A stretch of DNA of 46,246 nucleotides. It comes from a virus. The position numbers and the translations under genes were made by a program. The stretch lies in IMG/VR virus record IMGVR_UViG_3300043122_000020, positions 1 to 46,246 of that record. One strand, given 5' to 3'. The notes under the pieces were generated by a model that was given only the letters and a program-made list of their open reading frames with translations, was not told the origin of the DNA and did no database searches. Of the stretch, positions 1 to 46,246 are shown one piece after another; position 1 is the first letter of the stretch, and each line of letters starts with the position of its first letter.

Positions 1-127
1 TTAAGCTCAGTCCCCTGCAGCACCTCGGGAATGTCACCAAGGATACCGGCGTCCAGTGCGATCTGGAACGTGCGGTCGATGAGCGGATCCAGCAGCTCAT
101 TGTGCAGACGCTCAAGCACGGGGCCAA
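1..127. repeat. Terminal direct repeat, copy 1 (circular closure)
   Basis: These 127 bases are identical to 46120-46246. The portal reading frame runs without a break from the left end into the right end when the two copies are merged, so this is circular closure. A 127-bp length equals a common maximum k-mer in short-read assembly, so it is probably an assembly overlap and not a biological terminal repeat. Confidence 0.95.
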
Positions 128-1310
128 GCATCAGCAGCTTCTCCTCGTGCCGCTCTGCAATCTCGCGTGCCGTGATCTGACGTCGGTCGGTGTTCGACAG
201 CATCAGGAAGAGGTCAACGTAAAAGGCCTTATTGATGCGCTGCTCAACCTCTTTAATGTCGTTGTTGTGGTAGTCAAGCCTCGGCTCAACCTGATATGCA
301 GGCTTCATCTGATCGACCTGCGAGCCGTCGATGAAGGTGATCTCGCCTGCAGGCAGACCGCGCGCTACCGAGTTACGGAGACTGCTCGGTGCCAGCATGT
401 GAGGATCAATCTGCTTCTCGATGGCCTCATACTTCATTTTCTCAGCAAGCTGCAAACCTTTGGCGTCACCGAGCGCGTCAAGACCCGGGCAGGCTACACC
501 GTAAATGTCTTCGCCGGTAACTTCCCAGCGGGGGCACATAATCGGGAACTCGTCGAATCCGCTCTCAAGCAGATACTTGTCTTCAGTCGAGGCCTTCTCG
601 TAGTACACGCTGCGAAACTTCTTATGCTTGGCAAACGGACTCATGCGGTCACGGTCATCATTAGGCTCAACCATGTGGATCAGAGTGACCCATGCCTCAG
701 TGTTGCCGCGATCCCAGTTGTTCTGTGTACTTTTGCTACAGTTGTCGTACCCGAAGCGTTTAACAAGCTGACCCACTGTCAACTCATACTCCCGGCACCA
801 GGTGTCGACATTATCTTCACCGTCGAGACCGAGCATGTAGCTACCGGCTGTGTACGGTTTGCACCGGATCACGTTGTCGTAGTTGTGGAAGACGCCCATG
901 CTGGCGGTGCCGAATGTGCCCAGCTCCTGATACACCGAGTGTAAAGCATTGTAAACGTTGCTGCGGTTAAATATCTCACGCAGAATACGCTCAACATGCA
1001 GCAACCACACCTTCACGTCATTGTCGTCCATGAGCCTGTCGTCAGCGAGACCGAGCTTGAACCAGGGACGCGCTGGTGACGTGATCCCCGCCATCATGCC
1101 TGACGCTAATGTGCGTATGGCGAGACGGGACGTGTTGTTGATCTGCTTGGTGTTTCGCTTGTGACCTTTGTTGCGGTCTGAGACGAGGAAACGTCCACGG
1201 TGAGCCAGATGGAAGTCCGACAGCTCCCGCCACAACGGGATAAAAGACGAACGCTCACTACGTAACGCCTCGACTCTTTTGCGAAACGACTCCTTCCGAC
1301 TTGTAGGCAT
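1..1310 (-). CDS. Portal (head-tail connector) protein, N-terminal part
   Basis: This encodes the N-terminal 436 residues of the portal, the ring at the capsid vertex through which DNA is packaged and ejected. Translation from ATG 1310 begins MPTSRKESFRKRVEALRSER and contains the stretch SGMMAGITSPARPWFKLGL and later TARREIAERHEEK-like text (read here as ITAREIAERHEEKLLMLGPV), all typical of the podovirus head-to-tail connector family. The frame is open to base 1 and continues in the C-terminal part at 45753-46119. Together they give 1,677 nt, or 558 residues, the normal family size. The gene starts 3 bp after the stop of the small upstream gene. The break is only the window cut. Confidence 0.93.
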   Translation of the reverse strand, partial: MPTSRKESFRKRVEALRSERSSFIPLWRELSDFHLAHRGRFLVSDRNKGHKRNTKQINNTSRLAIRTLASGMMAGITSPARPWFKLGLADDRLMDDNDVKVWLLHVERILREIFNRSNVYNALHSVYQELGTFGTASMGVFHNYDNVIRCKPYTAGSYMLGLDGEDNVDTWCREYELTVGQLVKRFGYDNCSKSTQNNWDRGNTEAWVTLIHMVEPNDDRDRMSPFAKHKKFRSVYYEKASTEDKYLLESGFDEFPIMCPRWEVTGEDIYGVACPGLDALGDAKGLQLAEKMKYEAIEKQIDPHMLAPSSLRNSVARGLPAGEITFIDGSQVDQMKPAYQVEPRLDYHNNDIKEVEQRINKAFYVDLFLMLSNTDRRQITAREIAERHEEKLLMLGPVLERLHNELLDPLIDRTFQIALDAGILGDIPEVLQGTEL

Positions 1311-1313
1311 GGA

Positions 1314-1526
1314 TTAACCCCCGAGCAGTGTAGATTGCTGAGTGGTGGCAGGTTCAGTGAGACCACGTGAGCCTGTCAAAAGTGTACCGCTGCGTGTGCG
1401 TGACCGCTGCTGCTTAGACTCCTCACGCGCCCTGGCACCGGCTGACTCATTGGGATCAACAGGAGCCTGAGCAGGTTCCGGTGCTGCGGGTGGCGGTGAC
1501 GGTGCTGATTGACTGCCTGTACACAT
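1314..1526 (-). CDS. Small Pro/Ala-rich protein upstream of portal
   Basis: This encodes 70 residues. The first half is a Pro/Ala/Ser-rich low-complexity tail and the second half is basic and ends with the pattern GTLLTGSRGLTEP...STLLGG. From general knowledge, a short disordered protein ending in a TLLTG...TLLG pattern often sits just upstream of the portal in podoviruses and related prophages. Its role is unknown, possibly head completion or an assembly factor. A good ribosome site (GTAGGAG) precedes ATG 1526. It lies between the 100-residue protein and the portal in the late operon. Confidence 0.75.
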   Translation of the reverse strand: MCTGSQSAPSPPPAAPEPAQAPVDPNESAGARAREESKQQRSRTRSGTLLTGSRGLTEPATTQQSTLLGG

Positions 1527-1536
1527 AAGCTATCTC

Positions 1537-1839
1537 CTACGTTGATTTATAAAAACGACTCGCCCGGGACTTGTTGGTTGATACCGTAGTCCTGGACTCA
1601 CGTTCAGCTTGCGTCATGGGTTCGTATGCTTCAGTGACAACAGGATCATCAGGCAACAGGTCTCCGGTGCGTGCGAGCTTACGGTTGAAGCTGTCATCAC
1701 CGTTACCTTCTTTGCCCTCGATGGCGTTGCTCATCTCTCCACCGGGGTCGAGCGCACCAGCCATGTCGAAACCACCTTCACGTTTACCGAAGGCGTTGGC
1801 TGGGTCCGCTATGGTTTGAACTGCGTTGCTTGAGCACAT
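1537..1839 (-). CDS. Hypothetical late protein (100 aa)
   Basis: This encodes 100 hydrophilic residues with a Gly/Asp/Glu-rich middle and a basic C-terminus (SRASRFYKST). I do not recognise a family. There is no signal peptide or membrane segment. A strong ribosome site (GGGAGG) lies before ATG 1839, and the gene is packed between large terminase and the small pre-portal protein, so a head-assembly or packaging role is plausible by position only. Confidence 0.7.
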   Translation of the reverse strand: MCSSNAVQTIADPANAFGKREGGFDMAGALDPGGEMSNAIEGKEGNGDDSFNRKLARTGDLLPDDPVVTEAYEPMTQAERESRTTVSTNKSRASRFYKST

Positions 1840-1860
1840 AATTCCTCCCTGTGTACACTG

Positions 1861-3384
1861 CTACTCATCATAGTGTAACCTATCTAAAGGACTACGTGAA
1901 GACTTTTTATCAACAATTCCGTGACTTGTACGAATTTCGTCCCTGTGTAGCTGATGCCGCTTAGGGGCTACATGCTGAGCGAAGGTTAGGCACAAGGCGT
2001 CTGCCCAGTCTGGTGACGCCAGTCCTCGCGCCTTCATGTCCTTCTTGCGCTCCATGACTAGACGATCCTTGTCGTCATGTGAGTACATGCGATCCGTAAG
2101 CTCCTTCTCAAGCTGCGGGTGATCCTTGATGGCACCGCCACGGTACAACCACTCACGCATGCGCCCCCACATCTCCGCTGTCTTGTTACGGTACGCACGC
2201 TCATCTGAAGCCTTGGAGCCGAAGTTCACGTCGATGACGTTGTATCCGAGCTGCCTGAGTCTGTCGCCTATGGGACCACCCATCGCGCCCTCGTCAACAA
2301 ATGTGACGTCAGGTCTGTGTCTGTCCAGTATGTCGATGACCTTGCTCACGAACTGCATGCTGTCACGCGTCTTCTCACCGGGGATGCGGTATGTCTTTTC
2401 AGAACGCGCATCAGAGCCTCTGCGAAACTGGAGCATGTTGTTGTCTTCACCTCCACGGGCGCAGTCGATACCGAGAATCAGGGGATCTTCGGGATAGTAT
2501 CTTGCCTGACGCTGCTGTGCTTCGTGCACCACGTCATTCGGGATGTATTGCATGTCCCCAGCTTTAGGGAAGCGACCGAGCACACGAACACGCACGAAGT
2601 CGGAGTCGAGACCGTAGTCGTCGATCCACTCCTGCATGAGTGTTTTGTTCGGCATCTTGGCTGTGCGGGAGTCAATCTGCATGGTGATCCAACGGTGCTT
2701 TTGACCGTGGAATATCTCGTGGAATTTACCATGGTTGCGGGTAGGGTTGCCGAAGACGAAGTGCATCGGCTCACCGTCCGTCTTGCCACCTTCAGCTACC
2801 TCATAGATCTTGTCCGGTATGGCACTCCCCTCATCAAAGAGATAGAAGGGTGTAGACCCTGCTGCATGGAGACCGGCGAAGGATTCGGAGTTCTCCTCAC
2901 GACACGTCTGAGCGTCTACGCGCCACGTCTCAGCATGTCCGAGTCGATAGATGGACATGTTGCCGCGTCCGTTGTTGTACTCGAACCAGTGCCCGGTGAT
3001 GCACATCTTGCGCCACTTACCAAGTTCACCCCACGTCTTGGTGCGGAGCTGATCGGATGTGTTGGCAGTGACGACGCCTTTGCTATGCGGACGTGTAGAC
3101 TGAATAAACAAGATAATCCAGGCACTTAGAGCACTTTTACCTGTCCCATGCCCGGATGTGATACCGAACTGAATCGGCGGCACAGGAATGACACCATTGA
3201 AGCCCCGCCTCTTGATCTCCTCGCCCCAGCGTATCAGCACATCGCGCTGCCACTCGTCCGGGCCTAGCTGACCCTCCAGCTCCCCCTGACCCCATGGGAA
3301 CGCCCACATGACCCAGCCGAAAGGGTCAGCGTAGAAACTGGCGCAGTCATCAGCGATCTGCATGTCAACGTCGGTCACTTCCAT
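1861..3384 (-). CDS. terL: Terminase large subunit (packaging ATPase-nuclease)
   Basis: This is the motor that translocates DNA into the prohead and cuts it. About 507 residues carry both domains. The ATPase has Walker A GHGTGKS near residue 79 and Walker B FYLFDEGS near 181. The RNase H-like nuclease begins with LILGIDCARGG near 303, followed by a second acidic cluster (VTFVDEGAMGG) and a last Asp in DWADALCL. I place the start at ATG 3384, which overlaps the TGA stop of small terminase (TGATG). A GTG at 3387 is the alternative. There is no clear ribosome site of its own, so translation is probably coupled to the small subunit. Confidence 0.95.
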   Translation of the reverse strand: MEVTDVDMQIADDCASFYADPFGWVMWAFPWGQGELEGQLGPDEWQRDVLIRWGEEIKRRGFNGVIPVPPIQFGITSGHGTGKSALSAWIILFIQSTRPHSKGVVTANTSDQLRTKTWGELGKWRKMCITGHWFEYNNGRGNMSIYRLGHAETWRVDAQTCREENSESFAGLHAAGSTPFYLFDEGSAIPDKIYEVAEGGKTDGEPMHFVFGNPTRNHGKFHEIFHGQKHRWITMQIDSRTAKMPNKTLMQEWIDDYGLDSDFVRVRVLGRFPKAGDMQYIPNDVVHEAQQRQARYYPEDPLILGIDCARGGEDNNMLQFRRGSDARSEKTYRIPGEKTRDSMQFVSKVIDILDRHRPDVTFVDEGAMGGPIGDRLRQLGYNVIDVNFGSKASDERAYRNKTAEMWGRMREWLYRGGAIKDHPQLEKELTDRMYSHDDKDRLVMERKKDMKARGLASPDWADALCLTFAQHVAPKRHQLHRDEIRTSHGIVDKKSSRSPLDRLHYDE

Positions 3385-3941
3385 CACATAAAGTCCATGT
3401 TCTGTTTAACTTCTTTCGCACGACGCCGACCCTCAATGAGTCGCTGAGTCAGATCCTTATCGGTGCTGATCTCCAGCTTATCGGCAAACGCCTTAACGTT
3501 GACGTGCTTGCCCAGCATCTCCAGAACCTTGAGTCTATCGAGTACCCTGAGCTTCTTGACGCGTCCTGTCTCCTCACGGTCTTCACCGCGACCAGAGTAC
3601 GTCGTATCAACATCAATGCTGGTAGTCATCTTGCGCCATATCTCCGGCCACTCATGCACAGGCAGCAGGTCGCCTGTGTCGAAGTCGTAGAGGTCAGCAA
3701 TGTCAGCGTTGAACATCTGAGCAAGTTGCACCAGCACCCATTCAGCATCAACCTTGGCACGCTCCTCACGTTCACTCATAAGCTCCTGGATGGCGGTCTG
3801 CACGTCAGGTTCCTTGAGCCATTCCGACGCTAAAGACGTGCTGATGTTGGCACGCCTTGCCGCCCTGCTCATTATGAGATCTTTGATATACTCGATGCAG
3901 AAGTATCGCCTACGTGCATCAAGATCATATAGTTTCTGCAT
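3384..3941 (-). CDS. terS: Terminase small subunit
   Basis: This encodes 185 residues with an N-terminal helix-turn-helix region (about 10-50, including SRAARRANISTSLASEWL) that would recognise the packaging start, followed by helical oligomerisation sequence and a basic tail. Its position directly before and overlapping large terminase supports the call. The start at ATG 3941 lies inside a 23-codon upstream reading frame that has a stronger ribosome site than its own (GCGAGG), so expression may depend on re-initiation. The DUF1804/Terminase_2-type affiliation is an inference from the fold pattern, not a strong motif match. Confidence 0.85.
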   Translation of the reverse strand: MQKLYDLDARRRYFCIEYIKDLIMSRAARRANISTSLASEWLKEPDVQTAIQELMSEREERAKVDAEWVLVQLAQMFNADIADLYDFDTGDLLPVHEWPEIWRKMTTSIDVDTTYSGRGEDREETGRVKKLRVLDRLKVLEMLGKHVNVKAFADKLEISTDKDLTQRLIEGRRRAKEVKQNMDFM

Positions 3942-3996
3942 ACAGCCTCGCTTTACTATCTATGATTCTGCGCCAGGGCGCCTTGTCGATTTTCAT
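3925..3996 (-). CDS. Possible 23-aa leader peptide before small terminase
   Basis: A reading frame of 23 codons (MKIDKAPWRRIIDSKARLYA then ETI) starts at ATG 3996 with a strong GGGAGG ribosome site 6 bases away and ends 17 bases inside small terminase in another frame. It would be the first translated frame of the late operon. It may be a leader for translational coupling. Its short length leaves the call uncertain. Confidence 0.4.
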   Translation of the reverse strand: MKIDKAPWRRIIDSKARLYAETI

Positions 3997-4093
3997 AGCA
4001 ATCCTCCCAGCGTCAGGATACCACCAGAGGAGGGGCGATGGGAAGGGGTTTTATGCTGGAAAGTGGGATTAGTTGTAAATAAGCGTTCTTCGG

Positions 4094-4122
4094 ATTCTCG
4101 GTGACTAACAATAACGAATCAA
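4094..4122 (-). promoter_or_regulatory. Weak candidate promoter for the late operon
   Basis: On the minus strand, TTGATT (4122-4117) and GAGAAT (4099-4094) are 17 bases apart and point at the terminase genes. Each hexamer has two mismatches to the sigma70 consensus. Position is the main support. Confidence 0.3.
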
Positions 4123-4176
4123 GTATCTGTTTTGACAGGAAAATGCAAATCTGGTGCGGAGTGTAAGCAGGAGCAA

Positions 4177-4249
4177 AATCCATCTGTTGACTGGAATCGG
4201 TATAAATACCAGAGGGTTAGGTCATCGCTAACAATTCAACAGATGGATT
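4177..4249. repeat. 14-bp perfect inverted repeat (CTGTTGA sites 1 and 2)
   Basis: AATCCATCTGTTGA at 4177-4190 is matched by its reverse complement at 4236-4249, with 45 bases between. The core CCATCTGTTGA recurs at 4371. Such spaced sites usually mark protein binding. Confidence 0.7.
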
Positions 4250-4370
4250 CCCTATTACAGCTTCCTAGAAACACTATAGGGGGTGTTTTCACAGACCCTC
4301 TTCCTGAAAACATGCCTATTTTTTAAGTGTAGGTATAAGTATTGGATATTACACCACGAATCCCACCAAC

Positions 4371-4396
4371 CCATCTGTTGACTAGCTGTTGACTAG
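4371..4396. repeat. Third CCATCTGTTGACT site plus 11-bp tandem repeat
   Basis: CCATCTGTTGACT at 4371-4383 copies the site at 4180-4192. CTGTTGACTAG is then repeated head to tail at 4375-4385 and 4386-4396. TTGACT within each copy also resembles a -35 box, but no well-spaced -10 follows. Confidence 0.7.
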
Positions 4397-4460
4397 CACT
4401 TCACCCTGTATTCTTGTCTACATTTTCTACATAAACTATTGAAATAATTGAAATAATAAT

Positions 4461-4588
4461 TAGACCTCTCCGAATGCGTTTCTGTAAAAATTGCCAAATT
4501 CTGTTCTGAGTATACCGTTTTAATGCAGATTTCTCTATAACTTATTGATATTAAAAGGAAAAAAATACTAGACCGCTGCGAACGCAGA
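4461..4588. repeat. Imperfect direct repeat around TAGACC
   Basis: TAGACCTCTCCGAATGCG at 4461-4478 and TAGACCGCTGCGAACGCA at 4569-4586 agree at 14 of 18 positions and are 108 bases apart. The second copy contains the small palindrome CTGCG-AA-CGCAG (4576-4587). They lie in the AT-rich part of the intergenic region. Confidence 0.4.
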
Positions 4589-4679
4589 AATACCCTCTAT
4601 CAACAAAAACTGTTTACTTGTCTTAGCGCAATATGATACAAAGCAAAAATAACAACACTACTCAAACACGGAGGACAAC

Positions 4680-5774
4680 ATGAACACCACAGAAGCATTT
4701 TTCCATTTAATCGAGAGAGGTTTCCCTGACCTCATCACCCTGGAGGACTTTCAAAACGCCACCAACGACACCACTGTCACATCTCGTCTGCTCACGAATG
4801 CTGTGGATACTTTCGGTAATGGTCTCAAGCTCAGGATGCGAAACCACCTCGGACGTGTCGGTGTGTGGGCAATACGTCACCCTGGTAAATATGAAGACCT
4901 GAAAGAGTCAGACTTGTACATGGAATATTTGAAGATGCACGGACGCAAACCTTTATCTTACCATGCACTGCACATGCCTGACTTGATGACCAGTAAAGAC
5001 ATTTGCATGTTCCTTGAGATATGGGGTGAGAGAATGAGTCCCAACACCGCAGGGAAGAACATGCGTAAAGAGCACATCGGTTTGCAGCTTAAAATGTGGG
5101 ACGGGGAAGCGCAGCATCGCGTGTGGGCATTGCGAGACGTTGAGAGATATAGAGAGCTCTCCGGGGGTGAACTTTATGCTGAGTATTTGAGTAAAAAGTC
5201 ATCCGGCTCTACGGTGGAACACAACGACATCTTAGGCGTTAAAGACGTAGACTCAATTATAGAGCAATACTACACCGACCTGCCGGATCTGGTGACAGGT
5301 GATCAGATAGTCGATATGATCGAGGAATCCGGTTTAGGAAGTCTGTTGTCATCCCTGTGTGTGAGTAAGTCGTTATACAAACAAGGAGCCACTCAGTTCA
5401 GGATGTGGGACGGCAAGAGACAACACCGTGTCTGGGTAACACGGAACATTGAGAAGTATGAAGTAATGACCGGTAAGGAGTTGTACCAGGAGTGGACAAA
5501 CCCCTCACCCCCTGACACAGAGATCAAGGACGAAGCAATCGTAAAAGCCCTGCCTCGGCTGCCTGACATCGTGACCCCTGCAGACGTCCGCAACGCTACC
5601 GGCGTCAAGCTCAACCAGGTCGACAGGCTCATGCGTAACCACGGCACCAGGGTCAAGCCGTTCGAGGGACGCACTAAGCAGTTCATGTGGATCATCCGTA
5701 ACTACGACAAGTATCGGGGCATCGTCGGTCAGGATTTGATAAAAGAATACGAAAAGTGCAAAAAAATGCGCTGA
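4680..5774 (+). CDS. Four-repeat putative DNA-binding protein
   Basis: This encodes 364 residues built from four related modules of about 70 residues at roughly 15-85, 99-171, 200-273 and 294-358. Each begins with PDL(V/I/M)T and a short helix, and ends with a basic hairpin and helix of the form MWDGxxQHRVWxxRNxEKY...ELYxEY. The same module is the C-terminal end of the phage primase-helicase (13424-15961). I infer a winged-helix-like DNA-binding module used four times. It is the first gene of the early plus block and lies directly beside an intergenic region with four repeated CTGTTGA sites, so an origin-binding or transcription-control role is attractive. A good GGAGG ribosome site precedes ATG 4680. 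No named family is claimed. Confidence 0.8.
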   Translation: MNTTEAFFHLIERGFPDLITLEDFQNATNDTTVTSRLLTNAVDTFGNGLKLRMRNHLGRVGVWAIRHPGKYEDLKESDLYMEYLKMHGRKPLSYHALHMPDLMTSKDICMFLEIWGERMSPNTAGKNMRKEHIGLQLKMWDGEAQHRVWALRDVERYRELSGGELYAEYLSKKSSGSTVEHNDILGVKDVDSIIEQYYTDLPDLVTGDQIVDMIEESGLGSLLSSLCVSKSLYKQGATQFRMWDGKRQHRVWVTRNIEKYEVMTGKELYQEWTNPSPPDTEIKDEAIVKALPRLPDIVTPADVRNATGVKLNQVDRLMRNHGTRVKPFEGRTKQFMWIIRNYDKYRGIVGQDLIKEYEKCKKMR

Positions 5775-5840
5775 CAAGTGCAATATACTGCGCTAGTGTT
5801 CAGCCATCGACATTGAATTACTAACTAAGGGAGAATAACC

Positions 5841-6467
5841 ATGACCACACTTCAAACCGTAAGACAACAAGCAGACAAAGCAAAGAAGATCAGCAAACAT
5901 GACGCTATTGCTAAACTGGAAAACCTGGTACAGCAGCCAGGCATGGAGGATTACATTGAAGATCTGGCAGTCCTCTACAAGTTCTTCATCCCCAGCGCAC
6001 CAACTAAACCTAAGACTGTGCAACAGTGGGTAGCCAAAGCCGCTGACGTGAAACTCAAGGACATCAGACCTTACTGTGCTTATGTGTACTCCCATGACGA
6101 CACCATCGTTGCTACAAACGGACACATCCTCTTTACTGCGAAGCAAACCCTCGACCCAGGGTATTACGACACGAAGACCGGTAAACTGGTGTACGATGTT
6201 GACGCATTCAGTTACCCAAACTACCAACATCTCCTTCCCGACACGTCTACCATGACTGAGGTGAACATTGAAGATGCTGAGATTGTCTCTGCTGGAGGTG
6301 ACGTGTGCTACCTGATCAACGGTTCCCAGTTTAACAAAAAGCACGTAGACAACGCTCTCACCTGCCCGACCGAATCTGAGCCACGCATCTTCTTGAACAC
6401 ACCTGGTAAACCAATGTGCGTTGAATATGATGACGCTACAGCACTCATCATGCCCGTCAGCAAATAA
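5841..6467 (+). CDS. Sliding-clamp-like protein (DnaN-type, shortened)
   Basis: This encodes 208 residues. Three features recall the bacterial beta clamp: VATNGHILF at about 90-98 (DnaN has ATDGHRL), a YPNYQHLLP stretch at about 145 resembling the clamp FPDY..VLP, and the end ALIMPVSK (DnaN ends in VMPMR). A full clamp has three domains in about 370 residues, so this would be a shortened version or one that assembles as a higher oligomer. It would tether the phage or host polymerase. A strong ribosome site (AAGGGAG) precedes ATG 5841. This is a motif-level inference and structure prediction could overturn it. Confidence 0.55.
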   Translation: MTTLQTVRQQADKAKKISKHDAIAKLENLVQQPGMEDYIEDLAVLYKFFIPSAPTKPKTVQQWVAKAADVKLKDIRPYCAYVYSHDDTIVATNGHILFTAKQTLDPGYYDTKTGKLVYDVDAFSYPNYQHLLPDTSTMTEVNIEDAEIVSAGGDVCYLINGSQFNKKHVDNALTCPTESEPRIFLNTPGKPMCVEYDDATALIMPVSK

Positions 6468-6478
6468 GGAGAATGACC

Positions 6479-6712
6479 ATGACCGTCTACACACTGAAAT
6501 GGGGAGACCGCTTCGACTGCTACAGGCAGTGGTTCCCCACCAAGAGAGACCTGCAGCAGAAGAGAGCTGAAGTCAACAAGCTCTCAACCAAGCGTCCGTA
6601 TGATCAGATCGAGGTGCTGGAGTCACGGAAGGTTGAGATCCCGACACACAAGGCTGGTCTGATCAACTGGCTCAACACCAACGTAGGAGAAAGTCTATGC
6701 TCACACTCTTAA
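6479..6712 (+). CDS. Hypothetical early protein (77 aa)
   Basis: This is a small basic protein beginning MTVYTLKWGDRFDCYRQWFP. I do not recognise the family. AAGGAG at 6466-6471 is 7 bases from ATG 6479 but only 1 base from the in-frame ATG 6473, so 6479 is the better start. The 3' end overlaps the next small membrane-protein gene by 16 bases. Confidence 0.7.
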   Translation: MTVYTLKWGDRFDCYRQWFPTKRDLQQKRAEVNKLSTKRPYDQIEVLESRKVEIPTHKAGLINWLNTNVGESLCSHS

Positions 6713-6846
6713 TCCTCGGTGCACTCATTCTGTTAGCACTATCAACCCTGATCCATCTCCACTTCCTCATCAAAGCAGATGAGCGTGACGCGCAACGCGA
6801 GATGGATCTCATGCTTCAACTCATGGAGGATGACGATGCAAAATAA
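6697..6846 (+). CDS. Small single-pass membrane protein (49 aa)
   Basis: This encodes 49 residues. A hydrophobic N-terminal helix (MLTLLILGALILLALSTLIH) is followed by an acidic, helical cytosolic tail (DAQREMDLMLQLMEDDDAK). TAGGAGA lies 6 bases before ATG 6697. It overlaps the preceding and following genes, as expected for a tightly packed operon. The function is unknown. An early position argues against a holin. Confidence 0.65.
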   Translation: MLTLLILGALILLALSTLIHLHFLIKADERDAQREMDLMLQLMEDDDAK

Positions 6847-7090
6847 ATACATGGGGTACACGGCATCCAAGCTAATCGGCACAGCCGGTCTTGAGATGCA
6901 CCATGGTGAGTTCCACATCGTCTCCAGTCTCATGCCTAACTGCCGCCTGGGCATGGACGCAGAGGGTAATCTGAATATACGACACCAGGACGAAGATGAG
7001 CCACACGTCACGCTTGAGGTGATTAAGGGCAGCCCGTCTCAGATGCAGCTCTGGTGCCTTGAGTTTAAGAAGGAAGGATTTAACAGATGA
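6836..7090 (+). CDS. Hypothetical early protein (84 aa)
   Basis: This encodes 84 residues from ATG 6836 (MQNKYMGYTASKLIGTAGLE). GGAGGA at 6825-6830 gives the correct spacing for this start, while the longer frame from 6779 lies inside the membrane-protein gene and lacks a ribosome site. The sequence alternates beta-like segments (GEFHIVSSLM, HVTLEVIKG). No family was recognised. It overlaps the MazG-like gene by 4 bases (ATGA). Confidence 0.65.
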   Translation: MQNKYMGYTASKLIGTAGLEMHHGEFHIVSSLMPNCRLGMDAEGNLNIRHQDEDEPHVTLEVIKGSPSQMQLWCLEFKKEGFNR

Positions 7091-7500
7091 CACTGTATGA
7101 TCTAATCGAACAGGCAACCGTCACCGCCCGGGACAAAGGGTTCGACCTACAGCAGCATGAGACACAGCTTCTCCTCATCGCGTCAGAGATACGCGAAGCC
7201 CTACACCACGTCTCCCCTGGCACTGACGAAACGGTGCAGCGCATACGCAACAGCTTCATCGGTGACATGGCTTCACTTGAGTTGTACCGCTCTCATGTAG
7301 TAGCAATGGACACTGAGTATCAGGACACGTCAGAGATCCCCGAGATGCGCTCTGAGTACGTTGAGGAGTTGGCTGACGCTGTGATCAGGATATGCAGCTA
7401 CGCCGGGGGTAACGGGATGACCATTGAGCTGATACGTGCGATCAAAGACAAGATGGAGAAGAACGCCAAGCGTCCTGTGTTGCACGGGAAGGGGTTTTGA
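7087..7500 (+). CDS. MazG-like nucleotide pyrophosphohydrolase
   Basis: This encodes 137 residues of an all-alpha NTP-PPase. The metal-binding pattern ExxE...EExxD is present as E34-x2-E37 (ASEIREAL) and E93-E94-x2-D97 (EELADAVIRI), and the C-terminus reads KRPVLHGKGF, a pattern I associate with phage MazG-like proteins. It would hydrolyse (d)NTPs, either cleaning the nucleotide pool or lowering ppGpp signalling. The stop codon ends at 7500 and the methyltransferase locus begins in the same few bases. Confidence 0.85.
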   Translation: MTLYDLIEQATVTARDKGFDLQQHETQLLLIASEIREALHHVSPGTDETVQRIRNSFIGDMASLELYRSHVVAMDTEYQDTSEIPEMRSEYVEELADAVIRICSYAGGNGMTIELIRAIKDKMEKNAKRPVLHGKGF

Positions 7501-9143
7501 ATGTGGATACTACCAAGAAATCACCAACTGTCGTTTCTCTTTGCACAGGTTACGGAGGAATCGAACTTGGTCTTGAACGAGTGTTTGGAGCACTCGATGT
7601 TCTCGCTCATGTGGAGATCGAAGCCTTCGCAATCGAAAACCTGGTTGCAAAGATGGAAGCGGGAAGAATGGTTCCGGCACCTATCTGGACGGATGTTAAA
7701 ACCCTCCCAGTGGAGCCATTTCGAGGACGTGTTGACATCATCACTGGCGGATATCCTTGCCAACCCTTCAGCAGTGCAGGGAAGCGTGGAGGAGCAGACG
7801 ACCCCCGTCACTTGTGGCCGTACATACGACAATCCGTCCGAGACATTAAGCCAAGATACTGTTTTTTTGAAAACGTCGAAGGACATATATCGCTTGGACT
7901 CTCCACAGTTATCAGCGACTTGGAAGAAGATGGTTACACAACAACGTGGGGAATATTCAGCGCGGAGGAAGTCGGCGCTCCACACCGCAGAAAAAGAGTG
8001 TTTATCTTGGGCCACCGTGAACACGATGGACTACATGGACTGCCGGACACCGGAGGGCGTTGTAAAGCAAGCCACCGGTGCAAGGAAGGGGAGGACAAGG
8101 CCAGCGAACCTACGGGAGCAGGTCGACCCGGTAACGTGCGAGATATACAAACAGCAGAACTGGCCTACGGCATCGGCAAGGGATCACAAGGACACGCCAG
8201 GGATGGCGCAGGAAGCAACCAACAAGGACGGATCGCACAGGAACAGAACGGATCAACTTGCCCGGGCGGTCTACAACACTGGCCAGCCCGACCAGGAGAA
8301 CCCCAGCACGAATGGGAGCCACCAAGAGTCGTGGAGAACCCCGTCAACGTGCGAAAATGTTGGGGGGCAAATGTCGGAAGTGGAAGCGCGCGAAAACAAC
8401 AGGACTGTCAAGCTGAGGTATCAGGTGGAACAGGCAAAGATAGGAAGCCAATCGAGTTCCAGACTCAACCCACGATGGGTTTGCACACTAATGAATATAC
8501 CGATTATGTGGACGGAGGTTTAAACAATGGCAACTCCGATAAAGATTGCGCCAGAAAAGTACTGCAAAAATTGTGGGAAGAAATTGTATCGCAAGAGGTA
8601 TGGCAAGCGGCTGGAGGATATGTCGGTGTTCTTGCGGAGACAGTATTGCAGTCAGGATTGTGCATGGACAGCTTCACGCAAAGAATCTGTTTCTTTGTCT
8701 GGTGCGTACAAACGGGCAACCAAGCTAAAGGGTTTGGTCTGTCAAGAATGTGGGGCAACGACCCTGCTTGGGATACACCACAAGGACAAGAACCCACGGA
8801 ACAACTCAAAAGAGAACTTGCTTACGCTTTGTGCCAGTTGTCATACGAAATTGCACTGGAGCGAGGGCAAGAAGCCGTGGAAACCCCCGGGAACCTGCAC
8901 TATATGTGGAGCGAGTGGGAAAATAAAGCGTGGGATGTGTCAGAAACACTACCAGAGATGGCAAAAGTATGGCGATCCACTTTTGACGAAGCGTTTAGGC
9001 AAAAAAGGATCTATCCACAAGCAACCCATCAAGGACGAAATCGCACCGACGAGCTGCGGCTGTTGGGAAACGGAGTTGTGCCAGCTACAGCAGAACGAGC
9101 GTGGCGCGTGTTGTATGGGAGACTCAATAAAGGAGAATACTGA
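7497..9143 (+). CDS. DNA cytosine-5 methyltransferase (Dcm type)
   Basis: This encodes 548 residues. Catalytic motifs are clear: SAM-binding LCTGYGGIELG (15-25), PCQPFS with the catalytic Cys88, FENV (124-127), HRRKRVFI (163-170), and the C-terminal GNGVVPATAERAW (about 524-536). The long region between 175 and 515 is the target-recognition part. The gene probably protects phage DNA against host restriction. The start is uncertain: TTG 7497, or GTG 7503, which is better spaced from GGGAAGGGG. Unusually, the +1 frame is also open across almost the whole gene (7501-8523 and 8527-9153) and encodes an HNH endonuclease in its second half. Confidence 0.92.
   Translation: MNVDTTKKSPTVVSLCTGYGGIELGLERVFGALDVLAHVEIEAFAIENLVAKMEAGRMVPAPIWTDVKTLPVEPFRGRVDIITGGYPCQPFSSAGKRGGADDPRHLWPYIRQSVRDIKPRYCFFENVEGHISLGLSTVISDLEEDGYTTTWGIFSAEEVGAPHRRKRVFILGHREHDGLHGLPDTGGRCKASHRCKEGEDKASEPTGAGRPGNVRDIQTAELAYGIGKGSQGHARDGAGSNQQGRIAQEQNGSTCPGGLQHWPARPGEPQHEWEPPRVVENPVNVRKCWGANVGSGSARKQQDCQAEVSGGTGKDRKPIEFQTQPTMGLHTNEYTDYVDGGLNNGNSDKDCARKVLQKLWEEIVSQEVWQAAGGYVGVLAETVLQSGLCMDSFTQRICFFVWCVQTGNQAKGFGLSRMWGNDPAWDTPQGQEPTEQLKRELAYALCQLSYEIALERGQEAVETPGNLHYMWSEWENKAWDVSETLPEMAKVWRSTFDEAFRQKRIYPQATHQGRNRTDELRLLGNGVVPATAERAWRVLYGRLNKGEY
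7501..8523 (+). CDS. Overlapping +1 frame with methyltransferase-like target domain
   Basis: This is a 340-codon frame lying wholly inside the methyltransferase gene in the +1 frame. It starts at ATG 7501, directly after the MazG-like stop and ideally spaced from GGGAAGGGG. Its second half looks like C5-methyltransferase target-recognition text: NWPTASARDHKDTPG near residue 220, DGSHRNRTDQLARAVYN near 245, and LNPRWVCTLMNIPIMW at the end (322-337), comparable to the common LNPxWVExLMGxPxGW. The first half has no recognisable domain. It may be a separate protein, the product of frameshifting from the main frame, or a constrained shadow frame. Confidence 0.4.
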   Translation: MWILPRNHQLSFLFAQVTEESNLVLNECLEHSMFSLMWRSKPSQSKTWLQRWKREEWFRHLSGRMLKPSQWSHFEDVLTSSLADILANPSAVQGSVEEQTTPVTCGRTYDNPSETLSQDTVFLKTSKDIYRLDSPQLSATWKKMVTQQRGEYSARRKSALHTAEKECLSWATVNTMDYMDCRTPEGVVKQATGARKGRTRPANLREQVDPVTCEIYKQQNWPTASARDHKDTPGMAQEATNKDGSHRNRTDQLARAVYNTGQPDQENPSTNGSHQESWRTPSTCENVGGQMSEVEARENNRTVKLRYQVEQAKIGSQSSSRLNPRWVCTLMNIPIMWTEV

Positions 9144-9153
9144 TCATGTCTAA
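8527..9153 (+). CDS. HNH endonuclease nested in the methyltransferase gene
   Basis: This encodes 208 residues in the +1 frame of the methyltransferase gene. Features in order: zinc pairs CKNCG (13-16) and C41/C45, then the HNH core CQECG (72-75), IHHKDKNPRNN (83-93), ENLLTLCASCH (96-106), then a C-terminal zinc-knuckle-like CQKHYQRWQKYGDPLL. GGAGG at 8514-8518 lies 8 bases before ATG 8527, so it has its own initiation signal. It probably nicks or cuts DNA, either as a homing enzyme or in packaging. About the last 35 residues overlap motif X of the methyltransferase and may not fold. Both frames look protein-coding, which is rare. Confidence 0.8.
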   Translation: MATPIKIAPEKYCKNCGKKLYRKRYGKRLEDMSVFLRRQYCSQDCAWTASRKESVSLSGAYKRATKLKGLVCQECGATTLLGIHHKDKNPRNNSKENLLTLCASCHTKLHWSEGKKPWKPPGTCTICGASGKIKRGMCQKHYQRWQKYGDPLLTKRLGKKGSIHKQPIKDEIAPTSCGCWETELCQLQQNERGACCMGDSIKENTDHV

Positions 9154-9622
9154 GCTCATCATCTGCGAGTCTTGCGGGAAGAAGAAAAACCTGGCAGCCA
9201 AGGGATTGTGCATGGCGTGTTACCAGAAGGACCGTAAACACATCTACAACAGACGCGAGTACGGCACCTGCGCCCTTGGTACTCCTGATGTACACGTCAC
9301 CATCCCCTGCATGCGTTGTGGCTCGAAGCTGGACGCACGGGTGCCTGAAGGTGAGGAGCATAAGGTGGACATGCGCCGCCTGTGCGCCAAGTGCAAGACT
9401 GTGGACACTGAGGAGGGGTTCCTGGGTCACAGGGAGATGCAAGCAGCCGAGCAACGCCGAGGTCCTGATCCGCATAAGCGATGGGTGAGGGAAGAGGTGA
9501 AGGTGTTTAAGCCTGGCGACAAAGGGTTCGCTGAGCGAGCGTCACAGTGTACACCACCGAGTGAGATTAAAGGTGTTACAGACAATCAATCACTACCACA
9601 CCACAACAAGGGAGGATTTTGA
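9146..9622 (+). CDS. Zinc-ribbon-like protein (158 aa)
   Basis: This encodes 158 residues with four CxxC pairs: CESCG and CMACY in the first 25 residues, then CMRCG and CAKCKT at about 55-90. This suggests two zinc-binding units followed by a charged tail. No enzyme motif is seen. AAAGGAG precedes ATG 9146 and the start overlaps the HNH frame by 8 bases. It is one of several small Cys-rich proteins in this block. A nucleic-acid-binding role is a guess. Confidence 0.7.
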   Translation: MSKLIICESCGKKKNLAAKGLCMACYQKDRKHIYNRREYGTCALGTPDVHVTIPCMRCGSKLDARVPEGEEHKVDMRRLCAKCKTVDTEEGFLGHREMQAAEQRRGPDPHKRWVREEVKVFKPGDKGFAERASQCTPPSEIKGVTDNQSLPHHNKGGF

Positions 9623-9624
9623 TA

Positions 9625-10248
9625 ATGGGAAACCTGGCATCAGAAGTAGAGAGCAGACTGGGAGCATGTCACATCTGCGGCAAGATTAAGGTGCTGACGA
9701 ACGGGAAATGTAGGGAGTGTGCGGTTATGAAGAAGGTGAGAGTTAAGACATGGGATGAGTTGTGTGAAGTGGGAACAACGCGGCCTTCGTTTAACGGAAA
9801 CCACATCGTTCCACCCGGGAAAATCGGAGAAGCTTTTACGCAAGGCATGAAACACCTGTGTGGAAAGATTGTTGAAGCAACACTGACGGGTGACGACAAG
9901 TTCGTTACAGATGGCTACACTCTCGAACCATGGATGTGCGACTATATTGAGATCTCGACACCATGTGGCACCGGTGCAACGGACGACACGACATCAGTGC
10001 AGGAAGAACTTTCACGAGACGCAGAGATGAAGCACAAAACCTTAGAGTGTAACTTGCGAGCCGCAATCCTGTGTCAAGAGAGGGCGGAGGAGAATGTCCG
10101 GCCATTCATGCTACTAAAACCACAAGTGTTTAAAGACGGCAATGAATGGTGCGCCCTTTATGGAGAAAACATACAAGACGGGGTTGCTGGTTTCGGAGAC
10201 ACTCCCGACGAAGCGTCCCGAGCATTCGATGCAGCGTGGAAAGGATAG
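9625..10248 (+). CDS. Zinc-finger N-terminus plus conserved phage C-terminal domain
   Basis: This encodes 207 residues. The N-terminus has ACHICGK...CRECAV (zinc-binding). The C-terminus reads DGNEWCALYGENIQDGVAGF followed by GDTPDEASRAFDAAW, a pattern I recognise as common in phage hypothetical proteins of unknown function. GGAGGA at 9611-9616 is 8 bases from ATG 9625, so this start is preferred over the in-frame TTG 9619. The central part contains WMCDYIEI and a helical segment. Confidence 0.75.
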   Translation: MGNLASEVESRLGACHICGKIKVLTNGKCRECAVMKKVRVKTWDELCEVGTTRPSFNGNHIVPPGKIGEAFTQGMKHLCGKIVEATLTGDDKFVTDGYTLEPWMCDYIEISTPCGTGATDDTTSVQEELSRDAEMKHKTLECNLRAAILCQERAEENVRPFMLLKPQVFKDGNEWCALYGENIQDGVAGFGDTPDEASRAFDAAWKG

Positions 10249-10252
10249 AGGG

Positions 10253-10423
10253 ATGAAGAATTGTATTCGTTGCCATCACTGTAGCTGTTTCTCGCATCAA
10301 GGTTGTAGAGTTTATTATTGCACTCATACAGAAGCACCCAAGGGTTTTAAGGCTTGTCTAGATACCTCACTCATACGCAGTGCAGTTCCGAGTTTTTGTC
10401 CATTACGAAAAATGGAAGGATAA
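10253..10423 (+). CDS. Small Cys-rich protein (56 aa)
   Basis: This encodes 56 residues starting at ATG 10253 just after the preceding stop, with AAAGGA/AGAGGG upstream. It has seven cysteines, including CIRCHHCSC and CRVYYC, and several histidines, consistent with one or two zinc sites. The longer frame from 10142 overlaps the upstream gene and is unlikely. Function unknown. Confidence 0.6.
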   Translation: MKNCIRCHHCSCFSHQGCRVYYCTHTEAPKGFKACLDTSLIRSAVPSFCPLRKMEG

Positions 10424-10427
10424 AGAG

Positions 10428-10655
10428 ATGAATATATTAGATAAAGAACTTACACACGCCGACCAAGATTCGGAGATGTTGCTATATGAACAAAGCGAAG
10501 CACAGAAGAGGGAGATTGAAGAACTTCGCGCACAGTTGGCGAGGTGTATTGAAGCACTGGAATATCTATTGTCAGTAAACGTAGGCGAAGCAGATGTTGA
10601 GTACGGAACTGCGTGTAAAAACGCGGAAGATGCTATTCGTTTAGCGAAGGAGTAA
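10428..10655 (+). CDS. Small coiled-coil protein (75 aa)
   Basis: This encodes 75 residues from ATG 10428 (GGAAGGA 7 bases upstream). A central heptad-like stretch (EQSEAQKREIEELRAQLARC) predicts a coiled coil. It is acidic and AT-rich in base composition, like its neighbours. Function unknown. Confidence 0.6.
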   Translation: MNILDKELTHADQDSEMLLYEQSEAQKREIEELRAQLARCIEALEYLLSVNVGEADVEYGTACKNAEDAIRLAKE

Positions 10656-10659
10656 AGTG

Positions 10660-10824
10660 ATGGGAAAACTTGCGGAAGAGATAAGAATGATAAAAGACGA
10701 CACTGAAATTATTGTAGGCGCTGACATAATAGCAGCACTCAAAGAGATGGTCACGACACGCACCTTATTCGGGGTTGGCTGCCGTTATGCTATTTTGAGG
10801 GGTTTGTATGATAACGTCCTGTAA
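10660..10824 (+). CDS. Hypothetical small protein (54 aa)
   Basis: This encodes 54 residues beginning MGKLAEEIRMIKDDTEIIVG and ending YAILRGLYDNVL. AAGGAG at 10647-10652 precedes ATG 10660 by 7 bases. The 3' end overlaps the next gene by 17 bases. No family was recognised. Confidence 0.5.
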   Translation: MGKLAEEIRMIKDDTEIIVGADIIAALKEMVTTRTLFGVGCRYAILRGLYDNVL

Positions 10825-11068
10825 CCACAGCGAGAATATTATTTGCGGTTCTTGCCTGATGAAAAATCACCAAGAGAAGCAGGTTGTTGAAAATTTGTTG
10901 CGAGGCGAACTACTAAGACGGACGTTGCCGTATCTGGAAGCGTCGTTGCTCGGGAGGTTATACTCGGAAATGCAAGGGGCGCACAATAATAAAGCACTGC
11001 ATAAAGCACTTGAGCAAGAATGTTCCGACCTTGAAACACTCATTGAGGAAATAAAGGAGACAATATGA
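10808..11068 (+). CDS. Small Cys/His protein with helical tail (86 aa)
   Basis: This encodes 86 residues. The N-terminus has CNHSENIICGSC (possible zinc site) and the rest is helical, ending ALEQECSDLETLIEEIKETI. It overlaps both neighbours by a few bases. AGGGGT is a modest ribosome site for ATG 10808. Function unknown. Confidence 0.55.
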   Translation: MITSCNHSENIICGSCLMKNHQEKQVVENLLRGELLRRTLPYLEASLLGRLYSEMQGAHNNKALHKALEQECSDLETLIEEIKETI

Positions 11069-11232
11069 ATTGTCCAAAATGCGGGTCAAAGATTATTGAG
11101 AACGACAGAAACCCAAATGTGCATTACTCGAATCCACGAGAAATTTGCTGGCGGTGCGAAGCAGAGGAAAAAGCCCCAATAGGAGCGTGGCTGCAAAGAA
11201 AAGACGGATCATATTATCAAAAGTGGAAATGA
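11065..11232 (+). CDS. Zinc-ribbon protein (55 aa)
   Basis: This encodes 55 residues with two zinc pairs, CPKCG at 3-6 and CWRC at about 28-31, giving a classic small zinc ribbon. AAAGGAG precedes ATG 11065, which overlaps the end of the upstream gene (ATGA). The role is unknown. Confidence 0.6.
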   Translation: MNCPKCGSKIIENDRNPNVHYSNPREICWRCEAEEKAPIGAWLQRKDGSYYQKWK

Positions 11233-11295
11233 GCACAAGCAAACTAACGATTGAGGTAACCGGCACCGCGCAGTTTGCGGTGAAGGAGGCTAGAG

Positions 11296-11490
11296 ATGAA
11301 AGTATCTAAGAAGCAAGCGATAAAGATAATTGAAAGGCTGACAAGTAGAGATGGTGGTTTTGATGACTGGTGGGTAGATATGATGGACGACATGGGCCTA
11401 TACGACGAAAATAATGATACTTGGCCCTCACTTTTCGATGTTCTTGAGGCACTTGGAGTTACTAAACAGGAGTACAGGGAGGTTATATAA
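11296..11490 (+). CDS. Hypothetical acidic protein (64 aa)
   Basis: This encodes 64 residues (MKVSKKQAIKIIERLTSRDG at the start) with an acidic, Trp/Asp-rich centre (DDWWVDMMDDMGLYDE). AAGGAGG at 11283-11289 is well placed for ATG 11296. The stop overlaps the next start (TAATG). No family was recognised. Confidence 0.65.
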   Translation: MKVSKKQAIKIIERLTSRDGGFDDWWVDMMDDMGLYDENNDTWPSLFDVLEALGVTKQEYREVI

Positions 11491-11855
11491 TGAGTAATCT
11501 AACAGAAAGACTCCGCGCCCTGTCTTCAGATCATGATGATTTGAGTTGGATAGGAGATGATGCTGCGGATGAGATAGAGCGGTTACATGAATTAGCATAT
11601 AACCCCAAAGGTTATGAGTATATAGATTGTTTAGAACAGGCAGAAAATGAAATAGAAGAACTCAAAAAAGAAGTAGACCACGGAGAAAGTAACTTACTCT
11701 CATTGCTCTACGACGTTGCAGAACTGAGAAAAAAGACAGACAAAATGCGTGAAGTACTTACAGAGCTACAGCAATGTTCAGAATATTGGAGCGAATACGT
11801 TGTGCCGCTCGGCATACATGAGCGAATTAAGGAGGCATTGAATGATGACGCTTAA
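11490..11855 (+). CDS. Coiled-coil protein (121 aa)
   Basis: This encodes 121 residues, mostly helical, with Leu/Glu-rich heptads (ENEIEELKKEV, VAELRKKTDKMREVLTELQQ). The N-terminal pattern NLTERLRAL...ADEIERL is common in small phage proteins of unknown role. AGGGAGG lies 7 bases before ATG 11490. Confidence 0.65.
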   Translation: MSNLTERLRALSSDHDDLSWIGDDAADEIERLHELAYNPKGYEYIDCLEQAENEIEELKKEVDHGESNLLSLLYDVAELRKKTDKMREVLTELQQCSEYWSEYVVPLGIHERIKEALNDDA

Positions 11856-12138
11856 AGAGATAAAAGACAGAAATGAAACTCTGTCGTCTGACGCAAGCTT
11901 GACTACTTTACATAAAGATATTCAGCGGCTTATATCCGAAATTGATCGGCTGCAAGAAGAGCTGGATTCTGTGCATGACTACTACACTGGAGCGATTGAG
12001 CGGAACGTTGAAGCCACCGCTCAACGATGTGCTGAGATAGCATATACTCTACCCAATGTGTTAGACCCAGAAAGCACATGCACAGACTTTGATGCTATAG
12101 GAGATATGATAAAAGCTGAATTTGAATTGGAGGACTAA
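11842..12138 (+). CDS. Coiled-coil protein (98 aa)
   Basis: This encodes 98 residues. A heptad region (LISEIDRLQEELDSVHDYY) is followed by ERNVEATAQRCAEIA, a pattern also seen in small phage accessory proteins. GGAGG is 6 bases from ATG 11842, which overlaps the upstream gene by 14 bases. Function unknown. It may be distantly related in design to the preceding 121-residue protein. Confidence 0.65.
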   Translation: MMTLKEIKDRNETLSSDASLTTLHKDIQRLISEIDRLQEELDSVHDYYTGAIERNVEATAQRCAEIAYTLPNVLDPESTCTDFDAIGDMIKAEFELED

Positions 12139-12639
12139 ATGTACGAGAGACTGAGAATCAGAACACTGGAGGTCGCAGGACTCACACCGTCCCTGATTGC
12201 CATGCGTCTGCCTATAAACCAGAACATCGAAGACCGGACGCTGGAGAAGGATCTGAACCTGGCGTCCAAGCTCATCAGACGCGGTGACGACCATGCCAAG
12301 TGCATACGAGGCTGCATGGTCTGGTGTGAGATGAGTTGTCAAGTCGGATGGCTCCTGGAGTACCTGACATACAGGATCGGTGTTGAATGCCTCTCCAGCT
12401 CCAGCGCCATGCACAACGAGCTGAAGGGTCTACATGCTGAGGAACTGGCAGGACAGAAGCAGCGGGATCTGTCGGAGAAGGTTTACACCAGGATCGAGAT
12501 GATAAGCTACCAGACTCTACGCCGGATGTACCTGCAGAGACGCAAGCACCGGCACCCTGACTGGCGAATCTTCTGCGGATGGGTTGAGACTGTGCCTTAT
12601 TTCAATGAGCTGATATATCCGGAAGGAGCGACATGCTAA
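12139..12639 (+). CDS. Conserved hypothetical phage protein (166 aa)
   Basis: This encodes 166 residues. The C-terminal half is the most distinctive: MHNELKGL...LAGQKQRDLSEKVYTRI and YLQRRKHRHPDWRIFCGWVE, a pattern I have seen in phage hypothetical proteins without a known role. It is basic with many His/Arg residues, so nucleic-acid contact is possible. GGAGGA precedes ATG 12139. Confidence 0.7.
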   Translation: MYERLRIRTLEVAGLTPSLIAMRLPINQNIEDRTLEKDLNLASKLIRRGDDHAKCIRGCMVWCEMSCQVGWLLEYLTYRIGVECLSSSSAMHNELKGLHAEELAGQKQRDLSEKVYTRIEMISYQTLRRMYLQRRKHRHPDWRIFCGWVETVPYFNELIYPEGATC

Positions 12640-12899
12640 TACAACTGACTGAGCAAGAGAAGCGGGAAGTCACGCTACTGTGCTTCGCTGAGACGATTAT
12701 GCAGCAGCTCAAGTCTCAGCAGAAGGAGCACACCCGCAGACATACGCAGCTCACCAAGACTATCGAGCGTATCCAGGCTGTCGATGAGACGTATCACGGG
12801 TATCTGCCAGACGAGTATCAAGACGAAGCTGAGAAGATGCTTTATGCGATTGAACAGAAGCTGATAGAACTGTTCGGGGAGGTTGACTATGAAGTCTGA
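12633..12899 (+). CDS. Coiled-coil protein (88 aa)
   Basis: This encodes 88 residues, nearly all helical and charged (MQQLKSQQKEHTRRHTQLTK), with no Cys cluster or membrane helix. AAGGAG lies 4 bases before ATG 12633. It overlaps the genes on both sides. Function unknown. Confidence 0.6.
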   Translation: MLIQLTEQEKREVTLLCFAETIMQQLKSQQKEHTRRHTQLTKTIERIQAVDETYHGYLPDEYQDEAEKMLYAIEQKLIELFGEVDYEV

Positions 12900-13041
12900 C
12901 CTGACGCTATGCATCAACGGTAAATGCCCCAGCAGAGGCAAGTGTGAACGATGGGTCAGGCAGCTCGGTGACGTGTATGAGAGGTTTAAGCCGGATCGAG
13001 CAGGAAGGTGTGACCATTACATCCTCAGATCCATCAGATAA
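12889..13041 (+). CDS. Small Cys-rich protein (50 aa)
   Basis: This encodes 50 residues with C8, C13, C19 and C41 (LCINGKCPSRGKCERWVRQL), suggesting one zinc site. GGGGAGG precedes ATG 12889. It is the last gene before the strong terminator, so it closes the early plus block. Confidence 0.6.
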   Translation: MKSDLTLCINGKCPSRGKCERWVRQLGDVYERFKPDRAGRCDHYILRSIR

Positions 13042-13045
13042 AAGG

Positions 13046-13076
13046 AAGCCCCGGTTGATTAAGCCGGGGCTTTTTT
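13046..13076 (+). terminator. Rho-independent terminator of early plus block
   Basis: AAGCCCCGG (13046-13054) pairs perfectly with CCGGGGCTT (13064-13072), with a 9-base loop and a run of six T from 13071. It sits in the gap between convergent genes and, because of the TTCCTTTT on the other strand, may also stop minus-strand transcription weakly. Confidence 0.93.
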
Positions 13077-13427
13077 CTACATGAATGACGGGATGACTGT
13101 TTCGTGAATGAGTAAACCAAGTGCTTTTGCTTTTTGAAGCATGTCTGCGGAGCCTCTGCTCTCACCGTCCCACACCAAGATCAGTGCGTCAGCGTATGCA
13201 GCCATCTCTGCGTTCCTTATATGCCCGGCTGCTTTGCCGTGAGTGTCCCAGTCAGCTAGGAATATTTTAACCGGAGTGCAGCCTCTTGCCCACTGTTCCC
13301 CCAACCTGTCCACACCTCTCGCACCACCACAGACCACTTCACTAATCCCGAGACCGGAATTAAAAACAGCATGGTCCACAATATTCTGATCGGTAATGGT
13401 GCGGCTGCCTGCTATAATTACTTTCAT
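13077..13427 (-). CDS. SLOG-superfamily protein (DUF2493 / YspA-like)
   Basis: This encodes 116 residues with a Rossmann-like nucleotide-binding pattern: MKVIIAGSRTITD at the start, VVCGGARGVDRLGEQWA (about 31-47), then GKAAGHIRNAEMAAYADALI (64-83) and WDGESRGSADM. This matches DUF2493/SLOG proteins related to DprA and lysine-decarboxylase-like folds, which bind nucleotides or nucleotide-derived signals. It overlaps the primase-helicase start-to-stop by 4 bases (ATGA) and is the last gene of the block. A nucleotide-sensing or DNA-processing role is inferred. Confidence 0.85.
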   Translation of the reverse strand: MKVIIAGSRTITDQNIVDHAVFNSGLGISEVVCGGARGVDRLGEQWARGCTPVKIFLADWDTHGKAAGHIRNAEMAAYADALILVWDGESRGSADMLQKAKALGLLIHETVIPSFM

Positions 13428-15961
13428 CCTTCCTTCTCCACCAGCTTCAGCGGTATCTTCTCTTTGATCCGTTTATGTTGTGTCAGGTAGTGTCCGTACA
13501 CTTCCACACCGTCCATTGCTTGATACTCCTCAATGTTACGTGTAGCCCATACGCGGCGCTGCCTTTGCCCGTCCCACATCTTGATCTGTGTTCCGAGACC
13601 ATTTTGACGCATGATCTTCCCCATGGTGGCAGGCTGCGGGATGCTCTTCAGATCCACTCCTACGCCGGACAGGCTCAACGTCTTCAAGGCCTCACGGATG
13701 TCCTCGTTCGTCACCAGATCAGCGTCCATGTAGCTCTGGTGCTCAAGGATAAACTCATTCAGAGCGTATGCTATCGGGTCCTGCCCTGCTTCCTGGATGG
13801 ACTGCATGTAATCAGTCACTGGCGGCGCGGCGCACGGGTCGAAGTCGCTCAGGTCTACCTGTGTCATGAGATAGTACACGCACGCTTTCCAGCCCTCCTG
13901 GTCACGCATCCATGCCCACCTGTCGTCCCAGTAGTTCTGCCACGAGGGTTTAATCTGCTTGTCCACGCCGCGGATGTTCAGGTCAGACCAGACGGCATAA
14001 TAACGTCTGGTGTCCGATTTAACGTCGATAGGCACGGCACTGTTGCTCGTCATGGTACCGTTGATAATGTTGCGGATGACGAACGGATGCCGGTTCTTCT
14101 GGTTCACTCGTGTGTAGTGAGGAGGCGCCGCGGCTATTGCCTTGAGCTTGTTGTGGATGATCTGCGCCTCACGCCGGTCGCCCAGGTCGCACTCGTTGAT
14201 GTGCAGATATTTGGTGCTGAGCAGATAGTCATCAAAGTCACGCAGAAGCTCGTCACCGTGGATGACTGTGCAGTCCTTCCCCATGGCGTTGATGAGGGGA
14301 TACAGCAGGAAGTCTTTACCGTTACCCTCACCCCCGGCAAGTATCAGCATGTGATTGATCTTGCGCTCAGGATGACGCAGAGTGTACGCCATCCATTTGA
14401 GAATATGATCCGCGTTGTTCGTCCACCCCAGTGCTCCGAAGTGGTCAAGCCAGCGGGTCACGTCTCCGGGCGCACCTTGTTCAATATTGCCCACCCAGCC
14501 ATTGACAAACGCGACACCGCGCTCGGTGAAGATTTTAGGCATTCCCGGCGCATAGTCGAGCCGGTCCACTTTCTGAGTCTTGCCTTGCATCAGAGCTTCA
14601 GCGCGAGCCTCGTTGTCGAAGTGTCCGAAGGCGTTTTGAAAAGCCTCTGCTGTGAGCCACATTCTCTTGTCAGGGTTGTAAAACTGATTCTGTTCAGCCA
14701 CGTACACAAAGCTCTCGTAGAAGTCATCAGGAGTGTCTTTTGCGTACCATATTTCACGCTGTTGCTGTAGGATCTTGCTGAAGTCTGCCCGAGTCCAGCG
14801 CATGTAGTCCTTGACCTGATTCCACCAGATCAGGCGGCTGCCGTGATCCAGACCGTCCACCGCGCGCAGGATCTCATACGCCACGACCGCAGCTTCAGCA
14901 GTGTGCGCCGGTTTACGCCTGAGATTGTCCATCAGGTCTTGGTAGCTGACAATCTCACTCTGTACCGGCGCTTCGTGCTCTTGTGCTCCCATGAAGTCCG
15001 GCGTAGTGGCACCAACTTCATTGAGCTTCTTCATTGTCTGCCATGCGTTCAGTCGTTGTCTGAACCCGGGCGCTGACTGCTCAATGTGATTGATAAGGTC
15101 ACGTCCCGTCCTGTCCGCACATGAGCCATGATGGCACTTGAAACCGATTGATCCATCGGCATTTGTGAACACAGCAGCTCCATCATCTGCTTGGTTTGTG
15201 TGTTCATGTACCCATGGGCAAGTAATCTCAAATCTTCCGGGGCTTCTGATTTCCTTGACTTCGATCGCGAAGGTGTTAAGCATAGGATGGTCTGGTACAT
15301 CAGTGGCACCATCCGTTCGTGTGTCTCTGCGTTCCTGATCGAGGTCAATTCCGAAGGGTCGCGCCAGCTCTTCGATGCTGACTCTGATTTCCGGGTTCCA
15401 CTCGACCATTTTGCATCGTGGAGGAGTGCCCCCGTTGGCTGCGACTCTGTTTGCTTTTGCGTTGACTCCTTCTGGCAGTCTGACATACCGCGTAACTCCT
15501 TTCATCCCCGGGTCTTTGCCATCGGGGGCAAGACCTCTCTCAACTAGCCCATCAAGCAGATTCTCAATCCACTTGCGCTCAGTACAAGGCCAGTCCAGCA
15601 CCCAGCCCCACTGCTCAGATCCCGGACTGCTCTCAAGTTTGAACGTCGGTGTCGGTAAACGCTCGACCGCGGCAACGTCCAGCTTCTCGCGTACATCGTC
15701 AGCAACGATCACATGCGTAGCCCGGTAGTTCGCTTTCCGTCGCACAGCACGACCACCGTCATCGTAAAACGTGCTGATGCAATAATACTGATTAGTGAGC
15801 GGCTGCAGATATGTATTCTTAAAATACCCACCAGCCCAGCACACGCCGCGCCGGTCTGTAGGGATGTCGGTAGGATCATCCGGGAAGCTGGTAACGTGTG
15901 CCCATATATGGTCGTCACCGAAAAGCGTTTTGAGGAAATCGAGATTACTTACACTGTGCAT
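13424..15961 (-). CDS. Primase-helicase (RepB/AEP-like primase + D5-type SF3 helicase)
   Basis: This encodes 845 residues. The N-terminal half resembles archaeo-eukaryotic-type plasmid/phage primases: LESSPGSEQWGW near 110-121 and GVTRYVRLPEGVNAKANR near 158-175. A Cys/His region follows (CPWVHEHT...FKCHHGSC, about 250-285). The C-terminal half is a superfamily 3 helicase with Walker A GGEGNGKDF near 541, LHINECDLGDRR near 590 and a DTRRYY stretch. The last ~95 residues (DADLVTNEDIREAL...MWDGQRQRRVWATRNIEEY) are the same module that is repeated four times in the protein at 4680-5774. It primes and unwinds DNA at the replication fork. The start at ATG 15961 has a GGGAG site. Confidence 0.92.
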   Translation of the reverse strand: MHSVSNLDFLKTLFGDDHIWAHVTSFPDDPTDIPTDRRGVCWAGGYFKNTYLQPLTNQYYCISTFYDDGGRAVRRKANYRATHVIVADDVREKLDVAAVERLPTPTFKLESSPGSEQWGWVLDWPCTERKWIENLLDGLVERGLAPDGKDPGMKGVTRYVRLPEGVNAKANRVAANGGTPPRCKMVEWNPEIRVSIEELARPFGIDLDQERRDTRTDGATDVPDHPMLNTFAIEVKEIRSPGRFEITCPWVHEHTNQADDGAAVFTNADGSIGFKCHHGSCADRTGRDLINHIEQSAPGFRQRLNAWQTMKKLNEVGATTPDFMGAQEHEAPVQSEIVSYQDLMDNLRRKPAHTAEAAVVAYEILRAVDGLDHGSRLIWWNQVKDYMRWTRADFSKILQQQREIWYAKDTPDDFYESFVYVAEQNQFYNPDKRMWLTAEAFQNAFGHFDNEARAEALMQGKTQKVDRLDYAPGMPKIFTERGVAFVNGWVGNIEQGAPGDVTRWLDHFGALGWTNNADHILKWMAYTLRHPERKINHMLILAGGEGNGKDFLLYPLINAMGKDCTVIHGDELLRDFDDYLLSTKYLHINECDLGDRREAQIIHNKLKAIAAAPPHYTRVNQKNRHPFVIRNIINGTMTSNSAVPIDVKSDTRRYYAVWSDLNIRGVDKQIKPSWQNYWDDRWAWMRDQEGWKACVYYLMTQVDLSDFDPCAAPPVTDYMQSIQEAGQDPIAYALNEFILEHQSYMDADLVTNEDIREALKTLSLSGVGVDLKSIPQPATMGKIMRQNGLGTQIKMWDGQRQRRVWATRNIEEYQAMDGVEVYGHYLTQHKRIKEKIPLKLVEKEG

Positions 15962-16118
15962 CGTAAACTCCCTTATAATCAGGCCAGCCAGCCGACGGGT
16001 CGCTCATGTGCATTTTAACCATCTCGCAGTACAAGTCGTCGGCTTTCTCTGCTTCCTCTGCGTCATTCATAAAAACAATCGTGAGCGCAGAAAAGAATAA
16101 AATCAATAGTAGTTTCAT
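15945..16118 (-). CDS. Small signal-anchored protein (57 aa)
   Basis: This encodes 57 residues. A hydrophobic N-terminal helix (MKLLLILFFSALTIVFM) is followed by a short acidic domain with C31 and C56 and the phrase LYCEMVKMHMSDPSAGWPDY. From general knowledge, the CEMV...GWPDYxGxYxxxC pattern recurs in small phage proteins. GGGAGG is 5 bases from ATG 16118. The end overlaps the primase-helicase start by 17 bases. It is the first gene of the minus primase block. Confidence 0.7.
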   Translation of the reverse strand: MKLLLILFFSALTIVFMNDAEEAEKADDLYCEMVKMHMSDPSAGWPDYKGVYDAQCK

Positions 16119-16143
16119 GTTGACCTCCCTTTAAGTTTCCTGC

Positions 16144-16172
16144 ATAGTGGCATAACAAAAAAGACACGTCAA
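16144..16172 (-). promoter_or_regulatory. Weak candidate promoter for the primase block
   Basis: On the minus strand, TTGACG (16172-16167) and CACTAT (16149-16144) are 17 bases apart and lie 25 bases before the first gene. The -10 is poor (3 of 6). Confidence 0.35.
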
Positions 16173-16185
16173 CGATAAAAAAGTG

Positions 16186-16214
16186 TTGACAAAGTTATAA
16201 ACCGCGTTTAGAGT
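16186..16214 (+). promoter_or_regulatory. Sigma70-type promoter for the replication block
   Basis: A perfect -35 TTGACA (16186-16191) is followed after 17 bases by TAGAGT (16209-16214), 25 bases before the first ATG at 16240. The short dyad AAAC-CGC-GTTT (16199-16209) lies between the boxes and could be an operator for the RHH-like protein encoded next. Confidence 0.75.
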
Positions 16215-16239
16215 CCAGAGAAAAGAAAGGAGAAAACCG

Positions 16240-16437
16240 ATGAGCCACACCGTTATACATTTGAAAGTCCTGGAAAGTTCGTACTCGACTTTCGGCACCA
16301 AGGCAGAGGAGTTGGGAAAGAAGCCCAGCACCCTGCTCCGTGAAATAATCGAGGCGGTAAACGAAGACCGTCTCACTATTCAACCCAACGAAGGACAGCG
16401 TCGTCTGTTCGGCATCGAAAAGGAGATTGTATCATGA
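16240..16437 (+). CDS. Putative ribbon-helix-helix regulator (65 aa)
   Basis: This encodes 65 residues. A beta-strand-like start (HTVIHLKVLESSYSTF) is followed by helix-turn-helix-like KAEELGKKPSTLLREIIEAV, which fits the ribbon-helix-helix (CopG/Arc) pattern, with a short basic tail. It is the first gene after the best promoter in the window, so autoregulation of the replication operon is plausible. AAAGGAG precedes ATG 16240. The last bases overlap the next start (ATGA). Confidence 0.6.
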   Translation: MSHTVIHLKVLESSYSTFGTKAEELGKKPSTLLREIIEAVNEDRLTIQPNEGQRRLFGIEKEIVS

Positions 16438-16886
16438 TTGAAATCAAGTTGCATTTTGAAACCGTACTAGAGGCCCGTGAATGGTTCGCCAAGATTGAAG
16501 GTGAACCGATGCCTGCGCGCCCCGCTGGCTCACCTGCACCGGGACCAGACTCACCTGCCTACGAGGCTCCCGCAGCACCTGCTGCACCTGCTCAGGCTCC
16601 CGCAGCACCTGCTGCACCTGCTCAGGCTCCCGCAGCACCTGCTGCACCTGCCGCACCTGTAGCACCGGCTCAGGCACCTGCCGCACCTGCAGCACCGGCT
16701 CAGGCTCCTGCTGCACCTGCTCCGTCAGCCGAGGAGCTTCAGACACTCATGCAGGAAAAAGCATCGCATCTTTGTGACGGTGGCACCGCTTGCTTCCAGG
16801 TAATCAAGGATATGGGAGTGTCAGGGATCTCTCAGATGACAGAAGAGCAGCGCGCACAGGCGGCTGAGAAAGTGAAAGCACTATGA
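16434..16886 (+). CDS. Two-domain protein with Pro/Ala repeat linker (150 aa)
   Basis: This encodes 150 residues. A short N-terminal domain (about 1-25, HFETVLEAREWFAKIEG) and a C-terminal helical domain (about 100-150, including GVSGISQMTEEQRAQAAEKV) are joined by about 65 residues of APAAPAAPAQ-type repeats. Proteins of this build precede DUF2800 nucleases in phage replication operons and may help recombination or ssDNA handling. The role is not known. The linker is encoded by tandem DNA repeats and may vary in length. Confidence 0.75.
   Translation: MIEIKLHFETVLEAREWFAKIEGEPMPARPAGSPAPGPDSPAYEAPAAPAAPAQAPAAPAAPAQAPAAPAAPAAPVAPAQAPAAPAAPAQAPAAPAPSAEELQTLMQEKASHLCDGGTACFQVIKDMGVSGISQMTEEQRAQAAEKVKAL
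16565..16651 (+). repeat. 30-bp tandem repeat, 2.9 copies
   Basis: The 30-base unit beginning GGCTCCCGCAGCACCTGCTG occurs at 16565-16594, 16595-16624 and 16625-16651 without a mismatch. Two degenerate units follow to about 16715. Each encodes one APAAPAAPAQ-like decapeptide. Confidence 0.9.
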
Positions 16887-18112
16887 GCCATCACGCCCGA
16901 CTATCACCCAGCAACAAACGATGGCCCATCTGCCCCGGGTCGATCCGCGAGGAGGCTCAGTACCCTGACGACCGCTCCGGAGAGGCTGCTGTAGATGGCA
17001 CAGGGTCACACTTATTGCTGGAGCTGTGCATCGACTGCGAGTCTGCTGACCACATGCTCGACCAGACCATCGGTGAAGGACACGAGGACAGGCAGCAGGG
17101 GTGGTGGGTCAAGAAAGACCGCATCGACAGGGTAAACGCAGCACTGTCGTACATCCAACGGCGCAAACGTGAACTGGATGGCGCCTTGATCTTTGCCGAG
17201 TCTCAATCCGACGCTGGGCAATGGTTCGGACGGGATGACTGGTACGGCACATGCGACGTTACCATCCGCGGTTCTGACACTCTGGAGGTCATGGATTACA
17301 AAGACGGGCGCATGTTTGTCAAAGCTGAGGATAACTCCCAGCTCATCAGTTACGCGGTCGGCAAGCTCGGTGAATACGTGATGCAGGGTGCTACCATACC
17401 CAACATTGACAACTGCCCCATTCAAAACGTTCGCATGACCATTGTGCAACCCAAGACCACGCCCATGGTGCGCTACGTCGACATGCCGATCGCTGACGTT
17501 TGGGAAGCGGGAAAAAGGTTAGCCGTTGCAGCCAAGGCTACCGATGATCCTAACGCGCCGCTGGTGCCGAGCGACGACTGCAAGTGGTGCAAACACGGCA
17601 ACCACTGCAACGCAAAATTTGAGAAAGGAGCTGTAGCTATGACAGGACAACAGTCCCTCATCGAAGCAATAAAGTCCGGGCAGATTGCCCCAGGTAATAT
17701 GAGTTCAGAACAACTGGCAGCGTTCAAAGACATTGAGAAGGTTGTCACGGATCTGTTCAAAGCCGTAGATAAAGAGATGTTTTCACGCATCAGTGAAGAT
17801 GAGAACAGCATCCCCGGGTACGAGATCGGTGAAGGCCGACGAAGTAAAAAGTGGGCTGAAGATGACGAAATCGTGGCGAAGAAGCTGCGCGGGATGCGTC
17901 TGAAAAAGGACGAAGTAATGATCCCCACTCTCATCTCACCGGCTCAGGCTATCAAGCATCCTGACCTTACCGAGCGTCAGCTTGCGAACGTCGAGAAGAT
18001 GATCGAGATGAAGCCTGGACCGAAGAAAGTGGTCAAGGTAAAGCAGCAAGCCGAGAAACAGGACGCCGCTGAGATGTTTGAAAAAGTACCAGAACTTCCA
18101 TCATTCATGTAA
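16883..18112 (+). CDS. DUF2800-family PD-(D/E)XK nuclease
   Basis: This encodes 409 residues. RecB-type nuclease features: the N-terminal SPSNKRWPICPGS with GTGSHLLLELC, then YGTCDVTIRG and LEVMDYKDG (about 121-141, the Asp and (D/E)xK triad), a conserved QLISYAVG helix, and a cysteine cluster CKWCKHGNHC (about 233-242) that resembles the iron-sulphur or zinc cluster of this family. It is expected to resect DNA ends for recombination with the DUF2815 protein encoded next. The start overlaps the upstream stop (ATGA). Confidence 0.9.
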   Translation: MSHHARLSPSNKRWPICPGSIREEAQYPDDRSGEAAVDGTGSHLLLELCIDCESADHMLDQTIGEGHEDRQQGWWVKKDRIDRVNAALSYIQRRKRELDGALIFAESQSDAGQWFGRDDWYGTCDVTIRGSDTLEVMDYKDGRMFVKAEDNSQLISYAVGKLGEYVMQGATIPNIDNCPIQNVRMTIVQPKTTPMVRYVDMPIADVWEAGKRLAVAAKATDDPNAPLVPSDDCKWCKHGNHCNAKFEKGAVAMTGQQSLIEAIKSGQIAPGNMSSEQLAAFKDIEKVVTDLFKAVDKEMFSRISEDENSIPGYEIGEGRRSKKWAEDDEIVAKKLRGMRLKKDEVMIPTLISPAQAIKHPDLTERQLANVEKMIEMKPGPKKVVKVKQQAEKQDAAEMFEKVPELPSFM

Positions 18113-18124
18113 AGGAGATACACC

Positions 18125-18841
18125 ATGGCTACAACTATTCAGGTAAAAGGCATCATTTCATTTCCGCACCTGTTCGAGCCGCGTGCTGTGAACGAAGGTG
18201 ACGACCCGAAATACAGCGTGAACTGCTTGATCCGTAAAGACGATCCGCAGGTTCAGACGATCCAGAACGCTATCGAGACCGAGAAGCAAAACACATTCCC
18301 CAACGGCTTCCCGCCCAACGGTAAACTATGCCTGAAGGACGGAGATGTTGAACCAAACGGCGTTAAAGGGTATTATGAGTTGCGTGCCAACACAGGCGCA
18401 GATAACCCTCCTCATGTAGTGCACGTACCGGGAGCCAAACCTGTCACCGACCGCAGCAAAGTCTACCCTGGTGCCGTGGCGTGGTGCATTATCAACATCA
18501 ACGGCTACAACAAGCAGATCAACAAAGGCGTCGGTGCATACATCAACGGCGTAGGTATAACCGGCGAAGAGGGTGAGCTTGGACGCCTCGACAACAAGCC
18601 CAGCGCAGAGCAGATGTTCGCTGGTGTCGGTGGAGACACGGCGCCGCAGCAGGTAGCACCGGCTGCACCCGCCGCACCGGCTACACCTCCTCCGGCCCCC
18701 ACGTCGGCTACGTATCAGATGACCGACAAAGCCAACGGTCTGACACGTGATCAGTATCACCAGGCTGGGTGGACTGACGAGCTGTTGATCCAGCACGGGA
18801 TGATGCTGCCCCCTGGCGGTGTGGCCCCCTCCTTCGGATAA
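18125..18841 (+). CDS. DUF2815-family ssDNA-binding protein
   Basis: This encodes 238 residues. The N-terminal OB-fold-like domain (VKGIISFPHLFEPRAVNEGD, KYSVNCLIRKDDPQ, YPGAVAWCIININGYN) matches DUF2815, the usual partner of DUF2800 nucleases. A Pro/Ala linker (about 178-197) leads to a C-terminal tail with LTRDQYHQAGWTDELLIQHG, a short motif found in several phage replication proteins and probably a protein-contact site. It would coat ssDNA at forks and in recombination. AAAGGAG precedes ATG 18125, and a terminator directly follows. Confidence 0.88.
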   Translation: MATTIQVKGIISFPHLFEPRAVNEGDDPKYSVNCLIRKDDPQVQTIQNAIETEKQNTFPNGFPPNGKLCLKDGDVEPNGVKGYYELRANTGADNPPHVVHVPGAKPVTDRSKVYPGAVAWCIININGYNKQINKGVGAYINGVGITGEEGELGRLDNKPSAEQMFAGVGGDTAPQQVAPAAPAAPATPPPAPTSATYQMTDKANGLTRDQYHQAGWTDELLIQHGMMLPPGGVAPSFG

Positions 18842-18853
18842 CTTGTTGCAATG

Positions 18854-18896
18854 CCTCCCGGTGGGTTCTCTTCCTTACCGCCGGGAGGGTTTTTTA
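18854..18896 (+). terminator. Terminator/attenuator inside the replication operon
   Basis: CCTCCCGG (18854-18861) pairs with CCGGGAGG (18881-18888), with a 19-base loop, followed by GTTTTTT. It lies 13 bases after the SSB-like stop, and the next genes continue in the same direction, so it probably limits rather than stops transcription. Confidence 0.75.
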
Positions 18897-18907
18897 GGAG
18901 TAATACC

Positions 18908-19165
18908 ATGAGACTTGCAGATATTAACAGAGCACAGCAGAAGTTTCGCAGCGAGACGGGTGAACGTCCCACTGAAGTAAATATCCCTGAACACTGCGTC
19001 CTTGATTTACTTGACGAGATGCTGGCTACTCGCAGTTTCCCTGAAGAGGAGATTGAGGAGGCCATCGTGGCCCATGAGACCGGAGACGCTTGCAAAGTGT
19101 CAGAGTTCTTCAACAACACCAAGATCCTCGGTATGCGAACAATCATCGTCCCCACGGTGTCATGA
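18908..19165 (+). CDS. Hypothetical protein before DNA polymerase (85 aa)
   Basis: This encodes 85 acidic, helical residues beginning MRLADINRAQQKFRSETGER. TTAGGAG lies 6 bases before ATG 18908, so the longer frame from 18851, which crosses the terminator, is rejected. The stop overlaps the polymerase start. I do not recognise the family, although its fixed place before the polymerase suggests a replication accessory role. Confidence 0.65.
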   Translation: MRLADINRAQQKFRSETGERPTEVNIPEHCVLDLLDEMLATRSFPEEEIEEAIVAHETGDACKVSEFFNNTKILGMRTIIVPTVS

Positions 19166-21012
19166 TGCGTGCTGTATACGACATCGAGACATACCCTAAC
19201 ATCTTTTCTGCTGGCTTCCTCGTACCTGACACCGGAGAGTATCTGGAGTGTGAGTACAGCTTCCGGAAAAACGACATCCAGACTATGCTGGACTTCTTCG
19301 CGGAAGTAAACAGACGCGGCGGTGCGCTGGTGGGGTTCAACAACATTCACTTTGACTACCCTGTCATTCACTTTATCATCCAGAATCAGGGTAAGATTAC
19401 CCCGACCGACATTTACAATAAAGCCATGGAGATAATTAACACACCGTGGAATGACCGCTTCAAGCATGTCGTATGGGACTCTGATACCCTGGTGCCTCAG
19501 ATCGACCTGTACAAGATCCACCACTTCGACAACTTTGCCCGGGCTACCAGTCTCAAGACGCTTGAGTTCAACATGCGCCGTGACTCTGTTGAGGATCTGC
19601 CGTTTCCTCCCGGCACAGTGTTGGACTGGCATCAGTGTGACAAGCTCGTGGACTACATGTATGAGGACATCAGCGCCACTGCTGAGTTCCTGCAGCATAG
19701 TCGCGGACACCTTGAGTTCCGGGAAACCCTGACTGAGAAATACGGCATCAACTTCACCAACTTCAATGACACCAAGATCGGCAAAGAATACTTCATCATG
19801 AAGATGAAGCAGCAGATCCCCGGCTTCGACAAGAAACAGCAGACAAAGCGCGACAGTATTAGGGTAGCTGACGTAGTGTTTGATTACATTAAATTTGACC
19901 ACCCTGAGTTCAACAGGATACTCAACTGGTTCAAGACGCAAACGATCCACGATACTCAGAATCTCAAGGGAGTGTTCCAGGATGTCAACTGTACCGTTGA
20001 TGGTTTCACATTTGACTTCGGCGCTGGTGGGATACACGGCAGCGTGGAGTCCTCAATCGTGTTCTCGGATGCTGATCACATTGTCGAGGACTGGGACGTC
20101 AAGAGTTACTACCCGAACGTGGCAATAGTCAATGATCTCTACCCTGAACACTTGGGTCATGCGTTCTGTGAAATCTATAAGGACGTTTATGATCAAAGGC
20201 AGCTTCACCCCAAAGGCAGTACGGAGAACAAAGCCCTCAAACTCGCGCTCAACGGTGTATACGGTGACAGCAACAACAAGTATTCATGTTTCTACGATCC
20301 TCAATACACCGTGTCCATCACGATCAACGGTCAGCTCCTGCTCTGCATGTTGGCTGAAAAGATGATGCAGGGTGGCTGTCAGATGGTGCAGATAAACACC
20401 GACGGTCTGACTGTGCGCTATCCGCGACAGATGAAGTCATGGGTACACGAGGTCGCCCGATGGTGGGAGACTGTCACAGGGCTGGTGCTTGAGGACATTG
20501 AGTACAAAGCCATGTATATCAGAGACGTGAACAACTACATCGGTGAGTACACTGATGGCAAACTGAAACGCAAAGGCGCATACTGCTACGGTGACGACTT
20601 GGGGTGGCACCAGGATCACTCGGCTCAGGTTGTGCAGATGGCAGCAGAGGCCGCACTGGTGCGCGGCGTCCAGATCCGTCACTTCATCGAGAACCACCAG
20701 AACCCGCTTGACTTCCTGCTCAGAGGGAAGGTCAGCAGGGGTAGCTCACTCGTCACCGTTGACTACCATGGCAATGAGACCCTGCAGCAGAGCACCACCA
20801 GGTACTACATAAGTTGCCTGGGTGACGACCTGGTGAAGATTATGCCGCCGCTCAAGGGTAAGACTGAGCCGCGCCGCATAGGTGTCAACAAGGGCTGGAA
20901 GGTTACAGTGTGCAACAAACTGGATCAGATTGTCGAGGCTGACATTGAGCATGAGTGGTACATCAAGGAAGCCGAGAAGCTGGTTAAACCACTGAGAGGG
21001 GACCATGGGTAA
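19162..21012 (+). CDS. Family B DNA polymerase with 3'-5' exonuclease
   Basis: This encodes 616 residues. Exonuclease motifs: YDIETYPN (6-13), GFNNIHFDYP (58-67) and YMYEDISATAEF (about 166-177). Polymerase motifs: A, DWDVKSYYPN (about 310-319); B, KLALNGVYG (360-368); C, INTDGL (411-416), where the usual DTD is NTD. At 616 residues it is compact compared with T4-type enzymes (about 900). The start is ATG 19162, overlapping the previous stop. It is the replicative polymerase, working with the primase-helicase and probably the clamp-like protein. A polymerase of this type instead of a T7-like family A enzyme is notable in a phage with T7-like tail genes. Confidence 0.9.
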   Translation: MMRAVYDIETYPNIFSAGFLVPDTGEYLECEYSFRKNDIQTMLDFFAEVNRRGGALVGFNNIHFDYPVIHFIIQNQGKITPTDIYNKAMEIINTPWNDRFKHVVWDSDTLVPQIDLYKIHHFDNFARATSLKTLEFNMRRDSVEDLPFPPGTVLDWHQCDKLVDYMYEDISATAEFLQHSRGHLEFRETLTEKYGINFTNFNDTKIGKEYFIMKMKQQIPGFDKKQQTKRDSIRVADVVFDYIKFDHPEFNRILNWFKTQTIHDTQNLKGVFQDVNCTVDGFTFDFGAGGIHGSVESSIVFSDADHIVEDWDVKSYYPNVAIVNDLYPEHLGHAFCEIYKDVYDQRQLHPKGSTENKALKLALNGVYGDSNNKYSCFYDPQYTVSITINGQLLLCMLAEKMMQGGCQMVQINTDGLTVRYPRQMKSWVHEVARWWETVTGLVLEDIEYKAMYIRDVNNYIGEYTDGKLKRKGAYCYGDDLGWHQDHSAQVVQMAAEAALVRGVQIRHFIENHQNPLDFLLRGKVSRGSSLVTVDYHGNETLQQSTTRYYISCLGDDLVKIMPPLKGKTEPRRIGVNKGWKVTVCNKLDQIVEADIEHEWYIKEAEKLVKPLRGDHG

Positions 21013-21295
21013 AGAAGAGAACGATGTTGAGACTTACCTGCACTCACAGATCACAAAGCTCCACGGCACCACGCGCAAATGGGTCTCCCCTGGTCGCGCC
21101 GGTGTGCCTGACCGGATCTGCATGTTACCGGAAGGGAGAGTGTTCTTTGTCGAGGTGAAGACGCTCTCCGGTAAACTCTCAGTGCGTCAGAAGCGTGAGA
21201 TGGAGTCTCTTGCTGAGCTTGGTTGCAACGTCCACACCGTTTACGGTCGTCAAGGTGTCGATGATTTCATAAGAGGATTAGATGTTACACCCTAA
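21005..21295 (+). CDS. VRR-NUC domain nuclease (96 aa)
   Basis: This encodes 96 residues with the complete minimal VRR-NUC nuclease fold: GRAGVPDRICM with D36, FFVEVKT with E50 and K52, and the following LSVRQKREMESL helix. Stand-alone VRR-NUC proteins in phages cut branched DNA and commonly sit between polymerase and an SNF2-like helicase, as here. Both ends overlap neighbouring genes. Confidence 0.9.
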   Translation: MGKEENDVETYLHSQITKLHGTTRKWVSPGRAGVPDRICMLPEGRVFFVEVKTLSGKLSVRQKREMESLAELGCNVHTVYGRQGVDDFIRGLDVTP

Positions 21296-23789
21296 CGATT
21301 TACGAGATTATCAGCGAGAGGCTGTGTTGCACCAGCTATACCACGACAGGTCTATGCTGTGGCTCGGCTGCGGTAGAGGCAAGTGCTGGGGATACGGCAC
21401 AGAGCTGTTGCTTGCCGACGGTGGTGTGAAACAAGTCCAAAACATTGTCGAGGGAGACAAGCTGGCGCACCCTGTGTCCGGGTATCAGACGGTCACAGGC
21501 ACCACCGTTGGACGCGCCCCTATGTACCGTGTGTCGTCCACTTCCGTCCATGTAGACAAATTTCAACCGTTCACTTGTAACGGAGACCATATTCTTGTGC
21601 TTGAGCAAGCAGGTCGGAATGTGAGTGACGGTGTTGTGGAAATGACTGTAAACGATTACATGAAGCTGAGTGACAGGGATAAGAGATTGCGCTACAAACT
21701 GTACCGCTCTTCGGTGGATTACTCGACGCGTGACATAAAAATCGACCCCTATGTCCTCGGTGTGTGGTTGGGTGACGGTCATCATAACACGACACAAATC
21801 ACTCTTAATGATTCTGACGCTAAATATATTTTACCAGCTTTCCACGCTGAAGCTGATAAATATGGTTTAAGTCTGAGGAAAACGGAATACGACAGTCATT
21901 GCACCGGATACAGTTTCACTCATGGTAGATTTTATCATGGTAAACCCAACTGGCTGTTCTATTTGAGAGAGTATGGAATTTGTCACAGTAAAAACATACC
22001 AGACGACTACCTTTATAATGACAAACACTCTCGCTATGAACTGCTTGCCGGACTGCTGGATACGGACGGATACCTGTCTCCAGACAAAACTTGTTTCGAG
22101 ATAGTACAAAAACACAAGATATTCGCTGAGCGAATCTGCCAGTTGGTGTCCGGTCTTGGCATGAACACCAGCATGCGCGAAAAGGTGGTAAATGGTCAGT
22201 CTTATTGGCGAGTGCATATCAGCGGTGATACCCATCTGATCCCGACAAGGGTTCCACGAAAGACAGCGAAAAAGCGAAAAATCAACAAGCGGTTCAACGT
22301 GTTCGGTTTTAAGGTTGAGGAGATCGGTGAAGACCTTTACTACGGTTTCACTTTGGACGGAGACGGTCTGTGTCTTCTCAAGGACTGTATAGTCACCCAT
22401 AACACACCCATTACTCTCACCACCATAGAGCATCGCATGCGCGCCGGTGTGGTCAAGAAGGTTCTGGTGTTCGGTCCACTGCGTGTCATCCATGCTGTAT
22501 GGGAGCGTGAGGCGCGTAAGTGGTCGCACACCAAGGATCTGCGCTTCAGTATCATAGGCTGGCCGAACGAGGAGCGACGGCTGCGGGGACTCTTTGCTGA
22601 CGCTGACATCTATCTGTGCAACTACGAGAACATGGGCTGGCTCTCAAACCAGTTGATGCACTATTATATCGACCAGGGGCAGCCGATTCCGTTTGACATG
22701 GTGGTCTATGACGAGGTGACGAAGTGTAAAAACTCAACGTCTCAGCGGATCAAGGGTGGCACCAGGATCACCAACAGAGGTAAACCGAACGAGAAGAAAA
22801 GCAAGATTGAAGGATGGCGCAAGATCATCCCGCATGTTAAATACACTACCGGTCTCACCGGTACGCCCAGCGCCAACGGCTATCTTGACCTGCACGGTCA
22901 GTACCTGGTGGTGGACGGCGGCGAACGTCTGGGTAAGTTCATCACTCACTACAAAGACACGTACTTCATCAAAGGCTGGGACGGCTGGACGTACACACCG
23001 AGTGAAGCAGGGAAGCAGTGCATCGAGACCCTGATTAGCGACATCACGATCCAGATGGACAACAGCCCCAACTTACCACCGCTCACCGTTAACGACATCA
23101 TTGTGGATCTGCCGTCAAGCGTCATGGACAGATACAAAGAGGTTGAGCAGGACATGTATGCACGCCTTGATGACGGTACAGAGATCGAGGTATTCAATCG
23201 TGCCAGTGTGTCAAATAAATGCCTCCAGTTTGCCAACGGTGCCGCTTATACTGAGCCGGGGCAACCTGAGTGGGTGAAGGTGCATGACGAAAAACTTGAG
23301 GCGTTGGACAGCATCATAGAGGAGGCTCAAGGTAAGACGATCCTACTCGGCTACAGTTTTAAGTCTGACGCCGAGCGGATAATGAAGCGGTATAAGAAGC
23401 TCAATCCTGTCAATCTCACCAAGACGAAACCGCACGAGTTACTGAAAGTCATGGACGCGGGGAATCGTGGAGAGATTAAACTGATGATTGGCCACGCGGC
23501 CAGCCTCGGACATGGTGTTGACGGACTCAACGACTTCTGCAACATCATCGTGTGGTACGGTATGCCGTGGAGCCTGGAACTGTATGAACAGATGATCGGA
23601 CGCATTGCCGCCGGGGAGCGGTTCAAGAACCCTGTCACCATGCACAGGATCATAGCAAAGGACACCATCGACCACGCAGTCGTGGACGCACTGGTTCGCA
23701 AAGACGGGGATCAGACAGGACTCAAGGCTGCGATTAACCGGTACAGACAAGGACTCACACCAACTGACGGATCAATCAACTTCATGTAG
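21282..23789 (+). CDS. SNF2/DEAD-like helicase interrupted by an intein
   Basis: This encodes 835 residues before splicing and 495 after removal of the intein (residues 35-374). Host protein: Walker A is split as GCGRGK|T, followed by KKVLVFGPLRVIHAVW (motif Ia), DMVVYDEVTKCKN (Walker B-like, about 471-483), TGLTGTPSANGY (about 523), GKTILLGYSF and, near 772, MIGRIAAGERFKNP (motif VI region). This is the helicase that usually ends phage DUF2800/DUF2815/polymerase/VRR-NUC operons. Without splicing the ATP-binding loop cannot form, so activity depends on the intein. Confidence 0.92.
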   Translation: MLHPNDLRDYQREAVLHQLYHDRSMLWLGCGRGKCWGYGTELLLADGGVKQVQNIVEGDKLAHPVSGYQTVTGTTVGRAPMYRVSSTSVHVDKFQPFTCNGDHILVLEQAGRNVSDGVVEMTVNDYMKLSDRDKRLRYKLYRSSVDYSTRDIKIDPYVLGVWLGDGHHNTTQITLNDSDAKYILPAFHAEADKYGLSLRKTEYDSHCTGYSFTHGRFYHGKPNWLFYLREYGICHSKNIPDDYLYNDKHSRYELLAGLLDTDGYLSPDKTCFEIVQKHKIFAERICQLVSGLGMNTSMREKVVNGQSYWRVHISGDTHLIPTRVPRKTAKKRKINKRFNVFGFKVEEIGEDLYYGFTLDGDGLCLLKDCIVTHNTPITLTTIEHRMRAGVVKKVLVFGPLRVIHAVWEREARKWSHTKDLRFSIIGWPNEERRLRGLFADADIYLCNYENMGWLSNQLMHYYIDQGQPIPFDMVVYDEVTKCKNSTSQRIKGGTRITNRGKPNEKKSKIEGWRKIIPHVKYTTGLTGTPSANGYLDLHGQYLVVDGGERLGKFITHYKDTYFIKGWDGWTYTPSEAGKQCIETLISDITIQMDNSPNLPPLTVNDIIVDLPSSVMDRYKEVEQDMYARLDDGTEIEVFNRASVSNKCLQFANGAAYTEPGQPEWVKVHDEKLEALDSIIEEAQGKTILLGYSFKSDAERIMKRYKKLNPVNLTKTKPHELLKVMDAGNRGEIKLMIGHAASLGHGVDGLNDFCNIIVWYGMPWSLELYEQMIGRIAAGERFKNPVTMHRIIAKDTIDHAVVDALVRKDGDQTGLKAAINRYRQGLTPTDGSINFM
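21384..22403 (+). mobile_element. Intein with LAGLIDADG homing endonuclease (340 aa)
   Basis: The intein starts at Cys35 (CWGYGTELLLADGGVKQV) and ends with THN before Thr375. Block B has CNGDH with His103. The endonuclease has two LAGLIDADG helices, LGVWLGDGH (159-167) and LLAGLLDTDGY (254-264). The penultimate His373, Asn374 and the +1 Thr are all present, so it should splice. It sits exactly between Lys and Thr of the Walker A GxGK|T. Confidence 0.95.
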
Positions 23790-23797
23790 GAGGGTTT

Positions 23798-24196
23798 ATG
23801 ATACTCGAACTGGTAAGACTTGAAGAATCAGAACAAGGGACATTTGGAATACTGAAAATAGATAAGCAGGTGTTCTGCTGCACCCTGGAGCCGAGTGACA
23901 GGTTGAACGAGGTGAACCGTAGCAGTATACCAGCGCAACAGTACACCCTGAAGCCATACGACTCACCGACACATGGTGAGACGTGGATGGTGACAGGTGT
24001 GCCGGGGAGAAGCTATATTCTGTTCCATGCTGGCAACGTGGTCGAGCATACTGCAGGGTGCATCATCTTGGGTGAACACTTCGGCAAGCTGAGCGGTAAC
24101 AGGGCTGTACTCAACTCAGGCAAGACGTTTGCTGACTTCCTGAAGGTGTTACATGGAGCAGACGATCACCACTTGACAGTACAGGAGCATTACTGA
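23798..24196 (+). CDS. DUF5675-family protein
   Basis: This encodes 132 residues. The signature is clear: TLEPSDRLNEVNRSSIPAQQ, then VPGRSYILFHAGNVVEHTAG with CIILGEHFG. In this family the HaGN...GCI core recalls L,D-transpeptidase-like active sites, so action on peptidoglycan is possible, but the activity is not established. AGGAGGG precedes ATG 23798. It is the last gene of the plus block and converges with the lysis cassette, only 4 bases from the opposing stop. It is a candidate for the missing cell-wall enzyme. Confidence 0.8.
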   Translation: MILELVRLEESEQGTFGILKIDKQVFCCTLEPSDRLNEVNRSSIPAQQYTLKPYDSPTHGETWMVTGVPGRSYILFHAGNVVEHTAGCIILGEHFGKLSGNRAVLNSGKTFADFLKVLHGADDHHLTVQEHY

Positions 24197-24200
24197 TCTG

Positions 24201-24362
24201 CTACTTTACATGGCCATCTATCCCAAGCAGAGCACTGCACCGCTGATTTACACGGGCAAACTCCACAGCTCGAATATGGGCAATACGCCCAGCCTTCCCG
24301 TGGCAATGCTTGCAACTCTTCAAGCGACAGCCTCCGTATGCTTCTGAGATAGGACATATCAT
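24201..24362 (-). CDS. Small Cys-rich protein at end of lysis cassette (53 aa)
   Basis: This encodes 53 residues (MICPISEAYGGCRLKSCKHC at the start, then GKAGRIAHIRAVEFARVNQR) with five cysteines in all, including a CKHC pair. ATG 24362 overlaps the TGA of the preceding gene (ATGA), which suggests coupled translation, but there is no strong ribosome site. It fills the otherwise empty stretch between the two converging operons. Confidence 0.5.
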   Translation of the reverse strand: MICPISEAYGGCRLKSCKHCHGKAGRIAHIRAVEFARVNQRCSALLGIDGHVK

Positions 24363-24658
24363 GGCCCCATCATCTTTGTCTTAATTCCAAGCAGCACAGC
24401 ACCCACGAACATCGCCGCCAAGGTTGCTGTTGCTGCAAGGATGCTCTTCTCTGTGATCCTCTCAAGACGTTCCACAAAGTTATGCAGACTTTGCACCTTC
24501 TTCACTTTCTCTGGGTTATTTAAGTCAACACCATACAGCTTCTCCACCATCTTCTCAACAGCTCTATCCGCCGCATCCTCGGCATACAGACACCTGTCAG
24601 CGCGGTACTCTGAAAAACAGCTTTCTGGTGCATCATCGTTTCTTCGGTATGCTGTCAC
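24359..24658 (-). CDS. C-terminally anchored membrane protein (99 aa)
   Basis: This encodes 99 residues. A hydrophilic, partly coiled N-terminal region (ADRAVEKMVEKLYGVDLNNP) ends in one transmembrane helix (ILAATATLAAMFVGAVLLGI) and a short basic tail. It starts at GTG 24658, overlapping the lipoprotein stop (GTGA), with GGAG 7 bases upstream. Tail-anchored proteins of this type occur in phage lysis regions and may be a holin or antiholin, but this is not certain. Confidence 0.6.
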   Translation of the reverse strand: MTAYRRNDDAPESCFSEYRADRCLYAEDAADRAVEKMVEKLYGVDLNNPEKVKKVQSLHNFVERLERITEKSILAATATLAAMFVGAVLLGIKTKMMGP

Positions 24659-24861
24659 TCTAAACTCCTATCGCAACACTCAAGCAACTCAACCACCGCC
24701 CCATCAGTAAGCAGCCACCCTGCCCACGGAGCCGCCTCACCCTGCTCAATCTTGACCGTCTTTGCCTTGTCCAGCACGATCACGGACTTTTGTGAGCAGG
24801 CGGTCAATGCGAGCAGTGAGAGCATCAGCATTGCCGTCATTAACTTCTGTGCGTATCTCAT
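24655..24861 (-). CDS. Small lipoprotein, candidate outer-membrane spanin
   Basis: This encodes 68 residues with a lipoprotein signal peptide: basic MRYAQK, hydrophobic core, and lipobox LTAC with Cys22 as the lipidated residue. The mature part contains PWAGWLLTDGAVVELLECC. It overlaps the preceding gene by 116 bases in another frame, the arrangement seen for Rz/Rz1 spanin pairs. Classical Rz1 is more proline-rich, so the spanin call is tentative. GGAG lies 9 bases before ATG 24861. Confidence 0.6.
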   Translation of the reverse strand: MRYAQKLMTAMLMLSLLALTACSQKSVIVLDKAKTVKIEQGEAAPWAGWLLTDGAVVELLECCDRSLE

Positions 24862-24964
24862 CGCTGCGCTCCTTGGCTTTGTCGTCCTTGCGTCTCTGCC
24901 TCATCTCTGGCGACAGTAGCCACTTGACCACTGCCGCCAGGATTTTGATGATCGAGGACAGCAT
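24746..24964 (-). CDS. Membrane-anchored helical protein, candidate inner spanin
   Basis: This encodes 72 residues. A short N-terminal hydrophobic or amphipathic helix (MLSSIIKILAAVVKWLLS) is followed by a charged helical region (RQRRKDDKAKERSDEIRTEV and LTARIDRLL). The build is that of a small i-spanin-like protein, and the overlapping lipoprotein gene supports this. It starts at ATG 24964, coupled to the holin-like stop (TAATG). Confidence 0.55.
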   Translation of the reverse strand: MLSSIIKILAAVVKWLLSPEMRQRRKDDKAKERSDEIRTEVNDGNADALTARIDRLLTKVRDRAGQGKDGQD

Positions 24965-25131
24965 TACTTCTGCTTTTTCACCAACGACAGAACTTCAAGG
25001 ACTTTGTAGACCTTTGCAAACCACTTGTCGTCTGTGGGAGTTGGGGTGAGCTTTACGATGATGGAGGCGATAGTTACAACGCCACCGATGATTGCGATTA
25101 TTTCAGTTTGATGTGCTAGTATCCAGTTCAT
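24964..25131 (-). CDS. Holin-like small membrane protein (55 aa)
   Basis: This encodes 55 residues. One transmembrane helix (EIIAIIGGVVTIASIIVKLT) is followed by PTPTDDKWFAKVYKVLEVLS, a pattern common in small holin-like phage proteins. AAAGGAGG precedes ATG 25131. It is the first gene after the tail spike and the start of the lysis cassette. A role in forming the membrane lesion is inferred. Confidence 0.65.
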   Translation of the reverse strand: MNWILAHQTEIIAIIGGVVTIASIIVKLTPTPTDDKWFAKVYKVLEVLSLVKKQK

Positions 25132-25159
25132 TTAATCCTCCTTTAATTAGTTTATCTTC

Positions 25160-26953
25160 TTACTCGATCTCATAGTAATAGGCTTCACCGGAGTTGCTAG
25201 AAGCACCGGTAGTAAGTACAAAACTTGCGCCAGCTGTGACAGAAGACGCAAGCGCCGGGTTTGCCAGGGCTGCTGAATTGATAGGATATATTTTTATCCT
25301 AGAAGGTATTGTTACATTGTTATTGTTTACAGTCGTAGTAGTGGATGCTGCGTTTGCTGTGACTGCTCCTTGTAAAGGGTCTGAACCTGTTTTGTTCTTA
25401 ATCCGACTGTAGCTGGGCGAGGAAGTTTCTCTGATCGAATACATCTTATTAGTATATACCCTATTGCCTTCGATTATATTTCCAGATCCGCCAGCCAACC
25501 ATATACCTGTTTCCTGTGTCCCACCAGCACCTAAGGTGTCATAACATCGGTTTCCTCTGATAAGCCAGCCTGTTACTATGTCCAATAGTATCCCGGAAGA
25601 ATTCGCACTGGTTATTGCTCCGTTATTTGTGCAGATATTATCTATACAAATACCGTCTGTTGCTGCTGTACTAACGTATAAACCTGAATTAGCATTTCCG
25701 CTAAGGTTGTTCCTTGATATACTATGGCGCAAACCTTCATTGATAAGTATACCATGACCACCAGCGGAGTCTATTATAGTATTATCGGCTACCTTACACC
25801 CGTTAGATCCATTGAAAATGCGGACATTGTTGCGCACATTATCATAAGCCAAGTTCCCAATAAGACTCACATTATCAGAGTAACCTACAGTAAACCCCTC
25901 TAGTGTGTTTGAGTAACAAGTGTTACCTTGTATTAACGCTTCATCTGATCTGAAAGTAGACTCACCAACATTTATACCAGAACCGGTGTTAGAGTGGCTA
26001 ATGTTGTTAATAATCTTACTACGTGAACCAGTGCCATTCAAACCTGTATAAGTCCCGCCGCTCCCATTGCTATAAGTATAATTCTTGGAGTATATACAGT
26101 CTGTGTTTCCTCCGCCGGAGATACCACTTCCTGAGTTAGAATAAGATTTATTGTTATTAAACACGCAATCTATGTTACCAAAAACTACAATACCTGTCCG
26201 GTCATTCGCGCTGGCTATATTACCAGTTATGCTTACGCCAACACAGTTTTCTACATAAATGCCCCCATGCTCTTCTGCGTTGATTGTACCTGTAACTGTA
26301 CATTCTGAAATATTAGAGTCCCCAGTTACACCAATAAAGCTAATTCCTGAGAATCTATCAGCAACATTGTCAACTATTAGAGTGTCAGCATCTTTGTTTC
26401 CATCTACCCTTAATCCGTCAATAACAATGTCAGTGTTGCCACCAACTTGATCTGAGTTCGCTAGCAAATCAAAAGCACCACTACCGATTTTTCTGGTAAG
26501 AGAAGCCCCTTGTCCGAGGATGGTTTTACCTGAAGGAACTGTCAAAGTTGAAGCAATCGCATAGTTATATTCATCATTGACGAAGGACAGGACTGTGTGG
26601 TTTGTTATACATGATTGGATTGCGCCAGCATCATCAGTAGTCCCGTCCCCTTTTGCGCCAAACTGCCTTACATTAACAATACCGTCATGCTGCAACACGG
26701 CAACATTACCATTAGCCAGCGTATGATCTCCGTACCCGTCAGGGGTGCCACCATAATCAGCAGCAGTCTTGACAAGGTAATCAGCTTGCCCACCGTCTCC
26801 GGCTGTGTAGTAACCCTGTGTTGAGACTTTAACGCCTGCTGGGTAGGATTTGGCTGTCATGGTTGCAACTGAATCCTCTGCACCAAGCCCGCTAATCTCG
26901 TAAGTGTGAACACCATCCGGTGTACCTATTTGTTTAGCCTTAACATCACTCAT
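25160..26953 (-). CDS. Tail spike with right-handed beta-helix
   Basis: This encodes 597 residues from ATG 26953, which overlaps the preceding stop (TAATG). After an N-terminal attachment region, the pattern VRQFGAKGDGTTDDAGAIQ (about 95-113) marks the entry of a pectate-lyase-3 type beta-helix. Many short repeats rich in N, G and S follow (ITGNIASANDRTGIVVFGN, LIQGNTCYSNTLEGFTVGYS), as in spikes that cleave or bind surface polysaccharide. The last ~70 residues form a separate C-terminal cap. It probably determines host recognition. A longer frame from 26986 is less likely. Confidence 0.9.
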   Translation of the reverse strand: MSDVKAKQIGTPDGVHTYEISGLGAEDSVATMTAKSYPAGVKVSTQGYYTAGDGGQADYLVKTAADYGGTPDGYGDHTLANGNVAVLQHDGIVNVRQFGAKGDGTTDDAGAIQSCITNHTVLSFVNDEYNYAIASTLTVPSGKTILGQGASLTRKIGSGAFDLLANSDQVGGNTDIVIDGLRVDGNKDADTLIVDNVADRFSGISFIGVTGDSNISECTVTGTINAEEHGGIYVENCVGVSITGNIASANDRTGIVVFGNIDCVFNNNKSYSNSGSGISGGGNTDCIYSKNYTYSNGSGGTYTGLNGTGSRSKIINNISHSNTGSGINVGESTFRSDEALIQGNTCYSNTLEGFTVGYSDNVSLIGNLAYDNVRNNVRIFNGSNGCKVADNTIIDSAGGHGILINEGLRHSISRNNLSGNANSGLYVSTAATDGICIDNICTNNGAITSANSSGILLDIVTGWLIRGNRCYDTLGAGGTQETGIWLAGGSGNIIEGNRVYTNKMYSIRETSSPSYSRIKNKTGSDPLQGAVTANAASTTTTVNNNNVTIPSRIKIYPINSAALANPALASSVTAGASFVLTTGASSNSGEAYYYEIE

Positions 26954-27774
26954 TATGGTGTAACCTCCCCATCTGCTATAGTCCAAGAGGAACCTTCACC
27001 AACAGTCACCGACACACCGTCAGCGATAGTAATAGAAGGCCCAAAGCTCCATGCGTTTTTATTATCAGGTATCGTCACACTCGTCTCAATAACTTGATCG
27101 TGCCAGCTTATAGGGCTGAACGCCGATGCTTCAAGTGGCACTTCACCAGTCAACTGTGCTTGGATGTTTGCATCTGCTGCTGTGTAGCCGTTGTAAAGAT
27201 TTACTATTTGAGACTGTAGACTATCATCCCCTGCGATCCTGGCAGCTATCTCAGCAAGCAACGCAGCCTGTTGGGCAAAGGTGATGGGGAACGTGGTCAG
27301 ACCGTCACCGGCATCATTGAAGCGGATACCCTCAGTGGCTTTGATTTCGGGAATCTGGGTGTCGAAGTCCCCTTCTGCTCCGACAAACTCAGACACTTTG
27401 AATGCACGCATTGTGTCTTTGACAAGCTGTTGGATCAGCAGTGTGAGCTTGTCGAATGAGTCCTCATGCACGTCAGGGAAGAAGCCACCCTGGGAGTTAA
27501 AAGCCGTCTCCTGTGTCGGGTCGATGTTGCAGACAAAGAACCACTGCACCCCGTCAGGCAAGTTACCCGCGAGACGTGTCACAGTGCCGCCTGTCTCACC
27601 GACATCGACAGAGTAGTCAACATTGAGGACGAGCTGTTCTTCACTCCCGTCCAGGTTCTTCTGCAGCACCTTGATCTCTGACGCCTCCTGTATCGGGAAG
27701 TCGTAGTCATAGGTGTCTTGCAGTCCGTTTCCGGTGTAAGCACCGGCTGTGATGTTATACGCTGGTACAGTCAT
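26953..27774 (-). CDS. Tail fibre/adaptor protein with T7-fibre-like N-terminus
   Basis: This encodes 273 residues. The first ~135 residues (YTGNGLQDTYDYDFPI, LNVDYSVDVGETGGTVTRLA, EDSFDKLTLLIQQLVKDTMR) match the virion-binding N-terminal domain of T7-type tail fibres. The rest is a short coiled segment and a small beta-rich end (TIADGVSVTVGEGSSWTIAD). It has no receptor-binding tip, so it is likely an adaptor that holds the spike encoded next. GGGAGG precedes ATG 27774. Confidence 0.88.
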   Translation of the reverse strand: MTVPAYNITAGAYTGNGLQDTYDYDFPIQEASEIKVLQKNLDGSEEQLVLNVDYSVDVGETGGTVTRLAGNLPDGVQWFFVCNIDPTQETAFNSQGGFFPDVHEDSFDKLTLLIQQLVKDTMRAFKVSEFVGAEGDFDTQIPEIKATEGIRFNDAGDGLTTFPITFAQQAALLAEIAARIAGDDSLQSQIVNLYNGYTAADANIQAQLTGEVPLEASAFSPISWHDQVIETSVTIPDNKNAWSFGPSITIADGVSVTVGEGSSWTIADGEVTP

Positions 27775-30700
27775 CTAATCCTCCCATTCAGGACCGTAAA
27801 GAAGCTCACGCAGGGTGAGGTCTTCACCTTCCTCCATGACCTGATACAAGTGCTCCGCTGTCCCCATTGCCTGATTGGTACCGGGGATGTGCAGCACGGC
27901 GCCCGTGAACTTGATTGCGTTCTTCGTTTTATACCATGTCAGGTTCTCGTAATCCGTAACCCCTTCAACACCGTCAAGCCCTTTGCTTACAATACCACTT
28001 ATAGGGGACATCTGATACTTAAAATCTCCGATCACATGCGACGCAACGTCACGCGCAATCGGTACGGTCATGAGCGGATACAGAGCCAAGTCTCTCACAT
28101 AGTCCTGCATCCACTCTTCATCGTCCTCGTCCGGCAAGCCGTCACGCATCAGACTCTCAAGCAGCACAGGGAGCATGAACATGAACATCACCCTTGCCGC
28201 TGTGTCTGTCGGTGTGTGGTAGCCCTCTGAAGCACCTTTCACCAGATCCCGCTGCATGTTCCACAGGGAACTAAAGAAGGTCATGAACATGGTGAACAGT
28301 TGATCCGTCTCACCCTTCTTCCGGTACAGTGCCGCCGCGTCCTTGACCATACCTGAACCTTGAATGTTCTCCACTGACCAATCAGCCACGTTGACCGCGT
28401 GTTTATCGACAGCCGCCTCGTACTCAGCGTATGAGGCGTAGTTGTCCGGGTCGATGTCACTCTGCTCCTTGGCTTTGGTGTAAGCACCGAACCAGGTCGG
28501 CAAGTCTACGGTGTAGGTCTGCACCAGGGCGATATGCTTCATTGACGTCTCCTGCAGCGTAGCAAGGCGTCCGGGTTTCTTCTTCAGACTCTTCAGAGCT
28601 GTGTATATCTCCCTGTCCATAGTCTCCATGCGGTTACGCATGACGGAAGATTTCTCTTTGGAAAACTCGTAAGCCTCACTCATCTTACGTGGTGATCCGA
28701 TCACCTGTCGCAGAGCTTTGTTCATGTACTTGCTGCCAATCTCAGCGTAGCTGTTGCTCAGACCGAGCATCTGCACCAGACCTGTTGACGCCTTGAAGCC
28801 CATGATGGTGTACGTGGCGCCCATGCGTAAGTGTGACATTATGCGCGGGATGAACGTCTTGGTGCCAGTGCTACGCCCGTCGTTCACCACGTCCTCAAGC
28901 CACGGGCGCAGCTGACGGGTCTCATCTCTACCAAGCACGGCAGTGATGGCGTTCTTGACACGCTGGTCGTTCGTGATCTTGTGGACCTGACGCACGGCTT
29001 CGTAGTGGGTGATATACTTCACCACCTCTTGAATGTGGTTGGGTATCACGTCCAGACTGAAGCGAACCGGCGCGTGGTATTGAGTACGCTCGTGCTTGGC
29101 TCCGGTTTGCGCCGTGGGAGCAAAGCTGCCCTGCTCAGTGAACATCAGATCAATCCCTGCCTGCTGCCGCTCCTCATTCATTGCAGCCCTGTTGTCACGG
29201 TTTGGGTCGTACTTCATCGGGTAGTACCCGCCCTTGATGACACCGAACGGAGTGGCTACATCTATGCCGTCTATCTTGGGCAACGTGAGACCACTGGTGC
29301 GCTTATGCACCTCAGCCATCGGCTCGAAGAGTTTATCAATCTGACGCCACACCAGCTCCACAAGATCCCAATCTGATTTCGTCATGTGAGACAGGATAGC
29401 CTGCAGCTCGGGAGAGTTTTCAGCACTGATCTGCTCGGTCGGTGTGTCCGCAGGTATCCAGCCTTCACCCTTAAGCATTTTCTCAAGGTTGGACTGTGTG
29501 CCAACGTTCAACGCAACAGAGAGGATCTGACTACCAAGCAACGTGTCGTCGATCTCAGGAATGTATATCTTCTTGTTGTGCCGCTTCACTTCTTCCGCGC
29601 TTCGGTTCTTGATGGCATCCATGATCGGCTTCCCGACCTCTTTGGTGAGTGCTATCTCCTCCCAGGCTGCATCGCTTATCGGCTGCATGATGATCTGGTG
29701 CATGAAGCCCGCACGTTTGCCACCATCGAGCCAACTCATCATGAACGGGATCTTTGTCTGGTCAGCGAGGAAACTTCTTACCGGCGTACGTTCCTCAACG
29801 GTTGAACGTGTTGTCTTGAACTTCTGAGGACGCTTACCGACGTGCTCCTGTATCTGCTGAACCAGCTCCTCAAACTCAATCTTCTCACCCTGACGATCCA
29901 GTTTGTTGATGAACCGTGCGACATGGTTGAGGTTACGCAGTGACTCATACACGCCCAGCAGGTCGTTGTACGGAATCTGCTTGTAGTGCTGACGCATCTT
30001 CTCGTCCAACACAAACTCAGTAAGCTGGATGTTGGCACCGTTACGCATTTGCTCCTCTGCCCATGAGCGGATGTCAGCACGTTCCTGTTCAACAGCTTTC
30101 ATTGACTCCTTGAAAGCAAAGCGACTCAGGATGCCGTCAATCTGCTGCATGTAGCTCTCACCACCCTTGGTGATCTCCTTACGGGTGGTCTTCTTGCTGA
30201 ACCTCTTGGTGTAGCGCACAATCACGTCAGCCTTGCGCCGTGCCTCCTGTGCCTCACGGTAGAGGTAGAAGTTCATCGCCTGCTTCTGCTTTTGCACCAG
30301 GGCTGCCTGCTTGTCATTGTTGAGCACAGCCTCCCGTGCTGCCACCGCTGCCTTGACTTCTGCTTTACGGTAACGGTTCGGACGAATCTTGCTCAGAGGC
30401 ATCTTGCCGATGTTCTCTTTTGCGAGTTGCTTCAGGGCTGCCTTGTCGCTGGTGTCGCGGTTGAAGCTACGACCCAGCGCCTTCAGTTCAGCAAGAATCA
30501 TCTCACCACGCTTCTCGTTACGCACAGCGTCCAGTGCTTCAGCCTGCAAGGTGCCGTCGTTGAGAATGTCACCGTGCTCAGCTTTCATCTCAGCCTCAGC
30601 ACGACGGTCGGCTTCCTTCTTGATCGGTGTCGTCTCAGCGAGCTCCTTGAGCATCTTATCGCCGGACTCGTACTCAAGCACCGCAGCAACATCATCAGGA

Positions 30701-33700
30701 GACATGCCTGAGCCATCCCTGATTGTCATGCCGCGCAACCAGGGAGCCTCTTTGTTGATGTTGGTGATCCCGAGATGTTCCTTCACAGCGTCAGTGTCGA
30801 ACTTGACCCGACCTTTGCGCTTAGTCAGCACGTTCGCTGCTTTGTAAACCTTCTGCTCACTCAGCTTGTCCTCGATCTCAGCAGCGCGGGTAGCCTTCTC
30901 ATCCTTCCACCAGTCCTCTGTCTGACGTGTAAGTTCTTTGAGCAGTTTGGAGTACAGACTCTCTTTGGCACGCTCTGTCGGGTTCTCCATGCGCTCCTGA
31001 TACTCTGCGAACTGCTCCTCAGTCATCCCCGCCATCGCCGCGTCCGTGAATAACGGTTGATACCGCTCCACGGCTTCAACCTCAGCGATCTGATCCTCGG
31101 TGGCGAGCATCCGGTCGAACATCTGACGTGCTGTCTGGTTCAGGCTGACCTCCGGGTCGTACCGCAGACGCCGCCACAAGGCAGTGAGCCACCGCTTGAA
31201 CGCCCTGAAGGCTTCACGCAGTTGCAGACTCGGTGCTCTGCCTTCAGCAAGATACTTCTCAAAACCCCGGGCGAACTGCTCATGGGTTGCTCTGAAGATC
31301 GCTGAATCCACCTCGTTGCGCCCTGTTGTTCCTTCTGACAGGAAGGCACGCACCATATCCTCAGTGATGGTGTCGCTCTCGTTCAGTTGCTCAGTGGTGT
31401 CTTGAAAAAGCGCCTTATTTTCGTCGAAGGTCGTGAGGTCAAGGATCTCTGACGTGCCGCCTTCAACTACAGTCACCACCCCGTCGTACCCTGCTTCCAT
31501 GACAGCAAGGCTCAACTCTTTACCACGCTTCCCTTCAAACAGGTTGCTGAGGTCTCTTTTCCATTGAGCACCGTCGAGCACCAGAGGGTTGTTAAACGCT
31601 ATTTGACCGCTGATCCATCCGCTAGGTAGTGTCTCAGGGATCTGTTGCGTCTCCAGAACGTAGCGCCCGGACGGCTCGTACCAGCGGTCGTAAGGTGAGT
31701 CAGGTTCAGGCACACCAAGGATGCTGGTAGCTGACTCTGTGTTGTGCAGGAAGTCAAAGGTAACAGGTTGCCCGGTCTTGAACTTCTCAGTCTCAGCAAG
31801 TGGTAGATTGCGCTCAAGATTATCCCGCTGGTTGAGCTGCACATTCTGCATGTCGCCGAGATAACGATTCGCCTCTTTGGCAATGTCAGCCGTGTTCTCA
31901 CCGAACCAACCATTGACGGTATCCATCATTTCAGGGTTGGCGCGTCGGGTAGCTTCGAGGAAATAGTGACCCAACTCATGCAGGAACGTGGACTCGTCGG
32001 ATGCTTCAGTGAGTCGGATGAAGTTGCGATCCGGACTAAAGTAGCCCTTGACGTTGCCGCGACGGTTAAACATCAGATTACTGAAGCCCTGAACCTTCTT
32101 CATGCGGTCCTGTGCATTACCTGGTTCGTAGTAGCGAACGGTCATGCCTGCGCCGCGCAAGATGTCAACAGCCTCCTTGTCTGTGCCTTTAGGAACCACC
32201 GCCCCTGTGAACTCAGACAAGTCCATGGCGCGAGCGACCTTAGACTCGAAGTAGCTGGTGGGCATGTCTTTAAGTGTTTCGATGAACTCATACGCAATGG
32301 TGCGTGCTTCAGCGTCCATCTCAAACGCTTCGTTGAGTCCGCGAGCGCCTTCAGCCAGTGCCCGGGTTGCGTCGTCTATGTAACTGAAACCCTCAGCGTC
32401 GAAACGATAATAAGGCTTCAATGCTTCAAGAGTATCTGTAAGCGCCTCATTGGATGACTCTTTAAGCTCAATAAAGTCAGCACCGGAGATAATCTTATCA
32501 CGCAACTTTTGCACTGCTTTGGTGTTTTTGAGTTTCTTCGCGTGTGCTGCTCGGATATTCCCGGCACCGTAGTTGAAATTCTCACTGTTCTGGATCTTAC
32601 GGGTCATCTCCTTGACCACGTTCTCCAGCGTGTACGGTGCGTACCGACGATCACCAGCAGGGGTGAAGCCTTTAAATATCCGCTTACGTCCTGTAAGACG
32701 TTTCTCAAGGTCTTTGACAAACTGAGCATATTGCTTTCGGTGCTTCTTGGTGCTCAGTATGTTGTCCATCTTCCGGTAAGTGGCGCGAATGTCCACGCCG
32801 CCGCGCCCGATGATGCTACGTGCTTCACGGGATTTCTGGTCTGCGTAAGCAAGGAAAGGCTTGCCGGACTCATCGAAATTCTCAGCTACAAGCTCAGCTT
32901 TCATCCCCTCGGCTTCAAGCATACTGTCGATACGCTGTGCCTCTTCGAGCAGTATCTTGTGGAAGCGTGGGTCATCACCCAGCATTGCGCCAGCGTCTTC
33001 CAGCTTGGAAACCTTCTTCACCCAGGCGGGCGTCTTTTCCTTCGCGGGAGCAGGTACGCGTCCGATAGACTGAAGATAGAGATGCTGGACGCCACGGCTG
33101 CCGTGGAGAGCGCGATACGGATCAGGGCCTTCAACCTCATGTCCACGAGGAACGTCACTGATCCATTCAGGAAGTGTACTCAACTCGTTCTTCTGAAAAC
33201 TCTTCCACTGCTTTGAGTCAACCTCTGTGTCAGCTCTTGGATGACGCGTGGTGTAAATGTCAGCGTCGCAGGTGTGAGCCTTGGGGTCATTGAGGATGTC
33301 AGGATCAGCTACCAGGGTGATCTCACCAAAGCTGTCAAAGTCAGCGCGGTCTGTGCGGATAACAGCCAACGACGGTGCAGCCAAACCACCGAGTTCGTCA
33401 ACGTGCATCAGGTTTTCCGCACTCAGGTTATGCACTACGGCGAGATTCTGCTGCTGACCCTCCTGAAACAGTGGTAGCCCTTCAGACACGGACTCGCGCA
33501 TCTTCTCAGTGACCGGCAGGGAGAGCTGCTTGCTCCCGCCCATCTCGATCACCTCCAGACGTGCTTTGTACTTCTTGCCAAACTTCTTCATCCAGTTCGG
33601 TACAGCCTGGTCGTACAACTCCCGTGCCCACTTGGCTTCGATCTTGAGGTCGTCGCCTTTGAGATGCTTGTCACCGTCAACTTCAGTGCCTTCGCCGTTT

Positions 33701-36700
33701 GTCATTCGCTCAGCTATGTCTTTACCGACAATATCACTGATCTCGTTAGGCGTTGCAGCCTCGGCGCCATGCACCTCGGCGTCGTTTGTTCCGATGACAG
33801 AGTAAGAGAATGTGCCGTCTCCGTTGTCGCTGTACTCAATGCGCTTGACCTTCTTATCCAGCGAGTACCGCTCGGCTGTCTGCTCACCCGTCACCCAGGC
33901 TACACGGTCGTACCCCTGATCCACCGCCATCTTCATGACGCGCTTCAGGGCGAGGTTCTGCCACTCGGAGTCCTGGACGAAAGGTGCTGCCGGGGCTGCT
34001 TTTTGACGTACACCGGTAGTCACTTCACGTTCAACAGGGACGACAGTGAGCGGTTCGTCAAAGTTGTCACGTATGCGTTCGACCCGCTGGATAGCTTCTT
34101 CCTCTGTATCAAAAAAGATATTTGGATCGCTGTCACCTATCTTCACACCAAACTGCTTCTGGGTTTCCCCTTGCTCACCTTCAAAACCTTTTTTACGTCC
34201 CTCAAGGCTCCAATCGCTCTGGATCTCCTCGATGAAGAGCACTTGCTCACCGTTCACGTTGCGATCATTGAGGCGCAGATGAGCGAGGACGTTAGGCTCG
34301 TCCCAGTGGGAGGACTTGAAGGTGTCTTGTCGCCCAGCCGCACCGCTGGTTTTACGCGCCGCGCCTGTTCCTTTCTCAAGCTCCGCGATTCTTTTACGCA
34401 GTTCGCGGGTTTTCAGTGCGAACGGTGTCGGGTCTTCGGTGTCTGGATTATAGAAATCTGTCGCAGGGTCGTAACTGTTCTCTAGCTCACGAAGTTCATT
34501 TCGCAACCGTTGCAACTCTTTATCGTCAAACTGCTCCGCAGGCAACGTCAGCAGTACCTCACGGTAGTTCTCGCCGCCGGGGATGGTGTACTCTTCGTAT
34601 TTGGTGTCATCATCTTCCACACCTTGTTGAACTTCCTGCTCAAGAACATCTAACTCTGCTTGCTGATCTTCGGTTATGGTGCCTTCATTTTCAAGGTCGA
34701 CTAACTCTTCCATTCGAGCAGCACGTTCTTCAAAACTGAGACCGTCCTTGCCCAAGACCACCTCTTCAACCTGCACGCCACCCTGCTCAAGGTAATCAAC
34801 TACCTCTTGCTTGCTGACCTTACCTTCTTGCGCGTCCAGCCACTCCTGCAGACCGGTCCACTCAATCTCCTCTTGCTTGACTCCAGGCTGCTTCTTGATG
34901 GCGTTGAGCCAGCTCTTAGCAGGCAGCACGTCCTGCTTGACGGCTGAGGCTCCTTGAGCCAGTGCTGAGAAGTACCAGGGCTGCTGAGGAGCTTCTTGCT
35001 GTAATGTTGTTTCCGCTGCGTCAGTAAACTGATCACCAAACGCTAGTACAGGCACCTCGTCAATTCCCAGCTCCATAGCGGCAACAGCTCGATGACGACC
35101 GTCTTCTTTGCCGTCCTCGTAGATTGCCAACGGGTCAAGCTGACGACCTGACTGGATATGATTCTTCAGGTCGTCGATGTTGTCACGGGATGCTTCGTCA
35201 ATGTCCAGCGGTCTCACTGACTCAAGATACTGTTGTGGTGACATGGTGATCGCCCGAGCACCGCGCTCCCGAAAGTCAGCGTTGCTGTACCACAAATCAC
35301 GCGGGGCTGTGGGGTAGGTTAGCGTTTCCGGTGAGAAGGTCTCCCCCTGATCCAAGATGATGTCCATCCTCTCAGCGCGGCGCTGCAGGTCAGCCTGACG
35401 CTCAGCATACGGCCCCTCTGTCGACAAGACGCCCATCTGCTCGTATGCCTGCTGGACGGTGATGCCTTTATTCATTGCCAGTGTGGTTGCGTAGGCAGGC
35501 ACCAACTCAGCAGATAGGCGTGCCACATCTTTACTCATGCGCCCGGTACGCTGAAGCTGTGCGTCAATGTCCTGGTAGATGCGCTGAGACTCCTCGTACA
35601 TGTCGACGTTCTCGTTCGCCTTGGCTGTCAGGCTCTCGATGTACCGGTCACGTTGCTCCACGGCTGCTTTGACTTCTGCCATGGAGTAACTGTTCTCATC
35701 CATGTGCATGTGGTCACGTAGCGCGTCGTAATGCTCACTGTTGCTCAGCTTGGTGACGAAGTCTGACACGCTCATGGAGACGCTGGTGCCGTTGGACAGT
35801 GCTTCGTCCAGTTGACCTGAGAGACCCTGAAGAGCGGGATCACTCTCAGCGTCAATCTGATTCTCTTTGATGTAGTTGTCCAGTGCTTCAGGGGTGATGT
35901 AGACCTGAGCATCCTCGGGCACAGCCTGCTCTAAAAACTCGCTGACGACATCTCCGCGCCCGTCCTGCAGGGCTTTACTGTTCTTGGCTATGTCAGCCAG
36001 CTCATCCAGCTTACGCTGCTCACCGGCTGTCTGCGTCTCTGCACCGACGCCCTCAGCGATCACTGACGTGACAGTACCGACGCCGCCGAACACCATGGCA
36101 GCACGACGACCCTCGTTCGCGGCGTGTGCTGACCTGAGCAGTGTGTCCTTGCTCAGTCCCACGTCCACCACGGTGTGAATGTCGCTGTCCTTGAATGACC
36201 CGTCGTCAGATGCTTTGGCTATCTCGTTGAAGATGCTTTGTGCGTAGTCCTGTGTGAACTCGGTAGCAGACTCAGCGCCGACGTATGTTAGATACTTGCG
36301 ACTCAGATCCATGAGATTCGAGCGCAGAGTCTTATCCTTCATGACCGTCTTGATTCTCTGCTTTAGTGCTTGTTTTCCCACCTTGCTTGCACCGCTGAAG
36401 GTACTCCCGAGAGCCTTGAGAGATAAACCCTCAAGCCCGGCAGCTACGACGCCGTAAGTAACAGCCATGGACGCGGCAACGTCTTCATCGAGAGTGTTAC
36501 CCTCTGCGTCTGTTTCATTGAGAAATTCGTTATAAGCAAGACCGGCTTCAAGGTCGAACATCTGCTTGACCGCGCTCGCCTTGGCTAACGGTGCGCCGAC
36601 GGCAAGTCCTCTGGTGAGACCCATGGCAGCACCACCGGCTACGCCGACAGGTGCGCCTATGCCCGTGGGGGAGGTGAGCACGCCACCCATGGCTGCACCA

Positions 36701-37440
36701 GTACCAACGGAAACAGGGAGCACGGTGTTGTATGCTTCAGCACCGGCGTTGATGATGGGCAGCAAAGACCCGCTCAACTGCTCAGCAGCGGAACCAAGCG
36801 TCACCATAAACTCGTTTCTCTGCTCAGTGTACTCCTCTGACCTCAGTTGTTGAGTCAGATATTCGATACGCTTGTTTTCTTCTTCGGTGAGAGGTTCACC
36901 AGGGATAAACCGGTTCATCAATTTACGGGATGACAGCTCGGAAAGTTCCGATTGAACCTGACCTTTCTCATACCGACCACCCAGATACTCAAGTCCACCA
37001 CTGATGCTCTGTTCCAACTTCTTCAGGGTTGACACATCGTCATGGATGCGTGCGGCATTGTCGTGGTCGTTCAGGAACACACGGGCGACAGGGAAGTCTT
37101 TGCCTTTGAACACTTCGTCGACTTCAGGCATTGCGTCACGTTCACGCTTCGCCTGCTCGAATACTTCACGGCTGCTCTCCACCGTGGGTGCCGCTGCCTT
37201 GAACTCACGCGCAATCTTGACAGTCTCAGCGTATCTGGCCGGGTCTTGCTTCAAGGCTTCCTTGAACTTGACACCGGACAACGCATCACGCTCCTGGTTG
37301 AAGCGTGTTATGGATGATGACATCGGGTTGGGCTTCTGCTCCGCATCCATGGTGGAGGTCTGCATGGGCTCGGTCTCAGGTACGAGACCGTCCTGACGCT
37401 CTTTTCTGAACTTGTCGAGAGAGCTTGTGAAATCAGCCAT
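27775..37440 (-). CDS. Giant polyvalent internal virion protein (3,221 aa)
   Basis: This takes 21% of the genome. Recognisable parts: hydrophobic Gly/Ala-rich segments near 225-300 (membrane insertion?); a ParB-like nuclease motif, LDPLAIYEDGKEDGRHRAVA, near 765-785; domains typical of large polyvalent phage proteins, such as VLFIEEIQSDWSLEGRKKG near 1065 and KFGKKYKARLEVIEMGGSKQ near 1285; a zinc-protease motif HELGH near 1820; an ART-like segment with AGYDGVV and SEILDLTTFD near 1980; a long coiled region; and a C-terminal hydrophobic segment (MFMFMLPVLLESLM) near 3085. It sits where T7 encodes gp15/gp16, so it is probably ejected with the DNA and carries host-modifying enzymes. Domain assignments beyond ParB and HELGH are inferences. 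Confidence 0.85.
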   Translation of the reverse strand: MADFTSSLDKFRKERQDGLVPETEPMQTSTMDAEQKPNPMSSSITRFNQERDALSGVKFKEALKQDPARYAETVKIAREFKAAAPTVESSREVFEQAKRERDAMPEVDEVFKGKDFPVARVFLNDHDNAARIHDDVSTLKKLEQSISGGLEYLGGRYEKGQVQSELSELSSRKLMNRFIPGEPLTEEENKRIEYLTQQLRSEEYTEQRNEFMVTLGSAAEQLSGSLLPIINAGAEAYNTVLPVSVGTGAAMGGVLTSPTGIGAPVGVAGGAAMGLTRGLAVGAPLAKASAVKQMFDLEAGLAYNEFLNETDAEGNTLDEDVAASMAVTYGVVAAGLEGLSLKALGSTFSGASKVGKQALKQRIKTVMKDKTLRSNLMDLSRKYLTYVGAESATEFTQDYAQSIFNEIAKASDDGSFKDSDIHTVVDVGLSKDTLLRSAHAANEGRRAAMVFGGVGTVTSVIAEGVGAETQTAGEQRKLDELADIAKNSKALQDGRGDVVSEFLEQAVPEDAQVYITPEALDNYIKENQIDAESDPALQGLSGQLDEALSNGTSVSMSVSDFVTKLSNSEHYDALRDHMHMDENSYSMAEVKAAVEQRDRYIESLTAKANENVDMYEESQRIYQDIDAQLQRTGRMSKDVARLSAELVPAYATTLAMNKGITVQQAYEQMGVLSTEGPYAERQADLQRRAERMDIILDQGETFSPETLTYPTAPRDLWYSNADFRERGARAITMSPQQYLESVRPLDIDEASRDNIDDLKNHIQSGRQLDPLAIYEDGKEDGRHRAVAAMELGIDEVPVLAFGDQFTDAAETTLQQEAPQQPWYFSALAQGASAVKQDVLPAKSWLNAIKKQPGVKQEEIEWTGLQEWLDAQEGKVSKQEVVDYLEQGGVQVEEVVLGKDGLSFEERAARMEELVDLENEGTITEDQQAELDVLEQEVQQGVEDDDTKYEEYTIPGGENYREVLLTLPAEQFDDKELQRLRNELRELENSYDPATDFYNPDTEDPTPFALKTRELRKRIAELEKGTGAARKTSGAAGRQDTFKSSHWDEPNVLAHLRLNDRNVNGEQVLFIEEIQSDWSLEGRKKGFEGEQGETQKQFGVKIGDSDPNIFFDTEEEAIQRVERIRDNFDEPLTVVPVEREVTTGVRQKAAPAAPFVQDSEWQNLALKRVMKMAVDQGYDRVAWVTGEQTAERYSLDKKVKRIEYSDNGDGTFSYSVIGTNDAEVHGAEAATPNEISDIVGKDIAERMTNGEGTEVDGDKHLKGDDLKIEAKWARELYDQAVPNWMKKFGKKYKARLEVIEMGGSKQLSLPVTEKMRESVSEGLPLFQEGQQQNLAVVHNLSAENLMHVDELGGLAAPSLAVIRTDRADFDSFGEITLVADPDILNDPKAHTCDADIYTTRHPRADTEVDSKQWKSFQKNELSTLPEWISDVPRGHEVEGPDPYRALHGSRGVQHLYLQSIGRVPAPAKEKTPAWVKKVSKLEDAGAMLGDDPRFHKILLEEAQRIDSMLEAEGMKAELVAENFDESGKPFLAYADQKSREARSIIGRGGVDIRATYRKMDNILSTKKHRKQYAQFVKDLEKRLTGRKRIFKGFTPAGDRRYAPYTLENVVKEMTRKIQNSENFNYGAGNIRAAHAKKLKNTKAVQKLRDKIISGADFIELKESSNEALTDTLEALKPYYRFDAEGFSYIDDATRALAEGARGLNEAFEMDAEARTIAYEFIETLKDMPTSYFESKVARAMDLSEFTGAVVPKGTDKEAVDILRGAGMTVRYYEPGNAQDRMKKVQGFSNLMFNRRGNVKGYFSPDRNFIRLTEASDESTFLHELGHYFLEATRRANPEMMDTVNGWFGENTADIAKEANRYLGDMQNVQLNQRDNLERNLPLAETEKFKTGQPVTFDFLHNTESATSILGVPEPDSPYDRWYEPSGRYVLETQQIPETLPSGWISGQIAFNNPLVLDGAQWKRDLSNLFEGKRGKELSLAVMEAGYDGVVTVVEGGTSEILDLTTFDENKALFQDTTEQLNESDTITEDMVRAFLSEGTTGRNEVDSAIFRATHEQFARGFEKYLAEGRAPSLQLREAFRAFKRWLTALWRRLRYDPEVSLNQTARQMFDRMLATEDQIAEVEAVERYQPLFTDAAMAGMTEEQFAEYQERMENPTERAKESLYSKLLKELTRQTEDWWKDEKATRAAEIEDKLSEQKVYKAANVLTKRKGRVKFDTDAVKEHLGITNINKEAPWLRGMTIRDGSGMSPDDVAAVLEYESGDKMLKELAETTPIKKEADRRAEAEMKAEHGDILNDGTLQAEALDAVRNEKRGEMILAELKALGRSFNRDTSDKAALKQLAKENIGKMPLSKIRPNRYRKAEVKAAVAAREAVLNNDKQAALVQKQKQAMNFYLYREAQEARRKADVIVRYTKRFSKKTTRKEITKGGESYMQQIDGILSRFAFKESMKAVEQERADIRSWAEEQMRNGANIQLTEFVLDEKMRQHYKQIPYNDLLGVYESLRNLNHVARFINKLDRQGEKIEFEELVQQIQEHVGKRPQKFKTTRSTVEERTPVRSFLADQTKIPFMMSWLDGGKRAGFMHQIIMQPISDAAWEEIALTKEVGKPIMDAIKNRSAEEVKRHNKKIYIPEIDDTLLGSQILSVALNVGTQSNLEKMLKGEGWIPADTPTEQISAENSPELQAILSHMTKSDWDLVELVWRQIDKLFEPMAEVHKRTSGLTLPKIDGIDVATPFGVIKGGYYPMKYDPNRDNRAAMNEERQQAGIDLMFTEQGSFAPTAQTGAKHERTQYHAPVRFSLDVIPNHIQEVVKYITHYEAVRQVHKITNDQRVKNAITAVLGRDETRQLRPWLEDVVNDGRSTGTKTFIPRIMSHLRMGATYTIMGFKASTGLVQMLGLSNSYAEIGSKYMNKALRQVIGSPRKMSEAYEFSKEKSSVMRNRMETMDREIYTALKSLKKKPGRLATLQETSMKHIALVQTYTVDLPTWFGAYTKAKEQSDIDPDNYASYAEYEAAVDKHAVNVADWSVENIQGSGMVKDAAALYRKKGETDQLFTMFMTFFSSLWNMQRDLVKGASEGYHTPTDTAARVMFMFMLPVLLESLMRDGLPDEDDEEWMQDYVRDLALYPLMTVPIARDVASHVIGDFKYQMSPISGIVSKGLDGVEGVTDYENLTWYKTKNAIKFTGAVLHIPGTNQAMGTAEHLYQVMEEGEDLTLRELLYGPEWED

Positions 37441-39123
37441 TTAATTCATCCCTGTATTCAAAAAATTCCATATCTGTTCCGGGTCGTTGTTGCCATCTTC
37501 AGCCAGCACCCGGTACAGTTGCATCATCTCCTCAACGGTGTAGTCGGGTCCGATCTCAGCTTGTGCGAGTGCGGAGAGTGCTGTCCTGGTCTCGGTGTCC
37601 ATGTCTGAAATAGTCATCTCTTCCGAGCCTAAACCAAACCACTTCTGACCTTTGACTATCTCCTTGCTGCTGAAGTCGTTGAGTATTTCGTCAAACCTTT
37701 GCGGAGTAACCTCTTTACCGGTCTGCTCTTCTTCAAGCTGCACGCGTCGGTTGAGTTCAGTGCTGAACCAGTTGCTAAACTTCCGATCTGACTCTTTGTC
37801 AGGGTCGGGTTTGCCACCCAGGAGCTCTGTCAGCTTTTCTTTGGTGCGGGTGCTACGGGTAACAGCCATGGTGTAGTCCATGTCACCGCCTCCACCACGG
37901 GAAGCGCCTGAAACGGCTTTACGTGCTGCCTGTACATGGCGCTCCAGCTTGCCGCGCTCTGTCTTGTTCAAGTAATTGAAATGTTCATACGGTTTAACCT
38001 GAGCCAGCTCCTCTGTCGGCATGCTGATGAGGTCATGCCAGCGTACCCAATCGGTCGGTGTGCTGGCTCCGCGGTTAACTTCCATCTCCACACGCTGTAA
38101 ATAATCAACACCCTTGGCACCGATCAGCTTGCGCTCGCTCGGAGTGAGGTCGTTGACCGTCTTCTGCCCTGCTTCGATCTCAGCTGCGCGTTCGTTGGTG
38201 ATGTTCTCGGCCTGCTCAGCCGTGGCGCGTTTAGCGAGTGAGTGGTAATTGGTAATCTTACGCAGCACGTCATCCCGGTACAACTCAGGCACCTTGTTCA
38301 CGTCCTCAAGCATGCCCTCAAGCGAGCGGTCAGGTGAGAATATCTCAGCAGTGTATCTTTGCACCTTGATCTTGGACTCAAGCGCCTGGATGTTCTCAGT
38401 CACCACCTCAGCCTGATCACCGACAAGACTGTCTCCGTGCTTCTCGTACAGCGCCATTGCACCCTCAAGGTCATCCCGGGCAACGGCACCCTCGATGGCA
38501 TTCTTGGTGAATGACGAGTCGTACAAGGATATGGCTCGGTTTATCTCATCCTTACCTGCACCCTGGCGCTGCATCTTCTCGTACACCGCCATGCGACCCT
38601 TAGTCATCTCATCGCGCAACTCTTCAGGCTGATTGTAGTAAGCACCGGCGTTGTTGACGGACGTGTCAGCCTCAGCTTCAAGGTTCCCCACCTCCCAGAC
38701 TTCCTGCTGTTTCGCATTGTGCCGCAGCATGGACTGACGGTCTCTGACTACCACGTTGTTTGCAGCACGTTGAAACATCTGCTGTGCTCCGGGTGAGAGG
38801 TTTTCACCGTACTTTGACATCGTTTCGTCAAGGCGTTTGTTGTAACCCTCGAAGCTCTCTACAGCGTTGCGTCCAGATTGATTATAGTAACCCTCCTGAC
38901 CGAACAGGATGTCAACCTTCTCCCGGTTAAAGGCGTTGAGCGCATCCTCAGCCTCAGCCTTCATCTTGCGTTCATCGAGTGCTTGGAACTCCTGCGCCGC
39001 TGATCCTATTCCGGAAGCGAGAGACTGCATCCCTGAGCTGATGTCAACGTTACGCGCCTTCGGTTGTGGCGTGACTTGTCGCTGCACCGACGGGGTTGAG
39101 GATACTCTTGGTATAATTGGCAT
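37441..39123 (-). CDS. Internal virion protein, T7 gp15-like by position
   Basis: This encodes 560 mostly helical, charged residues without membrane helices or catalytic motifs. The N-terminus is Pro-rich (MPIIPRVSSTPSVQRQV), and the body contains regular helical pairs (EELRDEMTKGRMAVYEKMQ). It lies between the gp14-like protein and the giant protein, so it probably forms part of the internal core or ejection channel. GGGAGG precedes ATG 39123. Sequence resemblance to T7 gp15 itself is not visible by eye. Confidence 0.75.
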   Translation of the reverse strand: MPIIPRVSSTPSVQRQVTPQPKARNVDISSGMQSLASGIGSAAQEFQALDERKMKAEAEDALNAFNREKVDILFGQEGYYNQSGRNAVESFEGYNKRLDETMSKYGENLSPGAQQMFQRAANNVVVRDRQSMLRHNAKQQEVWEVGNLEAEADTSVNNAGAYYNQPEELRDEMTKGRMAVYEKMQRQGAGKDEINRAISLYDSSFTKNAIEGAVARDDLEGAMALYEKHGDSLVGDQAEVVTENIQALESKIKVQRYTAEIFSPDRSLEGMLEDVNKVPELYRDDVLRKITNYHSLAKRATAEQAENITNERAAEIEAGQKTVNDLTPSERKLIGAKGVDYLQRVEMEVNRGASTPTDWVRWHDLISMPTEELAQVKPYEHFNYLNKTERGKLERHVQAARKAVSGASRGGGGDMDYTMAVTRSTRTKEKLTELLGGKPDPDKESDRKFSNWFSTELNRRVQLEEEQTGKEVTPQRFDEILNDFSSKEIVKGQKWFGLGSEEMTISDMDTETRTALSALAQAEIGPDYTVEEMMQLYRVLAEDGNNDPEQIWNFLNTGMN

Positions 39124-39125
39124 GC

Positions 39126-39680
39126 TTACCTCCCGAGAGATCCGTAATCTACGTTAAGTGAATACTTCTTCGGAGTGCTTGAGTACCACTGAGGAGCAAC
39201 AGTTCCACCAGTGTCAGCAAAGTTACTCATGCCACCAGCCATGCTCCCGGCTGTGCCGATCAGCGTCCCCGCAACCTTCATACTACCAGACTGCTGAGCC
39301 GCGTCGCCTGCTGACCGTGTGAGTGCGCCCTCCTGCATGAAGGCGTTGTAGCGGTCATCCCCGGCCTCATTGATGCGCTGGGCATTGACTCTGCCCATCA
39401 TCTCAGTGTCTTCCTGGATGCCTAGTGCAGAGCCATAATCAACCTGCACACCACGGGATGCCGCGATTGCACGCTGACGTGAGCGCAGCTCCATAGCCTT
39501 CTGACGCTCTTCGCTCATGGCTTCGGTAGCCCTGGCGCGTTCGTCCTTGGCTCGGTTCTCCGAGACTCGTGCGTTATACTCGCTGACACCTTTTTCGTAT
39601 TGCGCCTGATCGTATTGTGCCTTGGCGCTCAGCGCACCGCTGACAGCCAGAGCGCCGTAATATACAGCAGGATGACACAT
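39126..39680 (-). CDS. Internal virion protein, T7 gp14-like
   Basis: This encodes 184 residues. A short hydrophobic start (YYGALAVSGALSAKAQYDQA) leads to a long helix (VSENRAKDERARATEAMSEE) and then IAASRGVQVDYGSALGIQED, the family pattern of gp14-type virion core proteins, and a Gly/Ala-rich hydrophobic stretch (TLIGTAGSMAGGM). This family is ejected to form the outer-membrane part of the DNA channel. GAGGTGAG precedes ATG 39680. Confidence 0.85.
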   Translation of the reverse strand: MCHPAVYYGALAVSGALSAKAQYDQAQYEKGVSEYNARVSENRAKDERARATEAMSEERQKAMELRSRQRAIAASRGVQVDYGSALGIQEDTEMMGRVNAQRINEAGDDRYNAFMQEGALTRSAGDAAQQSGSMKVAGTLIGTAGSMAGGMSNFADTGGTVAPQWYSSTPKKYSLNVDYGSLGR

Positions 39681-39683
39681 ATC

Positions 39684-40115
39684 TCACCTCTTCATGCTGA
39701 AGTGGATGAATCGCTCACCGGAAGGAAAGCGTATCGGTTCATCCATCTTGAAACCCAGTCGTTTTAACCAGCGTACACTCACTCTGTTCTTCATGTGTAC
39801 ATAGTTCTCCAGATACTCGTAATCTTCTAGCATCAATTCTACTATTTTTGGGGCATACTTGGCAAACCCTCGTTTGTGTTTTAACGCCTCATCGCACCCG
39901 AGCAACCACGGTATCCCGACGCCTGTGAGCAGAGACCGCTGGACCGTGCCGAATATCACCAACGGTACACCTTCTGGTGACGCTACGGTGACAGGATCGT
40001 CTGACATTTCGACAGACTTACACAGCGCGCTCATCGGTGAGTCACCGGCTGCTGCGTACACCTCAGCCACGTCAGCTTGTCGCATGTTCTCAGCCACATA
40101 ACAGACGTCACTCAT
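39684..40115 (-). CDS. GNAT-like virion protein, T7 gp13-type
   Basis: This encodes 143 residues from ATG 40115. Its layout resembles DUF2833/gp13 proteins with an acetyltransferase-like fold: VCYVAENMRQADVAEVYAAA, VPLVIFGTVQ, then IPWLLGCDEALKHKRGFAKY and VSVRWLKRLGFKMDEPI with FIHFSMKR. T7 gp13 is needed for assembly of the internal core. An upstream in-frame TTG (40154) is possible but poorly spaced from its ribosome site. The gene follows tail tubular protein B. Confidence 0.8.
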   Translation of the reverse strand: MSDVCYVAENMRQADVAEVYAAAGDSPMSALCKSVEMSDDPVTVASPEGVPLVIFGTVQRSLLTGVGIPWLLGCDEALKHKRGFAKYAPKIVELMLEDYEYLENYVHMKNRVSVRWLKRLGFKMDEPIRFPSGERFIHFSMKR

Positions 40116-40137
40116 GGTTGTCTCTCTGAACAGTAAA

Positions 40138-42459
40138 TCAGCCACCGAGCACAAACTCCGGAGTAATTGCGAGAATTGTCATCGGCAACGGGTCACGCTG
40201 CTGAATCACTACTCGACCGTTGTCATTCCAGTCTGCACCAATGGTTACACGTTGCTCAAACGTCTTCAGGCTCATGGTGTCGTATCCGTCAGAGTCGAAT
40301 CGAGGTTTGATCTCGACCATGTTGTCTCTTGTCGGACCTACCCAGCCACCACGGGAGTTGAGCACCTGTATCGCAACCTCAGAGACGTTCTTCTTTCTAC
40401 CCAGGGTAGCCTCTGCGTTGGTGTCGATACCCAGAGTCTCGATCTCTGAGAGGTATTCCAAACCCACATGCACCACGCTGGCGACACGTGGGAGGGCGAT
40501 CTGTCCACCGGAGACTGTGATGTTCGGTACACGGTAGCCGTCAGCTAACACGACCACGTCCTCGCCCTCAAGATGGTCAAGCCCTGAGATGGTTGTTGCA
40601 GGATCACCGCGATACGTCAGACCGGAGTCAACGAAGAACGACTCAACAGCGTCAGAGTTTTCACGCTCATCAAGTCTCTCTACGTAGCGCACCTGCTGAC
40701 CGTTTATCTCGCGTCTTACCACAAAGTATACGGCGTCTCTGCTTCCTTCTTTGATTGATGCGACGGACTCGAAAACACCGTCTGTTTCGTGTCGATGCCA
40801 TGCCCACACCTTGTGTTCTTTTTGATAGGTTAAGCCGAGCAGGATACCGTCATCCCGGACACACCAGAGGACGCCGCATGGCTCTTCAGCGTAAATCATG
40901 TCCACGATCTCGTGACCCTCGAACAGATGCTCAGCCATGATGCTCAGATCGTTGCCGATGTATCTGGCGTCGTCTATGGCGTAACTCAGATCCCTGATTC
41001 TGTTGCCCTTCTCCTGCACGAAGAGTACGGAGTCGCTGACTACAGCAGGTCTCACGTCACTTGCGCCGATGTAAGACTGAGGCTTTGCACCGATGGTGCT
41101 GGGAGTCAAGACGTAGTTCTCACCCTCAGTCACTTTGTGCATTGCACCAGAGGTAAGGAGCATCAGGTCATCTACAGCAATGATGTGACGGATCTCGTTG
41201 ATTTGTCGCGCTGCAATCGTGAATGTGATGGCGTCATCGTCACGCGCCGGACGTGAGAAGCGCATGGAGTTGTAAACGCCAGTCTGCGTGCAGTAGAGTG
41301 TCTGCGGATTGGAGTCAGTGTTGCCGAACAGCTTGCGCTGCTGGTAATACGCCACTGTTCCAGGGTAACCGTCCTCAGTAGAGAGAAAAGGATTGTTCTC
41401 TTCTGGAGGAGTCACGCTGGTGTCAGGCGCTATGTTGTAATCAACGTAGACGTTTGTGTTTGCCTCACCTATGAAGCCGTACACACCTGAACCGTTGCTG
41501 GGGTCCTTGTAGATGGTGTAATAATCAGCGTCAGCGACTTCATTCCACTCCAGACGCACGCCAGCAGTCACCGAGAGGGATGGTGTAGTCACGTTTACCT
41601 CTATCGACGGAAACGACTCAACACCGTCAACGGTCGCAGTGACCACGTAACGGTAATTCTTGTCAAAGTCTCCGGCACCGTCACCCACAACAGTGATACC
41701 GTTGAGCGTAAATGCCTCACCACCGGATGAATACTCGTCGGTGTTATTGTAAGCAATGCTGAAACTGGTTGAGTCGATCAGGGTGATAACGTGAGACGTG
41801 CCGTTAAGCGGATGATCGTAGTAGAAGTAAACCCCCGGGTCAGTTTCCACCTGAGCCGTGATGTTGTCAAACGACACATACGTGCCGTCAGAGAACCCGT
41901 GCGCTGTCGCTGTGGTGATTACAGCAGGATCGGCAACAGTGATGCCGGAAATGTTAGCAGACAAAGCAGAGGCAAAGCTGGGTACATCCACATCTGACGC
42001 AAAGCTGACCGTATCCAGTGACCACGCGTCATGGTCGGTCCTGCTCAAGTCACGAGGCTGGTAATCACGGTGACAGATAGTCATGACGTCTGCTGACTGG
42101 GTGAACTTCAGCATGGTCAAATCGTCTTCATGATACGGTGTCACGATCTCATAGATTAAACCCGTACCTGAGTCCACCACATAACCACCATCCTTGATTA
42201 CACGGATGCAGTTGTGACTGAACTCAAGTATGTAGGTCTGTTGTGTATTAAACTCGAACGGGATCAGACGTGTCTTGCTTGTAGAGTCCTTTACCTCACC
42301 GATGAAACGCAAACCGGGGCGATTGACTATGCCGCCCTGCGCCCGGACTATGAAGTTCCGACAAGCAGCAAGCCCTGTTGTGTACCGCTGCAGGTCTGCT
42401 CTGTAATGTAGTCCCGGATCAAGCTCACCGGAGACAAAACTTCTGCTTGCCATCTTCAT
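40138..42459 (-). CDS. Tail tubular protein B (nozzle, T7 gp12-like)
   Basis: This encodes 773 residues. The N-terminal signature SFVSGELDPGLHYRADLQRY with GLAACRNFIVRAQGGIVNRP is typical of the gp12/nozzle family. The remainder is beta-rich, as expected for the beta-propeller nozzle that forms the distal tail. A fibronectin-like insert appears at about residues 255-350 (VSVTAGVRLEWNEVADADYY-like text). AGGA precedes ATG 42459, with an alternative ATG two codons later. Confidence 0.93.
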   Translation of the reverse strand: MKMASRSFVSGELDPGLHYRADLQRYTTGLAACRNFIVRAQGGIVNRPGLRFIGEVKDSTSKTRLIPFEFNTQQTYILEFSHNCIRVIKDGGYVVDSGTGLIYEIVTPYHEDDLTMLKFTQSADVMTICHRDYQPRDLSRTDHDAWSLDTVSFASDVDVPSFASALSANISGITVADPAVITTATAHGFSDGTYVSFDNITAQVETDPGVYFYYDHPLNGTSHVITLIDSTSFSIAYNNTDEYSSGGEAFTLNGITVVGDGAGDFDKNYRYVVTATVDGVESFPSIEVNVTTPSLSVTAGVRLEWNEVADADYYTIYKDPSNGSGVYGFIGEANTNVYVDYNIAPDTSVTPPEENNPFLSTEDGYPGTVAYYQQRKLFGNTDSNPQTLYCTQTGVYNSMRFSRPARDDDAITFTIAARQINEIRHIIAVDDLMLLTSGAMHKVTEGENYVLTPSTIGAKPQSYIGASDVRPAVVSDSVLFVQEKGNRIRDLSYAIDDARYIGNDLSIMAEHLFEGHEIVDMIYAEEPCGVLWCVRDDGILLGLTYQKEHKVWAWHRHETDGVFESVASIKEGSRDAVYFVVRREINGQQVRYVERLDERENSDAVESFFVDSGLTYRGDPATTISGLDHLEGEDVVVLADGYRVPNITVSGGQIALPRVASVVHVGLEYLSEIETLGIDTNAEATLGRKKNVSEVAIQVLNSRGGWVGPTRDNMVEIKPRFDSDGYDTMSLKTFEQRVTIGADWNDNGRVVIQQRDPLPMTILAITPEFVLGG

Positions 42460-42462
42460 AAT

Positions 42463-43107
42463 CTATTTCCTCACGTCAATAAGTCTTGAGTACCTGGGTG
42501 CCGGTCTCCTGCTTTCGTTCATGTTGGACGCCACGGCAGACGAGATGGTCATTTTGTACAGCTCCAGCTCATCCCCGCGCATGGTCCGCCCGATGTCCCC
42601 ACCCATGACAGGCACAGCGATCATGCTTGCCAGATAATGTGTCAATGCTTTGACGAACTGCGGGTCAAAAAGCGTCGGGTCTTTGACGTTCTTGGTGTAA
42701 ATAGCGTAAGCATCCTGCTGATCCGTGACTATCATCTTACCGTCGCCACCGGATACAATCTCGAATTTCATCTCTGTGTCAGGGATCACATAGTCTTCAC
42801 GATAATGCTCGTTGTAAAACTCAGCAGGGTTCTTCAGACCGTAGTCCGCTATCACGCTTTGAACTCTCAGGCAGTCAATGGGGTACTGGTACGCATACAA
42901 CCACTCCTGCGGCTCCACGGTCATGAGCTGCAGGGCTGCACTCTTCTTTGCGAAGTTCCACGGGGTGTCCTGTAAAATGAACTGGCGAGCAATGTCGTAA
43001 TGTAGCTTACACTGCTGCGCCTCAATACTTGCCTCCGTGAGCGAGTTTATGCTCTTAGCACGAATCGACGCTAAAGCCATGTTGCAGATTTCGACAATAC
43101 TCGCCAT
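42463..43107 (-). CDS. Tail tubular protein A (adaptor, T7 gp11-like)
   Basis: This encodes 214 residues. Family features: an N-terminal helical pair with EICNMALASIRAKSINSLTE, then AQQCKLHYDIARQFILQDTP and WNFAKKSAALQLM, YAYQYPIDCLRVQSV, and DPQFVKALTHYLASMIAVPV. This adaptor joins portal to nozzle. AAGGAG precedes ATG 43107, and the gene directly precedes tail tubular protein B, as in other podoviruses. Confidence 0.93.
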   Translation of the reverse strand: MASIVEICNMALASIRAKSINSLTEASIEAQQCKLHYDIARQFILQDTPWNFAKKSAALQLMTVEPQEWLYAYQYPIDCLRVQSVIADYGLKNPAEFYNEHYREDYVIPDTEMKFEIVSGGDGKMIVTDQQDAYAIYTKNVKDPTLFDPQFVKALTHYLASMIAVPVMGGDIGRTMRGDELELYKMTISSAVASNMNESRRPAPRYSRLIDVRK

Positions 43108-43118
43108 GTTTCAGCTCC

Positions 43119-43340
43119 TTAAAGGGTTTCCACCCCACCATCGTCGCCCATGAAGTCTTCGACCTTTTCCTTCGGCTTCGTGGTCTTTTTGCGCTGCTGC
43201 GCCGGGGTACTCTTTATCTCCTCAAGCCACGAGGGTACAGGCTTCAGGGGTTTAGAGGTTACAACAGGATCATGCTTGCCGCCTGGCTCACGAAGCACGC
43301 CCCCGAAGAAACCTTTTTCTTTGACTTTATAGCTTGGCAT
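43119..43340 (-). CDS. Small conserved late protein (73 aa)
   Basis: This encodes 73 residues: KVKEKGFFGGVLREPGGKHD at the start, then PVPSWLEEI and a Lys-rich tail. A GFYGG...PGGKHDPV...PSWL pattern is known from short phage proteins between capsid and tail genes, without a defined role. TAAGGAG precedes ATG 43340. It is the first gene after the terminator at 43358-43384. Confidence 0.75.
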   Translation of the reverse strand: MPSYKVKEKGFFGGVLREPGGKHDPVVTSKPLKPVPSWLEEIKSTPAQQRKKTTKPKEKVEDFMGDDGGVETL

Positions 43341-43357
43341 TGGATCGCTCCTTATTT

Positions 43358-43384
43358 GAAAAAGGGGAGGTGTTACCCTCCCCT
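43358..43384 (-). terminator. Terminator after the capsid cement gene
   Basis: On the minus strand, AGGGGAGG (43384-43377) pairs with CCTCCCCT (43370-43363) across a 6-base loop, followed by TTTTTCA. It splits head from tail genes in the late operon and would raise capsid-gene output over tail-gene output. Confidence 0.9.
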
Positions 43385-43396
43385 CATCGGTTTAAG

Positions 43397-43834
43397 TTAC
43401 GCCCCTGTGACGTTGGTCTGATTACCCATGGTAATGCCTGCAGTAATCTTGCCTGCGGTGGCGGCGGTGCCGGTTACAGTGTAGCGCACGCCGAGATACC
43501 GCCCAGTGAGACCGTTGGGGAGGCACTGAATGGCTACCTGCTGCCCGACAGTCAGGTCAGCAAGGACAATGGTCTGCTCTGCCAACTTGGTGCCGTCAGA
43601 CAGGTCAGAAGCGTCACCGGTCTCGATGGACACGGTGAGGCTGGTCAGAGTGGCGAAGTCCTCAGTCACCTGCACGAGAACAGGGATCGGGTTGCCTTTA
43701 CCCACGTCACCGTGAAGAGCGGCTGCGGCGTCATACGGAGTGCCACTGTCGCCCAGGTCGATTACGTTCTCAGAGAGTGCTGTCGCGGTGATCGCCTGAT
43801 CATCCGAGAACAACTGATTAGCTGAAAAGATCAT
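43397..43834 (-). CDS. Capsid cement/decoration protein (Bbp16-like)
   Basis: This encodes 145 residues: MIFSANQLFSDDQAITATAL, then NVIDLGDSGTPYDAA, GKGNPIPVLVQVTEDFATL and GRYLGVRYTVTGT. These match the Bbp16-type capsid cement proteins found after the major capsid gene in BPP-1-like phages. It binds the capsid surface and stabilises it. AAAGGAG precedes ATG 43834. A strong terminator follows. Confidence 0.88.
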   Translation of the reverse strand: MIFSANQLFSDDQAITATALSENVIDLGDSGTPYDAAAALHGDVGKGNPIPVLVQVTEDFATLTSLTVSIETGDASDLSDGTKLAEQTIVLADLTVGQQVAIQCLPNGLTGRYLGVRYTVTGTAATAGKITAGITMGNQTNVTGA

Positions 43835-43859
43835 GATGTTACTCCTTTATCAAAGATGA

Positions 43860-44858
43860 TTATGATACCAGTTCTTCAGTGTTGATCAGTGCGTCAGTCT
43901 CACGGATGGGGATACCACGATAAGTCATTACTTCCTTACCCTGGATCTCCATCGGCTTCAGACGAATGAAGCTGTCAGATGCGCCCGCGTTGGTGCCGAG
44001 AGCGTCCAATGCTTCGAGGACGTCACGGTTGCAGTAGATGGCAACATTGCCGCCAGCTACACGACGATTCTGCAGCTTGTAGTACGCTTTACGCATGAAA
44101 TCGTACAGGGCAACAGATCCGGCAGCCATGTCACTCACGTCGATATTGCAGATGCGGGACACATAGCGCCAGTCTTTAACAGCGAGACCGAGGTGCCAAG
44201 AGAACATTTCCTCTTCAACATAATACGGGTTGCCGCTGTCGTCGGCTACACGCTGCTCGCCTTTGTCCTCACGCTTCACGCCAGCCTGGGTGCCTTTGGG
44301 ATAGAGCAGGTGACACTGATTGTCACCCCAGGTCACAAACCAGATTGAGGTGTTATCGCTACCAATACCACCAGCCTTGATGATCTGACCACCGTTGGGG
44401 GCAGACGTGTCATTGAAGCGAGGAGTCAGACCCATGAACTGCTCGGGATCTGACGCACTGTTGCCATAGAACATACGGGTTGCGGCTTCCTGGTTCATCG
44501 CCTCAAGATAAGCCTGAGCTTCACTGAGGCGGATGGCGCCGGGGTTGCCTGAGAGTGCCAGCAGACGCTTGTCAACGCTTGACAGACCCTCAACGAAACC
44601 GGTGGTGTCCTCTACCTGCGCCTTGGTTGACTTGCCCTGCGGGATACCCTGATACAGTTTGCCCCATGTCACTGTCGGGAGACCGGTACGCACGGTGTGC
44701 AGATGCTTGGTGCCGGAGTTACACTCCATAGCCAGCGCATCATCAAGCACCGGGTTCATCTCAGTGAGCATTTCGATTACGTCAGCCACAGTCCCGTCAG
44801 GGTTCTGCGACTTGTAGACATCAATCAGGTCTACGAATTTTGATCCGAGAATTGCCAT
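43860..44858 (-). CDS. Major capsid protein (Bbp17-like)
   Basis: This encodes 332 residues without a prohead-protease site. Family text includes MNPVLDDALAMECNSGTKH, LPTVTWGKLYQGIPQGKSTK, ATRMFYGNSASDPEQFMGLT and the C-terminal YRGIPIRETDALINTEE. It is presumed to have the HK97 fold. The scaffold gene precedes it and the cement gene follows, the normal head-gene order. AAAGGAG precedes ATG 44858. Confidence 0.93.
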   Translation of the reverse strand: MAILGSKFVDLIDVYKSQNPDGTVADVIEMLTEMNPVLDDALAMECNSGTKHLHTVRTGLPTVTWGKLYQGIPQGKSTKAQVEDTTGFVEGLSSVDKRLLALSGNPGAIRLSEAQAYLEAMNQEAATRMFYGNSASDPEQFMGLTPRFNDTSAPNGGQIIKAGGIGSDNTSIWFVTWGDNQCHLLYPKGTQAGVKREDKGEQRVADDSGNPYYVEEEMFSWHLGLAVKDWRYVSRICNIDVSDMAAGSVALYDFMRKAYYKLQNRRVAGGNVAIYCNRDVLEALDALGTNAGASDSFIRLKPMEIQGKEVMTYRGIPIRETDALINTEELVS

Positions 44859-44861
44859 TGT

Positions 44862-45494
44862 TTACTCTCCTTTACCGTATAGGCGTTCAACAACTGATTT
44901 CTGTGTGTTTGATACTCGCGCCCCGCTCTCGGGGTTATCTTCCTGCACAAGCTTTCCAATTTTATAAAACGCACGCACCATTTCAGGGTGAGATCCGATG
45001 CCGTAGTTATCCATAAGCTCTTTAAGCTCCGGAGACCCTACTTTCTCTATGCCGAGCTTAGCGATTCCGATGTTCTTGTCAAAGTCTTCACCACCGAGTT
45101 CCTTATCGTTCTTGACGGCCTCGGTCCACTCGTTCACCTGCTTAGTGTGTGCCTCCACTTGCGACTGCACTTGCTTTGCCTGAAGATCGACAAACTTCTG
45201 CGCCTGCTCTTTAGTCAGACCCAACTCCGAAAACAACGGTGTAGCTTCTTTGAGAAGATCCTCGTCAAGCTCCATTCCTTCCGGTAGTTCAAAGTCCTTG
45301 TAATCGTCAGGCGAGGTCTGTTGCCCCTCTTCACCTTGATCAAGGTTTTCCTCAGTCTGTTGACCAGTGTCTTCAGTCTGAGTGTTTTCGGTTCCCTCTG
45401 CAGCGGGTTCCTGGGTTTGTTGCCCTTCATCCTGCTGGGCAATGTTTGCACTGGTCTCTTCGGCAGCGCCGTCTGCCAATTCTGGATCAGCCAT
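44862..45494 (-). CDS. Scaffolding protein
   Basis: This encodes 210 residues from ATG 45494. The first half is disordered and rich in Gln, Glu and Thr. The second half is helical (LFSELGLTKEQAQKFVDLQA, NEWTEAVKNDKELGGEDFDK, MVRAFYKIGKLVQED), which is the standard design of phage capsid assembly proteins. AAAGGAG is 7 bases from ATG 45494 but only 1 base from the in-frame ATG 45500, so the shorter form is preferred. Confidence 0.9.
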   Translation of the reverse strand: MADPELADGAAEETSANIAQQDEGQQTQEPAAEGTENTQTEDTGQQTEENLDQGEEGQQTSPDDYKDFELPEGMELDEDLLKEATPLFSELGLTKEQAQKFVDLQAKQVQSQVEAHTKQVNEWTEAVKNDKELGGEDFDKNIGIAKLGIEKVGSPELKELMDNYGIGSHPEMVRAFYKIGKLVQEDNPESGARVSNTQKSVVERLYGKGE

Positions 45495-45753
45495 TGTCAT
45501 TCTCCTTTAGCATCTGTTGATACGAGTTTGGTGCGTGTTGGGTAACATCGCTCAAAAGCATCAGACCCTGGTTGCGACCGCCCTCGTTGAAAATGGTTTG
45601 GTTGCTCTGTCCTGCGAACGAGCAACGATATATTCCTGCCCTGTCTAATAACTTATACACCACACGACGACCCGCCTCAGTCCCCATGACCTCACGGATG
45701 TCGTTGACCTCCTGTTGCCTTGTCTGCTCAATCTGCTCCTTTGACTTAGCCAT
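45487..45753 (-). CDS. Bbp19-like conserved head-region protein
   Basis: This encodes 88 residues: EVNDIREVMGTEAGRRVVYK, RAGIYRCSFAGQSNQTIFNE and GGRNQGLMLLSDV. This resembles the Bbp19 family of small proteins encoded between portal and scaffold in BPP-1-like phages. The role is unknown. The start is ATG 45753, overlapping the portal stop (TGATG) with GGGAGAGG upstream, in preference to the TTG one codon earlier. Confidence 0.85.
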   Translation of the reverse strand: MAKSKEQIEQTRQQEVNDIREVMGTEAGRRVVYKLLDRAGIYRCSFAGQSNQTIFNEGGRNQGLMLLSDVTQHAPNSYQQMLKENDNG

Positions 45754-46246
45754 CAACCTCTCCCTGCCATTCCAGCCATGTCCATCAGACGTTGCAGAGC
45801 TGTGTTCTCGTTGGTGAGGTCAGTCTCCTGCAAGGTCTTAGCTGATTGAGCCATATCTGCACCGCTCTCAGCCATCTGTTGAGCCTGTTGCTGCTGCATT
45901 TCCTGCTGCAACTTGGCTTTGACTTCCTCGTCGCTGTTAAGCAACTCAGGACTGACACCGATAGACTCGGCATACTCCTCGACACTCTGTGTTGCGTTGA
46001 ACTTGTGCCGCGCTTCAGGCCACACTTGAGCAATGTTGCTGATGTATCCCGCCACTTGTTCAATGTTGCCTGTAGCCACGATGCGCTGCGCCTGTGCGAG
46101 CACGGAGATGTACTCGACTTTAAGCTCAGTCCCCTGCAGCACCTCGGGAATGTCACCAAGGATACCGGCGTCCAGTGCGATCTGGAACGTGCGGTCGATG
46201 AGCGGATCCAGCAGCTCATTGTGCAGACGCTCAAGCACGGGGCCAA
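45753..46246 (-). CDS. Portal (head-tail connector) protein, C-terminal part
   Basis: This encodes the last ~165 residues of the portal. It repeats the last ~42 codons of the left-end part (LLDPLIDRTFQIALDAGILG) and continues to the Gln/Ala-rich C-terminus (KAKLQQEMQQQQAQQMAESG) and DMAGMAGRG. The first 127 bases on this strand are the repeated closure segment. The internal ATG near 46238 is not a true start. Confidence 0.93.
   Translation of the reverse strand, partial: GPVLERLHNELLDPLIDRTFQIALDAGILGDIPEVLQGTELKVEYISVLAQAQRIVATGNIEQVAGYISNIAQVWPEARHKFNATQSVEEYAESIGVSPELLNSDEEVKAKLQQEMQQQQAQQMAESGADMAQSAKTLQETDLTNENTALQRLMDMAGMAGRG
46120..46246. repeat. Terminal direct repeat, copy 2 (circular closure)
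   Basis: This is identical to 1-127. Removing one copy gives a 46,119-bp circle in which the portal gene is intact (558 residues). Confidence 0.95.

Follow-up and report, generated by a model that had tools for sequence, protein, structure and literature searches.

It is usually assumed that homing genes depend on introns, inteins or intergenic sites, and the HNH genes of phages are often located in group I introns. For the cytosine methyltransferase M.EcoHK31I, the gene of the second polypeptide is nested within the first gene in a different reading frame. Part of the published account of this enzyme describes a large subunit with motifs I–VIII and X, while motif IX is on a second, smaller polypeptide (PMC3404938). 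The ShiLan element, which was described in 2025, is an out-of-frame HNH gene of mycobacteriophage methylases with a disjunct distribution (PMC11855218). Its host frame contains no stops and no splicing element was detected, and the host-frame product of the insert was predicted to be disordered (PMC11855218). No ribosome site was found for the hidden nuclease, and its translation route was left open (PMC11855218). The out-of-frame cases in that report were mainly from mycobacteriophages (PMC11855218); a later announcement added a further case in cluster A1 phages (PMC12613952).

The window of this study, which is a whole IMG/VR virus record of 46,246 bases, carried a gene for a C5-cytosine methyltransferase whose +1 frame contained an HNH ORF. 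The methyltransferase frame and a second protein in its +1 frame are referred to here as alpha and beta, respectively (Table 1). The HNH ORF is probably an out-of-frame homing endonuclease gene, a selfish element that invaded the two-frame cytosine methyltransferase gene of a phage and left its reading frame intact. Similar to ShiLan, it is an HNH in a hidden frame of a phage methylase gene, without stops in the host frame and with a disjunct distribution, and the host-frame read-through of the insert is also predicted to be disordered. As for introns and inteins, Rfam gave no credible match and the alpha-frame segment had no Pfam domain. The methylase of ShiLan, gp65, has the amino-methyltransferase motif DPPY; by contrast, the host gene of the window is a C5-cytosine methyltransferase of PF00145 that already has two overlapping frames. 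Moreover, the HNH of ShiLan is in the host +2 frame with a GTG start and no ribosome-binding site, whereas that of the window is in the host +1 frame with its own Shine-Dalgarno sequence and an ATG start. A comparison of the two HNH proteins revealed no significant similarity (best E 0.47). Membership of the ShiLan family by descent was rejected on these three grounds, i.e., the E value, the frame and the type of methyltransferase. Judged by sequence, the element of the window is thus ShiLan-like in kind but not a homolog. What is new compared with ShiLan is the host gene family, the frame, the HNH subfamily, the three coding layers and the visible ribosome site.

Table 1. Positions in the window of the methyltransferase frames, the HNH gene and the inserted segment.
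Feature	Positions	Strand	Basis
Alpha, C5-cytosine methyltransferase large subunit	7497..9143	+	PF00145, phrog_363, AlphaFold/Foldseek
Beta, putative second methyltransferase protein, +1 frame	7501..8523	+	phrog_1008; same-frame protein in relatives
Overlapping starts ATGTG (ATG of beta, GTG of alpha)	7501..7505	+	AATGTGGATAC conserved in 28 loci
Putative motif IX of beta, left flank of insertion site	8464..8520	+	Invariant residues in 26 beta sequences
Shine-Dalgarno GGAGG of HNH gene, within the end of beta	8514..8518	+	8 nt before ATG 8527
Inserted segment compared with empty relatives	8515..9038	+	Alignment with empty sites of L047, L060, L070 and L103
HNH endonuclease with zinc-binding Cys pairs	8527..9153	+	Motifs, Pfam, PHROG, alignment with empty relatives
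Alpha-frame read-through of HNH segment	8528..9038	+	No stops, low conservation, predicted disorder
Motif X of alpha (ELRLLGNGVVP)	9051..9083	+	GN.V.P invariant in 22 alpha sequences

The HNH ORF encoded 208 amino acid residues and possessed both the HNH catalytic motif and zinc-binding cysteines. Its core was IHHKDKN...ENLLTLCASCHTKLHW, and five CxxC-type pairs plus CQKH were found. It matched the Pfam HNH model with 21.8 bits (cutoff 21.4) and PHROG HNH families with E values down to 7e-14. It was located between motif IX of beta and motif X of alpha, and its final ~35 codons overlay the former tail of beta and motif X of alpha. The initial annotation had reported an HNH gene in the +1 frame of an open methyltransferase frame, with a GGAGG ribosome site of its own and with motif X at the end of the methyltransferase frame. 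The coordinates and motifs were correct, the ribosome site was found, and motif X of alpha, LRLLGNGVVPATAERAW, formed the very end of the protein. The extent given for the overlap was right for the HNH part but not for its start at position 8527, as the +1 frame was already open from 7501 across the whole alpha gene. Directly 3' of alpha, a small Cys-rich ORF was also found at 9146–9622; it weakly resembled a zinc ribbon (Zn_ribbon_Nudix, 25.3 bits, slightly below the cutoff).

Residues 11–180 of alpha matched PF00145 (E = 6e-35), and alpha also matched phrog_363 (1e-55). The best Foldseek matches of its AlphaFold model were DNMT2, M.HhaI and M.HaeIII. Alpha possessed motifs I–VIII and X without motif IX, and it may start at TTG 7497 or GTG 7503, of which the GTG is the more likely. 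Beta overlapped alpha from its first codon onward. Its N-terminus was MWILPKNY-like, while alpha begins with (V)DTT. Beta matched phrog_1008 (E = 3e-14), as did +1-frame ORFs of the phages C75C1, Cr-LKS3, Tunturi_1, and Bloom; for the latter three, a gene in the frame of beta has already been annotated. A +1-frame beta protein was present in 38 of the 42 alpha genes examined, and a plasmid search with beta returned four distant matches. The phrog_1008 protein was widespread in the +1 frame of phage C5 methyltransferases, often from a shared ATGTG start, and the low-complexity middle of the annotated phage methyltransferase was largely a shadow of this protein.

The C-terminus of beta was the motif IX-like LNPRWVCTLMNIPIMWTEV. 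Among 26 relatives, the LNPxWVExLMGxPxGW that ends beta was invariant or nearly so, and residues L322, N323, W326, V327, L330, M331, and W337 were invariant in the 26 beta sequences. This motif contained WVC in the HNH-bearing clade and WVE in the empty relatives. Because the same motif was in frame with motif X in L025, L005, and L023, the terminal motif of beta is probably the methyltransferase motif IX that is missing from alpha. Similar to M.EcoHK31I, therefore, alpha carries motifs I–VIII and X and motif IX is on a polypeptide of an alternative frame, a likeness of layout. Different from M.EcoHK31I, the gene is of phage origin, beta (270–410 amino acid residues) starts where alpha does, and motifs IX and X are separated by an inserted HNH gene. 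Other arrangements were also observed. In L005 and L023, one frame encoded both the motif IX domain and motif X, and the HNH occupied the +1 frame relative to it; the catalytic N-terminal half of L005 was encoded in a further, different frame. In L053, L091, L096, and L119, alpha stopped at about 209–223 amino acid residues, before motif X, and in L053 the beta frame ran on to motif IX, which suggests a non-overlapping split of the enzyme.

Of 42 alpha genes, 36 had an open beta frame across their first 495 nt, while codon permutation predicted ~0.6. Likewise, in 37 of 38 genes, no stop interrupted the alpha frame within the half in which beta is conserved (1.3 expected by codon permutation). 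With a simple counting method in place of a full likelihood model, the omega values of alpha in the N-terminal half were 0.16–0.33, i.e., strong purifying selection. Those of beta were 0.37 and 0.77, compared with 0.86 and 1.35 for the third frame, i.e., selection weaker than on alpha. The stronger two-sided overprinting of this gene is found upstream, between alpha and beta, and not between the HNH and alpha. Beta is probably translated. Its AlphaFold model, for which the alignments, as for the other structure predictions, were built from viral-contig and genome-contig loci, had a mean pLDDT of 49.8, and the motif IX helix alone reached about 78. Since beta possesses a conserved start of its own, programmed frameshifting that joins the N-terminal half of alpha to beta need not be invoked, though it may occur.

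When the HNH codons of the window were permuted within amino acids, the alpha frame acquired 7.9 stops on average, and none of 2000 permutations left it open; the other alternative frame contained 5 stops, compared with 5.4 expected. Across the HNH, no alpha-frame stop was found in 22 of the 24 loci of this HNH family (the window, L002–L005, L012–L025, L045, L127, and L128; L006 is the same contig as L024). Codon permutation predicted 3–11 stops for these loci (P ≤ 0.012 in each of the 22, 0/2000 in 18). The remaining two, L026 and L027, had one alpha-frame stop and an HNH that was frameshifted after the HNH core; decay of these copies or errors in sequencing are the presumed cause. Those HNH relatives that lie outside methyltransferases (e.g., L028, L031–L033, and L040–L043), which match the HNH core only and differ in length and subfamily, contained 5–10 stops, as predicted. 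Codon permutation thus ruled out an alpha frame that is open by chance. The HNH/methyltransferase overlap is real, and the overprinting of the two genes that had been proposed for this DNA is supported.

The stop-free host frame of these 22 loci also bears on whether alpha is read through at all. An intron would need no open host frame, and the explanation that the segment is an intron, or is bypassed by frameshifting, is extremely improbable even though HNH genes of phages are frequently borne by group I introns. The insert is filled by HNH coding sequence and retained flanks, and the Rfam search at E ≤ 1 gave only a spurious snoRNA, with no group I intron RNA core around the HNH ORF. The intron reading was dropped for lack of a credible Rfam match. 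Similar to the HNH homing endonucleases of the I-HmuI type in group I introns, the HNH of the window combines an HNH with zinc/DNA-binding regions, and insertion polymorphism in a conserved host gene was found. Different from them, it is without an intron, and the frame of the host gene is simply kept open.

The stretch spanning motif IX through motif X, both included, measured 113–149 nt in HNH-free relatives and 620 nt in the window. Compared with L047, the closest relative (79% identical in alpha), the net gain was 507 nt, with about 17–25 nt replaced. As 507 is a multiple of three, both frames were kept. A precise insertion was visible against the empty sites of L047, L060, L070, L094, L095, and L103. 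The HNH was present in L013 and absent from the collinear L103 (83–90% identical on both sides) and L108 (86–93%), and its presence and absence among close relatives at one site is disjunct. In L025 and L127, the insertion was before motif IX; thus, the site is not universal. The HNH blocks of L015, L016, and L017 were 94–96% identical, compared with 77–87% for the N-terminal parts of alpha, and their target-recognition parts were not alignable. The higher identity of the HNH blocks could partly reflect double coding constraint and alone is no proof of transfer.

The full-length members of this HNH family were all found within C5 methyltransferases, and those outside methyltransferases were distant, partial relatives only. 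The loci with a stop-free host frame include Staphylococcus phage CUB-EPI_14, Komagataeibacter phage phiKX1 and a Dehalococcoidales MAG, and a scan of genome contigs gave a single convincing bacterial locus, L045. That one HNH subfamily is constantly found with C5 methyltransferases could also mean that the two form an R-M or Vsr-like pair, in which the HNH serves as the cognate nuclease for restriction or repair and the overlap ensures joint inheritance. However, most related phage methyltransferases are without an HNH at the same site, collinear phages differ in its presence, and the same HNH sits in methyltransferases with differing target-recognition regions. Restriction and defence models gave generic HNH-core matches only. 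A cognate nuclease is thus quite unlikely, and insertion of a homing endonuclease gene is preferred. Two further HNH arrangements were noticed. In L006/L024, the N-terminal half of the methyltransferase is interrupted by a second, different HNH ORF (about 1700–2500). The GAAHKRNRWWLL coding region flanks this ORF on either side, as a duplicated target would. In L129 (Mycobacterium phage MKC-IRE-02), positions 2501–2704 encode a sequence with 35% identity to the HNH of the window, antisense within the CDS 1836–3389. This CDS, on the other strand, encodes a DPPY-type methyltransferase with an uninterrupted frame; the arrangement may be an antisense variant of the hidden-nuclease strategy.

It had also been claimed that neither frame is a passive shadow and that two DNA-acting enzymes overprint each other. 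In its full form, this means that alpha across the HNH is a functional domain, e.g., a target-recognition part, with both products selected. The stop-free alpha frame described above is consistent with such two-sided overprinting. Moreover, in close pairs, omega of alpha was 0.35 (0.24–0.56) at HNH-synonymous sites, compared with 1.74 (1.00–4.64) for the third-frame control, and 13 alpha-synonymous third-position changes were counted where about 4.7 were expected. At HNH-nonsynonymous sites, however, omega of alpha was 0.89 (0.68–1.15), like that of the control frame (0.91). In 16 distant pairs, the similarity of alpha had z values of −1.1 to 2.2, mostly near 0.5, under a null in which the HNH protein is conserved and alpha stops are banned; thus, it was not above what HNH conservation and an open frame give. 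The AlphaFold model of alpha was confident for about residues 5–180 (the catalytic domain) and 520–543 (the motif X helix), while residues 183–519, which include the shadow of the HNH, had pLDDT < 50 almost throughout. In addition, the whole segment is missing from the empty relatives.

The distant-pair null rejected a conserved domain of alpha over the HNH, and true two-sided overprinting there is improbable. Per-frame conservation agreed with the initial annotation at the HNH-synonymous sites of close pairs, where alpha is weakly constrained, and did not agree with it in distant pairs, where no excess similarity was found. That neither frame is a passive shadow was not borne out over the HNH, given the distant-pair result, the omega of 0.89 and the low pLDDT. 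For the same reasons, together with the weak constraint and the HNH-free relatives, the locus is one inserted enzyme inside an open frame and not two co-evolved ones: alpha is kept open and weakly constrained, but the HNH is an insertion of ~507 nt that relatives do not have. Over the HNH segment, alpha is best read as a linker that is free of stops and under mild constraint but otherwise a shadow, and the weak extra constraint in close pairs leaves room for some function of the read-through.

GGAGG or AGGAG was found 4–17 nt upstream of the HNH start, the codon of which was picked by the analyst for each locus, in 9 of 20 nested loci, compared with 1.9% of internal ATGs (P = 5e-11). A strong Shine-Dalgarno sequence was missing from the other 11, including the L012–L017 group. 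In L012–L017, reinitiation is possible, because the HNH start follows within a few dozen bases after the stop of beta. These start contexts suggest that the HNH is translated. The visible ribosome site of the HNH bears on the question that was left open for ShiLan, i.e., how a hidden nuclease is translated.

In the proposed mechanism, the HNH gene inserted in the +1 frame right behind the DNA that encodes motif IX of beta, and translation of the nuclease would begin at its own start codon or depend on reinitiation once beta has terminated. The nuclease would then cleave alleles without an HNH in the conserved DNA of motifs IX/X, and the HNH gene would be copied into the cut allele during repair. 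Alpha would read through the insert as a floppy stretch of roughly 170 residues between the catalytic domain and motif X, so that neither an intron nor an intein would be needed. Alpha would still form a methyltransferase together with beta, which would provide motif IX and target recognition, and the enzyme probably tolerates the insert. Since the HNH is not homologous to that of ShiLan, homing is argued from distribution and not from family membership.

Many phage C5 methyltransferases are two-frame genes, and much annotated 'methyltransferase' sequence is therefore a shadow of a second protein. On balance, the HNH family seems to be restricted to the +1 frame of C5-cytosine methyltransferase genes and to represent a third route, besides introns and inteins, by which a homing gene can enter coding DNA and leave it unbroken. 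If this is true, alpha, beta and the HNH would be three translated proteins from about 1.65 kb. The hidden-nuclease strategy of ShiLan probably arose separately in the cytosine methyltransferases of many phages. The natural empty and filled alleles make homing directly testable.
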